Below are positions 1 to 64,000 of a DNA stretch of 64,000 nt, piece by piece (the stretch's first letter is position 1; each line of letters starts with the position of its first letter). Under the pieces are notes generated by a model, which saw only the letters and a program-made list of their open reading frames with translations, made no database searches and was not told where the DNA came from. Origin of the DNA: Mesorhizobium sp. J428 (GTDB taxonomy: Bacteria; Pseudomonadota; Alphaproteobacteria; Rhizobiales; Rhizobiaceae). The DNA is taken from assembly GCF_024699925.1 (NCBI RefSeq), contig NZ_JAJOMX010000001.1:3138001-3202000 (forward strand), given 5' to 3'. The translations under genes and the position numbers were made by a program.

Positions 1-297
1 CTGATCTGCGACGAGCCGACATCGGCGCTCGACGTATCGATCCAGGCGCAGATCCTCAACCTGATGAAGGACCTGCAGGAAAGGCTCGGCCTGACCATCC
101 TGTTCATCAGCCACGACCTGCCGGTGGTGCGCCAGATGTGCGACCGCGTCGCCGTCCTGCAAGGTGGCGAACTGCGCGAGGTCGCCCCGACGGAGCAGCT
201 GTTCACCAGGCCGCAGCATCCTTATGTCCAGCGGCTTCTGTCGCTCATTCCGGCCATGCCTGCGATGGCGGCAATCGACGACGCGCTCCCTGCCTGA
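1..297 (+). CDS. Peptide/opine-type ABC transporter ATP-binding protein, C-terminal part
   Basis: The reading frame is open from base 1, so the N-terminus with Walker A lies outside the window. What remains is the end of an ABC ATPase: Walker B ([13 protein letters not shown]), the D-loop, the H-loop (FISHDL) and a C-terminal tail with QHPYVQRLL. That tail is typical of the DppD/DppF/OppD/OppF group, whose oligopeptide-binding C-terminal motif follows the nucleotide-binding domain. It would energise import of peptides, opines or similar compounds at the inner membrane. Substrate cannot be told from this fragment. It ends only about 90 bases before a thiolase fragment, so the right edge of this operon looks rearranged. 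Confidence 0.9.
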
Positions 298-384
298 CGC
301 CATCGCCTCTCGTGTGCGACCTTCGGGGGAGACAGCAACCGAGGCCCGAGGCCCCGCAGCATCCAGGCTGCCGATTTCCTCGCG

Positions 385-639
385 CTTGACTGGCTGACGG
401 TCGGTTCGGCGGCGGACGGCGACAACACCTATGGCGGCCAGGTCGTGACCAATCCGTCGGGCGGTCTCCTGTCCAAGGGCCATCCGCTCGGCGCGACGGG
501 TCTCGCCCAGTGCTACGAGCTGACCAACCAGCTCCGCGGTACCGCCGGTCCGACGCAGGTCGACAGCGCGCGCACGGCGCTTCAGCACAATCTCGGCCTC
601 GGCGGCGCCTGCGTCGTCACCCTCTACCAGGCGCAGTGA
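385..639 (+). pseudogene. Thiolase (SCP2-like acetyl-CoA acyltransferase) C-terminal remnant
   Basis: About 80 codons encode the last part of a thiolase: [26 protein letters not shown] with the conserved catalytic histidine, then [17 protein letters not shown] just before the stop. This ending matches the SCP2/lipid-transfer thiolase group. Roughly 300 upstream residues, including the nucleophilic cysteine domain, are absent; bases before about 385 do not resemble thiolase and no good start or ribosome site precedes the match. I read it as a stump left by a deletion or recombination next to the ABC ATPase gene. No insertion sequence is visible at the junction. Confidence 0.75.
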
Positions 640-1023
640 GGCGGCCGGGGCGAGCCATCGGCACAGGCCGGTGTGATCGCGACGATCTCGCCCATTCACA
701 TCACCGTCATCCCGTGGTGCGAGATGACCAGGTAGAAAATGCGGAGCTGCGCCTGCAGTGCCCGCATCGGCTTAATACCTGCGCCCGCGCGCGCCGCCGC
801 CGGGCGTATGAGGCGCAGTTCCGGAACGAAGAGATGACCAGCCGCATCGGCCAGCGCGCCATCGTCGACGCGCTTATCGCCGGCCTTCCCCTCACCGACA
901 ACGAAAGCGCAATGGATACGATCGCGAAGACCTTCGAGGTGCTGTCGATCAGCGCTTCTGAATTTTCGGCGGTGGCCTTCGGGCCGGACTTTGGATAATG
1001 GCGGGGCAATTCGTGGAGATCGG
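640..1023. other. Gene-free stretch with an unassigned open frame
   Basis: This 384-base stretch separates the thiolase stump from the next ABC ATPase. A plus-strand frame is open across most of it and ends at 998; from an ATG at 834 it would encode 54 residues, including DALIAGLPLTDNESAMD. The longer frame upstream of that ATG is arginine-rich and reads like a shadow. I do not recognise the product and see no clear ribosome site. It may be degenerate remains of whatever was lost with the thiolase N-terminus. Confidence 0.4.
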
Positions 1024-2064
1024 ATGACCCATATCGCCCTGCAACAGGTGTCGCGCCGCTACGGCGCAGTTCAGGCCGTAGACGGTGTGTCGCTCGATTT
1101 TCCGGGCGGTTCCTTCACTGCCTTGCTCGGCCCGTCCGGCTGCGGCAAGTCCACCCTGCTCAGGCTGATCGCCGGATTCGAGGCACCCGACGCCGGCACA
1201 ATCTGTTTCGGCGATCAGATCGTAGCCGAGGCCGGGCGACAGGTTCCACCCGAGAAGCGCGGGGTGGGCATCGTCTTCCAGTCCTACGCGCTGTGGCCGC
1301 ACATGGACGTCGCGGGCAACGTCGCCTATCCGCTGAAGACCCGCGGCGTCGAACGACAGGCCGTCGAGAAACGGGTGGCCGAGGTGCTCTCCGTCGTCGG
1401 GCTCGAAGGTTACGGCGCCCGCAAGGTCGACGAACTGTCGGGCGGCCAGCGGCAGCGCGTCGCGCTCGCCCGCTGCCTCGTCGCCGACACCGGCATCATC
1501 CTGTTCGACGAGCCGCTGGCCAATCTCGATATGCATCTGCGCGCCACGATGGTCGACGTCTTCCGCGAGATCCATCGGCGCACGCGTGCGACGATTGTCT
1601 ACGTCACTCACGACCAGGCGGAGGCGCTGGCGCTGGCCGACCGCGTCGCTGTGCTCGACCGTGGCCGGTTGCTGCAGGTCGCGCATCCGTCTCAGGTCTA
1701 CCGGTCACCGGCGGACGCGACCGTCGCCGGTTTTGTCGGGCGAGGCGCGATTGTCCGCGCGGAGGCGGTCGAACAGGGCGACGGCGCGGTGACGGTGAAC
1801 GTCGATGGCGTCCAGTTTCCGGCGCGCGGCGATCGTCCCGCAAATGGCTCCATCCGGGTCCTGTTGCGTCCGGAGGCATTGAAGCCGGCCGATACGGGCC
1901 TGCCGGCCGTCGTCACGTCGACGATCTATCGCGGGCCCGTCCACGAAGTGCGATTGGCGCTCGGGACCGGCGAGGAGATCGCGCTCGACGCGCCCCATCC
2001 TCCCGCGGTCGGAGAGCGGATCCATGTCGCCATCTCGGATGCTTGGATTATCCCGGAGGGCTGA
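1024..2064 (+). CDS. FbpC/PotA-type ABC transporter ATP-binding protein
   Basis: This 346-residue protein has Walker A GPSGCGKST, Q-loop FQSYALWPHM, signature LSGGQRQRVALARCL, Walker B ILFDEPLANLD and H-loop VTHD, followed by a C-terminal TOBE-like domain from about residue 245. That is the layout of ATPases serving FbpABC/AfuABC/spermidine-type importers. The ATG at 1024 is preferred because GGAG lies at 1014-1017; an upstream in-frame TTG at 991 lacks such a site. It converges tail to tail with the fused permease at 2065 with no bases between the stop codons. With that permease and the binding protein at 3897-4868 it makes a full importer, although it is on the opposite strand from its likely partners. 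Confidence 0.92.
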   Translation: MTHIALQQVSRRYGAVQAVDGVSLDFPGGSFTALLGPSGCGKSTLLRLIAGFEAPDAGTICFGDQIVAEAGRQVPPEKRGVGIVFQSYALWPHMDVAGNVAYPLKTRGVERQAVEKRVAEVLSVVGLEGYGARKVDELSGGQRQRVALARCLVADTGIILFDEPLANLDMHLRATMVDVFREIHRRTRATIVYVTHDQAEALALADRVAVLDRGRLLQVAHPSQVYRSPADATVAGFVGRGAIVRAEAVEQGDGAVTVNVDGVQFPARGDRPANGSIRVLLRPEALKPADTGLPAVVTSTIYRGPVHEVRLALGTGEEIALDAPHPPAVGERIHVAISDAWIIPEG

Positions 2065-3798
2065 TCACCGCCAGGGCAGCACGCCGGCGGGCAGTCGTCC
2101 GGAAAGGCGGTCGAGCAGGCCGAGGATCAGCACGACCGCAACGATGGTGGACACCGCGATCGCCGCGGCGTGCGCGGCGAGCCCCGCCTCTTCGAGACTG
2201 AAGAGGATGACCCCCAGCGTCTCGTTGCCGCCGGACCAGAGCAGTGCCGATACTGTCAGCTCGTTGAACGCGCCCATGAACACGAGCAGCGCCCCGGCCA
2301 CCGTGGCAGGGGCGACGAGCGGCGCGGTGATTGTCCACATGCGCCGCAGGGCGCCGGCGCCGGCTGCTGCCGCGGCCTCGTCCAGGTCGCGCGGGATCTG
2401 CCGGATCGCCGTGGCGACGGGGCGCGCGGCGAAGGTCGCGAAGCGCATCAGATAGGCGACGAGGATGATCCACGCCGTGGCGTAGAGGCTGCCGATCAAA
2501 GGCAGCGGGCGCAGGAACAGCAGGATGCAGGCGATGGCCAGCGTGATGCCCGGTACGGCATAGGGCAGTTCGAGAGCGGCCTGCGCGCCACGTCGCCATC
2601 TCGCGCCGAAACGGTCGAGCGCGAGTGCGAACGGGATCACTCCGGCGGCGAGGATGACGGCGGCTGAGGCCGACAGCAACGTCGAATTGCGGAACGCCCG
2701 CATTGTCGCAGCCTGTCGCGTCAGAACTTCCGTAAAATTTGCCAGCGTCGCCGTCTCGAAGGTTAGCGTCACCCCGAAGGACGGGACCAATGCCGTTGAG
2801 ACCAGCGCCAGCGCCGGCAGCACGACCATCAGCAGGATCGCCGTCCAGGCGAGCGCTGTGAGCGGCCAGCACCAGCGACCGAGCGGCAAGCGCGCCGGCA
2901 GCCCCCCAGAATAGCGCCCCGCGTCCCGCGTGGCCAATGCCTGCATGGCGACACCGGTCAGCGCCAGCGCGGCGATCACCACCGAAAGGCTCGCCATCTG
3001 CGGCAGCACGCCTGGCCCGAAGCTGGACATCTGCCGGTAAATCAGCGTCGGCAGGGTCAGATAGTTCACCGGCAGGCCGAGCAGGGCAGGGATGCCGAAA
3101 TTGCCGACCCCAGAGACGAAGGCCAGCGCGGACGCCGCAAGCAGATAGGGCCGCATCAGCGGTTGGACGATCGTCAGGAGCAGGTGCGATGTCGAAGCGC
3201 CGGCCGCATGCGCGGCCTCGACGAAGTCGCGCGGAATGCGCGCCAGTCCGACCCGCAGCGTCACGAAGACGATCGGTGCATGCTGGACGCCGTAGAGCAG
3301 GATGATGCCCTCGCGGCCGATGACGGGATTGGGCGTGCCGGGCGGCGGCGCGATGCCGAGCGCATTGAGCAACGCGCTCGACGGGCCGAACAAGTGCAGC
3401 CAAGACAGCGCCGTCACCTGCGGCGCGATCATCAGCGGCAGGAGCAGGAGAAAGCCGAGCGTCCGCCGTCCCGGCATGTCCGTCAGCGCCACGGCGAGCG
3501 CGAACGGCGCTCCGATCGCGATTGCCAGCACGGCGCCGAAGAAGGCCGTGTCAAGCGTGTGCCAGGTCGCCCTGAGCGCTGTCGTCGTGGTGATCCGGCC
3601 GGCGAAGGCGGCGAGGTCGAGCTCCCAACCCGGCGCGATCGCGGCGAGCAGGAGCCGGCCGATCGGCAGCAGGCTGAGCAGGCCGACGACGGCGGCGACC
3701 CAGCAGATGGCGGCGAGGCGGCCCGGCCTTAGCCATGTCGCCCGTATCGCGCCGGGGCTGCGCTGCCCGGCGATGTCGACTGTATGGATCGATGCCAA
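2065..3798 (-). CDS. FbpB-type fused ABC permease
   Basis: At 577 residues this is about twice the size of a single ABC permease and contains two fused six-helix permease domains. Each has an EAA loop that contacts the ATPase: EAAHAAGASTSHLL in the first half and EAAAAAGAGALRRM in the second. Fused permeases of this kind occur in Fe(III), phosphonate and sugar-phosphate (FbpB/AfuB) importers. It acts in the inner membrane. It lies about 100 bases downstream of the binding protein gene on the same strand, so the two are probably co-transcribed, while the ATPase gene converges on it. Confidence 0.92.
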   Translation of the reverse strand: MASIHTVDIAGQRSPGAIRATWLRPGRLAAICWVAAVVGLLSLLPIGRLLLAAIAPGWELDLAAFAGRITTTTALRATWHTLDTAFFGAVLAIAIGAPFALAVALTDMPGRRTLGFLLLLPLMIAPQVTALSWLHLFGPSSALLNALGIAPPPGTPNPVIGREGIILLYGVQHAPIVFVTLRVGLARIPRDFVEAAHAAGASTSHLLLTIVQPLMRPYLLAASALAFVSGVGNFGIPALLGLPVNYLTLPTLIYRQMSSFGPGVLPQMASLSVVIAALALTGVAMQALATRDAGRYSGGLPARLPLGRWCWPLTALAWTAILLMVVLPALALVSTALVPSFGVTLTFETATLANFTEVLTRQAATMRAFRNSTLLSASAAVILAAGVIPFALALDRFGARWRRGAQAALELPYAVPGITLAIACILLFLRPLPLIGSLYATAWIILVAYLMRFATFAARPVATAIRQIPRDLDEAAAAAGAGALRRMWTITAPLVAPATVAGALLVFMGAFNELTVSALLWSGGNETLGVILFSLEEAGLAAHAAAIAVSTIVAVVLILGLLDRLSGRLPAGVLPWR

Positions 3799-3896
3799 AC
3801 GGAGAGATGTCCTCTGAAAAGCCGTCTGGGAGCGCCGAGCCCGGCAGGTGCTAAATTGCCCCGCCGGACCGCGTTCGCAAATCTCCGGACAGGCCC

Positions 3897-4868
3897 TTAC
3901 TGGCCCATCACTTCGGAGAATTTTTCCTTATTGGCCGCATCGTTGGCAAGGGTCGCGGCCGCGTCGTAGCCGAGAACCTTGATCGCCGAGCGCTCGGGAT
4001 AGCCGGCGGGCAGGCCGGCGCTGGCGAGCGCCGGGATATAACCCTGCGACACGGCGAGCTTCTGGCCTTCCTCGGAGAGGATGAAGTCGATGAAGGCTTT
4101 CGCCGCCTCGACGTTCTTCGCCGTGGACAGGATCGCGACGGGCTCGGTAACCGCCGACACACCTTCTTTCGGGAAGACGAACTCGACGGGCGCACCCTTC
4201 GCCTTCTCGCGCATCGGCATGTAGTCGACGATCATGCCGAAGAGCTTGTCGCCGCCTGACACGGCCTTGAGCACGTCGCCATTGCCGCCGGCCGCCACCG
4301 CGCCGTTCTCGGCGAGCTGCTTGTAGAAGTCCCAGCCTCCGGCGAGGTTGCCGGTGAGCGTGACGGTATGGATCATCGCCGCGCCCGAGGTCAGCGGGCT
4401 CGGCATCGCGATCAGGTTCTTCGCCTCGGTCCTGGCGAGGTCTTCCCAGCTCGCCGGCACGAACGGGGCCTTGGTGTTGTAGACGATGCCGGTGGTGATC
4501 AGCTTGGTGGAGAAGTAGGTCTTGTCCTTGTCCATCAGGCCGGCGTCGAACGCAGCGACGTTAGCCTCGGGATAGGCCATGAGGCGGCCTTGGGCCTTGA
4601 GCCCTTCCATCGTCACCACGTCGGCAATCAGCAGCACGTCAGGCTGAGGCTGTCCGGCCTCGATCTCCGCCTGCAGCTTGGAGAGGATCTTCGGGGTTCC
4701 GTCGCGCACCCACTCCACGGTCACGCCCGGATTCTTGGCCATGAAGGCATCTGCCGTCTGCTGGGCGTCGGTGTTCGGCTGGCTCGTATAGAGAACCAGC
4801 TTGCCCTCGGCGGCCGAGGCCTGGGCGACGCCTGTGGCGAGAAGCAGGGCGGAAAGCAGGATGCGCAT
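3897..4868 (-). CDS. FbpA/AfuA-like periplasmic substrate-binding protein
   Basis: This 323-residue protein starts with a cleavable signal peptide (MRILLSALLLATGVAQASAA) and continues LVLYTSQPNTD, the usual first strand of family 1 solute-binding proteins related to FbpA and AfuA. It captures ligand in the periplasm for the permease downstream. The family binds ferric ion, 2-aminoethylphosphonate or hexose phosphates. I see no clear paired-tyrosine iron motif, so the ligand stays open, and the phosphatase/phosphodiesterase genes nearby make an organophosphate attractive but unproven. It is first in a leftward operon starting at the shared intergenic region 4869-5085. Confidence 0.9.
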   Translation of the reverse strand: MRILLSALLLATGVAQASAAEGKLVLYTSQPNTDAQQTADAFMAKNPGVTVEWVRDGTPKILSKLQAEIEAGQPQPDVLLIADVVTMEGLKAQGRLMAYPEANVAAFDAGLMDKDKTYFSTKLITTGIVYNTKAPFVPASWEDLARTEAKNLIAMPSPLTSGAAMIHTVTLTGNLAGGWDFYKQLAENGAVAAGGNGDVLKAVSGGDKLFGMIVDYMPMREKAKGAPVEFVFPKEGVSAVTEPVAILSTAKNVEAAKAFIDFILSEEGQKLAVSQGYIPALASAGLPAGYPERSAIKVLGYDAAATLANDAANKEKFSEVMGQ

Positions 4869-4972
4869 TATGAACCTCGTTGGTGATGCCGGACGAGCCG
4901 ACAGCGACTTTTAGAAACCGCATCCCTACCCATTGCGATTGACGATTGCGTGACAGCCGCGCGGCCGGCCGC

Positions 4973-4984
4973 AGACACGTGTCT
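4973..4984. promoter_or_regulatory. Perfect palindrome in divergent promoter region (candidate LacI operator)
   Basis: AGACACGTGTCT is a perfect 12-base palindrome with a central CG, the usual centre of LacI-family operators. It sits in the middle of the 217-base region between two divergent importer operons. The rightward operon encodes a LacI-family regulator (9121-10191). Binding by that regulator is inference. Confidence 0.35.
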
Positions 4985-5085
4985 TCGCGAAGCGGCGATC
5001 GTCATCTGCCCGTTATGAAAGCCTCCTATCCCTGATCCCGCGGACGAGGTGGCTCCGCAGTTGCACAGCTGTGCAAGGGATTGGG

Positions 5086-6243
5086 ATGAAGGAAGAATCT
5101 TATCTACGGATCACCGATCTGTCGGCCGGATATGGCGCGACGCGGGTGCTGGAGACTGTGAGCCTCTCCATCCGCAAGGGCGAGTTCGTCGCCCTTCTCG
5201 GCTCGTCCGGCTGCGGCAAGACCACATTGCTGCGCGCCATCGCCGGCTTCGTCCGGCCTTCCTCAGGAACGGTCTCCGTTGCGGGCCGCGACGTCACTCG
5301 CCTGCCGCCCGACAGGCGCGGTATGGCGCTCGTCTTCCAGTCCTACGCGCTCTGGCCGCATATGACGGTCGCGCAGAACATCGGTTACGGCCTGAAGCTG
5401 AAGGGAATGCCACGCGAGGCGATCGCCCGCCGGGTCGGCGAACTCGAAGGCCTGCTCGGCCTGTCGGGGCTTGGCCAACGCAAGCCGGCGGCCCTGTCCG
5501 GCGGCCAGCGCCAGCGCGTGGCGCTGGGCAGGGCGCTCGCCATCGATCCGCAGATCCTGCTCCTCGACGAACCGCTGTCGAATCTCGATGCGCGCATCCG
5601 GCTCAAGGTGCGGCACGACATCAGCGCGCTGCAGAAGCGGCTGGGCATCACCGCCGTCCACGTGACGCACGATCGCGAGGAAGCGATGGTGATGGCCGAT
5701 CGCATCGTCATCATGGAGGCAGGCCGGATCGCCCAGCAGGGACGGCCGGAGGAGATCTACAACCGACCTGCCTCGTCCTTCGTCGCCGCCTTCATGGGCG
5801 CGGAGAACATGCTTCATCTCTCCGGCCACGTTGCCGATGGGTCAGCCTCGATCGAGGCCGGCCCAAACAACGATCCCGCCGTGCTGCAGCTGCATGGCCC
5901 CGCGCTGAGCAGCGGCACGTTCGAGGCTCGCTTCCGCGCCGAGGCCGCCGAACTCTTGCCCGACAGCCCCGTGTCCCGAAACAGCGATGGCTGCCTGCAT
6001 CTCTTCGGCCATGTCGAGGCGGTGAGCTATCCGGGCGGCACCTGGCGCCACTCCGTGCGGGTCGGACAGGACGATCTGCTCGTCGATTCCCGAACGCCGT
6101 TCGAGCGCGGCAGCGCCGTGCGGGTGCGCATCCCGGCCGACAAGCTCTTCCTTTTCAACGCGAATGGCGTCGTGAGCGCCTCGCACACCGGTTCCCTGCA
6201 CCACGGCCGGAAAGACCGGGTGCTGGAAGCAGCAGAGACATGA
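5086..6243 (+). CDS. FbpC-type ABC transporter ATP-binding protein (second importer)
   Basis: This 385-residue ATPase has Walker A GSSGCGKTT, FQSYALWPHM, signature LSGGQRQRVALGRAL, Walker B LLLDEPLSNLD and H-loop VTHD. A long C-terminal regulatory region from about residue 240 is TOBE-like. ATG 5086 has AAGGGA five bases upstream; a GTG at 5071 would add five residues. It is the first gene of a rightward operon that continues through a binding protein, two permeases, a LacI regulator, a phosphatase and a phosphoesterase. Its stop overlaps an ATG (6240) in frame with the next gene, a sign of translational coupling. Confidence 0.92.
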   Translation: MKEESYLRITDLSAGYGATRVLETVSLSIRKGEFVALLGSSGCGKTTLLRAIAGFVRPSSGTVSVAGRDVTRLPPDRRGMALVFQSYALWPHMTVAQNIGYGLKLKGMPREAIARRVGELEGLLGLSGLGQRKPAALSGGQRQRVALGRALAIDPQILLLDEPLSNLDARIRLKVRHDISALQKRLGITAVHVTHDREEAMVMADRIVIMEAGRIAQQGRPEEIYNRPASSFVAAFMGAENMLHLSGHVADGSASIEAGPNNDPAVLQLHGPALSSGTFEARFRAEAAELLPDSPVSRNSDGCLHLFGHVEAVSYPGGTWRHSVRVGQDDLLVDSRTPFERGSAVRVRIPADKLFLFNANGVVSASHTGSLHHGRKDRVLEAAET

Positions 6244-6263
6244 TCAAACGGAGACTTCTCCCC

Positions 6264-7400
6264 ATGAAGACAATCCTTCAGGCAGCGCTGGTTCTCGGCA
6301 TCGCGGCCTCCCCGGCCTCCGCCGCCGAACTCACCGTCATCACCGCCGGCGACCAGAACATGGTCGACTACATCAACGAATATCTCGGCCCACTCTTCGA
6401 ACAGCAGAACCCGGGCAACACGGTGCGTGTCGTCGGCACCGGCCCCGGCGATGCCGGCTCGCAGAAGATCGTCGAACGCTTCGAGGCGCAGAAGCAGGCC
6501 GGCGCGCAGACCTGGGACGTCGATGTCGCCGTCGCCCACGAGAAGTTCATCGGCCCGATGATCAAGGGCGACTATCTCGAGGCCTATCGCGACCGCATCT
6601 CCACCGGCAGGCTGGTGACCCGCGCCAATGCCGACATGGCCCTCGGCGCCCCGGTGAAGGGCTATGTGATGCCGATGTTCAACAGCCAGACCGCGATCGC
6701 CTACAATCCGGCGCTCGTGCCGAACCCGCCGAAGAGCTACGCCGAGATCGCCGAATGGGCGAAGGCCAATCCGAAGCAGTTCGGCTACAACGGCATCAAG
6801 GGCGGCGCATCGGGCGTCTCCTTCGTCATGGGCTGGATCTATGCCTTCGGCGACGGCGATGCCTCGAAGCTGATGAACGGCCCGTTCGAGGAAGCCGAGA
6901 CGAAGAAGTGGGACGCGGCCTTCGCCAGCCTGAAGGACTTCACCACCAATGCCACGCTGACGCCCGGCAACGCCGGCACGCTCGACCTCCTGTCGCGCGG
7001 CGAGATTGCGATGGGTCCGGTCTGGGTCGACATGTTCTACTCGTGGCAGGCCAACGGCCAGCTGCCGCCGGAGTTCAAGCTGGTTCTGCCGGCTCCCGGC
7101 ATGCCCGGCCAGCCCATGCACTACGTGATCCCGGCCAAAGCCCCGAACAAGGAGCTGGCCGAGAAGTTCGTCGAGCTGGCGACCAGCCCGAAGGTGCAGG
7201 CCGAAGGCATCGTCAAGCGCTTCAACTGGTATCCGGGCATCGACGCGCAATACGTCCAGCCCGAACTCGACGAGGCGACCTGGAACAAGCTGTTCACCGA
7301 CGTCAAGCCGGAAGACCTCGCCACCCACGGCAAGCCGTTCCCGATCGCGCCCTACAACAGTGCGATTCTCGAAGCCTACGAACGCCAGGCCACCAACTGA
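6264..7400 (+). CDS. Family 1 extracellular solute-binding protein (second importer)
   Basis: The product is 378 residues with a signal peptide ending ASPASAA. The start at 6264 is chosen because GGAG lies ten bases upstream and it opens directly into the signal peptide; an in-frame ATG at 6240 overlapping the previous stop would add eight charged residues. The mature protein begins ELTVITAGDQNMVDYI, as in family 1 binding proteins of Fe(III)/polyamine/organophosphate importers. It should deliver its ligand to the permease pair just downstream. A strong hairpin follows it, consistent with the usual excess of binding protein over membrane subunits. The ligand is not identifiable by eye. Confidence 0.9.
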   Translation: MKTILQAALVLGIAASPASAAELTVITAGDQNMVDYINEYLGPLFEQQNPGNTVRVVGTGPGDAGSQKIVERFEAQKQAGAQTWDVDVAVAHEKFIGPMIKGDYLEAYRDRISTGRLVTRANADMALGAPVKGYVMPMFNSQTAIAYNPALVPNPPKSYAEIAEWAKANPKQFGYNGIKGGASGVSFVMGWIYAFGDGDASKLMNGPFEEAETKKWDAAFASLKDFTTNATLTPGNAGTLDLLSRGEIAMGPVWVDMFYSWQANGQLPPEFKLVLPAPGMPGQPMHYVIPAKAPNKELAEKFVELATSPKVQAEGIVKRFNWYPGIDAQYVQPELDEATWNKLFTDVKPEDLATHGKPFPIAPYNSAILEAYERQATN

Positions 7401-7416
7401 GCCTGCATCCCCAATG

Positions 7417-7443
7417 GCGCCGCCCGGTTGGACCGGGCGGCGC
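7417..7443 (+). terminator. Intra-operon hairpin after the binding protein gene
   Basis: GCGCCGCCCGGT (7417-7428) pairs perfectly with ACCGGGCGGCGC (7432-7443) across a three-base loop. No T-run follows, so partial termination or 3' end protection of the upstream message is more likely than full termination. Its place between binding protein and permease genes is typical of such expression-tuning hairpins. Confidence 0.55.
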
Positions 7444-7459
7444 ATCCCATGGAACGCCC

Positions 7460-8281
7460 ATGCCGCCGCGCCTGCTCGGACTGCTACTCGTCCTGCCTGC
7501 CCTCGCCGTGATCGTGCTTCTCTTCGTGGTGCCGCTGGCCGCCTCGGTGATCGGCGCGTTCGAGCTTGAGGGCGGCTACGGGCTTGGCAATTTCACCAAG
7601 GCCTTCGAGCTCTACACCTCCGACGTCATCTTCACCGTGCTGATCGTCAGCCTGTCGACGGTCCTGATCGGCCTCTTCTCCGTCGCCATCGGCGGCTACC
7701 TGACGCTCGGCGAGAACCCGCGGGCAGTGGCGATCCTGCGCTGGCTCTACCGCTGGCCGATGTTCATTCCCTTCATCGTGGTCGGCCAGGTGCTGCGCAC
7801 CTTTCTCGCCAAGAACGGCCTGATGAACAACGTGCTGATCGGCGTCGGCATCATCACCCCGCTGCAGGCCGTGAGCCTGCTCGACTGGCGCGGCATCGTC
7901 ATCGCCTTCGTCTGGAAGCAGACGCCCTTCGTCACGCTGCTGGTGGCAGGCGCGATGGCCTCCGTCGACCGCGGCACGATCGAGGCGGCGCGCAACCTCG
8001 GCGCCTCGCGGCTGCGCATCCTCATCGAGATCCTGGTGCCGCAGGTGGCGACGACCGTGATGGTCGGGCTGGTCCTGTCCTTCGTCACCATGATGTCGGT
8101 GCTGTCCGTCCCGCTGATGATCAACGCGCAGTCGCCGACGATGATCACGGCCGACATCGCCTTCCGCATCAACGCATATGGCGACTACGGCGTCGCCAAC
8201 GCGCTGGGGCTGATCTCGCTGGTCGCGACGGCCTGCGTCGCCTGGTTCTATCTGCGCCAGAGCATGAGGGAGCGTTCATGA
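7460..8281 (+). CDS. ABC transporter permease (second importer, subunit 1)
   Basis: This 273-residue protein has about six hydrophobic segments, the first at MPPRLLGLLLVLPALAVIVL, and an EAA loop, EAARNLGASRLRILIEILVPQ, in the second half. It is a single-domain permease of the PotB/FbpB-N type and forms half of the membrane channel. The start at 7460 places the N-terminal membrane segment immediately. Its stop codon overlaps the ATG of the second permease (8278), so the two are translationally coupled. Confidence 0.9.
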   Translation: MPPRLLGLLLVLPALAVIVLLFVVPLAASVIGAFELEGGYGLGNFTKAFELYTSDVIFTVLIVSLSTVLIGLFSVAIGGYLTLGENPRAVAILRWLYRWPMFIPFIVVGQVLRTFLAKNGLMNNVLIGVGIITPLQAVSLLDWRGIVIAFVWKQTPFVTLLVAGAMASVDRGTIEAARNLGASRLRILIEILVPQVATTVMVGLVLSFVTMMSVLSVPLMINAQSPTMITADIAFRINAYGDYGVANALGLISLVATACVAWFYLRQSMRERS

Positions 8282-9121
8282 GTGCGGCGGCGGAAACCTC
8301 TGCCCGCATGCGGCAGTCGTCCATCGACCTGTGGTGGGTGCCGCGGGCGCTCGCGCTGGGACTGCTCGCCTTCATTATCTTCGGTCCGCTGACGAACCTC
8401 GTCCTGTGGACGGTCGCCGAGAAGTGGTGCTTTCCGCATGCGCTGCCGCTGGAATACGGTCTGGACTACTGGGGCGAGGTGTTCTCGTCGCGCGGCAACG
8501 CCATGGAGTCGCTGGGAAACAGCGTTTTCGTGGCGTCCATGACCGTCGTCGTCTCGCTGGCGCTCGCGGTTCCGGCGGGCTATGCACTGGCCCGGCTGAA
8601 ACTGCCGCTCAGGGGACTGATCCTGCTGGCCTTTCTGATCCCGCAGGCTTCCGAACCTGCCCGTCTACGTCAACATCGCGCGGCTGTTCTACCAGATCGG
8701 TCTCAACGGCACGATCGCAGGCGTGGTCCTCGTTCATGTCACGCACGGGCTGGTCTATGCGGTCTGGATCGCGACCGCCGCCTTCTCGGCGGTGGATACC
8801 GAACTCGAACAAGCCGCACGGTCCGTCGGTGCCGGTGCGATGCGCGCGTTTCGCGACATAACGCTGCCGCTCGCCGCACCTGGCCTGCTTGCCAGCGCCA
8901 TCTTCGTCTTCCTGGAATCGCTCGACGAGTTCACCGGCAGCTATTTCGTCGGCGCGCCCGACGTGAACATGCTGCCCCTCCTGCTCTACACCGCGGGGGC
9001 GGGGGGCAACTATCAGGTGGCGTCGATCACCGCGCTCTTGCTCCTGATCCCGTCGATCGGCTTCATGCTCGTCGTTGAACGCTTCCTGAAATCCGACGTG
9101 CTTTCGAAGGTCGGCCACTGA
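8278..9121 (+). pseudogene. ABC transporter permease, subunit 2, frameshifted
   Basis: The frame starting at 8278 encodes a normal PotC/FbpB-C type permease N-terminus through LLAFLIPQA (8649). The family-like continuation PNLPVYVNIARLFYQIGLNG is then found in the +2 frame and runs to 9121 with its EAA loop EQAARSVGAGAMRAFRDI. Around 8650 the sequence supplies one base where a three-base codon (probably for F, giving PQAFPNLP) is expected, so two bases are missing. Uncorrected, the first frame reads nonsense to 9078. Everything else in the operon is intact, so a sequencing error is as likely as a real loss. The end overlaps the LacI gene start by one base. Confidence 0.8.
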
Positions 9122-10191
9122 TGTCGTCATCCGCAGAAGTATCCTCCGCGCCGGGACGCGGTTTTGTCAGCGCCCAGCAGGTGGCCGAAAGGGCGGGAGT
9201 GTCGCGTTCCGCCGTGTCGCGCGCTTTCACGCCGGGCGCCAGCATCGCCGAGGAGACGCGCGAGAAGGTGATGCGCGCGGCCGGCGAGCTCGGCTACCAG
9301 GTCAACGACCTCGCCCGCGGGCTGCTGGCCAACCGCAGCCGGCTGGTGGGACTGGTCGTGACCAAGCCCGAAGTCGGCTTCCGGGCGCATCTGGTCGCAG
9401 CCCTCACGCGCATCCTGATCCGGCGGGGCAACATACCGTTCCTGATCAACACCGGCAGCTCCGAGCAGGAGGTGCAGGCGGCTCAGACCGCCCTGTTCGG
9501 CTATCGTGCCGAGGCGACCATCATCCTCTCCGGTTCGCCGCCGTCCTCGTTCGTCGAGCTTGCGCGCCAGAACGGACAGCCGCTCGTCGTGATCGGCCGT
9601 TCCGAGCCGGACTGCGATCACGTCGCGATCGACAATGCGGGCACGGCGCGTCAGGCGGCGGCGCTTTTCGTCGGCCAGGGCCTGCGCCGGCTCGGACTTG
9701 CGGGCTCCGCGTCCGGCACGCCCACCATCGCCGAGCGCGAGCGGGTCTTCGTCGACGAGGCGCGCAGGCTGGGCGCCAGGGTCATCGTCGCCCGCGGCAA
9801 GGATTCCGACTATGCCGGCGGCGGCGAGGCGGCGCGCGTCCTTTTCGATCGTCCGGACAGGCCGCAGGCGGTCTTCTGCGTCAACGACCTGATCGCGCTC
9901 GGCCTGCTCGACACTGCGCGCGGCCGGTTCGGCCTTCGCGTGCCGGGCGACGTGTCGGTGATCGGCTTCGACGACATTCCCGAGGCGTCGTGGTGCGCCT
10001 ACGATCTCACCACCTTCCGGCAGGACCCCGACGAGATCGCAGCCAGCGCCGTCGCGCATCTCGACCGGCGGCTCGCCTATCCGGATGCGCCGCCGTCGAC
10101 CGCATTTCTGGGCGCGCCGCTGATCGTCCGGGGCACCACCCCTCCGGGCCGGGCATCTCGCCCGTCGCCGCAATCGGAACAGTCGTCTTGA
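9121..10191 (+). CDS. LacI family transcriptional regulator
   Basis: The 356-residue product has an N-terminal helix-turn-helix (VAERAGVSRSAVSRAF, about residues 21-36), the hinge-like LGYQVNDLARGL, and a periplasmic-binding-protein-like effector domain ending in VIGFDDIPEASW. LacI regulators bind palindromic operators and release them when a sugar or phosphosugar ligand binds. The gene overlaps the permease stop by one base and the phosphatase start by four, so it is inside the operon it probably controls. A candidate operator is the palindrome at 4973-4984. Confidence 0.92.
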   Translation: MSSSAEVSSAPGRGFVSAQQVAERAGVSRSAVSRAFTPGASIAEETREKVMRAAGELGYQVNDLARGLLANRSRLVGLVVTKPEVGFRAHLVAALTRILIRRGNIPFLINTGSSEQEVQAAQTALFGYRAEATIILSGSPPSSFVELARQNGQPLVVIGRSEPDCDHVAIDNAGTARQAAALFVGQGLRRLGLAGSASGTPTIAERERVFVDEARRLGARVIVARGKDSDYAGGGEAARVLFDRPDRPQAVFCVNDLIALGLLDTARGRFGLRVPGDVSVIGFDDIPEASWCAYDLTTFRQDPDEIAASAVAHLDRRLAYPDAPPSTAFLGAPLIVRGTTPPGRASRPSPQSEQSS

Positions 10192-11003
10192 CCGCTCAAG
10201 CCTCCGGCATCGATACCCGCTCCCTGCGCGCGCAGGCCGTCCTGCACGAGGCCGGCAAGCTCGCGCTGTCGCATTTCGGCGCCCTGGCAAGCCTGCCCGT
10301 CGAGATCAAGCAGAACGGGCAGGACATCGTCAGCGCCGCGGACCGAGAGGTCGAGACGCTGGTGCGCGACCGGATCGCCGAGACATTTCCCGACGACGGC
10401 TTTCTCGGCGAGGAATACGGGCTCTCCGCCGGGTCTTCCGGTTACACCTGGGTCCTCGACCCCATCGACGGCACGAGCTGCTTCGTCCATGGCAGCCGGA
10501 GCTGGTGCATCTCCATCGCGCTGCTGAGGGGCGGGGAAACGGTCGCCGGGCTGATCCTCGATCCGAGCGCCGACGAGCTCTTCACGGCCATCTCGCGAGG
10601 TGGGGCCTTCCTGAACGGCCAGCCGATCGCGGTCGATCCGAGGACGGACATGCAGCATGGCCTGATCGGGGTAGGGGCCAGCTTCCGCATTCCGCCGCGC
10701 GCCGTCTCGGGCTTCATCGAGCGGCTGCTCGAACGGGGCGGGATGTTCGTGCGCAGCGGCTCCGGCGCGCTCAGCCTTGCCCATGTCGCCTGCGGCCGGC
10801 TCGCCGGCTATTACGAGCCGCACATCCATGCCTGGGACTGCCTCGCCGGGCTTTGCCTGATCCGCGAAGCGGGCGGCTGGACGGCCGAGTTCGCCGCCGA
10901 CGGCGACCTGCTGCGCGGCGGGCCGGTGCTGGGATGCCCGCCGCAGCTGCGCGAAAATCTCCTCGACCTGGTCGCCGCCACATCCGCGGAGCGCGCCACA
11001 TGA
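10188..11003 (+). CDS. Inositol monophosphatase family protein
   Basis: The 271-residue protein carries the family's metal and phosphate motifs: GEEYG, DPIDGTSCFVHG and, near the end, WDCLAGLCLIREAGG. Members hydrolyse inositol phosphates, histidinol phosphate, bisphosphate nucleotides or sugar phosphates with Mg2+. The best start is a TTG at 10188 overlapping the LacI stop (TTGA); no ATG or GTG lies close by in frame. It has no signal peptide, so it acts in the cytoplasm. Its position between an importer and a phosphodiesterase suggests it dephosphorylates an imported or internally released phosphomonoester. Confidence 0.85.
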   Translation: MTAQASGIDTRSLRAQAVLHEAGKLALSHFGALASLPVEIKQNGQDIVSAADREVETLVRDRIAETFPDDGFLGEEYGLSAGSSGYTWVLDPIDGTSCFVHGSRSWCISIALLRGGETVAGLILDPSADELFTAISRGGAFLNGQPIAVDPRTDMQHGLIGVGASFRIPPRAVSGFIERLLERGGMFVRSGSGALSLAHVACGRLAGYYEPHIHAWDCLAGLCLIREAGGWTAEFAADGDLLRGGPVLGCPPQLRENLLDLVAATSAERAT

Positions 11004-11746
11004 AGATCGTCCTCGTATCGGACCTGCATCTCGTCGCGCCCGGCGAAAGCCTGTTCGGCCTCGATCCGCTCAAGCACCTCGAGGACTGCATCGCCGACCT
11101 CAACCGGGTCCATGCGGACGCCGATCTGGTCGTCTTTTCCGGTGACCTGACGAACGATGGCGAGGCGTCAGCCTATGCCGCGCTCGCCGAACGGCTGGCG
11201 GATCTCGCCGCGCCCTATCGCCTCATGCTCGGCAACCACGACGACCGGGCCGCCTTCGCGGCCGCCTTTCCGCAGGCTCCGATGCAGGACGGCTTCGCCC
11301 AGTGCGTCGTCGACCTGCCTGGGTTCCGAGCGGTGCTGCTCGACACGCTTGAGCCCGGTCAAGTCGAGGGCCGGCTCTGCGAGACGCGGCTGGCGTGGCT
11401 GGACGGCGCGCTGGAAGGAGGGCGCGACACGCTCCTCTTCCTGCACCATCCGCCATTCGCCATCGGCGTGCCTTCGCTGGACAGCTCGCGCCTGCTCGAT
11501 GCGGATCCGCTGTTCTACGTCCTGCGGCGCCACGGCAACGTCCGCCATATTTTCGCCGGGCATGTGCATCGTTTCGCCGGGGGCATCTGGCGGGGCATTC
11601 CTTTCACCACTTTGCGGGGCACGAACCATCAGTCCGCGCTGAAGCTGGACGGCCCGCATGCCGTCAGCTTCGAGGCGCCGGCCTATGCGCTGGTGCTGGC
11701 CGACAGCGACGGCCTCGTCGTCCACATGCACGAGTTCCCCACGTGA
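11000..11746 (+). CDS. Calcineurin-like metallophosphoesterase (CpdA/GpdQ class)
   Basis: At 248 residues it shows the five metal-binding blocks of class III phosphodiesterases: DLH near residue 8, GDLTNDG, GNHDD, LFLHHPP and GHVHR. Relatives hydrolyse cyclic nucleotides or glycerophosphodiesters. It overlaps the phosphatase stop by four bases (ATGA) and is the last gene of the importer operon, so a phosphodiester substrate brought in by the transporter is the simplest reading. A weak seven-base hairpin (CGCCAGG/CCTGGCG, 11750-11774) follows. Confidence 0.88.
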   Translation: MKIVLVSDLHLVAPGESLFGLDPLKHLEDCIADLNRVHADADLVVFSGDLTNDGEASAYAALAERLADLAAPYRLMLGNHDDRAAFAAAFPQAPMQDGFAQCVVDLPGFRAVLLDTLEPGQVEGRLCETRLAWLDGALEGGRDTLLFLHHPPFAIGVPSLDSSRLLDADPLFYVLRRHGNVRHIFAGHVHRFAGGIWRGIPFTTLRGTNHQSALKLDGPHAVSFEAPAYALVLADSDGLVVHMHEFPT

Positions 11747-11862
11747 GAACGCCAGGAGACAACATCCCCTGGCGCCATCGCATCGACGGGTTCTGAGACC
11801 GGGCCGCCTCGGGCGGACGAACGCTTGAGCGCCGCCCGGTCGTATCCGGCGAGCCGATCGGC

Positions 11863-12165
11863 TCAGGCCTGGACCTCTTCCTCTTCGCCCTCTTCTTCCT
11901 CGTCGTCTCCCTGCTCGTCCTGCTCTTCGTCTTCCTCGTCTTCGTCAGCCTCGTCCTTCCAGGAAATCTGGAATTCGATTTCCTGCTGGCCGTCCTCGCG
12001 CTCGTGCTCGATCGAGAAAACGGCGTTGCCGGGGATCAGAACGGTCTCGTCTTCTATCTCGATCTCATAATCTTCGCCGGCTTCCAGAGTATCGGCAAGC
12101 CGGCGAAGCTCGACGATGAAGTCCTGAAGGGAGTAATTCTTCTCAATGTCGCGATCGGTCGTCAT
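11863..12165 (-). CDS. Amphi-Trp domain protein with poly-acidic tail
   Basis: The 100-residue protein has the short amphi-Trp domain: a helical start with LQDFIVELRRLADTLE, a strand region containing VLIPGNAVFSIEHE, and the closing IEFQISWK. The last 30 or so residues are almost entirely Asp and Glu. The domain's molecular role is unknown. The tail could be a spacer or mimic nucleic acid. It has its own leftward transcription unit, and a 14-base perfect palindrome, GAGCCGATCGGCTC (11851-11864), overlaps its stop. Confidence 0.75.
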   Translation of the reverse strand: MTTDRDIEKNYSLQDFIVELRRLADTLEAGEDYEIEIEDETVLIPGNAVFSIEHEREDGQQEIEFQISWKDEADEDEEDEEQDEQGDDEEEEGEEEEVQA

Positions 12166-12282
12166 GTCTTTTCTCCACAGAGGCCATCTGGCCCCGCAGA
12201 GAGAAACGAAGAGCTGTAAAGCTGCTGTGACACCGGGATGACTGTACGAAATTCCTTTCGAAAAGCCGCCCTTCGAGACCGG

Positions 12283-12462
12283 TTAGCTCGGATCGTCGCG
12301 GTGCACGTCGTGGACGGTCATGCCGATCGATTCAGGCGGCTTCACCAGCCACTTGCGGTGCTTCAGCGTCTTGCGCGTGTCCTAGTAGCCCGCATCCCAG
12401 TGTTCCCGCATCGACGTGCCGGAGAACTCGTAGTCCTTGGCGTCCCTCTCATAAACTTTTGC
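12283..12462 (-). pseudogene. Patatin-like phospholipase (DUF3734) C-terminal remnant
   Basis: Reading leftward from 12462, the frame gives KVYERDAKDYEFSGTSMR then EHWDAGY, a TAG stop at 12382-12384, then DTRKTLKHRKWL and GMTVHDVHRDD ending at a TAA (12283-12285). DYEFS-x-SM-x-EHW-x-AGY followed by DTxxTL is the C-terminal DUF3734 signature of patatin-like phospholipases. The expected residue at the stop is Glu (GYEDT), so one G-to-T change would make the TAG. The catalytic GXSXG domain is gone. It is a clear decayed fragment. Confidence 0.75.
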
Positions 12463-12539
12463 TCCGGCCGGTTGCCGGTGCTCGCGGCGAGACAGCAAGT
12501 TGCGTCCGGGTCCGCGGCGCAGCGCTTGGTGAGAAAATA

Positions 12540-12557
12540 CTGTCATTCAAACGTCAA
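12540..12557 (+). promoter_or_regulatory. Candidate Pho box upstream of the PstS-like gene
   Basis: CTGTCAT-TCAA-ACGTCAA has the 7-4-7 layout of PhoB sites. The first half matches the CTGTCAT consensus fully and the second matches four of seven positions. It lies about 150 bases before the phosphate-binding protein gene, a natural PhoB target. Confidence 0.4.
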
Positions 12558-12707
12558 CTATTGGCGCTACCGAATCCACGACTTCGCTAAGTCCTGAAGC
12601 GCGATCGCGCTCCGGTGTTGGGGACCGTGCCGGATCTACTTTTCCGGATCTGACGTGACTGTGCGTTTCACGCTTTCAGGCTGGCGCGCAGCCAAGAAAG
12701 GCGTGCC

Positions 12708-13796
12708 ATGATCGGTGTATTCCTCTCCCAGGCCCGAGGGCTGTCCGGAGTTCAGGGCGTTCTTGCCGCCGTTGCGGCACTCGCCGTTCTTGCCCTGCCG
12801 TCGCCCGCCCAGGCAGACCCGATCCAGGGCGCCGGCTCGACGTTCGCCGCGCCGATCATCAACCAATGGTCGCGGGATTATGAGGCGATCCGCACCGACG
12901 GCGGCGACTACACCTCACCCGACTGGCGGGTCGACTACGAACCCGTCGGCTCGCTGGCAGGCATCATGCGCCTCGCCCAGCCGGAGACGGACTTCGCTGC
13001 CACCGACGCGCCGCTGCCGCCGGAGGATCTGGCGAAGCGCAAGCTGGCGCAGTTCCCGATCGTCATGGGCGGCATCGTCGTGGTGGCCAACATCGACGGC
13101 ATCGGCGCCGGCCAGCTGCGCCTTTCCGGCCCGGCGCTGGCCGATATCTATCTCGGCAAGATCACCACTTGGTCCGATCCGGCCATCAAGAGCCTCAATC
13201 ACGACCTTGCCCTGCCGGACGCCCCGATCACCGTCCTGCACCGTGCGGACGGTTCCGGCTCGACCTTCACCTTTACCGGTTTCCTGTCGAAGGTCAGCCA
13301 GGAATGGCGGGACAAGCATGGCGCCGAGACCCTGATCGCATGGCCCGTCGGTCGCGGGGAAAAGGGCACGGGGGGACTGGCCGCCCTGTCCGCGGCGACC
13401 AGGAACGGCATCGCCTATCTCGAATACGGCCAGGTGGTGCGCGCCGGCCTTCCCTTCGTATCACTGCAGAATGCCAGCGGGGCCTTCGTGCGCCCTGAGC
13501 CGGCCGCCTTCCAGGCCGGCCTCGCGACCGTGACATGGGATGCCGCGCGCGGCTTTCATGCCGACACCACCAATCTCGCCGGAGCGGCGGCGTATCCGAT
13601 GGCGGTCGTGACCTATGCGGTCGTGCCGAAGGATCGCGGCCAGACGCGCATCAACCGCGTCCTGGATCTGTTCCGGGTCGCTTTCAGCCAGGGCGCGGAT
13701 AAGGCCTCCGCGCTCGGCTACATTCCCGTCGCGCCAGAACTCGCTGGCCAGATCGAAGCATACTGGGCCGAGAGCTTCGGCTCGGTGAACAACTAG
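12708..13796 (+). CDS. pstS: PstS-like phosphate-binding protein
   Basis: A 362-residue periplasmic protein with a signal peptide ending SPAQA and the mature start DPIQGAGSTFAAPI, typical of PstS. Ligand-contacting blocks are visible: GAGSTF, FAATDAPL and HRADGSGSTFTFTGFL, plus GVGRGEKGT-like text (PVGRGEKGTGG). It binds inorganic phosphate for high-affinity uptake. AAGAAAGG lies just upstream of the ATG. No pstC, pstA or pstB is nearby; the next gene is a Na/Pi symporter, so this copy either serves a Pst channel elsewhere or cooperates with the symporter. Confidence 0.88.
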   Translation: MIGVFLSQARGLSGVQGVLAAVAALAVLALPSPAQADPIQGAGSTFAAPIINQWSRDYEAIRTDGGDYTSPDWRVDYEPVGSLAGIMRLAQPETDFAATDAPLPPEDLAKRKLAQFPIVMGGIVVVANIDGIGAGQLRLSGPALADIYLGKITTWSDPAIKSLNHDLALPDAPITVLHRADGSGSTFTFTGFLSKVSQEWRDKHGAETLIAWPVGRGEKGTGGLAALSAATRNGIAYLEYGQVVRAGLPFVSLQNASGAFVRPEPAAFQAGLATVTWDAARGFHADTTNLAGAAAYPMAVVTYAVVPKDRGQTRINRVLDLFRVAFSQGADKASALGYIPVAPELAGQIEAYWAESFGSVNN

Positions 13797-13850
13797 GTTC
13801 GACAGACCAACAGGCTCTCTTGAGCCGCCCTCTCAGAATCGAGCACTCTC

Positions 13851-15584
13851 ATGGAAATCGATATCTTCAAGGATATTCTTGTGCCGGTCATCGGCGGGCT
13901 GGGCATCTTCATGCTCGGTCTCGAATTCATGGCCAACGGCATTCAGGCGCTGTCCGTCAACAGCATGCGCAATTTCCTCGCCAGGGCCGCGGGAACGCCG
14001 ATCAAGGGCGTGCTGGCCGGAACGCTGATCACGGGTGTCATACAGTCCTCGACCGCGATGACGGTCATGGTCGTCGGCCTCGTCAATGCGGGCGTGGTCG
14101 CGCTCAGGCCTGCTATCAGCGTCATCATGGGCGCCAATATCGGCACCACGCTCGGCAACGGGCTGATAGCCCTGCCGCTCGGTCCCCTCGGGCTGATCTG
14201 CGGCGGCATCTTCGCGCTGATCTACTGCTTCGCGAAGACCGAGAAAGTCCGCAACATCGCGCTCGCCTGCATGGGCTTCGCGCTGATCTTCTACGGCCTC
14301 AACCTGATGACCGGCGGCCTGCGCCCGCTACGCAACATGCCCGAGGTCATGGAACTGCTTCAGACGCTCAAGGCGGACTCGTATTTCAACCTGATCAAGT
14401 GCGTTCTGATCGCGGCCGCCATCACCGCGATGATCCACTCGTCCTCGGCGACCATCGGCATCGTCATGGGCCTTGGCGCGGCCGGCGTGCTCGACTGGAC
14501 GACGGCCGTCGCCTTCTCGCTCGGCGCAGACCTCGGCACCACGATCACCTCGTGGATGGCTTCGCTCAATCTGTCGAAGAACGCCAAGCGGGCGGCCTAC
14601 GCCCATATATCGTTCAACATCATCGGCGTATGCATCACTGTCCCGCTGTTCTTCATCTCTATCCAGGTTCTGCACTGGGCGATGGGTGCCTTCGGCATGG
14701 GCGATCCGGGCGTGGCGGTGGTCGTCGACGGCAAGGAGACTTTCCCGCTGGTGCCGGTGGCCGTAGGCCTCTACTCGACCGTCTTCAATATCTTCAACAC
14801 CGCGCTCCTATTCCCCTTCGTCGGTGTCTTCGAGCGTGTCCTGTCCCGCGTCGGCCGCACCGACGAAGAGGATGTCGAGGATTACTCGACTCCGAAATAC
14901 CTCGACAGCAAGCTGTCGGACGACTTCGCCAAGGCTGTGCCCGCCGTCCAGCAGGAGACCGCGCGCCACCTGCAGGCGGGCGCCATGTTCCTCAACATCG
15001 CGCGGGGCGACAAGAAGGCGCCGTCCGATCCGGGCGAACACTATCTCGCGACAGACATCCTCAGCCGCGACATCCGCAACTACACGGCCAATCTGATGAA
15101 GGAGGACCTGCCTTACGAGCAGCTCGACCTGATCGCTAGCCTCATCGAGGAGGCCGATTTCACCGCCGCGCTGACCGAATCGATGCACCAGGTCGCCCGC
15201 CGTGTGAAGCGCGAGAAGTTCTCGTCGCCGGCGCAGGCGATCGTCAACACGGCGCTCGACAAGCTCGACATGTCGCTGCGCGACATCATGCCCGACCATG
15301 GCATTCCCGATCCGCGGATGCCTGCCGGTCATGTCAGCTTCCCCGAGGTTGACGAACTGCGCGCCCGCACACTGGCCATGGGACCGAACGCGGGCGCCGG
15401 AGAGCGGGGCACGATCCTAGCGCTGCTCGGCTCCATCGAGCGCGCGGAGCTTCTGATCCGCCGCATCGACGCCGAGCGCAAGTCGGTCAACCGGCAGACC
15501 GTGGTGGCCCGCGCCGCCGCCCGCAAGGAGAACCGCGAACGGCCGATGGATGAGGGCACGCTGTCTCCTGTTCCGGCCGAATGA
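13851..15584 (+). CDS. Na+/phosphate cotransporter (NptA/YjbB family) with PhoU-like domain
   Basis: The 577-residue protein has the duplicated PNaS core with the QSST hallmark (GVIQSSTAMTVMV) and its second copy (MIHSSSATIGIVMG), within about eight to ten membrane segments spanning residues 1-330. From about residue 360 to 540 the sequence is helical and soluble with PhoU-like features. Family members move phosphate with Na+, inward or outward depending on conditions. It follows the PstS-like gene by 54 bases in the same direction and is probably co-transcribed, giving a compact phosphate-handling pair. Confidence 0.9.
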   Translation: MEIDIFKDILVPVIGGLGIFMLGLEFMANGIQALSVNSMRNFLARAAGTPIKGVLAGTLITGVIQSSTAMTVMVVGLVNAGVVALRPAISVIMGANIGTTLGNGLIALPLGPLGLICGGIFALIYCFAKTEKVRNIALACMGFALIFYGLNLMTGGLRPLRNMPEVMELLQTLKADSYFNLIKCVLIAAAITAMIHSSSATIGIVMGLGAAGVLDWTTAVAFSLGADLGTTITSWMASLNLSKNAKRAAYAHISFNIIGVCITVPLFFISIQVLHWAMGAFGMGDPGVAVVVDGKETFPLVPVAVGLYSTVFNIFNTALLFPFVGVFERVLSRVGRTDEEDVEDYSTPKYLDSKLSDDFAKAVPAVQQETARHLQAGAMFLNIARGDKKAPSDPGEHYLATDILSRDIRNYTANLMKEDLPYEQLDLIASLIEEADFTAALTESMHQVARRVKREKFSSPAQAIVNTALDKLDMSLRDIMPDHGIPDPRMPAGHVSFPEVDELRARTLAMGPNAGAGERGTILALLGSIERAELLIRRIDAERKSVNRQTVVARAAARKENRERPMDEGTLSPVPAE

Positions 15585-15596
15585 TCGACTGAAGCG

Positions 15597-15628
15597 ATGG
15601 TGTTGCCGCCAACAGGCGGCGACACCAT
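15597..15628 (+). terminator. Hairpin terminator after the phosphate genes
   Basis: ATGGTGTTGCCGCC and GGCGGCGACACCAT pair over 14 positions with one G-T wobble and an AACA loop. It begins 13 bases after the symporter stop. Only a weak T tract follows. Confidence 0.55.
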
Positions 15629-15692
15629 ATTGCGACAGCCAGATCGGAGCCGGGTTCCCTGACCTTCAATGGCACCGAACCCGGAGAGGCTT

Positions 15693-16676
15693 ATGAGCGT
15701 CGGTCTGATCGCCCTTCTCGACGATGTTGCGGCACTCGCCAAGGCGGCGGCCGCCTCGCTCGATGATGTGGCAAGTCAAGCAGCACAGGCCAGCACAAAA
15801 GCCGCAGGCGTCGTGATAGACGACGCGGCCGTGACGCCGCGATACGTCACCGGCTTCTCCCCCGCGCGCGAACTGCCCATCATCTGGAAGATCGCGCTCG
15901 GCTCGCTCCGGAACAAGCTGCTCTTCCTTCTGCCGGCCGCCCTCGCGTTGAGCCTGCTCGTGCCGCAGGCGATCACGCCCCTGCTCATGCTCGGCGGCCT
16001 CTATCTCTGTTACGAAGGTACGGAAAAGATCTACGAGCTTATCCTCCCGCATGCCGCCCATGCGCAGGAGGCCGAGATCGAGGGAGCGTCGCTCGACGCC
16101 CAGACATTCGAGGACCAGAAGGTGGCGGGTGCGATCAGAACGGACTTCATTCTCTCGGCCGAGATCATGACCATCACACTGGGCTCCGTGCCGGATGCCG
16201 GGCTGCCGACGCAGGCGGCGGTGCTGGCCGTGGTCGGCATCCTGATCACAATCGGCGTTTACGGCGTCGTGGCGCTGATCGTGAAAGTCGACGACCTCGG
16301 ACTGATGCTGGCACGCGGCTCGTTGCGCTCGCCCCTGGCCGGGCTGGCGCGTGCCGTCGGTCGCGGGCTGGTGCAGGGTATGCCCTATTTCCTGAAGCTG
16401 CTTGGAATGATCGGCACTGCCGCGATGATCTGGGTGGGCGGCGGCATCGTCCTTCACGGGTTCGAACAATATGGCTACGGCTGGCTGAGCCATATCCTGC
16501 ACGACGTCGGCGAGATGGCCGCACTGGCTGTTCCCGGCATCGGCGCTGTCGTGTCCTGGCTGGTTCAGGCCGCAGGCGCCGGCCTCACGGGCATCGCGAT
16601 CGGCGCGGTCGCGATTGCCGCCGCGAGCCTGCTGGTGTCGCCGATCCGTCGTTGGGCCCGGGCGCGTGCCGGGTAA
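15693..16676 (+). CDS. DUF808 (YedI-like) inner membrane protein
   Basis: A 327-residue membrane protein starting MSVGLIALLDDVAALAKAAA and containing SLDDVASQAAQASTKAAGVV then DDAAVTPRYV, the recognisable opening of the DUF808/YedI family. About six hydrophobic segments follow. ATG 15693 is preferred because GGAGAGG lies at 15683-15689; an ATG at 15669 would add eight residues. No biochemical role is established for the family. It stands alone, separated from the phosphate genes by a hairpin. Confidence 0.88.
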   Translation: MSVGLIALLDDVAALAKAAAASLDDVASQAAQASTKAAGVVIDDAAVTPRYVTGFSPARELPIIWKIALGSLRNKLLFLLPAALALSLLVPQAITPLLMLGGLYLCYEGTEKIYELILPHAAHAQEAEIEGASLDAQTFEDQKVAGAIRTDFILSAEIMTITLGSVPDAGLPTQAAVLAVVGILITIGVYGVVALIVKVDDLGLMLARGSLRSPLAGLARAVGRGLVQGMPYFLKLLGMIGTAAMIWVGGGIVLHGFEQYGYGWLSHILHDVGEMAALAVPGIGAVVSWLVQAAGAGLTGIAIGAVAIAAASLLVSPIRRWARARAG

Positions 16677-17043
16677 ATTCGCCGGCACCGCGTTCCGCTG
16701 ACCGGCCCGGCCGGCGCCCGATCGAAGAGCGATCTCAGGTTTCGGCTTTCCGGGAACCATTCCTTAGCCCGTGCGTTTTCTCCGTTCGACCGGACCATGG
16801 GAGGATGTCATGCAACCGATGTTGCGGAGCTTCCTGGCCGAAATTTCGGCCAGCTGGCTGAGAACCACAAAGCGCAAGCCGTTCCAGGCGACATCGATCG
16901 GCGGCGAGCAGGAGAGCGTCGGGCCGAAGGATCGACAGCCGACGCCGTCGCGGCGGTCTCAGACCGCATGCTACGTACCGCCGCCACCGCGCAGCGACGA
17001 TATTGCTTCGAACATGTAGAGCCTGCAGGCAAGCTCACGCAGT
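16677..17043. other. Intergenic stretch with no supported gene
   Basis: A plus-strand frame from an ATG at 16810 to 17019 would encode 69 residues with no recognisable domain. A second frame (16797-17090) has vaguely phasin-like text (HVEPAGKLTQSRS) but overlaps the GntR gene end and lacks a ribosome site. Neither is convincing; a degenerate phasin is possible. Confidence 0.35.
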
Positions 17044-17769
17044 CTAGATCTCGGCAAGTTTCGATCCGACCCGGTCGCGGCCTTCCGTGATGACCACCTC
17101 GACGGCAGCCGCCGCCTCATCCTCATCCTTTCGCAGGATGGCTCGCGCTATCCTGCGGTGCTTGTCTGCGGAACTGGACTGTCGTGCAGCTTCGCCGAAG
17201 GGGGAGCTGAGGCGGAAGCTGGTCACCAGGGCCGCCTCCACCAACGTGCCGACCGAATACATGAACGGGTTCTTGGACGCCTCGGCCAGCGCCATGTGGA
17301 AGGCCAGGTCGGCTAAAGCGAACTCCTCCAGCGACCTGGCGTTCTCCATCGCGTCGGCATGCGCGAGCATCTGTTCGACATCCTTTGGCGTCGCATGGCG
17401 GCAGGCGAGGCGCGCGGCGTAGGGCTCGAAGGCGAGCCGCATCTCGGCGAGATGGGTCATGAACCGGCTGTCGGCGCCGTTGTCGAGGTGCCAGCGCAGG
17501 ATGTCGGCGTCGAAGTAGTTCCAGGTCGACTTGTCCGTGACGCGTGTCCCGATGCGGGCCTTCGCGACGATCATGCCCTTGGCGGCCAGCGTCTTCATCG
17601 CCTCGCGCAGCACGGTGCGTGACACGCCGAAGCGGGCGGCGAGCTCGAAGTCTCCCGGTAGGGTTGAGCCGCGCGGATAGTCGCCGCCGACGATCGCCCG
17701 CCCGAGCGCGTCCACCACCAGCGCGTGGCTGTTGCGGACGCGTTCGCCGGTAATCGCCGCCTTGAGCAT
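17044..17769 (-). CDS. FadR-subfamily GntR transcriptional regulator
   Basis: The 241-residue protein has a winged helix-turn-helix (FELAARFGVSRTVLREAMKTL, roughly residues 45-65, then a wing with IGTRV) followed by an all-helical FCD effector domain with the metal-binding type residues in DLAFHMALAEASKN. FadR-type GntR proteins usually repress sugar-acid or fatty-acid genes until a small acid binds. It is the last gene of the leftward ytfQRT-yjfF operon, starting three bases after the yjfF stop. The AT-rich inverted repeat at 22547-22564, between this operon and the sugar-oxidation genes, is the likely operator. Confidence 0.9.
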   Translation of the reverse strand: MLKAAITGERVRNSHALVVDALGRAIVGGDYPRGSTLPGDFELAARFGVSRTVLREAMKTLAAKGMIVAKARIGTRVTDKSTWNYFDADILRWHLDNGADSRFMTHLAEMRLAFEPYAARLACRHATPKDVEQMLAHADAMENARSLEEFALADLAFHMALAEASKNPFMYSVGTLVEAALVTSFRLSSPFGEAARQSSSADKHRRIARAILRKDEDEAAAAVEVVITEGRDRVGSKLAEI

Positions 17770-17772
17770 GGC

Positions 17773-18756
17773 TCAGGCCTTCCCGCCGGGAATGACGGCG
17801 CGGCGCCGGTCGGCGAGGCCGAGCAGCGCCTTCTGCAGCACGATGAAGACGAGCAGAAGCGCGCCGATGACGATCTTGGTCCACCAGCTCGACAACGTTC
17901 CGTCGAAGATGATGTAGGTCTGGATCAGCCCCATGATCAGAACGCCTATGAGAGTGCCCGCGACGAAACCGCTGCCGCCCGTCAGCAACGTTCCCCCGAT
18001 GACGACGGCCGCGATCGCGTCGAGCTCGACGCCCACCGCCGCCAGCGAATAGCCGGCCGAGGTGTAGAGGGAAAAAACGATTCCCGACAGCCCCGCGAGA
18101 AACCCCGACAGCGCATAGATGGCAACCGTGGTGCGCGCCACCGGCACGCCCATCAGCCGCGCCGTCTGTGCCCCGCCGCCGAGCGCGAAGACATTAGCTC
18201 CGAAGCGGGTGCGGTGGGCGAGAAGGATGCCGGCGGCGAAGACCAGGAGCATCAGGCCGCCGATCAGCGTCAGTCGCCCCTTGCCGGGCATCAGCCAGTA
18301 GAGCGTCTGCAGCCAGTCGTAGAAGGGATGCGAGATCGGCACCGAGTCGACCGACAGCACATAGGCGAGGCCGCGGGCCAGGAACATGCCGGCGAGCGTG
18401 ACGATGAAGGGCGGCATCTGCAGGACATGGATGATCAGTCCCATCGCCGCACCGAACAAAGTGGTGAGCGCGAGCAGCACGGCGAACACGGCCAGCGGAT
18501 GCAGGCCGGTATCGCGCAGCATCACCGCGATGAACACGCCGGCAAAGGCGATCACCGAGCCGACCGAGAGGTCGATGCCGCCCGACAGGATGACGAAGGT
18601 CATGCCGACCGCGGCGATGCCGAGAAAGGCATTGTCGGTCAGGAGATTGCCGGCAACCCGTGTCGACAGCATCGCCGGGAACTGGATGTAGCAGATGGCA
18701 TAGGCGAGCGCGAAGATCAGCACCGTCGCGGCGAGCGGCAGGAAGCGGGGGTTCAT
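17773..18756 (-). CDS. yjfF: Sugar ABC permease, YjfF-like
   Basis: A 327-residue inner-membrane permease of the RbsC/AraH family, with about nine hydrophobic segments, the conserved VILSGGIDLSVGS loop and GxxxGxxxG-like VIGGTLLTGGSG. In E. coli, YjfF and YtfT together form the channel of the galactofuranose importer, and here too the two permease genes are adjacent and overlapping. Its ATG overlaps the ytfT stop by four bases. The product ends KALLGLADRRRAVIPGGKA. Confidence 0.9.
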   Translation of the reverse strand: MNPRFLPLAATVLIFALAYAICYIQFPAMLSTRVAGNLLTDNAFLGIAAVGMTFVILSGGIDLSVGSVIAFAGVFIAVMLRDTGLHPLAVFAVLLALTTLFGAAMGLIIHVLQMPPFIVTLAGMFLARGLAYVLSVDSVPISHPFYDWLQTLYWLMPGKGRLTLIGGLMLLVFAAGILLAHRTRFGANVFALGGGAQTARLMGVPVARTTVAIYALSGFLAGLSGIVFSLYTSAGYSLAAVGVELDAIAAVVIGGTLLTGGSGFVAGTLIGVLIMGLIQTYIIFDGTLSSWWTKIVIGALLLVFIVLQKALLGLADRRRAVIPGGKA

Positions 18757-19754
18757 CGCCTGTCTCCCCTGTGGGCGAACAGGAGTGCGGCGCCCTGCAG
18801 TGCCGGGGACTGAAGCACGAGGATGGCGAGCACGATACATGCCTTGATGACGAGATTGAACTCGGGCGGGAAGCCGGCGACCAGGATGCCGGTGTTGACC
18901 GCCTGGATGATCATCGCCCCGATCAGCGAGGCGATCAGCGAGAAGTGGCCGCCGAGCAGCGAGGTCCCGCCGACGACGACGGCGAGGATGGCGTCGAGTT
19001 CGAGGAACAGGCCCGCATTGTTGGCGTCCGCGCCGCGGATGTCGGCGGCGACGATGATGCCGGCCATCGCCGCGCACAGACCCGACACCATGTAGGCCGT
19101 GACGATGAGCAGTCTTGCGTTCACGCCGGCCAGCATCGAGGCGCGCCGGTTGATGCCGACGGCTTCGATCAGCATGCCGAGCGCGGTGCGCCGCACGATC
19201 AGCGTCGCCAGCAGGCCGGCGCAGATCCAGATCACCACCGGCGTCGGCAGCCAGAAAAGCGAGCCTGAGCCGATCGAGGCGAGGCCGGCATGGTTGAAGG
19301 TGAGGATCATGCCTTCGGTGATCAGCTGCGCGATGCCGCGCCCGGCGACCATCAGGATCAGCGTCGCGACGATCGGTTGGATGCCAAGCACTGCGACCAG
19401 CAGCCCGTTCCACAGACCGCACAGCAGCCCCGCGCCGAGCGCGATCACCAGCGTCGCGGGCAAGCCGTAGCCCTGGGTGATGCAGCTCGCCGCGATCGCG
19501 CCGCAGATCGCCATCACCGCGCCGACGGAGAGGTCGATGCCGCCGGTGGCGATGACCAGCGTCATGCCGATGGCGAGCAGCGCCACCGGCGCGCCGCGGT
19601 TGAGGATGTCGATCGGGCTGCCGTAGAGCCGGCCATTGGCGAAGGAGATATCGAAGAAGCCGGGGAAGACGACGCCGATCATCGCCACCACCACGGCCAG
19701 CGTGAGGAGCTGCGGCGCGACCCGCCGCCCGAAGCGCGCGAGCGTCCCGTTCAT
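18753..19754 (-). CDS. ytfT: Sugar ABC permease, YtfT-like
   Basis: The 333-residue membrane protein starts MNGTLARFGRRVAPQLLTLA and carries VIATGGIDLSVGAVMAICGA and VVVGGTSLLGGHFSL, which are conserved in RbsC-type permeases and in YtfT. It pairs with the YjfF-like subunit. Start and stop each overlap neighbours by four bases (ATGA), so ytfR, ytfT and yjfF are translated as a coupled set. Confidence 0.9.
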   Translation of the reverse strand: MNGTLARFGRRVAPQLLTLAVVVAMIGVVFPGFFDISFANGRLYGSPIDILNRGAPVALLAIGMTLVIATGGIDLSVGAVMAICGAIAASCITQGYGLPATLVIALGAGLLCGLWNGLLVAVLGIQPIVATLILMVAGRGIAQLITEGMILTFNHAGLASIGSGSLFWLPTPVVIWICAGLLATLIVRRTALGMLIEAVGINRRASMLAGVNARLLIVTAYMVSGLCAAMAGIIVAADIRGADANNAGLFLELDAILAVVVGGTSLLGGHFSLIASLIGAMIIQAVNTGILVAGFPPEFNLVIKACIVLAILVLQSPALQGAALLFAHRGDRR

Positions 19755-21283
19755 GCGCTGGTCTCCGGGCTGGGCGACGGCTTGGCAATGGCTGCTACGA
19801 TGCTGTCGGTGGTGATCTCCTCGCCAACGAGTTCGGCGACATGCACCCGGTCGCGCACCACGATCACGCGGTGGCTGTAGGTGACGAGCTCGTCGAGCTC
19901 GGACGAGATGACGAGCAGCGACATGCCGCCGGCACACAGTTCCTCGATCATGCGGATGATCTCGGCATGCGCGCCGACGTCGATGCCGCGTGTCGGCTCG
20001 TCGAGGATCAGGAAGTCGGGATTGGTGGCAAGCCAGCGGGCGAGCAGCGCCTTCTGCTGGTTGCCGCCCGACAATTGCCCGATCGGCTTTTCGGCGTCGG
20101 GCGTGCGGATGTCGAGCTTGCGGATATAGTCGTCGGCCATCTCGCGCTGGCGGCGCAGCGGCACGGGCTGCATCCAGCCCTGGCGGGCCTGCAAGGCGAG
20201 CACGATATTCTCGCGCACGCTCATGTCGCCGATGATGCCGCTGGTCTTGCGGTCTTCCGGCGAGAAGCCGAAGCCGGCGGCGATCGCCTCGCGCGGGGAG
20301 GCGAGCCTCAGCGGCTTGCCGTCCTTGCTCACGGTGCCGCCGTCACGAGGTGCTGCGGCGAAGATCAGCTCGGCCGTCTCGGTCCGACCCGAGCCGAGCA
20401 GGCCGGCGACGCCCACAACCTCGCCGCGATAGATGGAGAGGTCGAAGGGCGCGATGACGCCGGCGCGGCCGGTTCCCTTGAAGGCGATACGCGGCTGCGC
20501 GGCATAATCGAAGCCGCCCCGGCCGCGGTCGCGGGTCTCCTCCGACAGCTCGCGGCCGAGCATCATGTTGATGAGCTGGGTGCGGTCGAGCGTTGCCGCC
20601 TCGCGCACGCCGACAAGCTTGCCGTTGCGCAGCACGGTGATGCGGTCGGAGATATCGAACACCTGGTCGAGGAAATGCGAGATAAACACGATGCCGAGTC
20701 CCTCGGCGCGCAGCGAGCGCACGACGTCGAACAGCATCCGAACCTCGTCGCGGTCGAGGCTGGCCGTCGGCTCGTCGAGGATCAGCACCTTGCCCGAGAG
20801 CGACACGGCGCGCGCAATGGCGATGATCTGCTGGACGGCCACCGAATAGCTATCGAGCGAGCGCGAGACGTCGAGCGTAAGGCCATAGCGCGACAGCATC
20901 TCGCGTGCCGCCCGGTTGGTTTCGCGCCGCGAGACAAGGCCGAATCTGCGCGGCTGGCGGCCTAGCAAAAGGTTGTCCGCAACGGTGAGGTTGGGCAGGA
21001 GGTTGACCTCCTGGTAGACCGTGCCGATGCCGAGCCGCTGTGCCTCCAGCGTGTCGCGCGGGTCGATCGAGGCGCCGTCGAGCAGGATGTCGCCGCCGTC
21101 GCGGCGATAGGCGCCGGTCAGGCACTTGATGAGCGTGGACTTGCCGGCACCGTTCTCGCCGAGCAGCGCATGCACCTCGCCCGCCCTGAGGTCGAAGTCG
21201 ACCCCGTCCAGCGCCCGCGTGCCGGGAAATGTCTTGCTGAGGCCGACTGCGGCGAGCAGCGTTGGGGTCTCTCCGTCAGCCAC
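19751..21283 (-). CDS. ytfR: Sugar ABC transporter ATP-binding protein, YtfR-like
   Basis: A 510-residue protein with two tandem nucleotide-binding domains, as in RbsA/AraG/YtfR. The first has Walker A GENGAGKST and Walker B LILDEPTASLD; the second lacks a normal Walker A but has signature LSGGNQQKALLARWL and Walker B LILDEPTRGIDVG. It powers the YtfT-YjfF channel. The start is a GTG at 21283 (MADGETPTLL); no better ATG is near. A 250-base gap holding a palindromic repeat separates it from the binding-protein gene. Confidence 0.92.
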   Translation of the reverse strand: MADGETPTLLAAVGLSKTFPGTRALDGVDFDLRAGEVHALLGENGAGKSTLIKCLTGAYRRDGGDILLDGASIDPRDTLEAQRLGIGTVYQEVNLLPNLTVADNLLLGRQPRRFGLVSRRETNRAAREMLSRYGLTLDVSRSLDSYSVAVQQIIAIARAVSLSGKVLILDEPTASLDRDEVRMLFDVVRSLRAEGLGIVFISHFLDQVFDISDRITVLRNGKLVGVREAATLDRTQLINMMLGRELSEETRDRGRGGFDYAAQPRIAFKGTGRAGVIAPFDLSIYRGEVVGVAGLLGSGRTETAELIFAAAPRDGGTVSKDGKPLRLASPREAIAAGFGFSPEDRKTSGIIGDMSVRENIVLALQARQGWMQPVPLRRQREMADDYIRKLDIRTPDAEKPIGQLSGGNQQKALLARWLATNPDFLILDEPTRGIDVGAHAEIIRMIEELCAGGMSLLVISSELDELVTYSHRVIVVRDRVHVAELVGEEITTDSIVAAIAKPSPSPETSA

Positions 21284-21342
21284 AATATCAATCCCAACTA
21301 ACGTTCAACCGAGAAAATAGCCTATCCGCACGGCAAAGCACC

Positions 21343-21510
21343 CCCCCTCACCGTCACGCTTCGCGCCAACCCGGGCGAGCCGCTTGTCTCGCCCGTCCTT
21401 CGGACCCCCCTGCCCGGGGGAGAGGTGTCGCCAATCGCCGGAGCTGCCACTTCTCGCCCCCACGCAGTGGGGGAGAGGTGGATCGGGCGAAGCCCGAGAC
21501 GGTGAGGGGG
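21343..21510. repeat. Palindromic intergenic mosaic element
   Basis: The element is bounded by 13-base inverted ends (CCCCCTCACCGTC at 21343-21355, GACGGTGAGGGGG at 21498-21510). Inside are two further hairpins, CCCCCAC-GCA-GTGGGGG at 21457-21473 and a CCCCC/GGGGG stem near 21405-21420, each followed by GAGAGGTG. Such nested GC-rich palindromes are typical of Rhizobiales intergenic repeats. It sits between ytfQ and ytfR and may tune expression between the binding protein and the rest of the operon. Confidence 0.7.
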
Positions 21511-21535
21511 CTGCGCCAATCGTTCGGGTTGAGGC

Positions 21536-22495
21536 TCAGTAGCCGAGACCCTTGCGAGCCTCGTATTCCTTCGCCGGGTCGTCCTTCTGGGTGTAGAGCT
21601 TGGACTCGGTCTGAATGAACTTCGGCGGAACGGTGCCGCTGTCCTTGAACGCCTTCAACGCGTCGAAGGCGGGGCCGGCCATGTTGGGCGTCAGCTCGAC
21701 GGTGGCGTTCGCCTCGCCTGCCGCCATCGCCTGGAAGATGTCCGGCACGGCGTCGATCGACACGACGAGGATGTCGGTGCCGGGCTTGAGGCCGGCTTCC
21801 TTGATCGCCTGGATCGCGCCGACCGCCATGTCGTCATTGTGGGCGTAGAGCGCGCAGATGTTCTTGCCGCCGTTCTCTGCCTTGAGGAAGCTTTCCATCA
21901 CTTCCTTGCCCTTGGCGCGGGTGAAGTCGCCGGTCTGGCTGCGGATGATCTTGATATTGGCGGCACCTGCGATGCCCTGTTCGAAGCCCTTCTTGCGGTC
22001 GATGGCCGGCGACGAGCCGGTCGTGCCCTGCAGCTCGACGACGTTGCAATCCTTGCCGGCGACGGTGTCGACCAGCCACTTGCCCGCGACTTCGCCCTCG
22101 TGGACCAAGTCCGAGCCGACGGCGGTCAGGTACAGGTCCTTGTCGGAATCGACCATGCGGTCGAGCAGGACGACGGGGATGTCGGCTTCCTTGGCTTCCT
22201 TCAGCACCGCGTCCCAGCCCGTAGCGACCACGGGCGCCACGAGGATGGCGTCGACGCCCTGCGCGATGAAGCTGCGCAGCGCCTTGATCTGGTTCTCCTG
22301 CTTCTGCTGTGCGTCGGAAAACTTCAGGTCGATGCCGCGTTTCTCGGCTTCCTGCTTGGTCAGCGTGGTTTCGGCGGCGCGCCAGCCGGACTCGGATCCG
22401 ATCTGCGAGAAGCCGATCGTCTGCGCCAGCGCGGCAGACGACAGGATGGTCATGGACGCGAGCAGGCTCGCGCCAAGAAGGGTCTTGGCAAACAT
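21536..22495 (-). CDS. ytfQ: Periplasmic sugar-binding protein, YtfQ-like
   Basis: The 319-residue protein has a signal peptide ending SSAALAQ and then TIGFSQIGSESGWRAAET, almost identical to E. coli YtfQ. Other near-identical blocks are QQKQENQIKALRSF, VVELQGTTGSSPAIDRKKG, SQTGDFTRAKGKEVMESF and ANATVELTPNMAGPAFDAL. E. coli YtfQ binds galactofuranose. Because the divergent operon here encodes arabinonate-type oxidation enzymes, arabinofuranose or arabinose is a plausible ligand. GGGAGGAAAT just upstream of the ATG is a strong ribosome site. Confidence 0.93.
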   Translation of the reverse strand: MFAKTLLGASLLASMTILSSAALAQTIGFSQIGSESGWRAAETTLTKQEAEKRGIDLKFSDAQQKQENQIKALRSFIAQGVDAILVAPVVATGWDAVLKEAKEADIPVVLLDRMVDSDKDLYLTAVGSDLVHEGEVAGKWLVDTVAGKDCNVVELQGTTGSSPAIDRKKGFEQGIAGAANIKIIRSQTGDFTRAKGKEVMESFLKAENGGKNICALYAHNDDMAVGAIQAIKEAGLKPGTDILVVSIDAVPDIFQAMAAGEANATVELTPNMAGPAFDALKAFKDSGTVPPKFIQTESKLYTQKDDPAKEYEARKGLGY

Positions 22496-22546
22496 GGATT
22501 TCCTCCCAAACGAGGGCGCATCGGCAGCCCGCGCAGAGAAAAATCA

Positions 22547-22564
22547 TACAATAATACTTTTGTA
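22547..22564. promoter_or_regulatory. AT-rich inverted repeat, candidate GntR operator
   Basis: TACAA and TTGTA flank an eight-base centre in a rare AT-rich patch between the divergent ytfQ and gguC-like genes. On the minus strand the patch contains TTGTATGAT, close to the TTGTATGGT seen before uxaA (46741-46760). It is well placed to let the operon-encoded GntR regulator control both transport and catabolism. Confidence 0.5.
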
Positions 22565-22629
22565 AACCGCGGAATTCGCCTATGCCTCTGCGGGAAGGCC
22601 GACGAGCCCGATTCAGGAGGAAGTGCCGC

Positions 22630-23631
22630 ATGCTCATCTCGCAGGTCGGGAACCCCGACGGGTCGATCATGGTCGTCGCCCGCGAGGGTGGTGACGCCCA
22701 TGCCGTGAGGGGCGTGCGCAGCGCCTACGAGCTGGTGCGGGACTGCATCCGCTCCGGTCGCGCCGATCTTGCCGCGCATGTCGCTCAGCTCGGCTTCGGC
22801 CAGGCGGTTGACCTCGAGGCGGCGCTGGCGGAAGGCCGGCTTCTGCCGCCGCTGACGCATCCCGACCCGTCGCACCTGCACCTGACAGGCACGGGACTGA
22901 CTCACCTCGGTTCGGCCGCCACCCGGGATGCGATGCACCAGAAGGCGGGCGCCGCCGAGGAGACGCTTACCGACTCCATGAAGATGTTCCGCATGGGCCT
23001 GGAGGGTGGCAAGCCGGCAAACGGCGCGGCCGGCGTGCAACCGGAATGGTTCTACAAGGGCAACGGCGCCAACCTCGCGGCACCCGGCGGCGCGCTCACC
23101 TCGCCCTTCTTTGCCGAGGACGGCGGCGAGGAGCCCGAGATCGCCGGCATCTACGTCATCGGCGACGACGGCACGCCCTTCCGCGTCGGCTTCGCGCTGT
23201 CGAACGAGTTCTCCGACCATGTGATGGAGCGGCGCAACTATCTCTACCTGGCCCATTCGAAACTGCGGCCGGCCTCCTTTGGTCCGGAGATCCGCATCGG
23301 CGCGCCGCCTGCCGACATCCGCGGTGTCTCGCGGATCCGACGCGCCGGCGAGGTGATCTTCGAGAAGCCGTTCCTGTCGGGGGAGGAGAACATGTCGCAT
23401 TCGTTCGCCAATCTCGAGCATCATCACTTCAAGTATGCGCTGTTCCGGATGCCCGGGGATATCCATGTCCACATGTTCGGCACGGCGACGCTGTCCTTCG
23501 CCGACGGGGTGAGGACTGAAGTAGGCGACGAGTTCGAGATCGAGGCGCCTGATTTCGGCCTGCCGCTGCGCAACCGACTTGCCCTGGAACCCATCCCGCC
23601 GGCGGCGAGGATGGACGTGCGGGCACTCTGA
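22630..23631 (+). CDS. GguC/AraD1 family protein (fumarylacetoacetase-like fold)
   Basis: The 333-residue product belongs to the GguC/AraD1 group, distantly related to the fumarylacetoacetate hydrolase superfamily. The C-terminal half has HVMERRNYLYLAHSKLR and SFGPEI, with MSHSFANLEHHHFKYALFR nearer the end. Genes of this group sit in arabinose and related sugar loci, and a role on the 2-keto-3-deoxy sugar acid made by the next enzyme is plausible but unproven. The ATG at 22630 follows an excellent AGGAGGAAG. It is first in the rightward catabolic operon, divergent from ytfQ. Confidence 0.82.
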   Translation: MLISQVGNPDGSIMVVAREGGDAHAVRGVRSAYELVRDCIRSGRADLAAHVAQLGFGQAVDLEAALAEGRLLPPLTHPDPSHLHLTGTGLTHLGSAATRDAMHQKAGAAEETLTDSMKMFRMGLEGGKPANGAAGVQPEWFYKGNGANLAAPGGALTSPFFAEDGGEEPEIAGIYVIGDDGTPFRVGFALSNEFSDHVMERRNYLYLAHSKLRPASFGPEIRIGAPPADIRGVSRIRRAGEVIFEKPFLSGEENMSHSFANLEHHHFKYALFRMPGDIHVHMFGTATLSFADGVRTEVGDEFEIEAPDFGLPLRNRLALEPIPPAARMDVRAL

Positions 23632-23644
23632 AAGGCTGACGAAG

Positions 23645-25387
23645 ATGACGTTCCGCAAGGCCGAATGGCCGCGCAAGCTGAGGTCGCAGCACTGGTACGG
23701 CGGCACCTCGCGCGACACGATCTATCACCGCGGCTGGCTGAAGAACCAAGGCTATCCGCACGACCTGTTCGACGGAAGGCCGGTGATCGGCATCCTCAAC
23801 ACCTGGTCGGACCTGACGCCCTGCAACGGCCATCTGCGCGAGCTCGCCGAGAAGGTGAAGGCCGGCGTGTGGGAGGCGGGCGGATTCCCGGTCGAGGTGC
23901 CGGTGTTCTCCGCGTCGGAGAACACGTTCCGTCCGACGGCGATGATGTTCCGCAACCTCGCGGCCCTTGCCGTCGAGGAGCAGATGCGCGGCCAGCCGAT
24001 CGACGGCGCGGTGCTGATGGTGGGCTGCGACAAGACCACGCCGTCGCTCTTGATGGGAGCGGCGTCGACCGACATCCCCTCGATCGTCGTCACCGGCGGG
24101 CCGATGCTGAACGGCTATTTCCGCGGCGAGCGCGTCGGCTCCGGCACGCATCTGTGGAAGTTTTCGGAAGCGGTGAAGGCCGGCGAGATGACGCAGGCGG
24201 AGTTCCTGGAAGCCGAGGCGTCGATGAGCCGCTCGACCGGCACCTGCAACACGATGGGCACGGCCTCGACCATGGCCTCGATGGCGGAGGCTCTCGGTAT
24301 GGCGCTGTCCGGCAACGCGGCCATTCCCGCCGTCGACTCGCGCCGCCGGGTGATGGCGCAGATGACCGGCCGCCGCATCGTCCAGATGGTGAAGGACGAT
24401 TTGAAGCCGTCCGACATCCTGACCAAGGAGGCGTTCGAGAACGCCATCCGCACCAATGCGGCGATCGGCGGCTCGACCAATGCGGTGATCCATCTTCTGG
24501 CGATCGCCGGCCGCGTCGGCGTGGACCTGACGCTGGAGGACTGGGACCGCTGCGGCCGCGACGTGCCGACCATCGTCAACCTGATGCCGTCGGGCAAGTA
24601 TCTGATGGAGGAGTTCTTCTACGCCGGAGGCCTGCCGGTCGTGCTCAAGCGGCTCGGCGAAGCGGGGCTGCTGCACAGGGACGCGCTGACCGTCTCCGGC
24701 GAGACGATGTGGGACGAGGTGAAGGACGTCGTCAACTGGAACGACGATGTGATCCTGCCGGCGGAGCAGGCGCTGACGCAGTCGGGCGGCATCGTGGTGG
24801 TCAAGGGCAACCTCGCGCCGAAGGGGGCGGTGCTGAAGCCGTCGGCCGCGACGCCGGAGCTGATGGTGCACCGAGGCCGCGCCGTCGTGTTCGAGGACAT
24901 CGACGACTACAAGGCGAAGATCGAGGACGAGGCGCTCGACATCGACGAGACCTGCGTGATGGTGCTGAAGAACTGCGGACCGAAGGGCTATCCGGGCATG
25001 GCCGAGGTGGGCAATATGGGCCTGCCGCCGAAAGTGCTGCGCAAGGGCATCACCGATATGGTGCGCATCTCCGACGCCCGCATGTCGGGCACCGCCTACG
25101 GAACGGTCGTGTTGCACACCTCGCCAGAGGCAGCCGCAGGCGGGCCGCTGGCGGTGGTCCAGAATGGCGACATGATCTCGCTCGACGTGCCGAACCGCTC
25201 GCTGACGCTGGAGATTTCCGACGCAGAACTCGCCGCGCGGCTGGCCGCCTGGACGCCCTCGCACGAGAGGCCCGCCTCGGGCTATGCCTGGCTGCACCAG
25301 ACGCATGTGGAAGGTGCAGATACGGGCGCAGATCTCGACTTCCTGAAGGGCTGCCGCGGCCGCGAGGTTGGCAAGGATTCGCACTGA
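23645..25387 (+). CDS. araD: L-arabinonate dehydratase (IlvD/EDD family)
   Basis: At 580 residues this matches the well-studied Rhizobium L-arabinonate dehydratase along its whole length, including AEWPRKLRSQHWYGGTSRD and YHRGWLKNQGYPHDLFDG near the start. Three cysteines for the [2Fe-2S] cluster are in place: C60 (TPCNGH), about C128 (GCDKTTPS) and about C201 (GTCNTMG). It dehydrates L-arabinonate, and often D-fuconate, to the 2-keto-3-deoxy acid in the non-phosphorylative pathway. It starts 13 bases after the upstream gene and overlaps the downstream one by one base. The name araD clashes with ribulose-phosphate epimerase in E. coli usage. Confidence 0.93.
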   Translation: MTFRKAEWPRKLRSQHWYGGTSRDTIYHRGWLKNQGYPHDLFDGRPVIGILNTWSDLTPCNGHLRELAEKVKAGVWEAGGFPVEVPVFSASENTFRPTAMMFRNLAALAVEEQMRGQPIDGAVLMVGCDKTTPSLLMGAASTDIPSIVVTGGPMLNGYFRGERVGSGTHLWKFSEAVKAGEMTQAEFLEAEASMSRSTGTCNTMGTASTMASMAEALGMALSGNAAIPAVDSRRRVMAQMTGRRIVQMVKDDLKPSDILTKEAFENAIRTNAAIGGSTNAVIHLLAIAGRVGVDLTLEDWDRCGRDVPTIVNLMPSGKYLMEEFFYAGGLPVVLKRLGEAGLLHRDALTVSGETMWDEVKDVVNWNDDVILPAEQALTQSGGIVVVKGNLAPKGAVLKPSAATPELMVHRGRAVVFEDIDDYKAKIEDEALDIDETCVMVLKNCGPKGYPGMAEVGNMGLPPKVLRKGITDMVRISDARMSGTAYGTVVLHTSPEAAAGGPLAVVQNGDMISLDVPNRSLTLEISDAELAARLAAWTPSHERPASGYAWLHQTHVEGADTGADLDFLKGCRGREVGKDSH

Positions 25388-26310
25388 TGGACCAGCGCAT
25401 GAAAATCGCCCTCGTCGGCATCGGCAAGATCGCGCTCGACCAGCACGTGCCGGCGATCGCCGCATCCGCGGACTGGAGGCTCGCCGCGACCTGCTCGCGC
25501 AACGGCTCGGTCGAGCATGTCCAGGCCTTCACCGATTTCGCAGCGCTGCTCGATGCGAGACCCGACATCAAGGTCGTCTCTCTGTGCCTGCCGCCGGTGC
25601 CGCGCTTCGACTATGCGGCGATGGCGCTGGAGGCCGGGCGGCACGTGATGCTCGAAAAGCCGCCGGGCGCGACGCTGGCCGAGGTGCATGCGCTGCAGGC
25701 GATGGCCGCCGCGAAGGGACTGACGCTCTTCGCCACCTGGCACTCGCGCATGGCGCATGCGGTGGCGCCGGCGAAGGCGTGGCTCGCGGGCAGAACGGTC
25801 AGCCGGGCGCACATCACCTGGCGCGAGGACGTGCGCAAGTGGCATCCCGGGCAGGACTGGGTGTTCGAGCCGGGCGGCATGGGCGTCTTCGATCCGGGCA
25901 TCAACGCGCTGTCCATCCTGACCGAGATCCTGCCGAAGCCGGTTCACCTTACCCGGGCGGAGCTGGAGTTCCCGGCCAACCGCGACACGCCGATCGCGGC
26001 AAGGCTCAGCTTCTCCGGCAACGTCACCGCCGACTTCGACTGGCGCCAGGAAGGTCCGCAGACCTGGGACATCGAGATCGAGACGGACGGCGGACGGCTC
26101 GCGCTGCGCATGGGCGGCAATGTGCTGGAGATCGACGGCAAGGCGGCGGGGGGCGAGAACACGATCATGGGCGAGTATCCGGCGCTCTATGCGCGGATGG
26201 CCGAACTCGTGCGGCAGGGCGCTTCCGATGTGGACCTCGCCCCGATGGTCCATGTCGCCGACGCGCTGACGCTCGGCCGGCGGGTCGCCGTCGCACCCTT
26301 CGAATTCTGA
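25387..26310 (+). CDS. Gfo/Idh/MocA family sugar 1-dehydrogenase (L-arabinose/D-galactose type)
   Basis: The 307-residue protein begins MDQRMKIALVGIGKIALDQHV with a Rossmann glycine motif and has the family's EKPPGATLAEV segment with catalytic lysine. The FATWHSRMAHAVAPAKAWL segment and WHPGQDWVFEPGGMGVFDPG block match bacterial L-arabinose/D-galactose 1-dehydrogenases. It would oxidise the aldose to its lactone with NAD(P)+. The ATG overlaps the dehydratase stop (TGATG). A lactonase for the next step is not in the operon and must be elsewhere or be dispensable. Confidence 0.88.
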   Translation: MDQRMKIALVGIGKIALDQHVPAIAASADWRLAATCSRNGSVEHVQAFTDFAALLDARPDIKVVSLCLPPVPRFDYAAMALEAGRHVMLEKPPGATLAEVHALQAMAAAKGLTLFATWHSRMAHAVAPAKAWLAGRTVSRAHITWREDVRKWHPGQDWVFEPGGMGVFDPGINALSILTEILPKPVHLTRAELEFPANRDTPIAARLSFSGNVTADFDWRQEGPQTWDIEIETDGGRLALRMGGNVLEIDGKAAGGENTIMGEYPALYARMAELVRQGASDVDLAPMVHVADALTLGRRVAVAPFEF

Positions 26311-26350
26311 CCTGCTGGAAGACTTTGCCATGACCCGTTCGCGAAGGGCG

Positions 26351-26520
26351 GATGAGGGGCATGGCGACAGCTTTCGAAAGTCGGCGCCGCCCCTCATCTG
26401 GCTGCCGGACATCGGGCGGGACCCGCTGCCTGCGGCAGCCCCCACCCGTTCTAAGCCTTTCGTCATGCCACTGGCATGACGAATCGCCTGTGGCGACCGG
26501 CTTCTCACCCCGTAAACGGG
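26351..26520. repeat. Cluster of palindromic repeats after the sugar-oxidation operon
   Basis: Within 170 bases there are several perfect inverted repeats: GATGAGGGGC/GCCCCTCATC (26351-26398), CTTTCGAAAG (26371-26380), TCGTCATGCC-ACT-GGCATGACGA (26460-26482) and CCCCGTAAACGGGG near 26507-26520. The last is framed by CTTCTCA and GAGAG, like the hairpin inside the 21343-21510 element. The rest of the 328-base gap to 26638 shows no gene. The cluster can act as 3' end structures for the operon. Confidence 0.65.
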
Positions 26521-26638
26521 GAGAGAGACGCAGCTCTCCGGCCGCGCGAAATCGTCGACCGCAGCGGATTTTTCGCGGAAGAAGGTAGGATCGTTCTGGG
26601 GCATTCACCTCCCTGCACAGGGGCAGGACAGGAGCTGC

Positions 26639-27043
26639 TCAGGACGTGTCATGCAGTTCGACCGGCACGGCGGCGGCGAGTGCAAGTCTCTCGATGAACG
26701 CGTCGAGGCCGTGGATCGCGTTGCCCTCGTTGCCGGCCTCGTCGGAGGCCTGCCCTTGGTGCAGGAACGACAGGCGGCACAGATGCGCCGCGATGGCTTG
26801 CATGTAGTGCGCAAATGCCCTGAGCGAATCGGCAATGTCCTCGGCATCGAAGGGATTGCTGCCGAAGCCGACCGGCATCAGGACGGGCGTCCAGGGCCTG
26901 CGGGCGGAACTGCGCAGCGTGCCCTCGACATAGGCGCTAAGCAGCGCATTGGCCTGCCAGGCGGCCCACAGCACGCACCAGCGGACCCAGAACGAGCGGC
27001 TGGCAGCCTGTTCGGCCATGTCGGCGATCGAGAACAGGCGCAT
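26639..27043 (-). CDS. Hypothetical protein
   Basis: A 134-residue frame starting MRLFSIADMAEQAASRSFWV with an aromatic segment WVRWCVLWAAWQANALL near the N-terminus and an acidic, amphipathic C-terminal half (DAEDIADSLRAFAHYMQ). Composition is protein-like and codon use matches the region. GAGGATC lies just upstream of the ATG at 27043; another in-frame ATG at 27097 would add 18 residues. I do not recognise the family. It lies between two repeat clusters and shares no operon with its neighbours. Confidence 0.5.
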   Translation of the reverse strand: MRLFSIADMAEQAASRSFWVRWCVLWAAWQANALLSAYVEGTLRSSARRPWTPVLMPVGFGSNPFDAEDIADSLRAFAHYMQAIAAHLCRLSFLHQGQASDEAGNEGNAIHGLDAFIERLALAAAVPVELHDTS

Positions 27044-27540
27044 GACGATCCTCGCCTTTAACGCCTGTTCCCTCCCCGCCTTCGCCCTCCAGCCCATCGC
27101 CGGCTCCCGTTTGACCGATCACAGTGTGGTGCATTCTCGAAAGGTGGGGATGGAAAAATTTCGGGCGCCAATGGGAACAAGGGGTTAGCGGAGAGTGGGC
27201 AGAAATCGATCCATCGGATGGATGTCCCGGAACCGACCGCCGAGGCTCTCAAGACAGCGCTCCCCTCGCGCGATCGTCATCCCGGCGACCGGAGGTCAGC
27301 CGGGATCGATTGACCGTGGCGGGTTCGCGCCGACCCTTTTCTTGCGACCGTGGGGTGTTTTCAGCGTGTAACCGGAGAGAGGAATGGATCCCGGGTCGCC
27401 TCCGGCGCCCGGGAAGACGGTCGCGTGGGAGGGCGTTGCGCGGAGCGTGCGAGACAGGCGGCTGGCCTCTCCAAGGGACCATGTGAAGCATGGAGGAGGG
27501 GCGTGTGGAATAGGGAGGGGGTGGAGGGGCGGTGCAGGGA
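27044..27540. other. Gene-free region holding inverted repeat units
   Basis: About 500 bases with no supported gene between a hypothetical gene and ccoS. Open frames here are arginine- and glycine-rich on both strands and look like composition artefacts. The only structure seen is the pair of related units at 27275-27312 and 27384-27419. Confidence 0.5.
27275..27419. repeat. Two inverted copies of a REP-like unit
   Basis: The unit at 27275-27312 begins CGTCATCCCGGCGACCGG and ends GCCGGGATCGATTG. The unit at 27384-27419 reads ATGGATCCCGGGTCGCCTCC then CCCGGGAAGACG and is an imperfect reverse complement of the first, agreeing at most positions. Each unit is itself a CCCGG/CCGGG palindrome. This resembles short repetitive palindromes found in many copies in Mesorhizobium-type genomes. 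Confidence 0.55.
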
Positions 27541-27717
27541 TTACCTCGCCTGCCGCGCCTGTGCCTTCGGCTTGTCCGGCTCGTCGTCGATGAGGATCCG
27601 TTCGCCGGCGCCGTCGAGGTCTTCGTACTGGCCGCTGCGCAGTGCCCAGAGGAAGGCGACCAGGGCCAGGCCGCCGAGGAAGAGCGCGACGGGGATTAGG
27701 TAGAGGAGGGTGCTCAT
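27541..27717 (-). CDS. ccoS: cbb3 oxidase assembly protein CcoS/FixS
   Basis: A 58-residue membrane protein starting MSTLLYLIPVALFLGGLALV and continuing FLWALRSGQYEDLDGAGERI, the CcoS hallmark of a single helix followed by GQYxDLxGxxxRIL. CcoS is needed to insert haem b and copper into the cbb3 oxidase. The ATG overlaps the ccoI stop by four bases, so it closes the ccoGHIS operon. Confidence 0.95.
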   Translation of the reverse strand: MSTLLYLIPVALFLGGLALVAFLWALRSGQYEDLDGAGERILIDDEPDKPKAQARQAR

Positions 27718-30107
27718 GCCGGCCTCGTCGCCCGGATGACCAGGTCCGAACCGACCTCCTGCCGCGCCTTGCGGCGCGGAAGCGGTGCGAGGCGGAGTGC
27801 GTTGGCGATGACGATGATCGACGAGGCCGACATGGCGACGGCGGCGATCAGCGGCGTGACGTAGCCCAGGATGGCGATCGGCACGGCGAAGGCGTTGTAG
27901 AGGATGGCGATCGCGATGTTCTGGCGGATGAGCCGTCCGGCCCTGACCGCCACGTCGCGCGCCACCGGCACCGCCTCCAACCCGTCGCGCAGGAAGACGA
28001 AGTCGGCGGCGTTGCGGCCGACGTCGGCGGCACTCGCCGGCGCCATCGAGACATGCGCGGCCCCCAGCGCCGGCGCGTCGTTCAGCCCGTCGCCAACCAT
28101 CAGCACCTTATGGCCGTCCTGCGCGAGCGCGGTGAGCCGCGCGACCTTGTCGGCGGGCAGCATGCCGGACCGGAAGCTTTCGATGCCGAGTGCCGAGGCG
28201 ACGCGCGCGCAGGCCGCCTCGCCGTCGCCGGAAAGCATCTCGACCGGGCCGATGCCCGCCGCGACGGCTGCGACCGCGTCCGGCGCGCCGGGCCTGAGCC
28301 GGTCCTCGAAGGCAAATTCGGCGACCGCCTTGCCGTCGCGCGAAAGGACGGTGCCGTCGCCCGGGGCATCGGCCGCCCAGGCGGCGCGGCCGAGCCGCCA
28401 GACATGACCGCCGGCGCGGCCCTCGACGCCGAGACCGGGCAGTTCGGTGACGTTTGAGAAATTGGGTTGCCGTGAAGGCCAATCGCATATGGCGTCTACC
28501 CCCACCCCTCCCCCTCCCCACAAGGGGGAGGGGGACCAGGCGGCAGCGCCACGCTTCCAATCGTGCGGTATCGCAGAAGTTGGCGCCTCCCTCCCCCTTG
28601 TGGGGAGGGGCAGGGGTGGGGGTATGACGGCGAGACCTTCGGAGGCGATCGCCTGCGAGAGCGGATGGCGCGAATGGGCGGCGAGTGCGGCGGCGGTGGC
28701 GAGGAGCGCGGGCGCGATGGTCTCGGTGCCGACGAGGCGCGGGCGGCCGAGCGTCAGCGTGCCGGTCTTGTCGAAGACGACCGTGTCCGCCTCGGCGAGG
28801 CGCTCCATACCGGAGCCGTCCTTGACCATGACGCCGGCCTCGAACAGCCGGCGCGCGGCGACCACCTGCACGATCGGCACGGCCAGCCCGAGCGCGCAGG
28901 GGCAGGTGATGATGAGGACGGCGATCGCGATGGTGAGCGCCTGGTGCCAGTCGCCGCCATAAGCCATCCAGCCGAGGAAGGTGGCGAAGGCGGTGAGATG
29001 GACGACCGGCGCGTAGAGCGCGGAGACGCGCTCGGCGATGCGGCGGTAGCGGGCGCGGCCGCCCTCGGCGGCCTCCAGCATGCGGATCATTTCGGCCAGG
29101 AACGAACCGGAGGCGGCGGCGGTCGCCTCAAGCGTCAGCGGGCCGGTGAGGTTGAGCGTACCGGCTTGGACGGCGGCGCCGGGACCGGTCTGCGCCGGCG
29201 CGCTCTCGCCAGTGACGAGGGAACGGTCGAGGTCGGAGCGGCCGTCGATGACGCGGGCGTCAACCGGTATGCGCTCGCCAGCCGCGACCAGCAGGCGCTG
29301 GCCGGGCCTGATCTCCTCGACCGGGCGATAGTCGCGGACGCCGTCGTCCGAGATCACCAGCGCGCCGCGGGGCGCGAGCCGGGCGAGGCCGATCACCGCC
29401 TCGCGGGCGCGGTCGCGCATCACGTGGTCGAGCGTGCGGCCGATCAAGAGGAAGAACAGCAGCGTCACCGAGGCGTCGAAATAGGCGTAGTGGCCGTGGT
29501 TGATCGTCTCGTAGAGGCTCATCGCATAGGCGAGGGTGACGCCGATGGCGATCGGGACGTCCATATTCATGCGGCCATAGCGCAACGCGCTCCAGGCGGA
29601 GCGGTAGTAGATGCGGCCGGCGAAAAACAGCGCCGGCAGGGCGATCAGCGCCGAGACCCAGTGGAACAGGTCGCGCGTTGCACCCTCCGCGCCCGACCAG
29701 ACGGAGACGGAGAGCAGCATGATGTTGCCGGCGGCGAAGCCGGACACGGCAACGGCGCGGATGAGCTCGGACAGCGTGCCGTCCTTGCCGGCCATCGCCT
29801 CGTCGAACAGGTTCGGCGCGTAGCCGAGACGGGTGAGCGTGGCGGTGATCGGCGGCAGCGCGCCGTCATGCCACTTCACCGAGACGCGCTTGGTCGACAG
29901 GTTGACGCGCGCGGCCTCGACGCCGGGCAGGCGGCCGAGCGCCCCCTCGATCGTCTGGATGCAGGCGGCGCAGTGGACGGCGGGCACGGACAGTTCGATC
30001 TGCCGGTCGCCATTGCCGAGGCTGCGCGAGGCGAGCAGCAGCTCCTCGTCGGACGGGATCGCGGCCTGGCTGGCGTCGAACTCGGCACCCGGGGCGCAGC
30101 AGCTCAT
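27714..30107 (-). CDS. ccoI: cbb3-associated copper-translocating P-type ATPase CcoI/FixI, with in-frame repeat insertion
   Basis: The 797-residue pump has an N-terminal metal-binding domain with C46-A-A-C49, the membrane CPC (TCPCALGLAVP), TGES, the phosphorylation site DKTGT and GDGLNDAPAL. It supplies copper for cbb3 oxidase assembly. Start 30107 (MSCCAPGAEF) follows AGGGGAGG and overlaps the ccoH stop. Between SQAIASEGLAV and VTELPGLGVEG, inside the nucleotide-binding domain, are about 55 extra residues (IPPPLPLPTRGREAP ... SPLWGGGGVGV). They are encoded by a GC-rich palindromic repeat (28497-28624) that keeps the frame open. Whether the protein tolerates this loop is unknown. Confidence 0.93.
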   Translation of the reverse strand: MSCCAPGAEFDASQAAIPSDEELLLASRSLGNGDRQIELSVPAVHCAACIQTIEGALGRLPGVEAARVNLSTKRVSVKWHDGALPPITATLTRLGYAPNLFDEAMAGKDGTLSELIRAVAVSGFAAGNIMLLSVSVWSGAEGATRDLFHWVSALIALPALFFAGRIYYRSAWSALRYGRMNMDVPIAIGVTLAYAMSLYETINHGHYAYFDASVTLLFFLLIGRTLDHVMRDRAREAVIGLARLAPRGALVISDDGVRDYRPVEEIRPGQRLLVAAGERIPVDARVIDGRSDLDRSLVTGESAPAQTGPGAAVQAGTLNLTGPLTLEATAAASGSFLAEMIRMLEAAEGGRARYRRIAERVSALYAPVVHLTAFATFLGWMAYGGDWHQALTIAIAVLIITCPCALGLAVPIVQVVAARRLFEAGVMVKDGSGMERLAEADTVVFDKTGTLTLGRPRLVGTETIAPALLATAAALAAHSRHPLSQAIASEGLAVIPPPLPLPTRGREAPTSAIPHDWKRGAAAWSPSPLWGGGGVGVDAICDWPSRQPNFSNVTELPGLGVEGRAGGHVWRLGRAAWAADAPGDGTVLSRDGKAVAEFAFEDRLRPGAPDAVAAVAAGIGPVEMLSGDGEAACARVASALGIESFRSGMLPADKVARLTALAQDGHKVLMVGDGLNDAPALGAAHVSMAPASAADVGRNAADFVFLRDGLEAVPVARDVAVRAGRLIRQNIAIAILYNAFAVPIAILGYVTPLIAAVAMSASSIIVIANALRLAPLPRRKARQEVGSDLVIRATRPA
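28497..28624. repeat. Palindromic repeat inserted within ccoI
   Basis: The arm at 28497-28533 (TACCCCCACCCCTCCCCCTC ...) is nearly the exact reverse complement of the arm at 28588-28624, with one mismatch in about 35 bases, around a 54-base centre. Each arm also contains its own smaller palindrome (CCCTCCCC-ACAA-GGGGGAGG). It has the look of an intergenic REP/RIME-type element but lies inside a coding frame. Confidence 0.8.
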
Positions 30108-30595
30108 TCGAACCTCCCCTTGCGGATGACGATGCGGCGCATGTCGCGCCAGGGATGCTCGGCGCCGATGTCGGCGGTGAACTGCATGATCCACACGCCG
30201 TCGGTCAGGTCTTCGGTGCCGGCTGCAGCTCCAGTGGGGTCGATCGCGAAGACGACATGCGTGTCCTCGCGCGTGGTGACCGGCCGGTGGAAGGTGGCGG
30301 ATGCGCTGGCGATCGGCACCTTGCGGCCTTGCCCGTCGAGGATCGCATAGCTGATCGCCTCGCCGTCGATGGTGAGCTTGGCCGTGTAGCCAAGCGCCGC
30401 CTGCGCCTTCTCCTCGGTAGCCTTCTCGTTGAACTCCTGGCTCGCCACGTAGCTGTTCTGGACGACGAGACCGGTCCAGCTCTTGCGGGCGTAGACGGCC
30501 ATGGTGACGTTGACCGCGATGATGACGCCGAAGAAGGCGACCATGATGGCGAGCAGGTGCCGGCCGGTGAACTCGTTGGGGCGCGAACGTGTCAT
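30104..30595 (-). CDS. ccoH: cbb3 assembly protein CcoH/FixH
   Basis: A 163-residue protein with one N-terminal membrane helix (HLLAIMVAFFGVIIAVNVTM) and the conserved KSWTGLVVQNSYVASQEFNE just after it, then a periplasmic beta-rich domain. That is the FixH/CcoH pattern; the protein helps bring CcoN, CcoO and CcoP together. It overlaps both ccoG and ccoI by four bases. Confidence 0.93.
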   Translation of the reverse strand: MTRSRPNEFTGRHLLAIMVAFFGVIIAVNVTMAVYARKSWTGLVVQNSYVASQEFNEKATEEKAQAALGYTAKLTIDGEAISYAILDGQGRKVPIASASATFHRPVTTREDTHVVFAIDPTGAAAGTEDLTDGVWIMQFTADIGAEHPWRDMRRIVIRKGRFE

Positions 30596-32169
30596 CGTCT
30601 GGTCTCCGGTCCCTCGAACTGGGCGTCGTAGCTGTCGGTCTCGTAGCTGGACTTGTCCTCGATCACGAAGCGGAACGACTGCACCTTGCCCTCGACATGG
30701 TCCGCCGGCTGGCGGACATAGACCTTGAGGGTGGTCAGCTTGTCCGGCTCGACCTTCACCGCGAAGGAACGGTCGGCGGGCTGGTCGATGCCGACGACGC
30801 TCATCTCCGCGCCCTTGAGCCCCTGCAGCGTGACGATGATGGTGCGCGGCTCCGGGATCTTATTGAGGAGCTTCACCGTGTAGCCGTTGCGGATCCCCCC
30901 GTCCGACAGGGTGACGAAGAGCGGGTTGCGGTCGTGCAGCACGTTGACCTCGAGCCGGTCGCGGGTGAGCAGCGCATAGAGCAGGCCGACGCCGACCAGC
31001 GACCAGGCCGCGAAATAGACCAGCGTGCGCGGGCGGAAGATCTTGCGGATATGGAAGTGCGCCAGTCTGTCGGAAAGTTTTCCGTTGGCGTCGCGCACCC
31101 GTGTCGGGTCGATGGCCGAGGTGCCTCCGGCGGTGGCGATCGCCATGTTGTCGTTGTAGTCGGCGAGCGTGGCGTAGGAGATCAGGCCGCGCTCGCGGCC
31201 GAGCTTGTCCATGACGCCGTCGCAGGCGTCGATGCACAGCGCGCAGGTGATGCATTCGAGCTGCTGGCCGTCGCGGATGTCGATGCCCATCGGGCAGACG
31301 GCGACGCAGGCGTTGCAGTCGACGCAGTCGCCGACGGACTGGCCGGCGGCGGCGGCCTTCTTGGCGTGGCGCGAACGCGGCTCGCCGCGCCAGTCGTTAT
31401 AGGTGACGGTGAGCGAGTTCTCGTCGAGCATCGCCGCCTGGATGCGCGGCCACGGGCACATATAGGTGCAGACCTGCTCGCGCATCAGGCCGCCGAAGGT
31501 GTAGGTGGTGGCCGTGAGGACGGCGACGGTGATGTAGGCGATGGGCGCCGCATGGCCGGTGAAGACGTCGACGAACAGGGTCGGCGCGTCGGCGAAGTAG
31601 AAGATCCAGGCGCCTCCGGTCGCGACCGCGATGGCCAGCCAGACGGAGTGCTTGGCGACGCGCTTGATGACCTTGTCGACGGTCCAGGGGCCGGCGTCGA
31701 GCTTCATGCGGGCGTTGCGGTCGCCCTCGATGGCGCGCTCGACCACGAGGAAGAGGTCGACCCACACCGTCTGCGGGCAGGTGTAGCCGCACCAGGCGCG
31801 GCCGACGGCCGAGGTGATCAGGAACAGGCCGACGCCGGCCATCACCAGGAGGCCGGCGACGATGAAGAATTCCTGCGGCCAGATCTCGATGAAGAAGAAG
31901 TAGAAGCGCCGGTTCGCCATGTCGATCAGCACCGCCTGGTCGGGCGCGAACGGCCCGCGGTCCCAGCGCAGCCAGGGCGTGAGGTAGTAGATGCCGAGCG
32001 TGATCAGCATCACGATCCACTTGAACCGCCTGAAGGCGCCCGTCGCGCGCTTGGGGAAGATCTTCTTTCGCGCCGCATAGAGCGGCTGGCGCACCTTGGC
32101 GGAATTCACCGCGGAGGCGTCGAGGCGCTCGATCTCCGTTTCCTTGTCGAGCTTGGATATAACGGTCAT
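30592..32169 (-). CDS. ccoG: cbb3 accessory iron-sulfur protein CcoG/FixG
   Basis: The 525-residue membrane protein has several N-terminal helices, then two four-cysteine ferredoxin motifs: CVDCNACVAVCPMGI and CITCALCIDACDGVM. An Ig-like periplasmic C-terminal domain follows. CcoG reduces Cu(II) to Cu(I) for the CcoI pump. It is the first gene of ccoGHIS; a perfect anaerobox lies about 70 bases upstream of its start. Confidence 0.95.
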   Translation of the reverse strand: MTVISKLDKETEIERLDASAVNSAKVRQPLYAARKKIFPKRATGAFRRFKWIVMLITLGIYYLTPWLRWDRGPFAPDQAVLIDMANRRFYFFFIEIWPQEFFIVAGLLVMAGVGLFLITSAVGRAWCGYTCPQTVWVDLFLVVERAIEGDRNARMKLDAGPWTVDKVIKRVAKHSVWLAIAVATGGAWIFYFADAPTLFVDVFTGHAAPIAYITVAVLTATTYTFGGLMREQVCTYMCPWPRIQAAMLDENSLTVTYNDWRGEPRSRHAKKAAAAGQSVGDCVDCNACVAVCPMGIDIRDGQQLECITCALCIDACDGVMDKLGRERGLISYATLADYNDNMAIATAGGTSAIDPTRVRDANGKLSDRLAHFHIRKIFRPRTLVYFAAWSLVGVGLLYALLTRDRLEVNVLHDRNPLFVTLSDGGIRNGYTVKLLNKIPEPRTIIVTLQGLKGAEMSVVGIDQPADRSFAVKVEPDKLTTLKVYVRQPADHVEGKVQSFRFVIEDKSSYETDSYDAQFEGPETRR

Positions 32170-32231
32170 GGCATCACACAGGCGAGGGCTGGTCTGTGCC
32201 CGACCAATCGCATGCGCGGCGGCGGGGAGCC

Positions 32232-32245
32232 TTGATCAGGATCAA
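32232..32245. promoter_or_regulatory. FNR/FixK anaerobox upstream of ccoG
   Basis: TTGAT-CAGG-ATCAA is a perfect FNR/FixK consensus site. Its centre is about 70 bases from the ccoG start on the minus strand and 95 bases from the alanine symporter start on the plus strand, so it could serve either or both. FnrN is encoded at 39960-40700. Confidence 0.85.
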
Positions 32246-32332
32246 CATGCAAGTTCTGCGTGGACACCGCTAACATCCTCAAACAAAGTGCGGATGGGAG
32301 GCTTCATTCCCATGCAGACCGAGGGGTGCCAA

Positions 32333-33754
32333 ATGACTGCTGTAATCGGTTTCCTGAATACGATTTTCTGGGGCTACGTTCTCATTTACGGGCTGCTGGC
32401 GGTGGGCGTGTTCTTCACCGTCAGGCTGAAATTCATTCAGTTCGTCCATTTCGGCGAAATGTTCCGCGCGGTGCGTGGCTCCAACGCCGCCGACAAGGCC
32501 GGCATCACGCCCTTCCAGGCGCTGTGCACCAGCCTCGCTTCGCGCGTCGGCACCGGCAACATCGCCGGCGTCGCGGTGGCGCTCTATCTCGGGGGGCCGG
32601 GCGCGATCTTCTGGATGTGGATGGTGGCGCTGGTCGGCATGGCCACCGCCTATTCCGAGATGCCGCTGGCGCAGCTCTACAAGGTGCGCAACGAGGAGGG
32701 ACAGTATCGCGGCGGACCCGCCTTCTACATCGCCCGCGGCCTCGGCGTGCCGTGGGCGGGCGCAATCTTCTCGATCTGCCTGATCCTCGCCTTCGGGCTC
32801 GTGTTCAATGCCGTGCAGGCCAATTCGATCGCCGACGCGATGGAAGGTGCCTTCGGCCTGCCGAAGCTCGCGACGGGCATCGCCGTGGCGGCGATTACCG
32901 GTGTTGTGATCTTCGGCGGCATCAAGCAGATCGCCAGGGTCGCCGAGATCGTCGTGCCGTTCATGGCCGTCGTCTATCTGCTGATGGCGATCTACGTGCT
33001 GATCGTCCATTTCGCGGACATTCCGGGCGTCCTCGGCACGATCATCGGCAGCGCCTTCGGCATCGGCGAGGCGGCGGCCGGCTTCACCGGCGGGCTCGCC
33101 GCAGCGATGCTGAATGGTGTCAAGCGCGGACTGTTCTCCAACGAGGCGGGCATGGGCTCCGCCCCGAACATCGCCGCCGTTGCGACGCCCGACCCGCACC
33201 ATCCCTCCTCGCAGGGTTTCGTGCAGGCGCTGGGCGTGTTCATCGACACGATCCTGATCTGCACGGCGACCGCCGTCATGATCCTGCTGTCGGGCGCGCT
33301 GGTGCCGGACTCGGGCGTCACCGGCACGCAGCTGACCCAGGCGGCCATGCAGGCGCATATCGGCTCGGCCGGCGTCGCCTTCATCGCGGTGGCGATCTTC
33401 TTCTTCGCCTTCACCTCGATCATCGGCAACTACTCCTATTCGGAGAATGCGATGACCTTCCTAGGCGCAGGCACGGGAACGCCCATCATGATCCTGCGCG
33501 CAGCGGTGCTCGCGATGGTGCTGTGGGGATCGCTGCAGACGGTCGCGACCGTGTTCGACGCGGCGGATGCGTCGATGGGGCTGATGGCGACGATCAACTT
33601 GATCGCGATCGTGCTGCTGTCGGGGACGGTGGCGAAGCTGACGAAGGACTATTTCGATCAGAAGAAGCAAGGCCGGCAGCCGACCTTCGACGCGTCGATG
33701 TATCCGGAGCTGAAGGGGCAGATCGAGGCCGACATCTGGTCGCAGAAATCCTGA
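32333..33754 (+). CDS. Sodium:alanine symporter (AGCS family)
   Basis: A 473-residue membrane protein with about ten helices and the AGCS hallmarks VGTGNIAGVAVAL and RGLFSNEAGMGSAPNIAA. Members import alanine, glycine or sometimes glutamine with Na+. GAGGGG lies seven bases before the ATG at 32333; ATGs at 32312 and 32294 would add non-conserved residues. It is divergent from ccoG across the anaerobox, so oxygen-dependent expression is possible. Confidence 0.9.
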   Translation: MTAVIGFLNTIFWGYVLIYGLLAVGVFFTVRLKFIQFVHFGEMFRAVRGSNAADKAGITPFQALCTSLASRVGTGNIAGVAVALYLGGPGAIFWMWMVALVGMATAYSEMPLAQLYKVRNEEGQYRGGPAFYIARGLGVPWAGAIFSICLILAFGLVFNAVQANSIADAMEGAFGLPKLATGIAVAAITGVVIFGGIKQIARVAEIVVPFMAVVYLLMAIYVLIVHFADIPGVLGTIIGSAFGIGEAAAGFTGGLAAAMLNGVKRGLFSNEAGMGSAPNIAAVATPDPHHPSSQGFVQALGVFIDTILICTATAVMILLSGALVPDSGVTGTQLTQAAMQAHIGSAGVAFIAVAIFFFAFTSIIGNYSYSENAMTFLGAGTGTPIMILRAAVLAMVLWGSLQTVATVFDAADASMGLMATINLIAIVLLSGTVAKLTKDYFDQKKQGRQPTFDASMYPELKGQIEADIWSQKS

Positions 33755-33767
33755 CGCCAAAGCAAAA

Positions 33768-33789
33768 GGCCCGGCACGAATGCCGGGCC
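33768..33789 (-). terminator. Rho-independent terminator of ccoNOQP
   Basis: GGCCCGGCA (33768-33776) pairs perfectly with TGCCGGGCC (33781-33789) around a four-base loop. On the minus strand a TTTT tract follows, so it ends the leftward ccoNOQP operon. It may also serve the convergent symporter gene. Confidence 0.85.
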
Positions 33790-33843
33790 TCTGCGCTGGT
33801 CGGATGCCGGAGGGCAATCGCCCTCACAAATGCCCTCCGTCGG

Positions 33844-34707
33844 CTATTCGCCGCCGCCCAGCGAATGGACGTAGACCGTCAGTTCCTTGACCGTCGCCTC
33901 GCCGAGGCGCCCGGCCCAGGCCGGCATGATGCCGTGCTTCGGCGCAGCGATCTGCGCGGCGATCGCCGCCTCGTCCTTGCCGCGCAGCCAGATCGCGTCC
34001 GTCAGGTTCGGTGCGCCGAGGTCGCGCATGCCCTTGGCGTCCTCGCCGTGGCAGGAGGCGCAGTTGTCGGCGAAGACCGTCTTGCCGGGCTCGACGAGCG
34101 CGGGGTTCGACGGCGTGCCGCTGAGGGAGACGACGTAGGCCGCGGCGGCCGCGATCTGCTCCTTGTCGAGGGCGTCGGCGAAGGCCGGCATCTCGGAGAA
34201 GCGCGTCGCGTCGTCGGCGGTGAAGCGGATGCCGTGGCTGATCGTGGTCAGGATATCCTCCGGCTTGCCGCCCCACAGCCAGTCGTCGTCGTTGAGGTTC
34301 GGATACCCCGCCGAGCCCGCCGCGCCCGAGCCGTGGCACTGGACGCAGTTGACCTTGAAGGCAGCGGCACCGGCCGAGGTGGCGAACAGCCTCAGCTTCT
34401 CGTCGGCCAGGATCTCGTCGATCGGCTTCGACGCGATTGCCGCCGCATAGTCGCCCTTGGCGGCCTGCGCCGCCGCGAGCTCGTTCTTGATCTCGACGCG
34501 GCTCGAATAGCCAAGCACGCCCTTGGTGGCGGAGGTGAGCATCGGCCAGGCCGGATAGGCGATGGTGTAGGCAAGCGCCCACAGGATCGTGGCGTAGAAG
34601 GTCCAGACCCACCACCTGGGCAGGGGATTGTTCAGCTCCCTGATGCCATCCCACTCGTGTCCGGTCGTGTCGACGCCGGAAAGTTCGTCGATGTGCTTCT
34701 CGCTCAT
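33844..34707 (-). CDS. ccoP: cbb3 cytochrome oxidase dihaem subunit CcoP
   Basis: The 287-residue protein has an N-terminal membrane region around residues 31-55 and two c-type haem sites, C121-VQ-C-H125 and C216-AS-C-H220. It carries electrons from the bc1 complex into the oxidase from the periplasmic side. It starts one base after the ccoQ stop and is the last gene of ccoNOQP, followed by a clear terminator. Confidence 0.96.
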   Translation of the reverse strand: MSEKHIDELSGVDTTGHEWDGIRELNNPLPRWWVWTFYATILWALAYTIAYPAWPMLTSATKGVLGYSSRVEIKNELAAAQAAKGDYAAAIASKPIDEILADEKLRLFATSAGAAAFKVNCVQCHGSGAAGSAGYPNLNDDDWLWGGKPEDILTTISHGIRFTADDATRFSEMPAFADALDKEQIAAAAAYVVSLSGTPSNPALVEPGKTVFADNCASCHGEDAKGMRDLGAPNLTDAIWLRGKDEAAIAAQIAAPKHGIMPAWAGRLGEATVKELTVYVHSLGGGE

Positions 34708-34708
34708 G

Positions 34709-34861
34709 TCAGTCGTCCTTGAGAGGGATTTGCGCCGCTTCCTCGGAAGCCTTGCGGCTGCCGGGGCGGAACGCGAAGAGGATCACGCCGATGAAGAAGA
34801 CGGTCATCGCGGCGAGGGCCCAGCTGTCGGCGAATTCGCGCATCACGGTGTAGGTTTCCAT
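34709..34861 (-). CDS. ccoQ: cbb3 oxidase small subunit CcoQ/FixQ
   Basis: A 50-residue single-helix protein, METYTVMREFADSWALAAMT then VFFIGVILFAFRPGSRKA, matching CcoQ/FixQ in size, helix position and the FRPGS turn. CcoQ stabilises the core complex. It sits between ccoO and ccoP as expected. Confidence 0.93.
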   Translation of the reverse strand: METYTVMREFADSWALAAMTVFFIGVILFAFRPGSRKASEEAAQIPLKDD

Positions 34862-34870
34862 GATCGCCTC

Positions 34871-35602
34871 CTATCGCGCGCCGGCGGTGTCGTCGTAGGT
34901 CGAGAAGTCGACCAGCGTGCCGAGCATCTGGAGATAGGCGACCAGCGCGTCCATCTCGGTGACAGCGGCCGGGTTGCCGTCGAAGTCGCCCAGCTTCGCC
35001 TTCGGGTAGCGCGCCGTGACGCCGGACGTGTCGGCGTTGGGGTCGGCCTGGGCGAGGAAGTCCGCCTGGGCGTTGTCGATCATCTCCTCGCTGTAGGGCA
35101 CGCCGACGCGGGTGTTGGCCACCAGATGCGTCGAGATCGTCGCCGGGTCGATCGTCGCCGAGGACAGGAAGGCGTAGCTCGGCATGATCGATTCCGGCAC
35201 CACCGAGCGCGGCTCGGTCAGGTGCTGGACGTGCCACTCGTTCGAGTAGCGGTCGCCGACGCGGGCGAGGTCCGGCCCCGACCGCTTCGAGCCCCACTGG
35301 AAGGGATGGTCGTACATCGATTCCGCCGCGAGGCTGTAATGGCCGTAGCGTTCGACCTCGTCGCGGAAGGGACGGATCATCTGCGAGTGGCAGACGTAGC
35401 AGCCCTCGCGGATGTAGATGTTGCGTCCGGCGAGCTCCAGCGGCGAGTAGGGCCGCATCCCCTCCACCTTCTCGATGGTGTTCTCGAGATAGAAGAGGGG
35501 CGCGATCTCGACGATGCCGCCGACGGTGACCACCAGGAGAGAACCCACGAGCAGGAGCGTCGCGTTCTTCTCGAGGATGGCATGCTTTTCAATCAGTGCC
35601 AT
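34871..35602 (-). CDS. ccoO: cbb3 cytochrome oxidase monohaem subunit CcoO
   Basis: A 243-residue protein with an N-terminal helix (residues about 15-37) and one c-type haem site, C68-YV-C71-H72. The segments [18 protein letters not shown] and [17 protein letters not shown] [19 protein letters not shown] are typical of CcoO/FixO. It passes electrons from CcoP to CcoN. Confidence 0.96.
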
Positions 35603-35611
35603 GGTCGGCTC

Positions 35612-37228
35612 CTATTCGGCAGGCTGGAGGGCAGGCGAAGGTGAGCGACCGCCGATCGGCTCCTCCTCGCGCTGACGACCGAGGATGGTCATCGTGATGT
35701 TGAAGGCCATGATCAGCGCGCCGACGAGATAGAGAGCGCCGCCGAGCGCACGCATGACGTAGTAGGGATGCATGGCCGCGACTGTCTCTGCGAAGGAGTA
35801 GACCAGGAAGCCCTGATCATCGTATTCGCGCCACATCAGGCCCTGCATGATGCCCGACACCCACATCACGGCCGCGTAGACCACGATGCCGAGGGTGGCG
35901 AGCCAGAAGTGCCACGTCACCATGCGCACCGAGTAGAGCCGCTCGCGGTTCCACAGCTTCGGCACCATGTAGTAGATGGCGGCGAAGGAGATCAGGCCGA
36001 CCCAGCCGAGCGCGCCGGAATGCACGTGGCCGATGGTCCAGTCGGTGTAGTGGCTGAGCGAGTTGACCGCCTTGATCGACATCACCGGACCCTCGAAGGT
36101 CGACATGCCGTAGAAGGCGATCGCCATCACCATCATGCGGATGATCGGATCGGTGCGGATCTTGTCCCAGGCGCCCGAGAGCGTCATCAGGCCGTTGATC
36201 ATGCCGCCCCACGAGGGCATCCACAGCATGATCGAGAACACCATGCCGAGCGTCTGCGCCCAGTCGGGCAGCGCCGTGTAGTGCAGGTGGTGCGGGCCGG
36301 CCCAGATGTAGAGGAAGATCAGCGCCCAAAAGTGGATGATCGACAGCCGGTAGGAATAGACCGGGCGGTTGGCCTGCTTCGGCACGAAGTAGTACATCAT
36401 GCCGAGGAAGCCGGCGGTGAGGAAGAAGCCGACCGCGTTGTGGCCGTACCACCACTGGGTCAGCGCATCCTGCACGCCCGAGAAGGCCGAGTAGCTCTTG
36501 ATACCCGTGATCGAGACCGGGATCGCCAGGTTGTTCACCACGTGCAGCATCGCGATGGTGACGATGAAGGACAGGTAGAACCAGTTGGCGACGTAGATAT
36601 GCGGTTCCTTGCGCTTCAGGATCGTGCCGAGGAACACGACGAGATAAGCAACCCAGACGATCGTCAGCCAGAGATCGACGTACCATTCGGGCTCGGCATA
36701 TTCGCGGCCCTGCGTGATGCCGAGCAGGTAGCCGGTGGCGGCCATGACGATGAAGAGCTGGTAGCCCCAGAAGACGAACCAGGCGAGGTCGCCGCCGAAC
36801 AGGCGGGCGCGGCTGGTGCGCTGCACGACGTAGAAGGATGTCGCGATCAGCGCGTTGCCGCCGAAGGCGAAGATGACCGCCGAGGTGTGCAGCGGCCGCA
36901 TGCGGCCGAAATTGAACCAGGGCTCGATGTTGAGGTCGGGATAGGCGAGCTGGAGCGCCACGACGACGCCGACCAGGAAGCCCACGACACCCCAGAACAT
37001 GGTGGCGATCGCGCCGTAGCGGATCGGCCCGTCCAGATAGGCGGACTTGTCGACGGTGGCGGCCGGCGAAAGCGCTGTCGTGCGCATCAGCACGATCGTG
37101 CTGGCACCGAGCACGAAGAACAGCACCCACATGTGTTGTGCGAAAAGGTTGTCGGTGGCGAAAGCCGCGCCGAGCAGCGCGACGAAGGCGAAGAGCCCAA
37201 CGCCGATGATGTGTGGTCCGTATCTCAT
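35612..37228 (-). CDS. ccoN: cbb3 cytochrome oxidase catalytic subunit CcoN
   Basis: The 538-residue protein has about twelve membrane helices and the conserved histidines that hold haem b, haem b3 and CuB, for example in [31 protein letters not shown] and [17 protein letters not shown]. It reduces oxygen to water with high affinity and pumps protons. It begins ccoNOQP, and an anaerobox lies about 80 bases before its start. Confidence 0.97.
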
Positions 37229-37303
37229 GGAAGGTCCCCGGCTTTACGCATGGGACGGGCCCATGCTTCGGGAGCCTCATCGCGCGGAGCGGCGGGCGAT
37301 GCC

Positions 37304-37317
37304 TTGATCCATGTCAA
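37304..37317. promoter_or_regulatory. FNR/FixK anaerobox between ccoN and the hemerythrin gene
   Basis: TTGAT-CCAT-GTCAA differs from the ideal site by one base. Its centre is about 82 bases from the ccoN start (minus) and 66 bases from the hemerythrin start (plus), so it may activate both directions at low oxygen. Confidence 0.8.
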
Positions 37318-37376
37318 GGTCGCTCCGCCGCACGCGCTGCACAGTCGCGCATCGCCTGCATCAGCCGGAGTCCGCG

Positions 37377-37907
37377 ATGAACATCACGAGGTCGAAGCCT
37401 GCCGAGGGGTGCGGCGCGTCGCCCGCATGCCCTCTGTCGGCCGCCTGCGTGCCCGATCAGGCCATGCCGTGCGAGGACGTCTCGCACCTCCATGACGAGA
37501 AGCTGGCACTGTGTGATGCGCTGGAGGCGATCGCCGATTCACTGCCCGGACAGGTCGACCGCTTCGAATGCCTGCGCGTCGGCGCGATCCTGGCGCCGGC
37601 CATCCGCCGCAGCCATGCGATCGAGGAGAGCAGGATCTTCCCTGTCTTCGAGACGGCCTCGGCCGCGCCGGGCAGGGCGAGTTCGGTGGCGCGGCTCAAG
37701 GCCGAGCACCTGGCCGACGAATGCGCGGCGGCCGACGTGTCCGAGGAATTGCTGCGGGTCGGCCATGGCGGCGAGATCGGCAATCCGGAGGCGCTCGGCT
37801 TCATGCTGAGGGCCCTGTTCGAGGCGATGCGCCGCCACGTCGCCTTCGAGCGCGAGCACATCATGCCCACGATCGGCCCTCTCGACAGCCTAGATCGCGC
37901 CGGCTGA
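37377..37907 (+). CDS. Hemerythrin HHE domain protein with N-terminal cysteine cluster
   Basis: The 176-residue protein has a four-helix HHE domain with iron-ligand type residues in HLHDEK, RRSHAIEESRIFP, LKAEHLADE and RRHVAFEREHIMP. Before it, residues 12, 18, 24 and 32 are all cysteines (C-x5-C-x5-C-x7-C), an arrangement that could bind metal or an Fe-S cluster. HHE proteins sense or carry oxygen or NO. GGAG seven bases before the ATG supports start 37377. Its divergence from ccoN across an anaerobox points to a role at low oxygen. Confidence 0.85.
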   Translation: MNITRSKPAEGCGASPACPLSAACVPDQAMPCEDVSHLHDEKLALCDALEAIADSLPGQVDRFECLRVGAILAPAIRRSHAIEESRIFPVFETASAAPGRASSVARLKAEHLADECAAADVSEELLRVGHGGEIGNPEALGFMLRALFEAMRRHVAFEREHIMPTIGPLDSLDRAG

Positions 37908-38225
37908 GAGTTTCTCCCGCCAGTCCGCCGCCTTCGCGCGCAGCACCTTGTCGGCCGTGAAGCCGAGCGTATCGTCATCTACCAGTTCAAGCGGTTCGAG
38001 CGAGAAGGCGTCTTCGCCGTCGCGTTTCCACGCCGCCTGCAGCGCCTTGTTCATGTGGCTGCCGGCGCGCAGCGTGAACCAGATGCGGTTGCGGATCATG
38101 TCGATGTCGGGCGTGTGCCCGACCCACGCCTCGCCCGAGCCGGCCGAGCGCACGACATAGATGGCGGCAGTGCTTTCCCGCTTCTTGTAGGCCGCGACCG
38201 CGGCGCGCCTGGCTTCGCGTTCCAT
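37890..38225 (-). CDS. GIY-YIG nuclease family protein
   Basis: A 111-residue protein whose core AAIYVVRSAGSGEAWVGHTP is a variant GIY-YIG motif (here IYV...WVG), followed by IRNRIWFTLRAGSHMNKALQ and a conserved WKRDGEDAF. Small single-domain GIY-YIG proteins like this are common in Rhizobiales and have no assigned substrate. Its last 18 bases overlap the convergent hemerythrin gene. Confidence 0.8.
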   Translation of the reverse strand: MEREARRAAVAAYKKRESTAAIYVVRSAGSGEAWVGHTPDIDMIRNRIWFTLRAGSHMNKALQAAWKRDGEDAFSLEPLELVDDDTLGFTADKVLRAKAADWREKLSAGAI

Positions 38226-38274
38226 GGCAGAACTCCTTCTCTCGACGGTGGCAGATAGGGGCAGTCGCGGAAAC

Positions 38275-38316
38275 TGTCAATATTACCCGGATAAAAATTG
38301 ACACACTAAATCCGGG
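38275..38316. promoter_or_regulatory. Interleaved inverted repeats in a divergent promoter
   Basis: TGTCAAT (38275-38281) is inverted as ATTGACA (38297-38303), and CCCGGAT (overlapping the same span, 38286-38292) is inverted as ATCCGGG (38310-38316). The patch is AT-rich and lies between the GIY-YIG gene and the DUF2239 gene. Overlapping dyads like these suggest an operator; the regulator is unknown. Confidence 0.4.
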
Positions 38317-38342
38317 CCGTTAGAAGGCGGCAGGAGACGAAC

Positions 38343-38861
38343 ATGGACGACAGCCAGAGACTGACGGTTTTCGAGGGCGACAGGATCGCCTTCTCCGGCC
38401 CGGCCGACGAGGCAGGCCGCTGGGTTCGCGCCGCGCTGCAGTCCGATCCCGGCAGGATCTTCCTCGCCCTGGACGACGCCGACGGCCGCGTGGTCGACGT
38501 CGACCTGCGCGAAGAGTCGGCGCAGCCGGCGCGCGGGCGGGGCCGGCCGAAGCTCGGCGTCTCGGCGCGGGAGGTGACGCTGCTGCCTCGCCATTGGGAC
38601 TGGCTCGCTGCACAGCCGGGCGGCGCTTCGGTGACGCTGCGGCGCCTGGTCGAGGAGGCACGCCGGTCGGACGCCCAGGCCGCGCATGCCGTGCGCGAGG
38701 CCGCCTACCGCGCCATGACCACGCTCGCCGGCGACCGCCCCGGCTACGAGGAGGCGGTGCGGGCGCTCTATGCGGGGGAGGCGGAGCGTTTTCGGGAGCT
38801 GACCGGGGCATGGCCGCCCGACATCCGGGATTTCGTGCGCCGGGTGGCGCCGGCCGGCTAG
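38343..38861 (+). CDS. DUF2239 family protein
   Basis: This 172-residue soluble protein has the recognisable DUF2239 core: RGRPKLGVSAREVTLLPRHW then DWLAAQPGGASVTLRRLVEE. RGRPKLG resembles an AT-hook and the segment after it resembles an RHH/antitoxin-like DNA contact, but no function is known. Its stop overlaps that of the convergent MetAP gene (CTAG). Confidence 0.82.
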   Translation: MDDSQRLTVFEGDRIAFSGPADEAGRWVRAALQSDPGRIFLALDDADGRVVDVDLREESAQPARGRGRPKLGVSAREVTLLPRHWDWLAAQPGGASVTLRRLVEEARRSDAQAAHAVREAAYRAMTTLAGDRPGYEEAVRALYAGEAERFRELTGAWPPDIRDFVRRVAPAG

Positions 38862-39640
38862 GCCGCGGACCGCATCGCTGCTCCCGGTTCGCCGGCGCGC
38901 AGTGTCAGCACGGAGACGCCGGACGCGGTGACGGCGACGGTATGCTCGAACTGGGCGGACAGGGATCCGTCGCGCGTCACGACGGTCCAGCCGTCGGCCT
39001 CGGTCCTGACGCTGCGGCGGCCGCGGTTGAGCATCGGCTCGATGGTGAAGACCATGCCTTCGCGCAGCGTGAGGCCTGTTCCCGGCTTGCCGAAGTGGAC
39101 GACCTGCGGCTCCTCGTGCATCTGGCGGCCGATGCCATGGCCGCAATATTCGTGCACGACGGAATAGCCGTTCTTCTTGGCGTGCCGTCCGATCGCCCAG
39201 CCGATGTCGCCAAGCTGCGCGCCCGGGCGAACCGCGCGGATGCCCAGCCACATCGCCTCATAGGTGGTCTGGACCAGCTTCCTCGCGGCCGGGTTCACCT
39301 CGCCGACGAGGTAGGTCTTGCTGGAATCCGCGATGTAGCCGTTCTTCTCCAGCGTGATGTCGAAATTGACGATGTCGCCGTCGCGCAACACGTCCGCCTG
39401 CGACGGGACGCCGTGGCAGACCACCTCGTTCAGCGAGGAATTCAGCACGAAGCCATAGCCGTACTGGCCCTTGCTCGCGGGGCGGGCCTGGAGGTCGTGG
39501 ACGATGAAATGCTCGACCATGTCGTTGACTTCGAGCGTCGACAGGCCGGCGAGCGGGGTGCGGTCGAGGAGTTCGAAGACGGAGGCGAGCAGCCGGCCGG
39601 ATTCGGCCAGCAGCGCGAGTTCCTGCGGCTGCTTGGTCAT
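38858..39640 (-). CDS. map: Type I methionyl aminopeptidase (coupled to a ParD-like gene)
   Basis: The 260-residue enzyme has the pita-bread metal ligands in NFDITLEKNGYIADSSKTYL (two Asp), EYCGHGIGRQMHEEP (His), FTIEPML and FEHTVAVT (Glu). It removes the initiator methionine from new proteins. Its ATG (39640) overlaps the stop of the ParD-like gene by four bases, so translation is coupled to that putative DNA-binding protein. A housekeeping MetAP probably exists elsewhere in the genome; this copy looks like part of a two-gene module. Confidence 0.92.
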   Translation of the reverse strand: MTKQPQELALLAESGRLLASVFELLDRTPLAGLSTLEVNDMVEHFIVHDLQARPASKGQYGYGFVLNSSLNEVVCHGVPSQADVLRDGDIVNFDITLEKNGYIADSSKTYLVGEVNPAARKLVQTTYEAMWLGIRAVRPGAQLGDIGWAIGRHAKKNGYSVVHEYCGHGIGRQMHEEPQVVHFGKPGTGLTLREGMVFTIEPMLNRGRRSVRTEADGWTVVTRDGSLSAQFEHTVAVTASGVSVLTLRAGEPGAAMRSAA

Positions 39641-39849
39641 GCTTCGCCGACCGCCAGCGACTGCGCCGAGACGCCGGCGGAGCTGAGCTCGCGCGCGATG
39701 ATCTCGCCGAAGCTGAGCGTCGGATTGGTCTCGCACAGCATGCCGATCCTGATCCAGTAGACGGCCTGCGCATTGATCGACCGGCACGACACCTTGCTCG
39801 CCCGGCGCAGCTGGTCGTGCAGATCGTCGTCTATGTTCACGATGCCCAT
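39637..39849 (-). CDS. ParD-like antitoxin family protein (ribbon-helix-helix)
   Basis: A 70-residue protein, MGIVNIDDDLHDQLRRASKV then SCRSINAQAVYWIRIGMLCE, typical of the ParD-like (PF11903 type) ribbon-helix-helix group: a short beta strand, then two helices with SINAQA at the turn. These proteins are expected to dimerise and bind DNA. GGAGCG precedes the ATG. No ParE-type toxin follows; instead a MetAP gene overlaps its stop. Repeats in its promoter (39859-39899) fit self-regulation. Confidence 0.8.
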   Translation of the reverse strand: MGIVNIDDDLHDQLRRASKVSCRSINAQAVYWIRIGMLCETNPTLSFGEIIARELSSAGVSAQSLAVGEA

Positions 39850-39858
39850 CGGGGCGCT

Positions 39859-39899
39859 CCATATATGGTTCGTATATATAGCGTATATAGATCGTATGG
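39859..39899 (-). promoter_or_regulatory. Helically phased repeats, likely ParD-like operator
   Basis: CGTATATA (39871), CGTATATA (39882) and CGTATGG (39893) recur at exactly 11-base intervals, and a perfect palindrome CCATATATGG (39859-39868) precedes them by 12 bases. The block is a strikingly AT-rich island in GC-rich DNA, directly upstream of the ParD-like gene. Tandem half-sites on one face of the helix are how ribbon-helix-helix proteins bind. Confidence 0.65.
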
Positions 39900-39959
39900 A
39901 AAGATTCCAAGGGGGCGTTCGGCCTAGCTTGGGGTGCTACGCAAGCAGTGGCCCGCCGC

Positions 39960-40700
39960 TCAGCTCCCCGCCCTTATCTCCAGCCGTTCCAGGTTCGGCA
40001 CGAAGACGTGGCGGTTGCTTTCGATGACGATCACCCCGTCGGTCCGGAGCTTGGTGATCTGCCGGCTGACCGTCTCGATGGTGAGCCCGAGGAAGTCGGC
40101 GATGTCGGCGCGCGTCATCGGCAGGTCGAAGGTTGCCGATGCGCTGTCCGGCTCGGCGGTCGGATCGATATGGCGCGCGATCATCAGGAGATAGCTCGCG
40201 ACCTTCTCGGCTGCGGTCTTGCGGCCGAGCGTGACCATCCAGTCGCGCGCCTCGTCGAGTTCCTTCAGCGTCTGCTCGAGCAGCCTGTGTTCGAGGCCGG
40301 GCGATTCACGGATCATCCGATCGATCGTGGACTTCGGGAAAGAGCACAGCAGCACCGGTGTGGCAGCCTCGGCGGTGATCCGGCTCTCGGACTTGAAGGG
40401 CCTGCCAAGGAAGTCGGGCGCGAACTGCAGGCCGACGATCTGCTGCCGCCCGTCGGCGAGCGTCTTGGTGAGCTTCACCACGCCGGACAGGATGTTCGAA
40501 TAGCTCTCGATCCGCTCGGCGTCGGCAACGAGCTCCTGTCCCTCGGCTGCCTTGTGCTTCCACGAGGTCTTCGACAATGCGGTAAGCTGCTCGGGCGTCA
40601 GCGCGCCGCAGATGCCGCGGTGCCGCGCCTCGCAGGACAGACAGAGCACGGGCGTTCCGTCGGTGTGTACGTCTTTTCTCAGGTTCTGCGTGCCCATCAT
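39960..40700 (-). CDS. fnrN: FnrN-type oxygen-sensing regulator (Crp/Fnr family)
   Basis: The 246-residue protein has the FNR cluster cysteines C20, C23 and C31 (C-x2-C-x7-C) plus C119, a cyclic-nucleotide-binding-like core, and a C-terminal helix-turn-helix DIADFLGLTIETVSRQITKL with the E-x2-SR contacts that read TTGAT. It should hold a [4Fe-4S] cluster in low oxygen and activate anaerobox promoters. The cysteines distinguish it from FixK. An anaerobox 72 bases before its own start suggests autoregulation. The start could be either of two adjacent ATGs (40700 or 40697). Confidence 0.93.
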   Translation of the reverse strand: MMGTQNLRKDVHTDGTPVLCLSCEARHRGICGALTPEQLTALSKTSWKHKAAEGQELVADAERIESYSNILSGVVKLTKTLADGRQQIVGLQFAPDFLGRPFKSESRITAEAATPVLLCSFPKSTIDRMIRESPGLEHRLLEQTLKELDEARDWMVTLGRKTAAEKVASYLLMIARHIDPTAEPDSASATFDLPMTRADIADFLGLTIETVSRQITKLRTDGVIVIESNRHVFVPNLERLEIRAGS

Positions 40701-40771
40701 CGCCTCTGCCTTTGAGTTAACACCTCGGAATGGCTTTCGCGCTGCGGCAGACTGTCAGACCCGTCCGGACC

Positions 40772-40785
40772 TTGATCCACGTCAA
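40772..40785. promoter_or_regulatory. FNR/FixK anaerobox between fnrN and hemN
   Basis: TTGAT-CCAC-GTCAA lies between the divergent fnrN and hemN genes, about 78 bases from the former and 58 from the latter, measured from its centre. It differs from the ideal site by one base and matches the ccoN box in both half-sites. Confidence 0.8.
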
Positions 40786-40836
40786 CGTGCGGGGCGTGCG
40801 AATGGTGCATCTGTCAGGCGAACAGAGGATCAGGCA

Positions 40837-42183
40837 GTGACATTCGCCCAGACCAGCCGCCTTGCCGAGACCGCGCCGCGCTACACCAGCTATCCGACAG
40901 CACCGCATTTCCACACCGGGATCGACGAGGAGGCCGTGACGCGCTGGATCGACGCCATTCCCGACGGCGACGCGGTGTCGCTCTATCTCCATGTCCCGTT
41001 CTGCGACCGGCTGTGCTGGTTCTGTGCCTGCCACACCAAGCAGACGCTGCGCTATGAGCCCGTCTCCCGCTTCCTGCGTTCGCTGCATGCCGAGATCGAG
41101 ACCGTCGCGGCGGGCATCGGCACGCGCACCCGCGTCGCCGCGATCCATTTCGGCGGCGGTTCGCCGACCATGCTGGCGCCCGCCGACTTCCGCGAGTTGA
41201 TGGCCCGCATCAGGGCCGGCTTCAAGGGCGCCGACACGGCCGAGCTTTCGGTCGAGATCGATCCCAACGACATGACGGAGGAGAAGCTCGACGTGATGGC
41301 CGGCGCTGGGCTGACGCGCGCCAGCCTTGGCGTGCAGGACTTCGACCCCAGGGTGCAGCGCGCGATCAACCGCGAGCAGTCCTTCGAGCTGACGCGCGCG
41401 ATCGTGCAGGGCCTGCGCAACCGCGGCGTCCGCTCCCTCAACCTCGACCTGCTCTACGGCCTGCCGCACCAGACGGTCGACAGCGTCATGGCGACCGTCG
41501 GCCAGGCACTGACGCTGCGGCCGGACCGGATCGCGCTGTTCGGCTATGCGCATGTGCCCTGGTTCAAGAAGCACCAGACGATGATCGACGAGGCGGTGCT
41601 TCCGGACGGCGCGGCGCGGCTGGAGCAGTCGCTGGCCGCCGCGCGGCTGGTGATGGAGGCCGGCTACGCGCCGATCGGCATCGACCATTTCGCGCTGCCG
41701 TCGGACAGCCTGACGCTGGCGGCGCAGGCCGGCCGGCTGCACCGCAATTTTCAGGGCTATACCGACGACCCCTGCGAGACGCTGATCGGACTTGGCCCCT
41801 CCTCGGTCAGCCGCTACCGCGAGGGCTATGCGCAGAACATCGCCTCAACGCTGGACTACCAGCGCCAGGTCGATACCGGCCATCTGGCGATCGCCCGCGG
41901 CGTCGAGCTGACGGAGGACGACAAGGTGCGCTCCTGGGTGATCGAGCGGCTGATGTGCGAGTTCGGCTTCTCGTCGGAGGAGGCGCTGGCGCGCTTCGGC
42001 CGGGCCTGCGCGCCGGTGCTTTCGGAGGCGGCGCTGCTTGCGCAGACCGACCGCGACGCGCTGCGCGAGAAGGGCGGCAGCTACGTCGTCCCCGCCGGTG
42101 CACGGCCCTATGTGCGCACGATCGCCGCGCGCTTCGACGCCTATCTCGCGCGCGGCACGGCGCGGCATTCGCTGGCGGTTTAG
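40837..42183 (+). CDS. hemN: Oxygen-independent coproporphyrinogen III oxidase
   Basis: The 448-residue radical-SAM enzyme has the cluster motif C56-DRL-C60-WF-C63 preceded by LYLHVPFC, then HFGGGSPTML and DLLYGLPHQT. It makes protoporphyrinogen IX without oxygen, supporting haem synthesis for the cbb3 oxidase when oxygen is scarce. The start is a GTG at 40837 preceded by GAGGATC; no ATG gives the conserved N-terminus (MTFAQTSRLAETAPRYTSYP). It follows an anaerobox. Confidence 0.95.
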   Translation: MTFAQTSRLAETAPRYTSYPTAPHFHTGIDEEAVTRWIDAIPDGDAVSLYLHVPFCDRLCWFCACHTKQTLRYEPVSRFLRSLHAEIETVAAGIGTRTRVAAIHFGGGSPTMLAPADFRELMARIRAGFKGADTAELSVEIDPNDMTEEKLDVMAGAGLTRASLGVQDFDPRVQRAINREQSFELTRAIVQGLRNRGVRSLNLDLLYGLPHQTVDSVMATVGQALTLRPDRIALFGYAHVPWFKKHQTMIDEAVLPDGAARLEQSLAAARLVMEAGYAPIGIDHFALPSDSLTLAAQAGRLHRNFQGYTDDPCETLIGLGPSSVSRYREGYAQNIASTLDYQRQVDTGHLAIARGVELTEDDKVRSWVIERLMCEFGFSSEEALARFGRACAPVLSEAALLAQTDRDALREKGGSYVVPAGARPYVRTIAARFDAYLARGTARHSLAV

Positions 42184-42212
42184 CCGGACGCGTTGCGAAC
42201 AAGCCATGAACG

Positions 42213-44315
42213 ATGCTTCATGGCGGCATGAACCTCGCCGTCCGTGATTCGACCGCCGCTGCTCCGGTGAAGGACTATCTTTCCCGCCTCAACGACGGGC
42301 AGCGCCAGGCGGTGGAGCATGGCGACGGCGGCGTGGCCGCGCCCCTGCTGATCATCGCCGGCGCCGGATCCGGCAAGACCAACACGCTGGCGCACCGCGT
42401 CGCGCACCTGATCGTCAAGGGCGCGGACCCGCGCCGCATCCTGCTGATGACCTTCTCGCGCCGGGCGGCCGGCGAGATGAGCAAGCGCGTCGAGCGGATC
42501 GCCGCGGAGGTGATGGGCGACCGGGCGCGGACGCTGACGGAGGGGCTGACCTGGGCCGGCACGTTCCATTCCGTCGGCGCGCGGCTGTTGCGCGACTATG
42601 CGCTGGAGATCGGGCTCGACGCGGCCTTCACCATCCATGACCGAGAGGATTCGGCCGACCTGATGAATCTGGTGCGGCACGAGATCGGCCTGTCGAAGAC
42701 CGAGAGCCGCTTTCCGGCCAAGGGCACCTGCCTTTCGATCTATTCCCGGACGGTCAACGGCCAGGCGGAGCTGGAGCCGGTGCTGGGGAAATACTTCCCG
42801 TGGTGCGCCGGCTGGGCGGACGAGCTGAAGCGGCTGTTCGCGGCCTATGTCGATGCGAAGCAGGCGCAGAACGTGCTCGACTACGACGACCTGCTGCTCT
42901 GGTGGGCGCAGATGTGCGCCGAGCCGGCGATCGCCGAACATCTGGGCTCCCGCTTCGACCACGTGCTGGTCGACGAATACCAGGACACGAACCGGCTGCA
43001 GGCGGCGATCCTGACCGCGATGAAACCGGACGGGCGCGGGCTCACGGTGGTGGGCGACGACGCGCAGTCGATCTATTCCTTCCGCGCGGCCGAAGTGCGC
43101 AACATCCTCGACTTTCCGAACCTGTTTCCGGAGCCGGCGGATGTCGTCACGCTCGACCGCAACTACCGCTCCACAGACGCGATCCTGTCGGCCGCCAACG
43201 CGGTGATCGGCGAGGCGCCGGAGCGGTTCGCCAAGACGCTGTGGACGGACCGCCGCTCGGCCGAGAAGCCGGCGATCGTTACCGTGCGCGACGAGGCGGG
43301 GCAGGCGAATTTCGTCTGCGAGAAGATCCTGGAGGCGCGGGAGGAAGGCATTGCCCTCAAGAGCCAGGCGGTGCTGTTCCGCGCCGCGCATCATTCAGGT
43401 CCGCTGGAGGTGGAACTGACGCGCCGCAACATCCCCTTCGTCAAGTTCGGTGGGCTGAAGTTCCTCGATTCCGCGCATGTGAAGGACATGCTGGCGGTGC
43501 TGCGCTTCGCGGAGAACCCGCGCGACCGCGTCGCCGGCTTCCGCGTGCTGCAGCTGATGCCGGGCATCGGCCCGTCGGCGGCGGCGAATGCGATGGAAGC
43601 GATGGAGCGCGCGCTCGATCCGGCGCTGGGGCTGCAGTTCTTCCGCCCGCCCGCGCGCGCCGAGACCGACTGGCCGGACTTCGCGGCGCTGTTTTCGGGG
43701 CTGCGCCAGAAGCCGGCATGGCCGGCCGATCTGGAGCGCGCCCGCCTCTGGTACGAACCGCATCTGGAGCGGACGCACGAGGACGCGGCGGTGCGCCGCG
43801 CCGACCTGTTGCAGCTGGAGCAGATCGCGGCCGGCTATCCCTCGCGCGAACGCTTCCTCACCGACCTCACCCTCGACCCGCCGGATGCCGTGAGCGACGA
43901 GGCGGGGCCGCCGCATCTCGACGACGATTATCTTATCCTGTCGACCATCCATTCGGCCAAGGGGCAGGAATGGACCAATGTGTTCGTGCTCAATGCAGTC
44001 GACGGCTGCATCCCGATCGACCTCGCGGTGGGCGAGAAGGAGGAGATCGAGGAGGAGCGGCGGCTGCTCTATGTCGCGATGACGCGGGCGAAGGATTCGC
44101 TGTCGCTGGTGGCACCTCAACGCTTCTTCGTGCACGGCCAGGCTTCGCGCGGCGACCGCCACGTCTACGCCGCGCGCACCCGCTTCATCCCGGACCACAT
44201 CCTCGGACAGTTCACGCGTTCCGCCTGGCCGCCGCCGTCCGCCGCGCAGGGACGGGGGCCGCAGCCGGATGTCAGGGTGGACCTGAAGGCGAAGATGCGG
44301 GGGATGTGGCGGTAG
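42213..44315 (+). CDS. UvrD/Rep-family ATP-dependent helicase
   Basis: A 700-residue superfamily 1A helicase with motif I GAGSGKTNT, motif Ia TFSRRAAGEMSKRV, motif II VDEYQDTNRLQ, motif III VGDDAQSIYSFR, motif IV LDRNYRS, motif V STIHSAKGQEW and motif VI LLYVAMTRAKD. It unwinds DNA in the 3'-5' direction in repair or replication restart. It is shorter than the main UvrD and has no C-terminal nuclease domain. Starts at 42213 and 42228 are both possible and both lack a strong ribosome site. Confidence 0.92.
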   Translation: MLHGGMNLAVRDSTAAAPVKDYLSRLNDGQRQAVEHGDGGVAAPLLIIAGAGSGKTNTLAHRVAHLIVKGADPRRILLMTFSRRAAGEMSKRVERIAAEVMGDRARTLTEGLTWAGTFHSVGARLLRDYALEIGLDAAFTIHDREDSADLMNLVRHEIGLSKTESRFPAKGTCLSIYSRTVNGQAELEPVLGKYFPWCAGWADELKRLFAAYVDAKQAQNVLDYDDLLLWWAQMCAEPAIAEHLGSRFDHVLVDEYQDTNRLQAAILTAMKPDGRGLTVVGDDAQSIYSFRAAEVRNILDFPNLFPEPADVVTLDRNYRSTDAILSAANAVIGEAPERFAKTLWTDRRSAEKPAIVTVRDEAGQANFVCEKILEAREEGIALKSQAVLFRAAHHSGPLEVELTRRNIPFVKFGGLKFLDSAHVKDMLAVLRFAENPRDRVAGFRVLQLMPGIGPSAAANAMEAMERALDPALGLQFFRPPARAETDWPDFAALFSGLRQKPAWPADLERARLWYEPHLERTHEDAAVRRADLLQLEQIAAGYPSRERFLTDLTLDPPDAVSDEAGPPHLDDDYLILSTIHSAKGQEWTNVFVLNAVDGCIPIDLAVGEKEEIEEERRLLYVAMTRAKDSLSLVAPQRFFVHGQASRGDRHVYAARTRFIPDHILGQFTRSAWPPPSAAQGRGPQPDVRVDLKAKMRGMWR

Positions 44316-44419
44316 GGCTGAGTAGGACAGAACCCGCCGGTCTCCAGCGCGGCAGGTTCCTTGCGCGACGCGAGCCGCAGGCGGTATGCTCGCCGAGCTT
44401 GGCGGCTGAGGGGGCGACT

Positions 44420-45127
44420 ATGAGGGCTGCGGGACGTCGTCTCACCTTAACGGAGGAACTGGTCTCGCTGGTCGAGAGGACCGAGCCGGATCCCGGACCT
44501 GAGCCGGGCACTGTCGACCACAGTGCGGACGAGTTCTTCGCAATGGCGGGCGACCTCGTCTCGGCCGAAAAGCCGTCGGAACTGTGGGTCTTCGCTTACG
44601 GCTCGCTGATCTGGAATCCCGAATTCGACATCATCGAGTCCCGCCCGGCGATCGCCAAGGGCTGGCACCGGTCATTCTGCATCGCGATGACGCGCTGGCG
44701 CGGCACGCGGGACCTGCCAACCTTGATGATGGCGCTCGACCGTGGCGGCACGTGCAACGGGATCGCCTATCGCCTGCCGGACGCTGATCACCAGTCGCAG
44801 GTTGCGCGATTGCTGGAGCGCGAGATCGATGGCAACCCCCCGACCAATGTGCCACGCTGGATCACCGTCCGGACAGAGCGCGGGGCGGTACGCGCATTGA
44901 CCTTTGTGGCCGACCGGAAGGGGCCGGCCTATGCGGGCAGGCGGGACCGCGACGAAGTCTCCGCGATACTGGCGCGCGCGGCGGGGCATTGGGGATCGGC
45001 GGCGACATATCTCCAACGCACGGTCAGCAAGCTGCACGAGCACGGCATATATGACCGGAACCTCTGGGCCATTCAGGCCCGGGTCGCCGAGCACATCATC
45101 GCCTCCCAGGGTAAGGGCGGGCGGTAG
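44420..45127 (+). CDS. ChaC-like gamma-glutamylcyclotransferase
   Basis: The 235-residue protein has the family's substrate loop VFAYGSLIWNP (about residues 57-67), then RPAIAKGWHRSFCIAMTRWR and a late YLQRTVSKLHEHGIYDRNLW. ChaC enzymes release 5-oxoproline from glutathione. The N-terminal 50 residues are an extension not shared by the core family. It follows the helicase gene by about 100 bases and may be transcribed separately. Confidence 0.87.
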   Translation: MRAAGRRLTLTEELVSLVERTEPDPGPEPGTVDHSADEFFAMAGDLVSAEKPSELWVFAYGSLIWNPEFDIIESRPAIAKGWHRSFCIAMTRWRGTRDLPTLMMALDRGGTCNGIAYRLPDADHQSQVARLLEREIDGNPPTNVPRWITVRTERGAVRALTFVADRKGPAYAGRRDRDEVSAILARAAGHWGSAATYLQRTVSKLHEHGIYDRNLWAIQARVAEHIIASQGKGGR

Positions 45128-45187
45128 CCCGACGGCGGCACCGGATGATGCCGTATCGCCATATCCCGCCAGGCTGGCCGACGTTCC

Positions 45188-46714
45188 CTACATCACCGCC
45201 CCGATCTGCCAGGGCACGAACTCGTTGTCGCCGTAGCCGAGTTCTTCCGACTTCGACTTCTTGCCCGACGCCACGGCGAGGATCTCGTCGAAGATCTGCC
45301 GACCCTTCTCCGCCACGCCGACGCCCTCAAGGATGTCGCCGCAGTTGATGTCCATGTCGTCCATCATGCGCTCGTACATCGGTGTATTGGTGGCGAGCTT
45401 GATCGAAGGGGCGGGCTTGCAGCCATAGGCGGAGCCGCGGCCGGTGGTGAAGCAGATGATGTTGGCGCCGCCGGCGACCTGACCGGTGGCGGACACCGGG
45501 TCGTAGCCGGGCGTGTCCATGAAGACGAAGCCCTTCTCGATGACGGGTTCCGCATATTCGTAGACGGCGTTGAGCGTGGTCGAGCCGCCCTTGGCGGCGG
45601 CGCCCAACGATTTCTCGAGGATGGTGGTCAGCCCGCCGGCCTTGTTGCCGGGCGAGGGGTTGTTGTTCATCTCGCCGTCGAGGCGGCTGGTGTAGTCCTC
45701 CCACCAATGGATGCGCTCGACCAGCTTTTCCCCGACCTCGCGGGTGCGAGCGCGGCGGGTGAGGAGGTGTTCCGCACCATAGATCTCCGGCGTCTCGGAG
45801 AGGATGGCCGTGCCGCCGTTCTTGACCAGGATATCGGCCGCGACGCCGAGCGCCGGATTGGCGGTGATGCCGGAATAGCCGTCCGAGCCGCCGCATTGCA
45901 GCGCCAGCGTCAGCTGCGAGGCCGGTAGCGTTTCGCGCTGCGCGGCGTTGACCGCAGGCAGCATTTCCCGGATGCGCGCCAGGCCATGTTCGATGGTCTT
46001 CTTCGTGCCGCCCGTGTCCTGGATGGTCATGGTGCGGAAGGTGTCGCCTTCCGAAATGCCATAGGTCGATTTCATCCGACCGATCTGGAACACCTCGCAG
46101 CCGAGCCCGACCAGCAGGACCGCGCCGAGGTTCGGATTGCCGGCATAGCCCCATTGCGTGCGCTGCAGGATGTCGAAGCCCTCGCCTGAGCCGGCCATGC
46201 CGCAGCCGGTGCCGTGGGTGAAGGAGACGACGCCGTCGACGTTTGGAAAGGCGTCGAGCAGGCCGGAGCGCTGCGCGGCCTCCGCCATGAAGCGGGCGAC
46301 CGAGGCCGAGCAGTTCACGCTGGTGAGGATGCCGAGATAGTTGCGGGTGCCGGCGCGGCCGCTCTCGCGGCGAAAGCCCTCGAAGGTCGACTGTTCCTCG
46401 ACCGGCAGCACGTTTTCCGGCCGCGCGTCGGCGCAGAACTGATAGTCGCGCTCGAAATCGTGGAGATAGACATTGTGCTCGTGCACCCAGTCGCCTTTTT
46501 CGATCGGCTGGCTGGCGAAGCCGATGATCTGGCCGAACTTGCGGACCACTGCGTCCTTCGCGATCGCCCGGCTCGCCATCTTGTGCCCGAAGGGAATTCT
46601 TGCGCGCGCAACGATGCCTTCGGCGGCTGTCTCGCCGGCCTCGATGCGCTCGACGGCGATCAGCACATTGTCGTCGGCGCCGAGCCGCAGGGTCCTGGCT
46701 GTTCTGCTGTCCAC
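45188..46714 (-). CDS. UxaA-family altronate/galactarate-type dehydratase
   Basis: The 508-residue protein has an N-terminal SAF-like domain (residues about 1-90) and the UxaA/GarD catalytic part: GYxREDGRxGTRN-like FRRESGRAGTRNYLGIL, SVNCSA, HGTGCGMAGSGE, LQCGGSDGYSGITANPALG and a C-terminal DINCGDILEG. Conserved cysteines could bind the required iron. It dehydrates a hexonate or hexarate such as altronate to a 2-keto-3-deoxy acid. The GTG at 46714, preceded by GGGGAGCG, is preferred; upstream sequence does not look coding. A near-perfect operator-like repeat lies 27 bases before it. Confidence 0.88.
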   Translation of the reverse strand: MDSRTARTLRLGADDNVLIAVERIEAGETAAEGIVARARIPFGHKMASRAIAKDAVVRKFGQIIGFASQPIEKGDWVHEHNVYLHDFERDYQFCADARPENVLPVEEQSTFEGFRRESGRAGTRNYLGILTSVNCSASVARFMAEAAQRSGLLDAFPNVDGVVSFTHGTGCGMAGSGEGFDILQRTQWGYAGNPNLGAVLLVGLGCEVFQIGRMKSTYGISEGDTFRTMTIQDTGGTKKTIEHGLARIREMLPAVNAAQRETLPASQLTLALQCGGSDGYSGITANPALGVAADILVKNGGTAILSETPEIYGAEHLLTRRARTREVGEKLVERIHWWEDYTSRLDGEMNNNPSPGNKAGGLTTILEKSLGAAAKGGSTTLNAVYEYAEPVIEKGFVFMDTPGYDPVSATGQVAGGANIICFTTGRGSAYGCKPAPSIKLATNTPMYERMMDDMDINCGDILEGVGVAEKGRQIFDEILAVASGKKSKSEELGYGDNEFVPWQIGAVM

Positions 46715-46740
46715 GCTGCGCTCCCCGGGCGGTTGCCCTG

Positions 46741-46760
46741 CAAACTTGTATGGTAGTTTG
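46741..46760. promoter_or_regulatory. Perfect inverted repeat upstream of the uxaA-like gene
   Basis: CAAACT-TGTATGGT-AGTTTG has perfect six-base arms around an eight-base centre and lies 27 bases upstream of the start codon. Its TTGTATGGT resembles TTGTATGAT in the candidate operator before ytfQ. A FadR-type GntR regulator of sugar-acid genes is the likely binder. Confidence 0.55.
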
Positions 46761-46979
46761 CTCGAAAGGTATTGCGTGAGCTGGCCGTGCGCAAGCGGCA
46801 GGGTGGTCGCAGATCGAATGGCCGCGCGCGAAGACGGAGGGCATGACGCCCGGCGGATTGCGCTGGCCCATCCGCACAGGCCCGCTGGCTTCGCATTTGG
46901 CGCCGTGCAGGTCGGTTTCGCGACACTTTCGCGGCGGCGGGCTTGCCAGCATCCTGCACGATTCCGGGTCAGTCCTGCC

Positions 46980-48179
46980 ATGTCGACGCAAGTCCGCCAT
47001 CCGATCTGGCTTCCCGCCGTCAGGGCGCCGGGGGCAAGTACCTTTGCGCTGCTCTATGCGGTGGAATCCTTTGCGCGCGCGTCCGTCGCCAGCGTGATCC
47101 CGATCCAGGCCTACGAGCTGCTGCACGACAAGCAGGCCGTCTCGCTGCTCTACACCTTCGTGGCGTTGACCGGCCTGTCGGTGACGCTTTTCATGCCGAT
47201 GCTGATCGTCCGCTTCGCAAGGCGCTGGGTCTACACCGCCGGCGTCGTCTCGCTCGCCATCGGCGCGGCGATGTTCCTGACCGATACGCTGGCCGGCCAG
47301 CTTCTCGGCATGCTGTTCCGCGTCATGGGGGCGAGCGCGCTGTCGATCACGCTCAACCTCTACATCATGGACCACATCGCCAAGACCAGGTTTATCGAGG
47401 CCGAATCGATGCGCATGGCGTGGTCGACGCTCGCCTGGACCGGCGGCCCGACGATCGGCGTGTTTCTCTACAGCCATTTCGGCCTGTGGGCAGCCTATGG
47501 CGTGGTGGTGATGTTCTGCGCCATCCTGCTCGCTCTGTTCTGGTATTTCCGGCTGAGCGACGACAAGGCGATCCGGCCGGGCGTGGCCAAACCGACGAAT
47601 CCGCTCGCCAATATCGGCCGCTTCCTGGCGCAGCCGCGGTTGCGGCTCGCCTGGGCGATCGCCTTCGGCCGCTCCTGCTTCTGGACCACCTTCTTCGTCT
47701 ACGGTCCGATCCTGATGGTGGCGACGGGGCAGGGCAGCCTCGCGGGCGGCATGCTGGTCTCGGCCGGCAACGCGCTGCTGTTCTCCGCGCTGCTCTGGGG
47801 CAAGGCCGGCCGGCGCTTCGGTGCGCGGCCGACCATGACCTTCGCCTTCGCCGCGGCGTCGCTGATGCTGTTCGCGGCCGCCGCGTTCGGCGAGGTCGCA
47901 CCGCTTGCGGCCGGCGGCTGCCTGCTTCTCACGGCGTTTTTCGTCATCGCGCTGGATGCGCTCGGCTCCACCGTCTTCATGCGCGCGGTGCGGGTGCACG
48001 AACGACCGCAGATGTCGGCGGTCTACCGCACCTATCTCGACCTCTCGGAACTCCTGCCGCCGCTGGTCTATTCCGTGGTGCTGGCGTTCACCGGGCTCGG
48101 CGGCGTGTTCGCCACGCTCGGGCTGTTCCTCGCCTTCTGCGGCTGGCTGACGTGGACATATGTGCCGAAGGGGCTATAG
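46980..48179 (+). CDS. MFS transporter
   Basis: A 399-residue protein with about twelve hydrophobic helices and the major-facilitator layout, including an inter-domain loop near residues 185-220. It starts MSTQVRHPIWLPAVRAPGAS, with the first helix around residue 22. The substrate is unknown. It is divergent from the UxaA-like gene, so a sugar acid is possible, but the 265-base gap gives no firm link. Confidence 0.8.
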   Translation: MSTQVRHPIWLPAVRAPGASTFALLYAVESFARASVASVIPIQAYELLHDKQAVSLLYTFVALTGLSVTLFMPMLIVRFARRWVYTAGVVSLAIGAAMFLTDTLAGQLLGMLFRVMGASALSITLNLYIMDHIAKTRFIEAESMRMAWSTLAWTGGPTIGVFLYSHFGLWAAYGVVVMFCAILLALFWYFRLSDDKAIRPGVAKPTNPLANIGRFLAQPRLRLAWAIAFGRSCFWTTFFVYGPILMVATGQGSLAGGMLVSAGNALLFSALLWGKAGRRFGARPTMTFAFAAASLMLFAAAAFGEVAPLAAGGCLLLTAFFVIALDALGSTVFMRAVRVHERPQMSAVYRTYLDLSELLPPLVYSVVLAFTGLGGVFATLGLFLAFCGWLTWTYVPKGL

Positions 48180-48205
48180 CCGCCCGGGACGGCGCCCGGG
48201 CGGCT
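48178..48205. terminator. Bidirectional hairpin between convergent genes
   Basis: AGCCGCCCGGG (48178-48188) pairs perfectly with CCCGGGCGGCT (48195-48205). It overlaps the MFS stop and lies just before the stop of the convergent PhyH-family gene. No long T tract follows on either strand. Confidence 0.6.
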
Positions 48206-48210
48206 GTCGC

Positions 48211-48996
48211 CTAAAGACCGCAGGCCCGCCTGATCGCCAGCTGGACAGGCGACGGCGGCAGTGCCGGATCGAACTCGCCGCTGGGCAGAAGCGGCGGCTG
48301 CGCCATGAAGCGGGGCCGGCCGGCGCGGTTCGGCTGGGCCGAGTGCACCAGGAAGGGATGGCAGAGATAGACCGTGCCGGCCTCGCCAGTCGCCAGCGCC
48401 TCGTCGCAGTGCGCCGTCGACGCGAAGCCGTCCGCGGCGAGCTCGCCCAGCGTCATGCCGTCCTCCCCGCGCGGCAGGAGCTGCCGTGCGATGTCGAGAT
48501 GCGACCCGGCTCGTATCTTCGTCGGGCCGTCGGCCTCCGTCACGTCCGAGAACAGGAACAGCATGAGCAGCGCCCGTCCGCGGCTTTTGACGTTGACCCG
48601 CCATTGCATGAAGTCCGGAGCGTCGGTGCCGAAGCTTACATCGACGTGCCACCCCGCATCTCCGGGATCGTCGGGCGAGGGGAAACGGACGGGAAATGTG
48701 CCGAGGCCCGCCGGCGCGATCCAGCGCCCGGCGCCGACAAGCGTGTCGTGCGCGGCGTGCAGGGCCGGCGTGTTCGCCGCCGCCACGAAAGGCGGCGCCG
48801 TCATGAACGGAAGCCGGACGACCGGCTTCGTCCAGCCGGCGGGCTCGTCCGGCGACAGGCCCATCGCCTTCCAGAGGATGTCGCGGGCCTCGGCGGCGAG
48901 ATCGGCGCCGAATGCGCCGGCGAGACTCAGATAGCCGCGTTCGACGAAGTGTTCGACCTGGGCCGCGCCCGGGCCTTGCTGATTGATTGCAGGCAT
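48211..48996 (-). CDS. Phytanoyl-CoA dioxygenase (PhyH) family protein
   Basis: The 261-residue protein has the Fe(II) facial triad of 2-oxoglutarate oxygenases: H117-V-D119 in GWHVDVSFG and a distal histidine in YLCHPFLVHSAQPNRAGRPR, whose arginines can hold 2-oxoglutarate. Members hydroxylate lipids, ectoine, phosphonates and other small molecules; the substrate cannot be read from sequence. AAGGAG precedes the ATG. It stands alone, convergent to the MFS gene. Confidence 0.85.
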   Translation of the reverse strand: MPAINQQGPGAAQVEHFVERGYLSLAGAFGADLAAEARDILWKAMGLSPDEPAGWTKPVVRLPFMTAPPFVAAANTPALHAAHDTLVGAGRWIAPAGLGTFPVRFPSPDDPGDAGWHVDVSFGTDAPDFMQWRVNVKSRGRALLMLFLFSDVTEADGPTKIRAGSHLDIARQLLPRGEDGMTLGELAADGFASTAHCDEALATGEAGTVYLCHPFLVHSAQPNRAGRPRFMAQPPLLPSGEFDPALPPSPVQLAIRRACGL

Positions 48997-49220
48997 TCCA
49001 TGCTTCTCCTTCGGAGGCCGCCTCGCGGCTCCGGCAAATCATCTCGGCGCGTTTCCGCGCCCCGGCTCATGCGCGGGTCAGATGATCGGGAAAAAGCTGG
49101 ACATGAACATCATGCAGGCATTCTAGGGTGGGCGGGGCGTGCCGGCAAGGCACGGATTTGATTGCCGAGGTTGACAAGTCGCGGCCCAGACCCGATGCCG
49201 GGCGCAACGGAGCAACAATC

Positions 49221-49886
49221 GTGACGGCACAAGACAGGGCGGAACTGGCGGGAGGAGACGGGCTGTTCGCGCGGCCGTGGGTGTTCATCCGCGGCGTGCC
49301 GGCGATGAAGTTCCTGCCGCCGGAAGGGCCACCGGAGATCGCCTTTGCCGGCCGCTCCAATGTCGGCAAATCGTCGCTGATCAATGCGCTGGTCGGCCAG
49401 AAGGGACTGGCGCGCACCTCCAACACGCCGGGCCGCACGCAGGAGCTCAACTACTTCGTGCCGGACGGCCATTCGGGCGAGGGCGCCGACCTGCCGCCGA
49501 TCGCGCTGGTCGACATGCCGGGCTACGGCTTCGCGCAGGCGCCGAAGGCGCAGGTGGACGCCTGGACGAAGCTGGTCTTCGATTATCTGAAGGGCCGCGT
49601 GACGCTGAAGCGCGTCTACGTGCTGATCGATTCGCGTCACGGCGTGAAGGCGATCGACGACGAGGTCCTGTCGCTGCTCGACAAGGCGGCGGTGTCGTAT
49701 CAGATCGTGCTGACCAAGACCGACAAGATCAAGCCGCCGGCCGTGCCGAAGCTGGTGGCCGGGACGCTGGAGAAGATTCGCAAGCGCCCCGCCGCCTTCC
49801 CGACGGTGATCGCCACCTCGTCGGAAAAGGGCGAGGGCATGCAGGAACTGCGCGACGCAATCCTGCTGGCGGCCAGCGGCGGGTGA
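49221..49886 (+). CDS. engB: Ribosome biogenesis GTP-binding protein EngB (YihA/YsxC)
   Basis: The 221-residue GTPase has G1 [10 protein letters not shown]2/G3 around [12 protein letters not shown] and [12 protein letters not shown]4 [10 protein letters not shown] and G5 TSSEKGEG. It helps assemble the large ribosomal subunit. The start is a GTG at 49221 with GGAG nine bases upstream; a longer upstream frame lacks conservation. In many Rhizobiales engB lies between yidC and argB; here neither is adjacent and argB is 9.4 kb further on. Confidence 0.94.
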
Positions 49887-49916
49887 CGGCGCAGTCCCGA
49901 TCGCCTCGTCAAAGGC

Positions 49917-50405
49917 TCATCCCTCCGCCCGCGCCTTGAGCGCGGCGTTCATGCGCTCGAAGTCGGCGCGGAAGCGGTTGGTGTCGATCGCCCAGAGAAG
50001 CACGCCCCTGAACGCCTCGCCGTGGACGAGGCGGGTGCCGGTCGCGGTCTCTTCCAGCAGGAAATAGTGCTCGCCGTCGAAGATTCGCGGGAAGACGAGC
50101 CGGCCGAGCCAGCGCAGCTCCCTGTCCTTTTCGGCGGCGAGCACGGTCGGGCGGAAGGTCATGGCGCTGCCGCCCGCCGGCTGCATGGTGTTTTCGAGCG
50201 TCGCGCCGACTTCCGGCGTGCCCTTCATGGCAACGATGAACGGGTTCCATTCCGGATAGGCCGCGCCGTCGGTCAGCACCGACCAGACTTTTGTGGGCGG
50301 CGCGTCGATCATCACTTCGGTGCGGACGTCGTTGCGGGGGGCGAGCGCGAAAGCGGCTCCGAGCGCGGCGACCACGGCGGCGGCGGAGAGGAGAAGCGTC
50401 TTCAT
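49917..50405 (-). CDS. SRPBCC (START-like) domain protein with signal anchor
   Basis: A 162-residue protein with a hydrophobic N-terminus (LLLSAAAVVAALGAAFAL) and an SRPBCC domain starting VRTEVMIDAPPTKVWSVLTD, with AAYPEWNPF soon after. Such domains bind hydrophobic ligands in a deep cavity. It is probably membrane-anchored or exported. It is convergent with engB and divergent from a LysR gene. Confidence 0.82.
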   Translation of the reverse strand: MKTLLLSAAAVVAALGAAFALAPRNDVRTEVMIDAPPTKVWSVLTDGAAYPEWNPFIVAMKGTPEVGATLENTMQPAGGSAMTFRPTVLAAEKDRELRWLGRLVFPRIFDGEHYFLLEETATGTRLVHGEAFRGVLLWAIDTNRFRADFERMNAALKARAEG

Positions 50406-50518
50406 GGCAGGGTCCTTCGGGTTCGATCCAGTGGATGCGCTGCACCCTGGACAAAACCTAGGACGAACTGGCCAATACGAAAATTGTGGAAATCTGTTTG
50501 GATGATATACAGAAACGT

Positions 50519-51445
50519 ATGACAACGTCCGATCTCGGCTGGGAATTCTGGCGCAGCTTCCTTGCCGTGGCGCGCACGGGCTCGCTGTCGGCGGCCGCGC
50601 GGTCGCTGCGGCTGACCCAGCCGACGCTCGGCCGGCATGTCGACGCATTGGAGGAGGCGCTGGGCGAGCCGCTGTTCGTGCGTTCGCAGCACGGGCTCCA
50701 GCCGACGGCGCTCGCATTGTCGCTGGTTCCGCATGCGGAGGCGATGGCTTCCGCCGCCGACAGCCTGCTGCGGACCGCGTCGGGCGAGGCTGAGGGCGAG
50801 CGTGGCACGGTGCGGCTGGCGGCGAGCGAGATGATAGGCATCGAGGTATTGCCGCCGATGCTCGCCCGCTTCCGTGAGCGGTATCCGGGCATCGTGCTGG
50901 AGGTGGTGCTGTCGAACCGCAACGAGGACCTCTTGCGGCGCGACGCCGATATCGCCGTGCGGATGGTGCGGCCCCGCCAGGCCGCGCTGGTCGCGCGTCA
51001 TCTGGGCGCGGTCGGCATCGGTCTCTATGCGATGCGGGATTATCTCGCGCGCCGCGGCGTGCCGCAGACTGCGGCCGAGCTTGCGACGCATACGGTGGTG
51101 GGCGTCGACCGCGATAATGCGGCGCTGGAGGCGATCCGCATCGGCGGCGAGCCGGTGTCGCGCGAGCTGTTTTCCTATCGCTGCGACAGCGACATCGGCC
51201 AGCTCGCGGCCGTCCGCGCCGGCGTGGGCATCGGCATCTGCCAGCACGGCGTGGCCGCACGCGACCCGGACCTCGTGCCTGTCCTGCCCGACCTGTTCCA
51301 CTTCAGCCTCGACATGTGGCTCGCGATGCATGAGGACTTGCGCTATTCGAGGCGCGTGCGGCTGCTGTTCGACCATCTGGCGGCAGAGTTGCCGGCCTAT
51401 GCGAAGACCGGGCGGCGTCCGGCGAGAGGGAAGAACGACGCATGA
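50519..51445 (+). CDS. LysR family transcriptional regulator
   Basis: The 308-residue protein has an N-terminal winged helix (FLAVARTGSLSAAARSLRLT then QPTLGRHVDALEEALG, about residues 14-49) and the periplasmic-binding-like effector domain. An in-frame GTG at 50486 lies in the AT-rich promoter, so the ATG at 50519 is preferred. It overlaps the next gene by four bases (ATGA) and is divergent from the SRPBCC gene, a possible target. Confidence 0.9.
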   Translation: MTTSDLGWEFWRSFLAVARTGSLSAAARSLRLTQPTLGRHVDALEEALGEPLFVRSQHGLQPTALALSLVPHAEAMASAADSLLRTASGEAEGERGTVRLAASEMIGIEVLPPMLARFRERYPGIVLEVVLSNRNEDLLRRDADIAVRMVRPRQAALVARHLGAVGIGLYAMRDYLARRGVPQTAAELATHTVVGVDRDNAALEAIRIGGEPVSRELFSYRCDSDIGQLAAVRAGVGIGICQHGVAARDPDLVPVLPDLFHFSLDMWLAMHEDLRYSRRVRLLFDHLAAELPAYAKTGRRPARGKNDA

Positions 51446-51894
51446 ATCTCTCCGAGCAACTGGGCGCGGGACTGTCGGGCATCGAGCAGTTGCGCGCCAT
51501 CATGGCCTCGGGCAGGCGCGCCGGGATCGCCACGACGATGGACTTCCGCCTCACGGTGATCGAGGACGGCTTCGTCGTCTTCGAGGGAACGCCGGGGCTG
51601 CATGTCTACAACCCGATTGGCATGGTGCATGGCGGCTACGCAGCGACGCTGCTCGATTCGGCCTGCGGCTGCGCCGTGCACACCAAGCTGAGCGCGGCGC
51701 AGGCCTACACCACGCTCGAACTGAAGGTGAGCTATCTCAAGGCGATGACCGCCAATACCGGCCCGGTGCGGGCCGAGGGAAAGGTGATCCAGATGGGCCG
51801 CCGCGCCGCCTTTTCGGAAGGGCGGCTGGTCGACGCCGCCGGCACGGTCTACGCAACGGCGACGTCGTCGCTGCTCGTGATGGAGCGCAAGTAG
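51442..51894 (+). CDS. PaaI-type hotdog thioesterase
   Basis: A 150-residue hotdog-fold protein with the PaaI pattern: HVYNPIGMVHGGYAATLLDS, where the HGG segment caps the active-site helix, then TTLELKVSYLKAM. Family members hydrolyse acyl-CoA thioesters, often aromatic ones. It is translationally coupled to the LysR gene before it, an unusual same-strand pairing that suggests a shared function. Confidence 0.88.
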   Translation: MNLSEQLGAGLSGIEQLRAIMASGRRAGIATTMDFRLTVIEDGFVVFEGTPGLHVYNPIGMVHGGYAATLLDSACGCAVHTKLSAAQAYTTLELKVSYLKAMTANTGPVRAEGKVIQMGRRAAFSEGRLVDAAGTVYATATSSLLVMERK

Positions 51895-51895
51895 A

Positions 51896-52393
51896 TCAGG
51901 CGCCCTGCGCCGGGTGGAAGGTCAGCGCCAGGCCGTTGATGCAGTGGCGCATGCCGGTGGGCTGCGGGCCGTCGTCGAAGATATGGCCGAGATGGCCGCC
52001 GCAGCGGCGGCAGTGGCATTCGGTGCGCGTCATGAAGAAGGAACGGTCCTCCCGCGTGCCGATCGCATTCGGCAGGGACTCCCAGAAACTCGGCCAGCCG
52101 GTGCCGGATTCGTATTTCGCGTCAGACGAATAGAGCGGCAGGTCGCAGCCGGCGCAGTGGAACAGGCCCTTGCGCTTCTCGTGGTTGAGCGGGCTGGTGC
52201 CGGCGCGCTCCGTGTCTTCGTGGCGCAGCACCTGGTAGACGTCCGGCGGCAGCTGCGCCTTCCATTCGGCTTCGGTCTTGGTGATCTCGAATTCGGCGGC
52301 CATCGCGGATCCGCCACGGCCACGCAGCATTGAGCCGCCGGCGAGAACCGCGGCGGCGCCAGCGGACAGATACAGGAACGCGCGTCTGTTCAT
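51896..52393 (-). CDS. msrB: Periplasmic methionine-R-sulfoxide reductase MsrB with Tat-like signal
   Basis: The 165-residue protein starts MNRRAFLYLSAGAAAVLAGG, a twin-arginine-like signal. The mature part has zinc cysteines C80, C83, C128 and C131 and the catalytic C151 in GMRHCINGL. It reduces methionine-R-sulfoxide, here probably in the periplasm. The gene lies just downstream of the fasciclin gene on the same strand, in a neighbourhood controlled by a SigK-like factor, which fits envelope oxidative stress. Confidence 0.93.
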   Translation of the reverse strand: MNRRAFLYLSAGAAAVLAGGSMLRGRGGSAMAAEFEITKTEAEWKAQLPPDVYQVLRHEDTERAGTSPLNHEKRKGLFHCAGCDLPLYSSDAKYESGTGWPSFWESLPNAIGTREDRSFFMTRTECHCRRCGGHLGHIFDDGPQPTGMRHCINGLALTFHPAQGA

Positions 52394-52432
52394 GGTGTGC
52401 TCCTCCAGGCCGCTTCTACATTGGCGCGGCCG

Positions 52433-53140
52433 TCACGGCGAAATCAACTCAGCTTGAGCTGCCCGCGCCTGTATCCGGAGAAAGACGGCGCTCCGCCCTC
52501 CGCGACACGCGCGGAAGAGGGAGCGCCGGACGATCGCGCAGGCTCTCGGGGGTGCGATGGACCCTGCGCGAGCGACGGGAATCACATCTTCGGCAGAGAA
52601 TACCTTGTCGATGACGTGGATGACGCCGTTGGACTGGTCGACGTCGGCGATCGTGACGGTGGCCACGCCGCCGGTCTCGTCGGTGAGCGTGATCTTGTCG
52701 CCGTCCATCTTGGCCTGCAGCGTGCAGCCGCCGACGGTCTTGACCGGATGCGTGCCGCCATCGTCCTTGATCATCTTGCCGATCGCGTCCGACATGGCGT
52801 CAACCGCCACGACGTGGCAGGTCAGCACCTTCGTCAGCATCTCCTTGTTTTCGGGCTTGAGCAGGTTGTCGACCGTGCCGGCCGGCAGCGCGGCGAAGGC
52901 CTCGTTGGTCGGCGCGAAGACCGTGAACGGGCCGGGGCCCTGCAGCGTCTCGACCAGGCCGGCGGCCTTCACCGCGGCGACGAGCGTGGTGTGGTCCTTG
53001 GAATTGACCGCGTTCTCGACGATGTTCTTCTCGGCATACATCGGCGCGCCGCCGACCATCGGATTGGCGGCATGGGCGACGCCGGCAAGGGCGGCGAAGG
53101 CGACAGCGGAGGCGAGGACGGAAGACGTGAACTTGCGCAT
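52433..53140 (-). CDS. Secreted fasciclin (FAS1) domain protein with frameshifted C-terminus
   Basis: The protein has a signal peptide ending VAHAA and one FAS1 domain with TVFAPTNEAFAALPAGTVDN, LTCHVVAVDAM and NGVIHVIDKV. FAS1 proteins of this size normally end soon after VIDKVLLPK. Here, after VIDKVF, the frame runs on for about 45 basic residues to 52433. One base out of frame the sequence reads LPKM followed by TGA at 52582-52584, so one extra base near 52600 best explains the tail. The intact protein would be about 186 residues. SigK regulates fasciclin genes in mycobacteria, and a SigK-RskA pair is just upstream here. Confidence 0.87.
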   Translation of the reverse strand: MRKFTSSVLASAVAFAALAGVAHAANPMVGGAPMYAEKNIVENAVNSKDHTTLVAAVKAAGLVETLQGPGPFTVFAPTNEAFAALPAGTVDNLLKPENKEMLTKVLTCHVVAVDAMSDAIGKMIKDDGGTHPVKTVGGCTLQAKMDGDKITLTDETGGVATVTIADVDQSNGVIHVIDKVFSAEDVIPVARAGSIAPPRACAIVRRSLFRACRGGRSAVFLRIQARAAQAELISP

Positions 53141-53269
53141 GGCGTGACTCTCCTTGGGTTGTTCCCCGGGCTGGGGATGCAGGGAGCTACGGAAGCCAGG
53201 GAGACAAAGTTTCGCGGAGGTGCGGTCACGGTCGCGTGATCGGGTTCATTCGCCGGTCGAGCGCCCGTC

Positions 53270-53992
53270 TCAGATGCTCCGCAAATCCCCCGCCGCGACT
53301 ACCGGTCCGGTCGGCGCGCCGGTGGGCGAGCCGCCTTTGGGTTCGAGGCTGATGGCGAAGACGGCGCCGGAGGCGATCTTTTGCTGAAGGTCCTGCGAGA
53401 CGGCGAGGTGCACGTTCGATCCGGCGGGGATGACGCCGAGCGACTGCGGCGGCTGGTTGTTCTCGATCACCCAGAGTTCGAAGTCGCGATCTGCCGCGCG
53501 CTCGCCCGTCACGTGCGACAGGCCGATGTCCTTCGCACGGGCGTCGTAGACGACGAAATAATGCACGTCGCTCTGTTGCGGGGCGAGCGAGGCGACCAGC
53601 CGCCCGGCGGGCTCGACCTGAGGCGGCGGCGACACGAGGGGGAGCGCGATATACAGGGCGAGTGCTGCGAGCGCCGCCACCGTCAGCCCACGCCAGAAGG
53701 CGAGGCTCTGCCAGAGGCCGGCCCTTGCGGCGGCGGGCGTGGCGGCATTCGCGAAGAGGCGGCGGTCGAGCGCCTGTTTCACCGCGGCCGGAGGCTCCGC
53801 CGGCGCGTAAGCGTCTCCCATCGGCGCGAGTGTCACCTCCCAGCGGTCGACCAAGCGTGCGAAGCCGGCGTCCTCTTCGATGCGGCGCGCGGCGGCCGCG
53901 CGGTCCTCGGCGCCGAGCGTGCCGAGAACGTATTCGGCGGCGACGGCGTCGTCGCCTCCGAGTTCCCTCTCGCTGTCGTCGGTGCCGTTCAT
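53270..53992 (-). CDS. RskA-type anti-sigma factor
   Basis: The roughly 240-residue protein has an N-terminal cytoplasmic zinc-less anti-sigma region with AAEYVLGTLGAEDRAAAARR, one membrane helix (about residues 95-115, LTVAALAALALYIALPLV) and a periplasmic RskA C-terminal domain ending FAISLEPKGGSPTGAPTGPV, which is the typical family end. It holds the SigK-like factor inactive until signalled. ATG 53992 overlaps the sigma stop; an ATG at 54004 would add four residues. Confidence 0.9.
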   Translation of the reverse strand: MNGTDDSERELGGDDAVAAEYVLGTLGAEDRAAAARRIEEDAGFARLVDRWEVTLAPMGDAYAPAEPPAAVKQALDRRLFANAATPAAARAGLWQSLAFWRGLTVAALAALALYIALPLVSPPPQVEPAGRLVASLAPQQSDVHYFVVYDARAKDIGLSHVTGERAADRDFELWVIENNQPPQSLGVIPAGSNVHLAVSQDLQQKIASGAVFAISLEPKGGSPTGAPTGPVVAAGDLRSI

Positions 53993-54537
53993 CGTTCCAG
54001 GCATTCCCTGAGTTTCAACAGGCTGCGCCGCAGCCAGGTACGCATCGTGTTGAGCGGAACCTTGTACCGCGCGGCGAGATCCGCATAGCTCTCACCCGCA
54101 ATGTAGGCACCGCGCACGGCGGCTGCCTTGTCCTTTTCCAGTTCATCGAGGCAGGAGAATATCCTGTCACGTTCGCCGCCGGCCACCGCCAGCGCTTCAG
54201 GTCCCGGCGCCGGGTCGGCGACGTCCAGCGCCTCGTCCAGGTCGACCGCCGGTCGCCGCCTCTGCCGTATCCGGTCGATCGAATGGTTGCGAGCGATGGC
54301 GACCAGCCAAGAGATCGGGCTGAGATCGGAGACGGCGAAACGGTCGGCCTTGGTCCATATCTTGACGTAGACCTCCTGCAGCGCCTCCTCGGCCTCCGTC
54401 CGGTCGTTCAAGACACGCAGACAGACGCCAAAGAGTTTCGCGCTCGTCTGCCGGTAGAGCAGATCGAACGCTGCGCGATCCTTCATCGAGGTGCGCACGA
54501 TCAACTTCGTGATGTCCTGAGGCGTCATCGCGGCCAA
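53989..54537 (-). CDS. SigK-like ECF RNA polymerase sigma factor
   Basis: A 182-residue sigma factor with region 2 (FDLLYRQTSAKLFGVCLRVL then EEALQEVYVKIW, IARNHSIDRIRQRRR) and region 4 (AAVRGAYIAGESYADLAARY then KVPLNTMRTWLRR). It directs transcription of stress genes when RskA releases it. It is co-transcribed with the anti-sigma gene, and the fasciclin and msrB genes downstream on the same strand are likely targets. Confidence 0.93.
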   Translation of the reverse strand: MAAMTPQDITKLIVRTSMKDRAAFDLLYRQTSAKLFGVCLRVLNDRTEAEEALQEVYVKIWTKADRFAVSDLSPISWLVAIARNHSIDRIRQRRRPAVDLDEALDVADPAPGPEALAVAGGERDRIFSCLDELEKDKAAAVRGAYIAGESYADLAARYKVPLNTMRTWLRRSLLKLRECLER

Positions 54538-54659
54538 GTTAGGGCCTTGCGGGACATTTGCAACGGGCGACGGTGCGCGTCCGACGCGGATTTTTTCCGC
54601 TTCATTGCCAAGTTCGCGCGCGGTCGGGTAGCGTCGACGAGGAACGGGGGGAGCGCGCC

Positions 54660-56156
54660 ATGTCAGCCGAACGGGTTTTGTGGGAATACGACGCGGTGGG
54701 GCAGGCCGAACTGGTGCGGAAGGGGGACATATCGCCCTCCGAACTCGTCGAGGCCGCGATTGCGCGGCTGGAGAAGGTCAATCCGCAGATCAACTGCGTG
54801 GCGGAGAAGACCTATGAGCACGCGCGGGCCGCCGCGAAGACCGTCGACCGTAACGCGCCTCTCGCCGGCGTGCCCTTCGCGATCAAGGATCTCGGTATCG
54901 CCCAGAAAGGCATAGCAACCCATTCCGGCAGCCGCGCGCCGGTGTTCGTGCCGGACTTCGATTCCGTTCTCACCGAGCGCTACCGCGCCGCCGGGCTGAT
55001 CCCGATCGCGACGACCACCTCCCCGGAATACGGTCTGAGGCTGATGACGGAATCGGCCGCGTTCGGCGTCACCCGCAATCCTTGGAACACGGCGCATACG
55101 ACGGGCGGCTCGTCCGGAGGGTCGTCCTCGATCGTCGCAGCAGGCGTGGTCGCGGCCGCCCATGCCTCGGACGGCGGCGGCTCGATCCGCGTGCCGTCCG
55201 CCTGCACCGGCCTCGTCGGCATGAAGACCTCGCGCGGCCGCGTGCCGCTGTCGCCGCTGGTGACGGAGAGCTGGTACGGCTTCGTCGTCGACCATGCGGT
55301 GAGCCGCACCGTGCGCGACAGCGCCACGCTGCTCGACCTGACGCATGGGCCCGATCCGCTGGCACCCTATGCTGCCCGCCCGCCGAAGGGAACGTTCGCG
55401 GCAGCCGCTGCGCGCGATCCTGGAAGGCTGACGCTCGCCGTCTACCGCGGCTCGCCGCTCGGGCTGGAAATCTCGAAGGAGACGCTGGCCGCGCTGGACA
55501 CGGCGGTGGCGCTGGCGCGTGAGGGCGGCCATTCGGTCGAGGAGATCGACCTGCCCTATATCGATCGCCAGTTCATGGCGGATTTCGCCGGCAGCGTCGC
55601 CTCCGCCGTTGCCGGCCTGCTGCGCATGGAGCGCGTCCGCAACGGCCGCGACATCGCAGGCGATGTCGAGCGCGCGTCGCGGGTGCTGGGCCGATACGGC
55701 GAGCTGCGGACCGCCGGCGAGACCTATGCGGCGCTGGAGCGCCTGCATGCGGCATCGCGGCAGCTGATCACCGAGACGGCGAAATACAGCGCCGTGCTGA
55801 TGCCGATCATCGCGCACCCGCCGCTCGCCGTCGGCGCGATGAACCCCAAGGGCGCAGACGAGCTCATCGAGAACCTGCTCGACAGGCTGCGGCTCACCTG
55901 GCTGCTCAAGCTCCCGCAGTTCTTCGGCCAGCTTCTGGACAAGAGCCTCTGGTTCACCCACTGGCCGGCGATCCAGAACATCTCCGGCCAGCCTTCCATT
56001 GCCCTTCCGGTGCACCTGACAGAGACCGGCCTACCGCTCGGCGTGCAGGCCGCCGGCCGCCCCGGCGACGAGGAGACGCTCTACAGCCTCGCCGGGCAGC
56101 TGGAACGGATTTCCGGCTGGGACAGGCGGCGTGCGCGGCTGGAGATGCCGCGATAG
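54660..56156 (+). CDS. Amidase signature family hydrolase
   Basis: The 498-residue enzyme has the Ser-cisSer-Lys triad: K76 in FAIKDLG, cis-Ser 152 in TTGGSSGGSSS and the nucleophile S175 in DGGGSIRVPSA. It hydrolyses amide bonds of unknown compounds; the sequence resembles enzymes near 6-aminohexanoate cyclic dimer hydrolase. GGGGGGAGC precedes the ATG. It is divergent from the SigK gene across 120 bases. Confidence 0.92.
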   Translation: MSAERVLWEYDAVGQAELVRKGDISPSELVEAAIARLEKVNPQINCVAEKTYEHARAAAKTVDRNAPLAGVPFAIKDLGIAQKGIATHSGSRAPVFVPDFDSVLTERYRAAGLIPIATTTSPEYGLRLMTESAAFGVTRNPWNTAHTTGGSSGGSSSIVAAGVVAAAHASDGGGSIRVPSACTGLVGMKTSRGRVPLSPLVTESWYGFVVDHAVSRTVRDSATLLDLTHGPDPLAPYAARPPKGTFAAAAARDPGRLTLAVYRGSPLGLEISKETLAALDTAVALAREGGHSVEEIDLPYIDRQFMADFAGSVASAVAGLLRMERVRNGRDIAGDVERASRVLGRYGELRTAGETYAALERLHAASRQLITETAKYSAVLMPIIAHPPLAVGAMNPKGADELIENLLDRLRLTWLLKLPQFFGQLLDKSLWFTHWPAIQNISGQPSIALPVHLTETGLPLGVQAAGRPGDEETLYSLAGQLERISGWDRRRARLEMPR

Positions 56157-56157
56157 G

Positions 56158-56434
56158 TCACTTTCTGCCGGCATCGGATCGCCGGGCTTCATAGGCTTCC
56201 CGGCAGAGCGGCGATAGGTCAGCGAGATTCTCCTCAAAGCAAGCCTTTACGCGTCCTCCGCCCGGGCGTGTACTCCGGACACAACCTACGGAAGTCAGAC
56301 ATGCACGCGGCGCGCTGCTCGCTCGTCGGCTCGGGCGCGGCGCCTTGCGCAAGACCAGACAGTGAGGCAAGGACAATCGCGAAAGCGGTCGGAAAAATGT
56401 ATCGCAGACGGGGCAGGCGGTGAATGCGTTTCAT
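56158..56434 (-). pseudogene. Small secreted cysteine-containing protein, frameshifted
   Basis: The frame from 56434 gives a signal peptide (MKRIHRLPRLRYIFPTAFAI then VLASLSGLAQGAA) and PTSEQRAACMSDFRRLCPEY before running out at 56234. The continuation GRVKACFEENLADLSPLCRE is in another frame ending at 56158. Removing one C near 56262 joins them into a 91-residue protein with four cysteines in the pattern C-x8-C...C-x12-C. This resembles small Rhizobiales exported proteins with ACxxDxxRLC motifs. Real lesion or sequence error cannot be told apart. Confidence 0.65.
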
Positions 56435-56512
56435 CGATATGTTCTCCTGATGCTGATGATACGCTTCGACAGGGCAGACCCTTCGCGAGGGCAGACCTTC
56501 GCGCCGCCGTCG

Positions 56513-56947
56513 TCAGTTCTTGTCCATGAACCGTTGGACCAATCGCTTACGGGTTTCGGCCGGAAGCTCCGCCACCGTCGAAACGAACGCATCCGTAAGT
56601 GCGTCGCCGATCTGGCTCCGGTGCTGCCTTGCTTCGTCGATCGCCGCCCGGAGCGCTGCCTGATCCAGCTCCTTTTGCTCCAGGATCGCAGCGCTCCGCG
56701 CCAGCGCATCGCTGTACAGCGACATCTGATGGTCTGCCATGGATTTGAGGGCGTCTAGCCGCGCCCTAAGGTTCGTGGAGGCCGGTTCGGGGAGGTGCTC
56801 GGCGATTCGGTAGGCCATCGCCATCGGCACCGGTTGAATCAGCCCCATCCGGCTGCGGGTCGCCGATGCTGCCCAGTAGGTCACGACGAAGACATTGACG
56901 GCGACAGAAAGGAGGAGAAGCACCGCGAGGGCGCGCCGGCCTGGCAT
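56513..56947 (-). CDS. Periplasmic heavy-metal sensor (CnrX/ZraP-like)
   Basis: A 144-residue protein with one N-terminal membrane helix (ALAVLLLLSVAVNVFVVTYW) and a long helical periplasmic part rich in charged residues, ending in RRLVQRFMDKN-like ETRKRLVQRFMDKN. This is the CnrX/Spy/CpxP-like sensor fold. It is the third gene after an ECF sigma and a putative anti-sigma, matching the CnrH-CnrY-CnrX arrangement. The signal may be a metal or a misfolded protein. Confidence 0.8.
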   Translation of the reverse strand: MPGRRALAVLLLLSVAVNVFVVTYWAASATRSRMGLIQPVPMAMAYRIAEHLPEPASTNLRARLDALKSMADHQMSLYSDALARSAAILEQKELDQAALRAAIDEARQHRSQIGDALTDAFVSTVAELPAETRKRLVQRFMDKN

Positions 56948-56948
56948 G

Positions 56949-57377
56949 TCAGCCTCCCATCATGAAGAAAGAGGGATCGCTGTATGAGAACGCGGCTGCA
57001 AGAAGGTCGGAAAGGCTTGCGTCGGACGCTCCCGACACCGTGACACCCGAAAGGCCGAGATACGCTCCAAGGAGGCCGGCGGCGACCATGCCCGCGAGGG
57101 GGCTTGCGAGAGAGCGAATCCATGTGAACCGCAGAGGCTGGTTCGCCTGTGCGGCGATACGGGCGTTGACCGCCGCGATTGACCGTTCCGCACGCCGTTT
57201 CTCTACGACTGGGCCAGCCGTGCCGATGAAATCATCGAACAGCGCTGTCTCGCGCAGGACCGACGCCGCCCAAGGCTGGCGCGCCGCTGCCGTCGCTTCG
57301 CTCCGAAATCGTTCGGGCCAGCGCTCGATGTCGGCGCCGAATGTCTCGGCAAGCTCGCGGAAGTCATCTTCGTTCAT
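56949..57377 (-). CDS. Putative anti-sigma factor (membrane-bound)
   Basis: The 142-residue protein begins MNEDDFRELAETFGADIERW and has a soluble N-terminal half and one membrane helix (LASPLAGMVAAGLLGAYLGL, about residues 93-112) before a short periplasmic tail. Genes of this kind follow ECF factors in many alphaproteobacteria. The role rests on topology and position: it overlaps the sigma stop by four bases and abuts the sensor gene. GGGAGAGC supports start 57377. Confidence 0.7.
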   Translation of the reverse strand: MNEDDFRELAETFGADIERWPERFRSEATAAARQPWAASVLRETALFDDFIGTAGPVVEKRRAERSIAAVNARIAAQANQPLRFTWIRSLASPLAGMVAAGLLGAYLGLSGVTVSGASDASLSDLLAAAFSYSDPSFFMMGG

Positions 57378-57982
57378 CTTTGCTCTCCCTGCTTCCAGAT
57401 CAAGTTCACGTAGTCTCGGCATGCACTGCGGCCGCGGGTCAGAAGCGACTCGAAACTCTTCTCCGATACTCCGAGGATGGACGCCCCGTCCCGAACGCTC
57501 ACGTCATCGAGATGGAACAGCACCACCGCCGCGCGCTGCCGGTCAGGCAAAGATGCGATGGCGGCGGCGGCGAGCCGACGTCGTTCCAGGTCTATCAATA
57601 TGTCGTCCGCCGCCGGCCGATCCTCGGCCACCTCCTCCACCTCCGCGAGCCCCTCGTGCTGCCGCTTGCGACGGCGGTCGAGCGCAAGATTGGTGAGGAT
57701 CTGGTAGAGCCAGGTCGAAAAGCGCGCGCGGCCAGAATCGAAGCGGGCGGCATGGCGCCATACCCTTATGAACGCCTCCTGCGCGATCTCATCCGCATCG
57801 GCACTATTGCCGACCAGCCGGGCCGTGAACCGGATAGAGCGGCCCATATGACGGTCCATCAGAACCCTGAACGCACGCTGGTCGCCTCGCACGACGGCAA
57901 GCACAAGGGTCTCGTCGTCCAAGTCTTGCACGTCGTCCGCCACCGCCACGAGCCGCTCCGATCGACGCCTTAGAGCATACAC
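57374..57982 (-). CDS. ECF RNA polymerase sigma factor
   Basis: A 202-residue factor with region 2 FRVLMDRHMGRSIRFTARLV, ADEIAQEAFIRVWRHAARFD and FSTWLYQILTNLALDRRRKR, and region 4 LPDRQRAAVVLFHLDDVSVR with GVSEKSFESLLTRGRS. It starts the sigma/anti-sigma/sensor operon. It is not closely similar to the SigK-like factor nearby. Confidence 0.92.
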   Translation of the reverse strand: MYALRRRSERLVAVADDVQDLDDETLVLAVVRGDQRAFRVLMDRHMGRSIRFTARLVGNSADADEIAQEAFIRVWRHAARFDSGRARFSTWLYQILTNLALDRRRKRQHEGLAEVEEVAEDRPAADDILIDLERRRLAAAAIASLPDRQRAAVVLFHLDDVSVRDGASILGVSEKSFESLLTRGRSACRDYVNLIWKQGEQR

Positions 57983-57984
57983 GA

Positions 57985-58001
57985 AAAAGGCCGTCCGCGG
58001 C
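57985..58001 (-). terminator. Weak terminator after the outer membrane protein gene
   Basis: On the minus strand GCCG-CGGA-CGGC is followed by CTTTTT, just after the porin-like gene stop. The stem is short (four pairs plus), but the T-run is clear. Confidence 0.4.
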
Positions 58002-58010
58002 TCGACATGA

Positions 58011-58781
58011 TCAGAAGTGGAGGTTTAGACCGATGCGGACTGTGTGCGCATTCAGTTCGACATTGCTCGATCCGACAACGCCGGTGTCGGTGCCGGAAGG
58101 GTCGATGACGCTGCCGTTGGCCGTCTGCGCCAGATGGACAAACTGATATTCGCCGCGCAGCGAGATGGTTTCGGTCACCGCGCGTTCGTAGCCGGCGCCG
58201 ACCGCGTATCCGGTTGCGATCTTGTCGGGCGTGACGAGGGTGGCGGTGAAGCCGTCCTGTCCTGCAAGATCGATCGTTCCGTCCAGCCCGCCATAGGCAA
58301 AGCCGCCGGTCGCGTAGAAGAGATTACGCCCGGCGGCGTAGCCCACGCGCGCCCGCACCGTGCCATACCAGTCTAGGCTCGTAGAGCTCGTGCCGAGCGT
58401 TTGGTCAAAGGCAGCGGCGGTTGTTTCGTCACGGAGGTCCGAAACCTGGATATCGGCCTCGACGCCAAAGACAAGGTGGCCTGTCTGCCAGTTGTGACCG
58501 GCCTGGAGCCCGCCCGAGAACCCCTCAGGCGACAGCGAGCCCAGCAGGATCGGGGCCATGTCCGGAAATGCCTGAGCGTCGACTTCATCGCTCGATGCTG
58601 CGCCGTAACCTGCATTTATACCGGCGTAGAAGCCGCGCCATGAGCGGACGGCAGCCCCGCCAAAGCGATCGACCGAAGGTGACTCGAGATCGCCGGTCGG
58701 ATCGGCGGCTGCCGCCGCGAAGCAGGCAGCCACCCATATGCAGGAGGCAAGTGCAACGGTACGCACGACACTATTATGCAT
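58011..58781 (-). CDS. Outer membrane beta-barrel protein (Omp25/RopB-like)
   Basis: The 256-residue protein starts MHNSVVRTVALASCIWVAAC with a signal peptide ending AAAA, then SWRGFYAGINAGYG, the standard first strand of Rhizobiales/Brucella Omp25-type barrels. It ends in HTVRIGLNLHF, with the terminal phenylalanine that targets barrels to the BAM complex. It should be an abundant or stress-related outer membrane protein. ATG 58781 is chosen because the signal peptide starts there. Confidence 0.9.
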   Translation of the reverse strand: MHNSVVRTVALASCIWVAACFAAAAADPTGDLESPSVDRFGGAAVRSWRGFYAGINAGYGAASSDEVDAQAFPDMAPILLGSLSPEGFSGGLQAGHNWQTGHLVFGVEADIQVSDLRDETTAAAFDQTLGTSSTSLDWYGTVRARVGYAAGRNLFYATGGFAYGGLDGTIDLAGQDGFTATLVTPDKIATGYAVGAGYERAVTETISLRGEYQFVHLAQTANGSVIDPSGTDTGVVGSSNVELNAHTVRIGLNLHF

Positions 58782-58933
58782 AAAGAAGACCCTTCGATTG
58801 GAAGCCCTTGATCGGGACATGCCGCTAATACGGTCCGACCCGGGATTTCCTTCGCGACCTAAATCGCGGCAGCGCCTTCGAGGGATTTATGCCGCGCTCG
58901 CGTATCTGGAGCATCTTCAACGGGAGCATCCTC

Positions 58934-59167
58934 ATGCGGTATATACGAGCACTTCTCTCCGCCCTGGCCGTTGTCGGCTCGACCCGGCTGGCGCCGGCCG
59001 CCGACGTCGTCATCGTCGCGCCCAGGCCCGGTCCGGTCCGGGTGGTTTCACCATTGCCGCGGCCAGTCGACGTGGTGATCGTCCGACCAGAGCACTGTTG
59101 GATCGAGACCGATTACATTCGAGTGGGCGACAGGCACGTCGTGCGGAGAGTGAAACGCTGCCGGTGA
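58934..59167 (+). CDS. Small exported protein of unknown function
   Basis: A 77-residue protein with a signal peptide (MRYIRALLSALAVVGSTRLA) and a mature part with valine/proline repeats (VVIVAPRPGPVRVVSPLPRP), then HCWIETDYIRVGDRHVVRRV ending KRCR. Two cysteines near the end may form a disulfide. GGGAGC lies just before the ATG. Similar short proteins with a C-terminal RVKRC are common in Rhizobiales, without known role. Confidence 0.6.
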   Translation: MRYIRALLSALAVVGSTRLAPAADVVIVAPRPGPVRVVSPLPRPVDVVIVRPEHCWIETDYIRVGDRHVVRRVKRCR

Positions 59168-59258
59168 GCCTGCCGGCGGAGTTGTCTCGCGCAGATGCTT
59201 TGAACCCGTCGCATTCTTGCGCTAGAACGCCGCCGACCTCTCCAGCCGGGACCGCCTG

Positions 59259-60155
59259 ATGACGACCGATACTGCCGCCACCGCCGAAATGCAGGCGCGC
59301 CTGCTTTCCAACGCGCTGCCCTACATGCAGCGCTACGAGAACAAGACCGTCGTGGTGAAATATGGCGGCCATGCCATGGGCGACGCGGCGCTAGGCCAGG
59401 CCTTTGCGCGCGATATCGCGCTGCTCAAGCAGTCGGGCGTCAACCCGATCGTCGTTCACGGCGGCGGGCCGCAGATCGGCGCGATGCTCAACAAGATGGG
59501 CATCGAATCGAAGTTCGAGGGCGGGCTGCGCGTTACCGACCAGAAGACGGTCGAGATCGTCGAGATGGTGCTCGCCGGCTCGATCAACAAGGAGATCGTC
59601 GCGCTTATCAACGCCGAGGGCGAATGGGCGATCGGGCTCTGCGGCAAGGACGGCAACATGGTCTTCGCGGAGAAGGCCAAGAAGACGATGATCGATCCCG
59701 ATTCGAACATCGAGAAGGTGCTCGACCTGGGCTTCGTCGGCGAGCCGGTCGAGGTCGACCGCACGCTGCTCGACCTTCTGGCCCGCTCGGAGATGATCCC
59801 GGTGCTGGCGCCTGTGGCGCCCGGCCGCGACGGCCACACCTACAACATCAATGCCGACACCTTCGCGGGCGCCATTGCGGGTGCGCTGAACGCAACGCGC
59901 CTCCTGTTCCTAACCGACGTTCCGGGGGTGATGGACAAGGACAAGAAGGTGATCGCCGAACTGACCGTCGCGCAAGCCAAGGCGCTGATCCGCGACGGCA
60001 CAATCTCCGGCGGCATGATCCCGAAAGTGGAGACCTGCATCGAGGCGATCGAGCGCGGCGTCGAGGGCGTCGTCATCCTCAACGGCAAGACACCGCACGC
60101 GGTGCTGCTTGAACTGTTCACCCAGCACGGCGCGGGAACGCTCATCGTGCCGTAG
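59259..60155 (+). CDS. argB: Acetylglutamate kinase
   Basis: The 298-residue enzyme has the amino-acid-kinase motifs [20 protein letters not shown] and [15 protein letters not shown], and ends with the regulatory [15 protein letters not shown] segment. It phosphorylates N-acetylglutamate, the controlled second step of arginine synthesis. Residues in the N-terminal helix fit the arginine-sensitive hexameric type. Often close to engB in Rhizobiales; here separated by about 9.4 kb. Confidence 0.96.
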
Positions 60156-60266
60156 GGCGGAAGGCGCGGAGCCGCACCTGCGCGAAAGTCATCCCGGACG
60201 CCAGAGGCGATCCGAGAACCTTTCTTGTATACGATTGGCTTCCGCCGAGACTCGAACCGGCAATGG

Positions 60267-60294
60267 ATACCGGATGGCCTTCGGCCTCCGGTAT
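60267..60294. terminator. Hairpin between convergent argB and GMC genes
   Basis: ATACCGG (60267-60273) pairs with CCGGTAT (60288-60294), with an inner GGCC-TTC-GGCC stem and a small bulge. It lies between the convergent argB and flavoprotein genes and can end both transcripts. No T-run follows. Confidence 0.5.
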
Positions 60295-60308
60295 GATCAA
60301 GCATTGGG

Positions 60309-61748
60309 TTACGACGCCACCGTCCGCGCCAGGTGCTCTGCCAGCCGCAGTGAGAGCGCAGTGAGCGTGGTCGTCGGCGTGCATTGGCCGGCGGTCGAAT
60401 AGACGGACGAGCCGGCGACGTAGAGGTTCTCCATGCCGTGCACGCGGCTGTCGGCGTCGACTACGCTGGTGGCCGGGTCGGTGCCCATGCGGGTACCGCC
60501 CATGTGGTGGTTGCCGGCGAGCTCCATGTCGGTCGGCCAGTCCTCGCCGTTCAGCACCCAGTCGCTGATGTGCAGGCGGCCGATGTCCTTGAGCGCGATG
60601 TCCTCGCCGAAAAGGCGCATCGATTCGATCAGCGTCTTGCGGTCGAGGTCGCCCTTCTTCCAGTGCAGCTCCATGCGCGGCACGCCCGCCGCGTCACGCT
60701 CGGTCTGGGACAGGGCGATATGGTTCGATTCGATGGGCGGCTGCTCCCAGTCGATGTGGACGCGCGCGCTGCACTGCAGATGCATGCCGATCGCGGTCGA
60801 GACCCATTCCGTGAAACGCGGCGCGTAGCAGGCCATCTCGGCGATCATCTTCTTGGTGCCGTGATAGGGCATGGTCTCGAGCTGGATGTGGAAGTTCGCC
60901 AGACCGCGGGCTGCCAGCGCTTCCGGCGTCGGGATCATGAAGCACTCGCCGTCCTCGTCGAATTCGAGCGCGTCCTTGTTGGTGATGAAGGCGTTGCCGG
61001 CCCAGTACATCGGATGTTCCATCCAGTAGCGGCCGAGCGCCTTGGCGTTCGGGACCACGGCACCATTCGACTGCGCGTTGGACCACAAGAGCAGGCGGGA
61101 GTTTTCCAGCCCACCCGTCGCGACGACGAAATAGGGCGCGGTAAAGTCGCCCGCCGGGGCGCCGGCCGAGTAGAGCTTCGCGCCGGTGACGGCCTTGCCG
61201 TTGCCGGCGAGTTCCAGAACGGTGGTGTTGAGCACGACGGCGACGTTGCGGCTCGCCTCCAGCTCGTCGCGGAACTGCGTGCCGAAACGGACCGCGTCGC
61301 TCTTGATCAGGTCCATGCGGCCGAAATTGTCGGTGAGCGCATGCGTCGGCTTGAACTCGCGCAGGCCGAGGATCGAGCGCGTCTCGTCGAGGAAGGGCTC
61401 GATGTCGGCGTGACGGATCGGCCAGCCCGAGTTCGGGATCCAGGACTTCGGCTCGAAATCGTAGGCGTCGAGAACCCGGCACCAGCCGGCCCAGTGGTTC
61501 GACGATCCGCCGAGATAGCGCAGCCGCGTCACGTCCAGGTCGAAATACTGGTCGCCGACGGTGACGCCCTTGTAGAAGTCCTGCGACTCCTCGGTGATCT
61601 CCTCGCCGCCCGCTTCGAACAGCACACAGGGGATGCCGCGCGCATCGAGCTTGCGGGCAATGGTGATGCCGGCGACGCCGCCGCCAACGATCGCGACGCG
61701 CGGGGCGTGGCTCGCCGCCCGGTAGGCGGCCATGTCCTCGAAGATCAT
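60309..61748 (-). CDS. GMC-type FAD-dependent oxidoreductase
   Basis: The 479-residue flavoprotein has an N-terminal FAD fold (VAIVGGGVAGITIARKL), a GGSSNHWAG segment and the C-terminal active-site region NHHMGGTRMGTDP and NLYVAGSSVYSTAGQCTPTT. Family members oxidise sugars or alcohols and pass electrons to a quinone or cytochrome. A 55-residue Tat-like protein is encoded just upstream with a four-base overlap, so this looks like a two-subunit dehydrogenase, but substrate and electron acceptor are unknown. Confidence 0.9.
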   Translation of the reverse strand: MIFEDMAAYRAASHAPRVAIVGGGVAGITIARKLDARGIPCVLFEAGGEEITEESQDFYKGVTVGDQYFDLDVTRLRYLGGSSNHWAGWCRVLDAYDFEPKSWIPNSGWPIRHADIEPFLDETRSILGLREFKPTHALTDNFGRMDLIKSDAVRFGTQFRDELEASRNVAVVLNTTVLELAGNGKAVTGAKLYSAGAPAGDFTAPYFVVATGGLENSRLLLWSNAQSNGAVVPNAKALGRYWMEHPMYWAGNAFITNKDALEFDEDGECFMIPTPEALAARGLANFHIQLETMPYHGTKKMIAEMACYAPRFTEWVSTAIGMHLQCSARVHIDWEQPPIESNHIALSQTERDAAGVPRMELHWKKGDLDRKTLIESMRLFGEDIALKDIGRLHISDWVLNGEDWPTDMELAGNHHMGGTRMGTDPATSVVDADSRVHGMENLYVAGSSVYSTAGQCTPTTTLTALSLRLAEHLARTVAS

Positions 61749-61912
61749 GCGAGGTCGCTCCGCTTCAGGATCCAGCCGTCGACCTCGACAATGTCGTCAT
61801 GTTGGGTCGGGCGGATATACTTGAAGAGGGCGATGGCGGGCAGGGCGAAGAGAAGCGCCTTGAGGATGCCGCGGCGGCTGGTCTTGGGCAGGGGTGACTC
61901 GGATCGTGTCAT
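61745..61912 (-). CDS. Tiny Tat-signal-like partner of the GMC oxidoreductase
   Basis: The 55-residue protein reads MTRSESPLPKTSRRGILKAL then LFALPAIALFKYIRPTQHDD, with SRRGILKALLFALPAIALF resembling a twin-arginine signal or anchor. It ends IVEVDGWILKRSDLA. It overlaps the flavoprotein ATG by four bases. It may be a carrier peptide or membrane anchor for Tat export of the flavoprotein, like small subunits of some sugar dehydrogenases. A longer in-frame start at 61978 is less likely. Confidence 0.6.
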   Translation of the reverse strand: MTRSESPLPKTSRRGILKALLFALPAIALFKYIRPTQHDDIVEVDGWILKRSDLA

Positions 61913-62098
61913 CGTTGCGGTCCCGGGTTGATACATTCGGTGCTGCCGGTTCAATTCGGCACGCCTGCATCTGCTCAAGCCAGAAGCGTGCCACTGCTGG
62001 TTGGCTATCGGGCTTCCGGGCCATTCACGCCCGGCATGGTTTTCAAATCCTTACCGGAGCCATGCGCCCGGAAAATCTTTCGACGGAATGGCTAACCG

Positions 62099-63004
62099 TC
62101 AATCAACGACCAGAAGCAACAGGATTCCGCAGACGATCAAGATACAGCCGATGGTCTCGAAACGGTTGATCTTCTCCTTGAAGAAGAACACCGACGAGGC
62201 AAAGGTAAAGATCATCTCGATCTGCGCCAGCGCCTTGACGATGGCCGCCTGCTGCAGCGTCATCGCCATGAACCAGCCGAACGAGGCGCTCGCGCCGACG
62301 AAGCCGACGAACAGCGACGGCTTCCAGGCGGCCGCGATGCGGGACAGCTCCGCGCGGTCGCGCGCCAGCATCCACAGCGCCATGATGAGCGTCTGGAAGG
62401 AGATCACCACCAGCAGTGTGACAGCGGCCTGCATGGCGAAGGTGGGACCGCCGAGCGACAGCGAGGCCGCCCGGTAGGCGACCGCCGAAATGCCGAAGCA
62501 GGTGCCGGAGGCGAGCCCGATCAGCGCCGTGCGTGAGAAGGTGGTGGTGACGAGGTTGCGCAGGGTGAGCGCTGCGTGCGCGACGGAGATCAGCATCACG
62601 CCGAACACCGACACCGCGATCGCCATCAATGTGCCCGCCGTCACCGTCTCGCCGAGGAAGACGAGGCCGAACAGCGCTGCCTGCGCCGGCTCGGTGCGCG
62701 AATAGGCAGTGCCGACGGCGAAGTTGCGGAACGAGAACAGGTGCACGAGCAGGAATGTCGCGACGATCTGCGTCAGCCCGCCGACGACAACCCAGCCGAG
62801 GAATTCGGCCGAGATCGCCGGAAAGGTATAGCCGCCGGCGCGGTTGAGGATGACGGTGTAGAGGACGGCAAAGGGGAGGCCGAAGCCGAAGCGCACGAAG
62901 GTTGCGCCCGTCGTGCCCATCACACCCTTGAGGTGCTTCTGGCCGACCGAGCGCAGGTTCTGCAGGAACGCAGACGCGATCGTGATGGGTATCCACAGTT
63001 CCAA
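62099..63004 (-). CDS. EamA/DMT family transporter
   Basis: The 301-residue membrane protein has about ten helices in two EamA halves, with FRNFAVGTAYSRTEPAQAAL before the fourth helix pair and the C-terminal EMIFTFASSVFFFKEKINRFE, typical of drug/metabolite exporters. It probably exports a metabolite. It is preceded by a 70-base gap to the GGDEF gene on the same strand. Confidence 0.88.
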   Translation of the reverse strand: MELWIPITIASAFLQNLRSVGQKHLKGVMGTTGATFVRFGFGLPFAVLYTVILNRAGGYTFPAISAEFLGWVVVGGLTQIVATFLLVHLFSFRNFAVGTAYSRTEPAQAALFGLVFLGETVTAGTLMAIAVSVFGVMLISVAHAALTLRNLVTTTFSRTALIGLASGTCFGISAVAYRAASLSLGGPTFAMQAAVTLLVVISFQTLIMALWMLARDRAELSRIAAAWKPSLFVGFVGASASFGWFMAMTLQQAAIVKALAQIEMIFTFASSVFFFKEKINRFETIGCILIVCGILLLLVVD

Positions 63005-63082
63005 GAGAGCCCCCGGGGCGAATGTCCGCCGCGGGTCTTAGTCTCTATCGTGCGAGTCTTGCAATGCGCCTGCGACGCCGCC

Positions 63083-63877
63083 TCATGCCGCCAGCCGCTT
63101 CTCGGTCTCGAACATGACGCGGTTGCGGCCGGCATTCTTGGCCCGGTAGAGTTGGCGGTCGGCCTGTCGCATCAGCTCGCCGATCCTGGCGTCCGGCCAG
63201 CACATCGTGCCGCCGATGCTGATGGTGAGCTGCAGCGTCCGTCCCTGGCTCGGCATGAAGCCGATCGCCTCGACCTCGGCACGTATGCGCTCGGCGGCGT
63301 GTTCCGCTTGGCTGACATCCGTGCCGGAGAGTAAAACCGCGAACTCCTCGCCGCCGATGCGGCCGACGATGTCGGTCTCGCCCGTCGCGCGGCTGATCGC
63401 GGCGGCGATCTCCATCAGGGCGTCGTCGCCGACGAGATGGCCGTAATTGTCGTTGATCCGCTTGAAGTGGTCGGCATCGACGAGCAGCAGCGCGCCGCGG
63501 TTCGACCTGCGCCGGGTGGCCTCCAGCGTGGCGAAGAACGCCTCGCGATTGAGGAAGCCGGTCATCGCGTCGCGTCGCGCCTTCTCGGCCAGCCTGGCGT
63601 TCGCCTGCTCCAGCGCGGCATGGGCGGCGCGAAGCTGGTCGTTGAGCACCTGCAGTCGCTGCTGCTGCCAGTAGGTGAAGGCGCTCGCGGGGAAGGCGAT
63701 GACCAGCGGACACAGGATCGGCAGCCACAGGGACGCGCCGGATATTCCGATGCCCATCCCGGCGACGACCGCCAGCGAGGCGATGATCGACAGCACCGTC
63801 GCCAGCCCTGCCTTGATGAAGATCGAGACCATACTGCGTTCCATGGCGGCGTGATCGCAGATGAGGCTGAAATTCAC
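63083..63877 (-). CDS. Membrane-anchored GGDEF diguanylate cyclase
   Basis: The 264-residue protein has two N-terminal membrane helices (about residues 20-65), a short coiled-coil (LQVLNDQLRAAHAALEQANA) and a GGDEF domain with intact GGEEF, DADHFKRINDNYGH and a final AKNAGRNRV. It should make c-di-GMP. The RxxD inhibitory site five residues before GGEEF is replaced (GETD), so product inhibition is probably absent. The start is a GTG at 63877; an ATG at 63844 would shorten it by 11 residues. Confidence 0.9.
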   Translation of the reverse strand: MNFSLICDHAAMERSMVSIFIKAGLATVLSIIASLAVVAGMGIGISGASLWLPILCPLVIAFPASAFTYWQQQRLQVLNDQLRAAHAALEQANARLAEKARRDAMTGFLNREAFFATLEATRRRSNRGALLLVDADHFKRINDNYGHLVGDDALMEIAAAISRATGETDIVGRIGGEEFAVLLSGTDVSQAEHAAERIRAEVEAIGFMPSQGRTLQLTISIGGTMCWPDARIGELMRQADRQLYRAKNAGRNRVMFETEKRLAA

Positions 63878-63900
63878 GTTCAGTCGATCCGTAAAGTTTT

Positions 63901-63921
63901 AACGATCGTGGATCGATCGTT
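63901..63921. promoter_or_regulatory. Inverted repeat upstream of the GGDEF gene
   Basis: AACGATCG and CGATCGTT form perfect eight-base arms around TGGAT, between the GGDEF gene and a possible rightward gene. It may be an operator for either. Confidence 0.35.
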
Positions 63922-63969
63922 TCCCGATTGCCGCTTTTCGACCGCCATCGCCATGAAGTATGGAGCGGC

Positions 63970-64000
63970 ATGACCAACAGTCCCGCTCCCGCCAGGTTCG
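63970..64000 (+). CDS. Possible start of a rightward gene, cut by the window edge
   Basis: An ATG at 63970 follows GGAGCGGC and opens MTNSPAPARF before the window ends. The ribosome site and divergent position make a gene likely, but ten codons cannot show what it encodes. Confidence 0.35.
   Translation, partial: MTNSPAPARF

Follow-up and report, generated by a model that had tools for sequence, protein, structure and literature searches.

A ParD-like protein paired with an accessory methionine aminopeptidase across Pseudomonadota: a predicted auto-repressed operon

In the window (the whole stretch of DNA analysed, 64,000 nucleotides of Mesorhizobium sp. J428), a ParD-like gene and a gene for a type I methionine aminopeptidase (MetAP) are predicted to form an auto-repressed two-gene operon serving a specialised accessory MetAP. 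The regulator would be a ribbon-helix-helix (RHH) protein from antitoxin stock. We judge this reading, in which the pair is not a toxin-antitoxin pair, to be likely. The genes and their junction are as follows.

39637..39849, minus strand: ParD-like gene, 70 aa, starting Met-Gly-Ile-Val; PF11903, MetAP-linked branch; putative RHH repressor.
38858..39640, minus strand: accessory type I MetAP gene, 260 aa; TIGR00500; metal ligands intact, P1 pocket altered.
39637..39640, minus strand: ATGA overlap (4 bp) of the ParD-like and MetAP genes; read from sequence.

A preliminary description of this DNA had claimed a 70-residue ParD-like gene that overlaps a MetAP gene by 4 bp, and this is borne out by the profile scores (PF11903, 72.6 bits against a Pfam gathering cut-off of 23; TIGR00500 equivalog, 286.9 bits against a cut-off of 171.35) and by the shared ATGA at 39637-39640. 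In the open reading frame list the MetAP frame begins at a TTG further upstream and is 350 aa long; its start was placed at the ATG at 39640 by comparison with relatives. The overlap probably couples translation of the two genes; a gap of -4, the ATGA-type overlap, is seen in 73 of 80 named relatives (the best 80 of at least 588). Downstream, the MetAP gene and a convergent DUF2239 gene (38343-38861, plus strand) have the CTAG at 38858-38861 in common, with overlapping stop codons. Directly upstream of the pair is an Fnr/FixK-like regulator gene on the minus strand, followed by a divergent radical-SAM gene (HemN-like by eye), both in the region 39960-42183. Cytochrome oxidase-like genes (by eye) are found at about 33844-37228, and positions 37890-38225 hold a 111-aa ORF that has no Pfam match and is GIY-YIG-like by eye.

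PF11903 was searched in 398 genomes of the window's phylum, Pseudomonadota (109 with a match), and in 297 genomes of its order (25 with a match). The 134 places examined comprise 113 of 117 from the phylum set, the other four being weak or partial matches that were left out, and 26 of 26 from the order set, with five shared; they were sorted by the motif [RK]S.N[AS]QA into 62 with the motif and 72 without it. In the motif-bearing branch, a MetAP gene is next downstream on the same strand in 62/62 loci, window included, at gaps of -8 to +37 bp, with one of 103. These linked loci are distributed over 61 genomes (48 of 398 and 18 of 297, five shared). In the branch without the motif, a MetAP within 200 bp downstream is found in 0/72 places, of which 69 are informative, as L047, L087 and L130 have less than 100 bp of downstream sequence. 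Beyond the 200-bp criterion, a MetAP gene lies 778 bp downstream in the unlinked locus L109.

Named genomes were scanned as well, with at least 588 relatives found; the best 80, ranked by similarity to the window, were kept and include Kaistia, Mesorhizobium, Massilia, Paraburkholderia, Stenotrophomonas and Pseudomonas. The survey of adjacency that had been proposed thus comes to 62/62 linked loci and 80/80 of the best 80 named relatives with a MetAP beside the ParD-like gene, and a pair private to the window's strain is ruled out by the surveys of phylum, order and named relatives. In the reverse search, a close MetAP (of clade A1, described below; E up to 1e-85) was found in 35/398 genomes, 34 of which belong to the linked set. 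The exception is genome G279, with an A1-type MetAP (L303, 1302-2081) and no ParD-like frame upstream; this orphan has at most one operator-like unit, by eye. Genome G420 carries two ParD-like/MetAP pairs (L032, L054) as well as another MetAP.

The unlinked PF11903 branch has 63 partner frames, and the ten that were classified are seven ParE-like (PF15781) and three Zeta (PF06414) toxins; unlinked loci with PF11903 genes before toxins include L036, L128 and L131. The preliminary description had placed the MetAP gene where a toxin gene would normally be, an apt phrase given that these ten sampled sister genes precede ParE-like or Zeta toxins. ParD_like-Zeta pairs are already on record in PMC6362051, PMC5728571 and PMC6504116. 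PF11903 is therefore an antitoxin scaffold shared by at least three kinds of partner. The ParE-like- and Zeta-paired antitoxins resemble the regulator described here in Pfam family and in being the upstream gene of a two-gene operon, mostly with small gaps or overlaps. However, the MetAP-linked branch has its own motif and Met-Gly start, its partner is a protein-maturation enzyme, and its genes follow an 11-bp CRTATAYG array that is absent from 71/71 upstreams of the other branch. In the window, the array and the putative promoter that it overlaps consist of the following elements.

39893..39900, no strand assigned: operator unit 1 (distal), 5/8 to CRTATAYG.
39882..39889, no strand assigned: operator unit 2, holding the putative -10 TATACG, 7/8 to CRTATAYG.
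39871..39878, no strand assigned: operator unit 3, 7/8 to CRTATAYG.
39860..39867, no strand assigned: operator unit 4 (proximal), core of the previously noted palindrome CCATATATGG, 8/8 to CRTATAYG.
39905..39910, minus strand: putative -35 TTGGAA, with a 17-bp spacer to the -10; read from sequence.
39882..39887, minus strand: putative -10 TATACG, inside operator unit 2; read from sequence.
39857..39860, minus strand: GGAG, likely ribosome-binding site, 7 nt from the ATG and touching unit 4; read from sequence.

The four 8-bp units start at 39860, 39871, 39882 and 39893 (plus strand), exactly 11 bp apart. The CGTAT motifs of the preliminary description start exactly where it had put them (39871, 39882 and 39893). 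The palindrome that it reported 12 bases before these repeats is also present (CCATATATGG, 39859-39868), but belongs to the array: its core CATATATG, which begins at 39860 and keeps the 11-bp register, is the fourth unit.

Arrays were scored as CRTATAYG units at 11-bp spacing within the 100 bases before the start codon, with a maximum of 24 for three units. The window array scores 22/24 for its best three units and 27/32 for four. A three-unit score of at least 20 is reached in 44/62 linked loci and of at least 18 in 56/62, leaving six below 18; among the best 80 of at least 588 named loci, 79 of which have enough upstream sequence to score, the corresponding counts are 68/79, 78/79 and one. 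Three strong units are present in 35/62 linked loci and in 57/79 of the best named loci, and four in 8/62 and 10/79, respectively. None of the 71 upstreams of the unlinked PF11903 branch that could be scored (one of 72 was too short) reaches 18 with three units at 11-bp spacing, and none of the 62 upstreams of unlinked MetAP genes in the same genomes scores above 15. Among 1,240 pooled shuffles of the 62 linked upstreams, none scores 20 or more, and about 0.2% score at least 18. With other spacings (7-10 and 12-16 bp), a score of 20 is found only in three of the best 80 named loci, at 13 bp. At a score of at least 18, the 13-bp spacing gives 16/62 linked and 24/79 of the best named loci and the 9-bp spacing four and nine, with at most one for the remaining spacings; the 13- and 9-bp signals are probably the same TATATA-rich array in shifted register. 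The array is taken as more than chance mainly because it recurs in relatives, and chance is ruled out by the shuffles, the other spacings, the other PF11903 branch and the unlinked MetAP upstreams. The survey of conserved repeats that had been suggested is summarised by the 56/62 MetAP-linked loci and 0/71 of the other branch that reach 18, and the claimed coupling and operator-like phased sites are strongly supported by conservation across Pseudomonadota.

A TTG 15-18 bp before the TATAYG of a unit is seen in 34/56 linked array-bearing loci and in 67/78 array-bearing loci among the best 80 named, with a low background at most other spacers; the other 22/56 linked loci have no TTG at this distance. 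Because the array covers the putative -10, it is strongly suggested that the ParD-like protein regulates its own promoter through this putative operator. A scan of the window's own genome with a two-unit pattern (up to three mismatches) gave 47 forward matches against 53 in a reversed control, with no sign of a regulon, and a large regulon in that genome was rejected, as the forward matches do not exceed the control. Two sites have a single mismatch, the operator itself and a site at contig C4:84458, which has two clear units and is near an IS110-type transposase (by eye).

The RHH repressors MetJ, Arc, CopG and ParD act on tandem operators, in which short repeated sites about one helical turn apart overlap the promoter, as in the putative operator described here. 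The unit sequence and the controlled gene differ, and the present array, like the gene pair, its conservation, the 11-bp spacing and the overlap with the putative promoter, is read from sequence.

At least two type I MetAPs are present in 61/61 linked genomes (59 with two; G420 and G322 with three), and among 40 control genomes without the pair, which were taken from listings and not drawn at random, 33 have one and seven have two. The extra MetAPs of those seven genomes (L296-L302) are about 33-36% identical to the window's, with other P1 and P1' pockets. The linked MetAP resembles the housekeeping type I enzyme (map) in fold family, metal ligands and P1' residues, and differs from it as an extra copy in each of the 61 genomes. 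The solved chain nearest to the window MetAP is 4fo7, presumably the P. aeruginosa MetAP, followed by E. coli-type chains such as 1mat. All seven metal-ligand and catalytic positions, including the catalytic histidines, are intact in 62/62 linked MetAPs, window included, and in 79 or 80 of the best 80 of at least 588 named MetAPs, one of which departs at several catalytic positions. A dead MetAP is, as far as these residues indicate, ruled out for the 62 linked loci.

In a midpoint-rooted tree of the 62 linked MetAPs and 62 unlinked MetAPs from the same genomes, the linked enzymes form two clades: A1 (n=48), which includes the window's, and A2 (n=14), which is nested among unlinked enzymes. 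A single clade of linked MetAPs is rejected by the AU test (p-AU 0.008), and one origin of all linked MetAPs is thereby ruled out. The regulator has therefore had two different MetAPs. Arrays scoring at least 18 are found with both clades (A1 44/48, A2 12/14). The corresponding repressor tree, of 61 linked sequences (L050 left out) and ten of the 72 unlinked, has only 62 columns; the 61 linked sequences are split from the ten unlinked with full support (100/100), and over these 62 columns the repressors of A2 MetAPs group together (86/87). Within one regulator lineage, the enzyme has probably been exchanged a single time.

A match to the ParD-like protein is found in 162 records of a plasmid collection, and in the ten that were opened (nine annotated, one unannotated) a MetAP lies beside it in every case, although two of these records, of 5.4 and 4.1 Mb, look like chromosomes. 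One pair (L249) is on the mobilizable Acinetobacter seifertii plasmid pAs1069_a, together with a carbapenemase gene, and another (L248) is on a conjugative Klebsiella plasmid; both are within about 2 kb of insertion-sequence transposases. A phage collection gave no match at E 1e-3. One PHROG of unknown function matches each protein (4.2e-9 for the ParD-like protein), and despite these matches a phage origin was rejected for want of any match in the phage collection. The anti-phage defence models of PADLOC include 0 families for either protein. No neighbour family (frames of at least 100 aa, clear of the pair and at most 2.5 kb away) occurs in more than five of the best 80 named loci of at least 588. 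The pair is thus a self-contained, compact two-gene cassette in varied surroundings. Such a cassette could also reflect hitch-hiking, in which two genes travel together without a functional link, but this is hardly credible for an association that is near-exclusive in both directions and spans two enzyme clades, with a conserved promoter array.

The preliminary description had suggested a toxin-antitoxin-like or an N-terminal-processing switch. In a toxin-antitoxin system, MetAP made in excess would remove methionine from proteins that should keep it, and binding by the ParD-like protein would block the enzyme. In gene order and in its ATGA overlap the pair matches type II modules, and the toxins beside the ten sampled sister genes, the plasmid-collection matches (with MetAP adjoining in all ten opened, two of them chromosome-like at 4-5 Mb) and the PHROG match of the ParD-like protein also fit. 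However, where a type II module has a partner from a known toxin family, the partner here is a MetAP, which looks like a normal enzyme with every catalytic residue kept in 62/62 loci. Each of the 61 linked genomes already has such an enzyme, two different MetAP clades serve as partner, and neither the phage collection at E 1e-3 nor any PADLOC model gave a match. The toxin-antitoxin reading is accordingly left unsupported, and we consider it very unlikely. The predicted auto-repressed operon would work like the regulatory half of a toxin-antitoxin module.

Pocket numbering was checked against an aligned solved chain, which we take to be E. coli MetAP. In 48/48 A1 MetAPs the positions of the methionine (P1) pocket are Ser, Gln, Tyr/Phe, Asn, Met and Trp. 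The E. coli enzyme has Cys59, Tyr62, Tyr65, Cys70, Phe177 and Trp221 (PMC10724148, Table 2). Four of the six residues are thus changed throughout the A1 clade, with Ser, Gln, Asn and Met in place of Cys59, Tyr62, Cys70 and Phe177 of that table; in the window these are S56, Q59, N67 and M174. At the four changed positions, 78 or 79 of the best 80 of at least 588 named MetAPs agree. Unlinked MetAPs have Tyr62 and Cys70 in 62/62 and Phe (55) or Tyr (7) at 177, and are variable at 59 (Thr 27, Pro 19, Cys 9, Asn 7). The A1 clade (48) has this pocket change and the A2 clade (14) does not; A2 MetAPs are nearer normal, with Asn59, Tyr62, Cys70 in 11 or Leu in three, and Tyr177. Both clades conserve the P1' residues, by which residue 2 is read, except for a Tyr/Phe exchange at 168 that occurs in unlinked MetAPs too. 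With its changed P1 pocket, the A1 enzyme probably binds the N-terminal residue in a different way, or is more or less sensitive to oxidation or inhibitors. The extra-copy status, the intact catalytic residues, the altered methionine pocket and the two enzyme clades are all read from the sequences themselves.

Table 2 of PMC5728571 places PF11903 in clan CL0057. In a predicted monomer structure (41 sequences, mean pLDDT 76), an extended N-terminus precedes three helices, at 8-18, 25-41 and 47-57; an RHH protein with a third helix would be expected to have this layout. Searches by fold with the monomer model gave no clear match and no RHH match in the PDB, and a sequence search for a solved relative gave one chance-level hit only (E 0.58). 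Because the model found no RHH match in the PDB, the fold assignment rests on Pfam and on the helix positions.

Taking the nearest start codon, 61/62 linked ParD-like proteins begin Met-Gly-(Ile/Leu)-(Val/Ile) (58 ATG, 2 GTG, 1 TTG), at a fixed distance from the N-terminal strand; the one without this start (L050) looks frameshifted, by eye. A further in-frame ATG is present within 150 nt upstream in 19/62 linked loci, and these starts are therefore likely, not proven. The scan of named genomes used the MGIV start as one pattern, so the Met-Gly observation is drawn from the 62 linked loci. In unlinked PF11903 proteins, the profile match begins 0 to 9 residues after the start, a spread partly owing to a varying match start, and residue 2 (nearest ATG, else another start) is A, P, S, T or V in 67/72, mostly Ala, Pro or Ser.

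Met-Gly is a good MetAP substrate but proves nothing by itself. It could mean that the ParD-like protein senses MetAP activity: the clipped form would repress, and when MetAP activity falls the unclipped form would release the promoter and a spare MetAP would be made. We think this unlikely, and no less so its structural detail, that the new N-terminal glycine would adjoin the DNA-reading strand after clipping. The near-invariant start at a fixed distance from the strand, set against 0-9 residues in the unlinked branch, is consistent with sensing, as are the conserved P1' residues and the retention of regulator and array while the enzyme clade changed. Against it, a clippable residue 2 is also found in 67/72 unlinked PF11903 proteins, and clippability alone is not special; the upstream ATGs in 19/62 linked loci leave the starts as likely only; and structure or DNA contact may be the only reason why Gly2 is kept. 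In addition, N-terminal methionine clipping is usually co-translational and near complete. An elaboration of this idea, which seems quite unlikely, is a feedback circuit in which the repressor would gauge MetAP capacity via its own initiator methionine, at the border of its DNA-reading strand, and a spare MetAP would be released when capacity falls; the A1 pocket, more polar and without cysteine, would then be fit for conditions or N-termini (e.g. oxidised methionine) beyond the housekeeping enzyme.

In the preferred auto-repressed operon, the PF11903 protein would form RHH dimers, which would recognise the palindromic unit CRTATAYG through the N-terminal strand. On an array of three or four units, neighbouring dimers would sit one helical turn from each other and span the -10, and their occupancy of the array would hold expression of the operon down. 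Once repression ends, the coupled MetAP would be made in addition to the housekeeping MetAP. The regulator has a common ancestry with the antitoxins of ParE-like and Zeta toxins, and would here control an enzyme. The binding, the repression, the cooperative occupancy, the inducing condition and a special substrate are the parts of this operon model that we infer.

No description of the ParD-like/MetAP pair was found in the available parts of the open-access literature (including PMC3948609, PMC6796979, PMC6362051, PMC5728571, PMC2701414 and PMC6504116), and the word aminopeptidase is absent from the main texts of PMC2701414 and PMC6504116. MetAP is usually viewed as an essential enzyme with a housekeeping role, and as one that antibacterials might target (PMC3790777). 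If the predicted operon is correct, a widespread second MetAP is under a dedicated repressor, and removal of the N-terminal methionine would be a regulated process. Inhibitors aimed at the housekeeping pocket may then meet a bypass, the pocket being changed in one large clade. A regulator of an antitoxin family here serves an enzyme that is no known toxin, and a ParD-like annotation beside map should therefore not be taken on its own as a sign of a toxin-antitoxin system.
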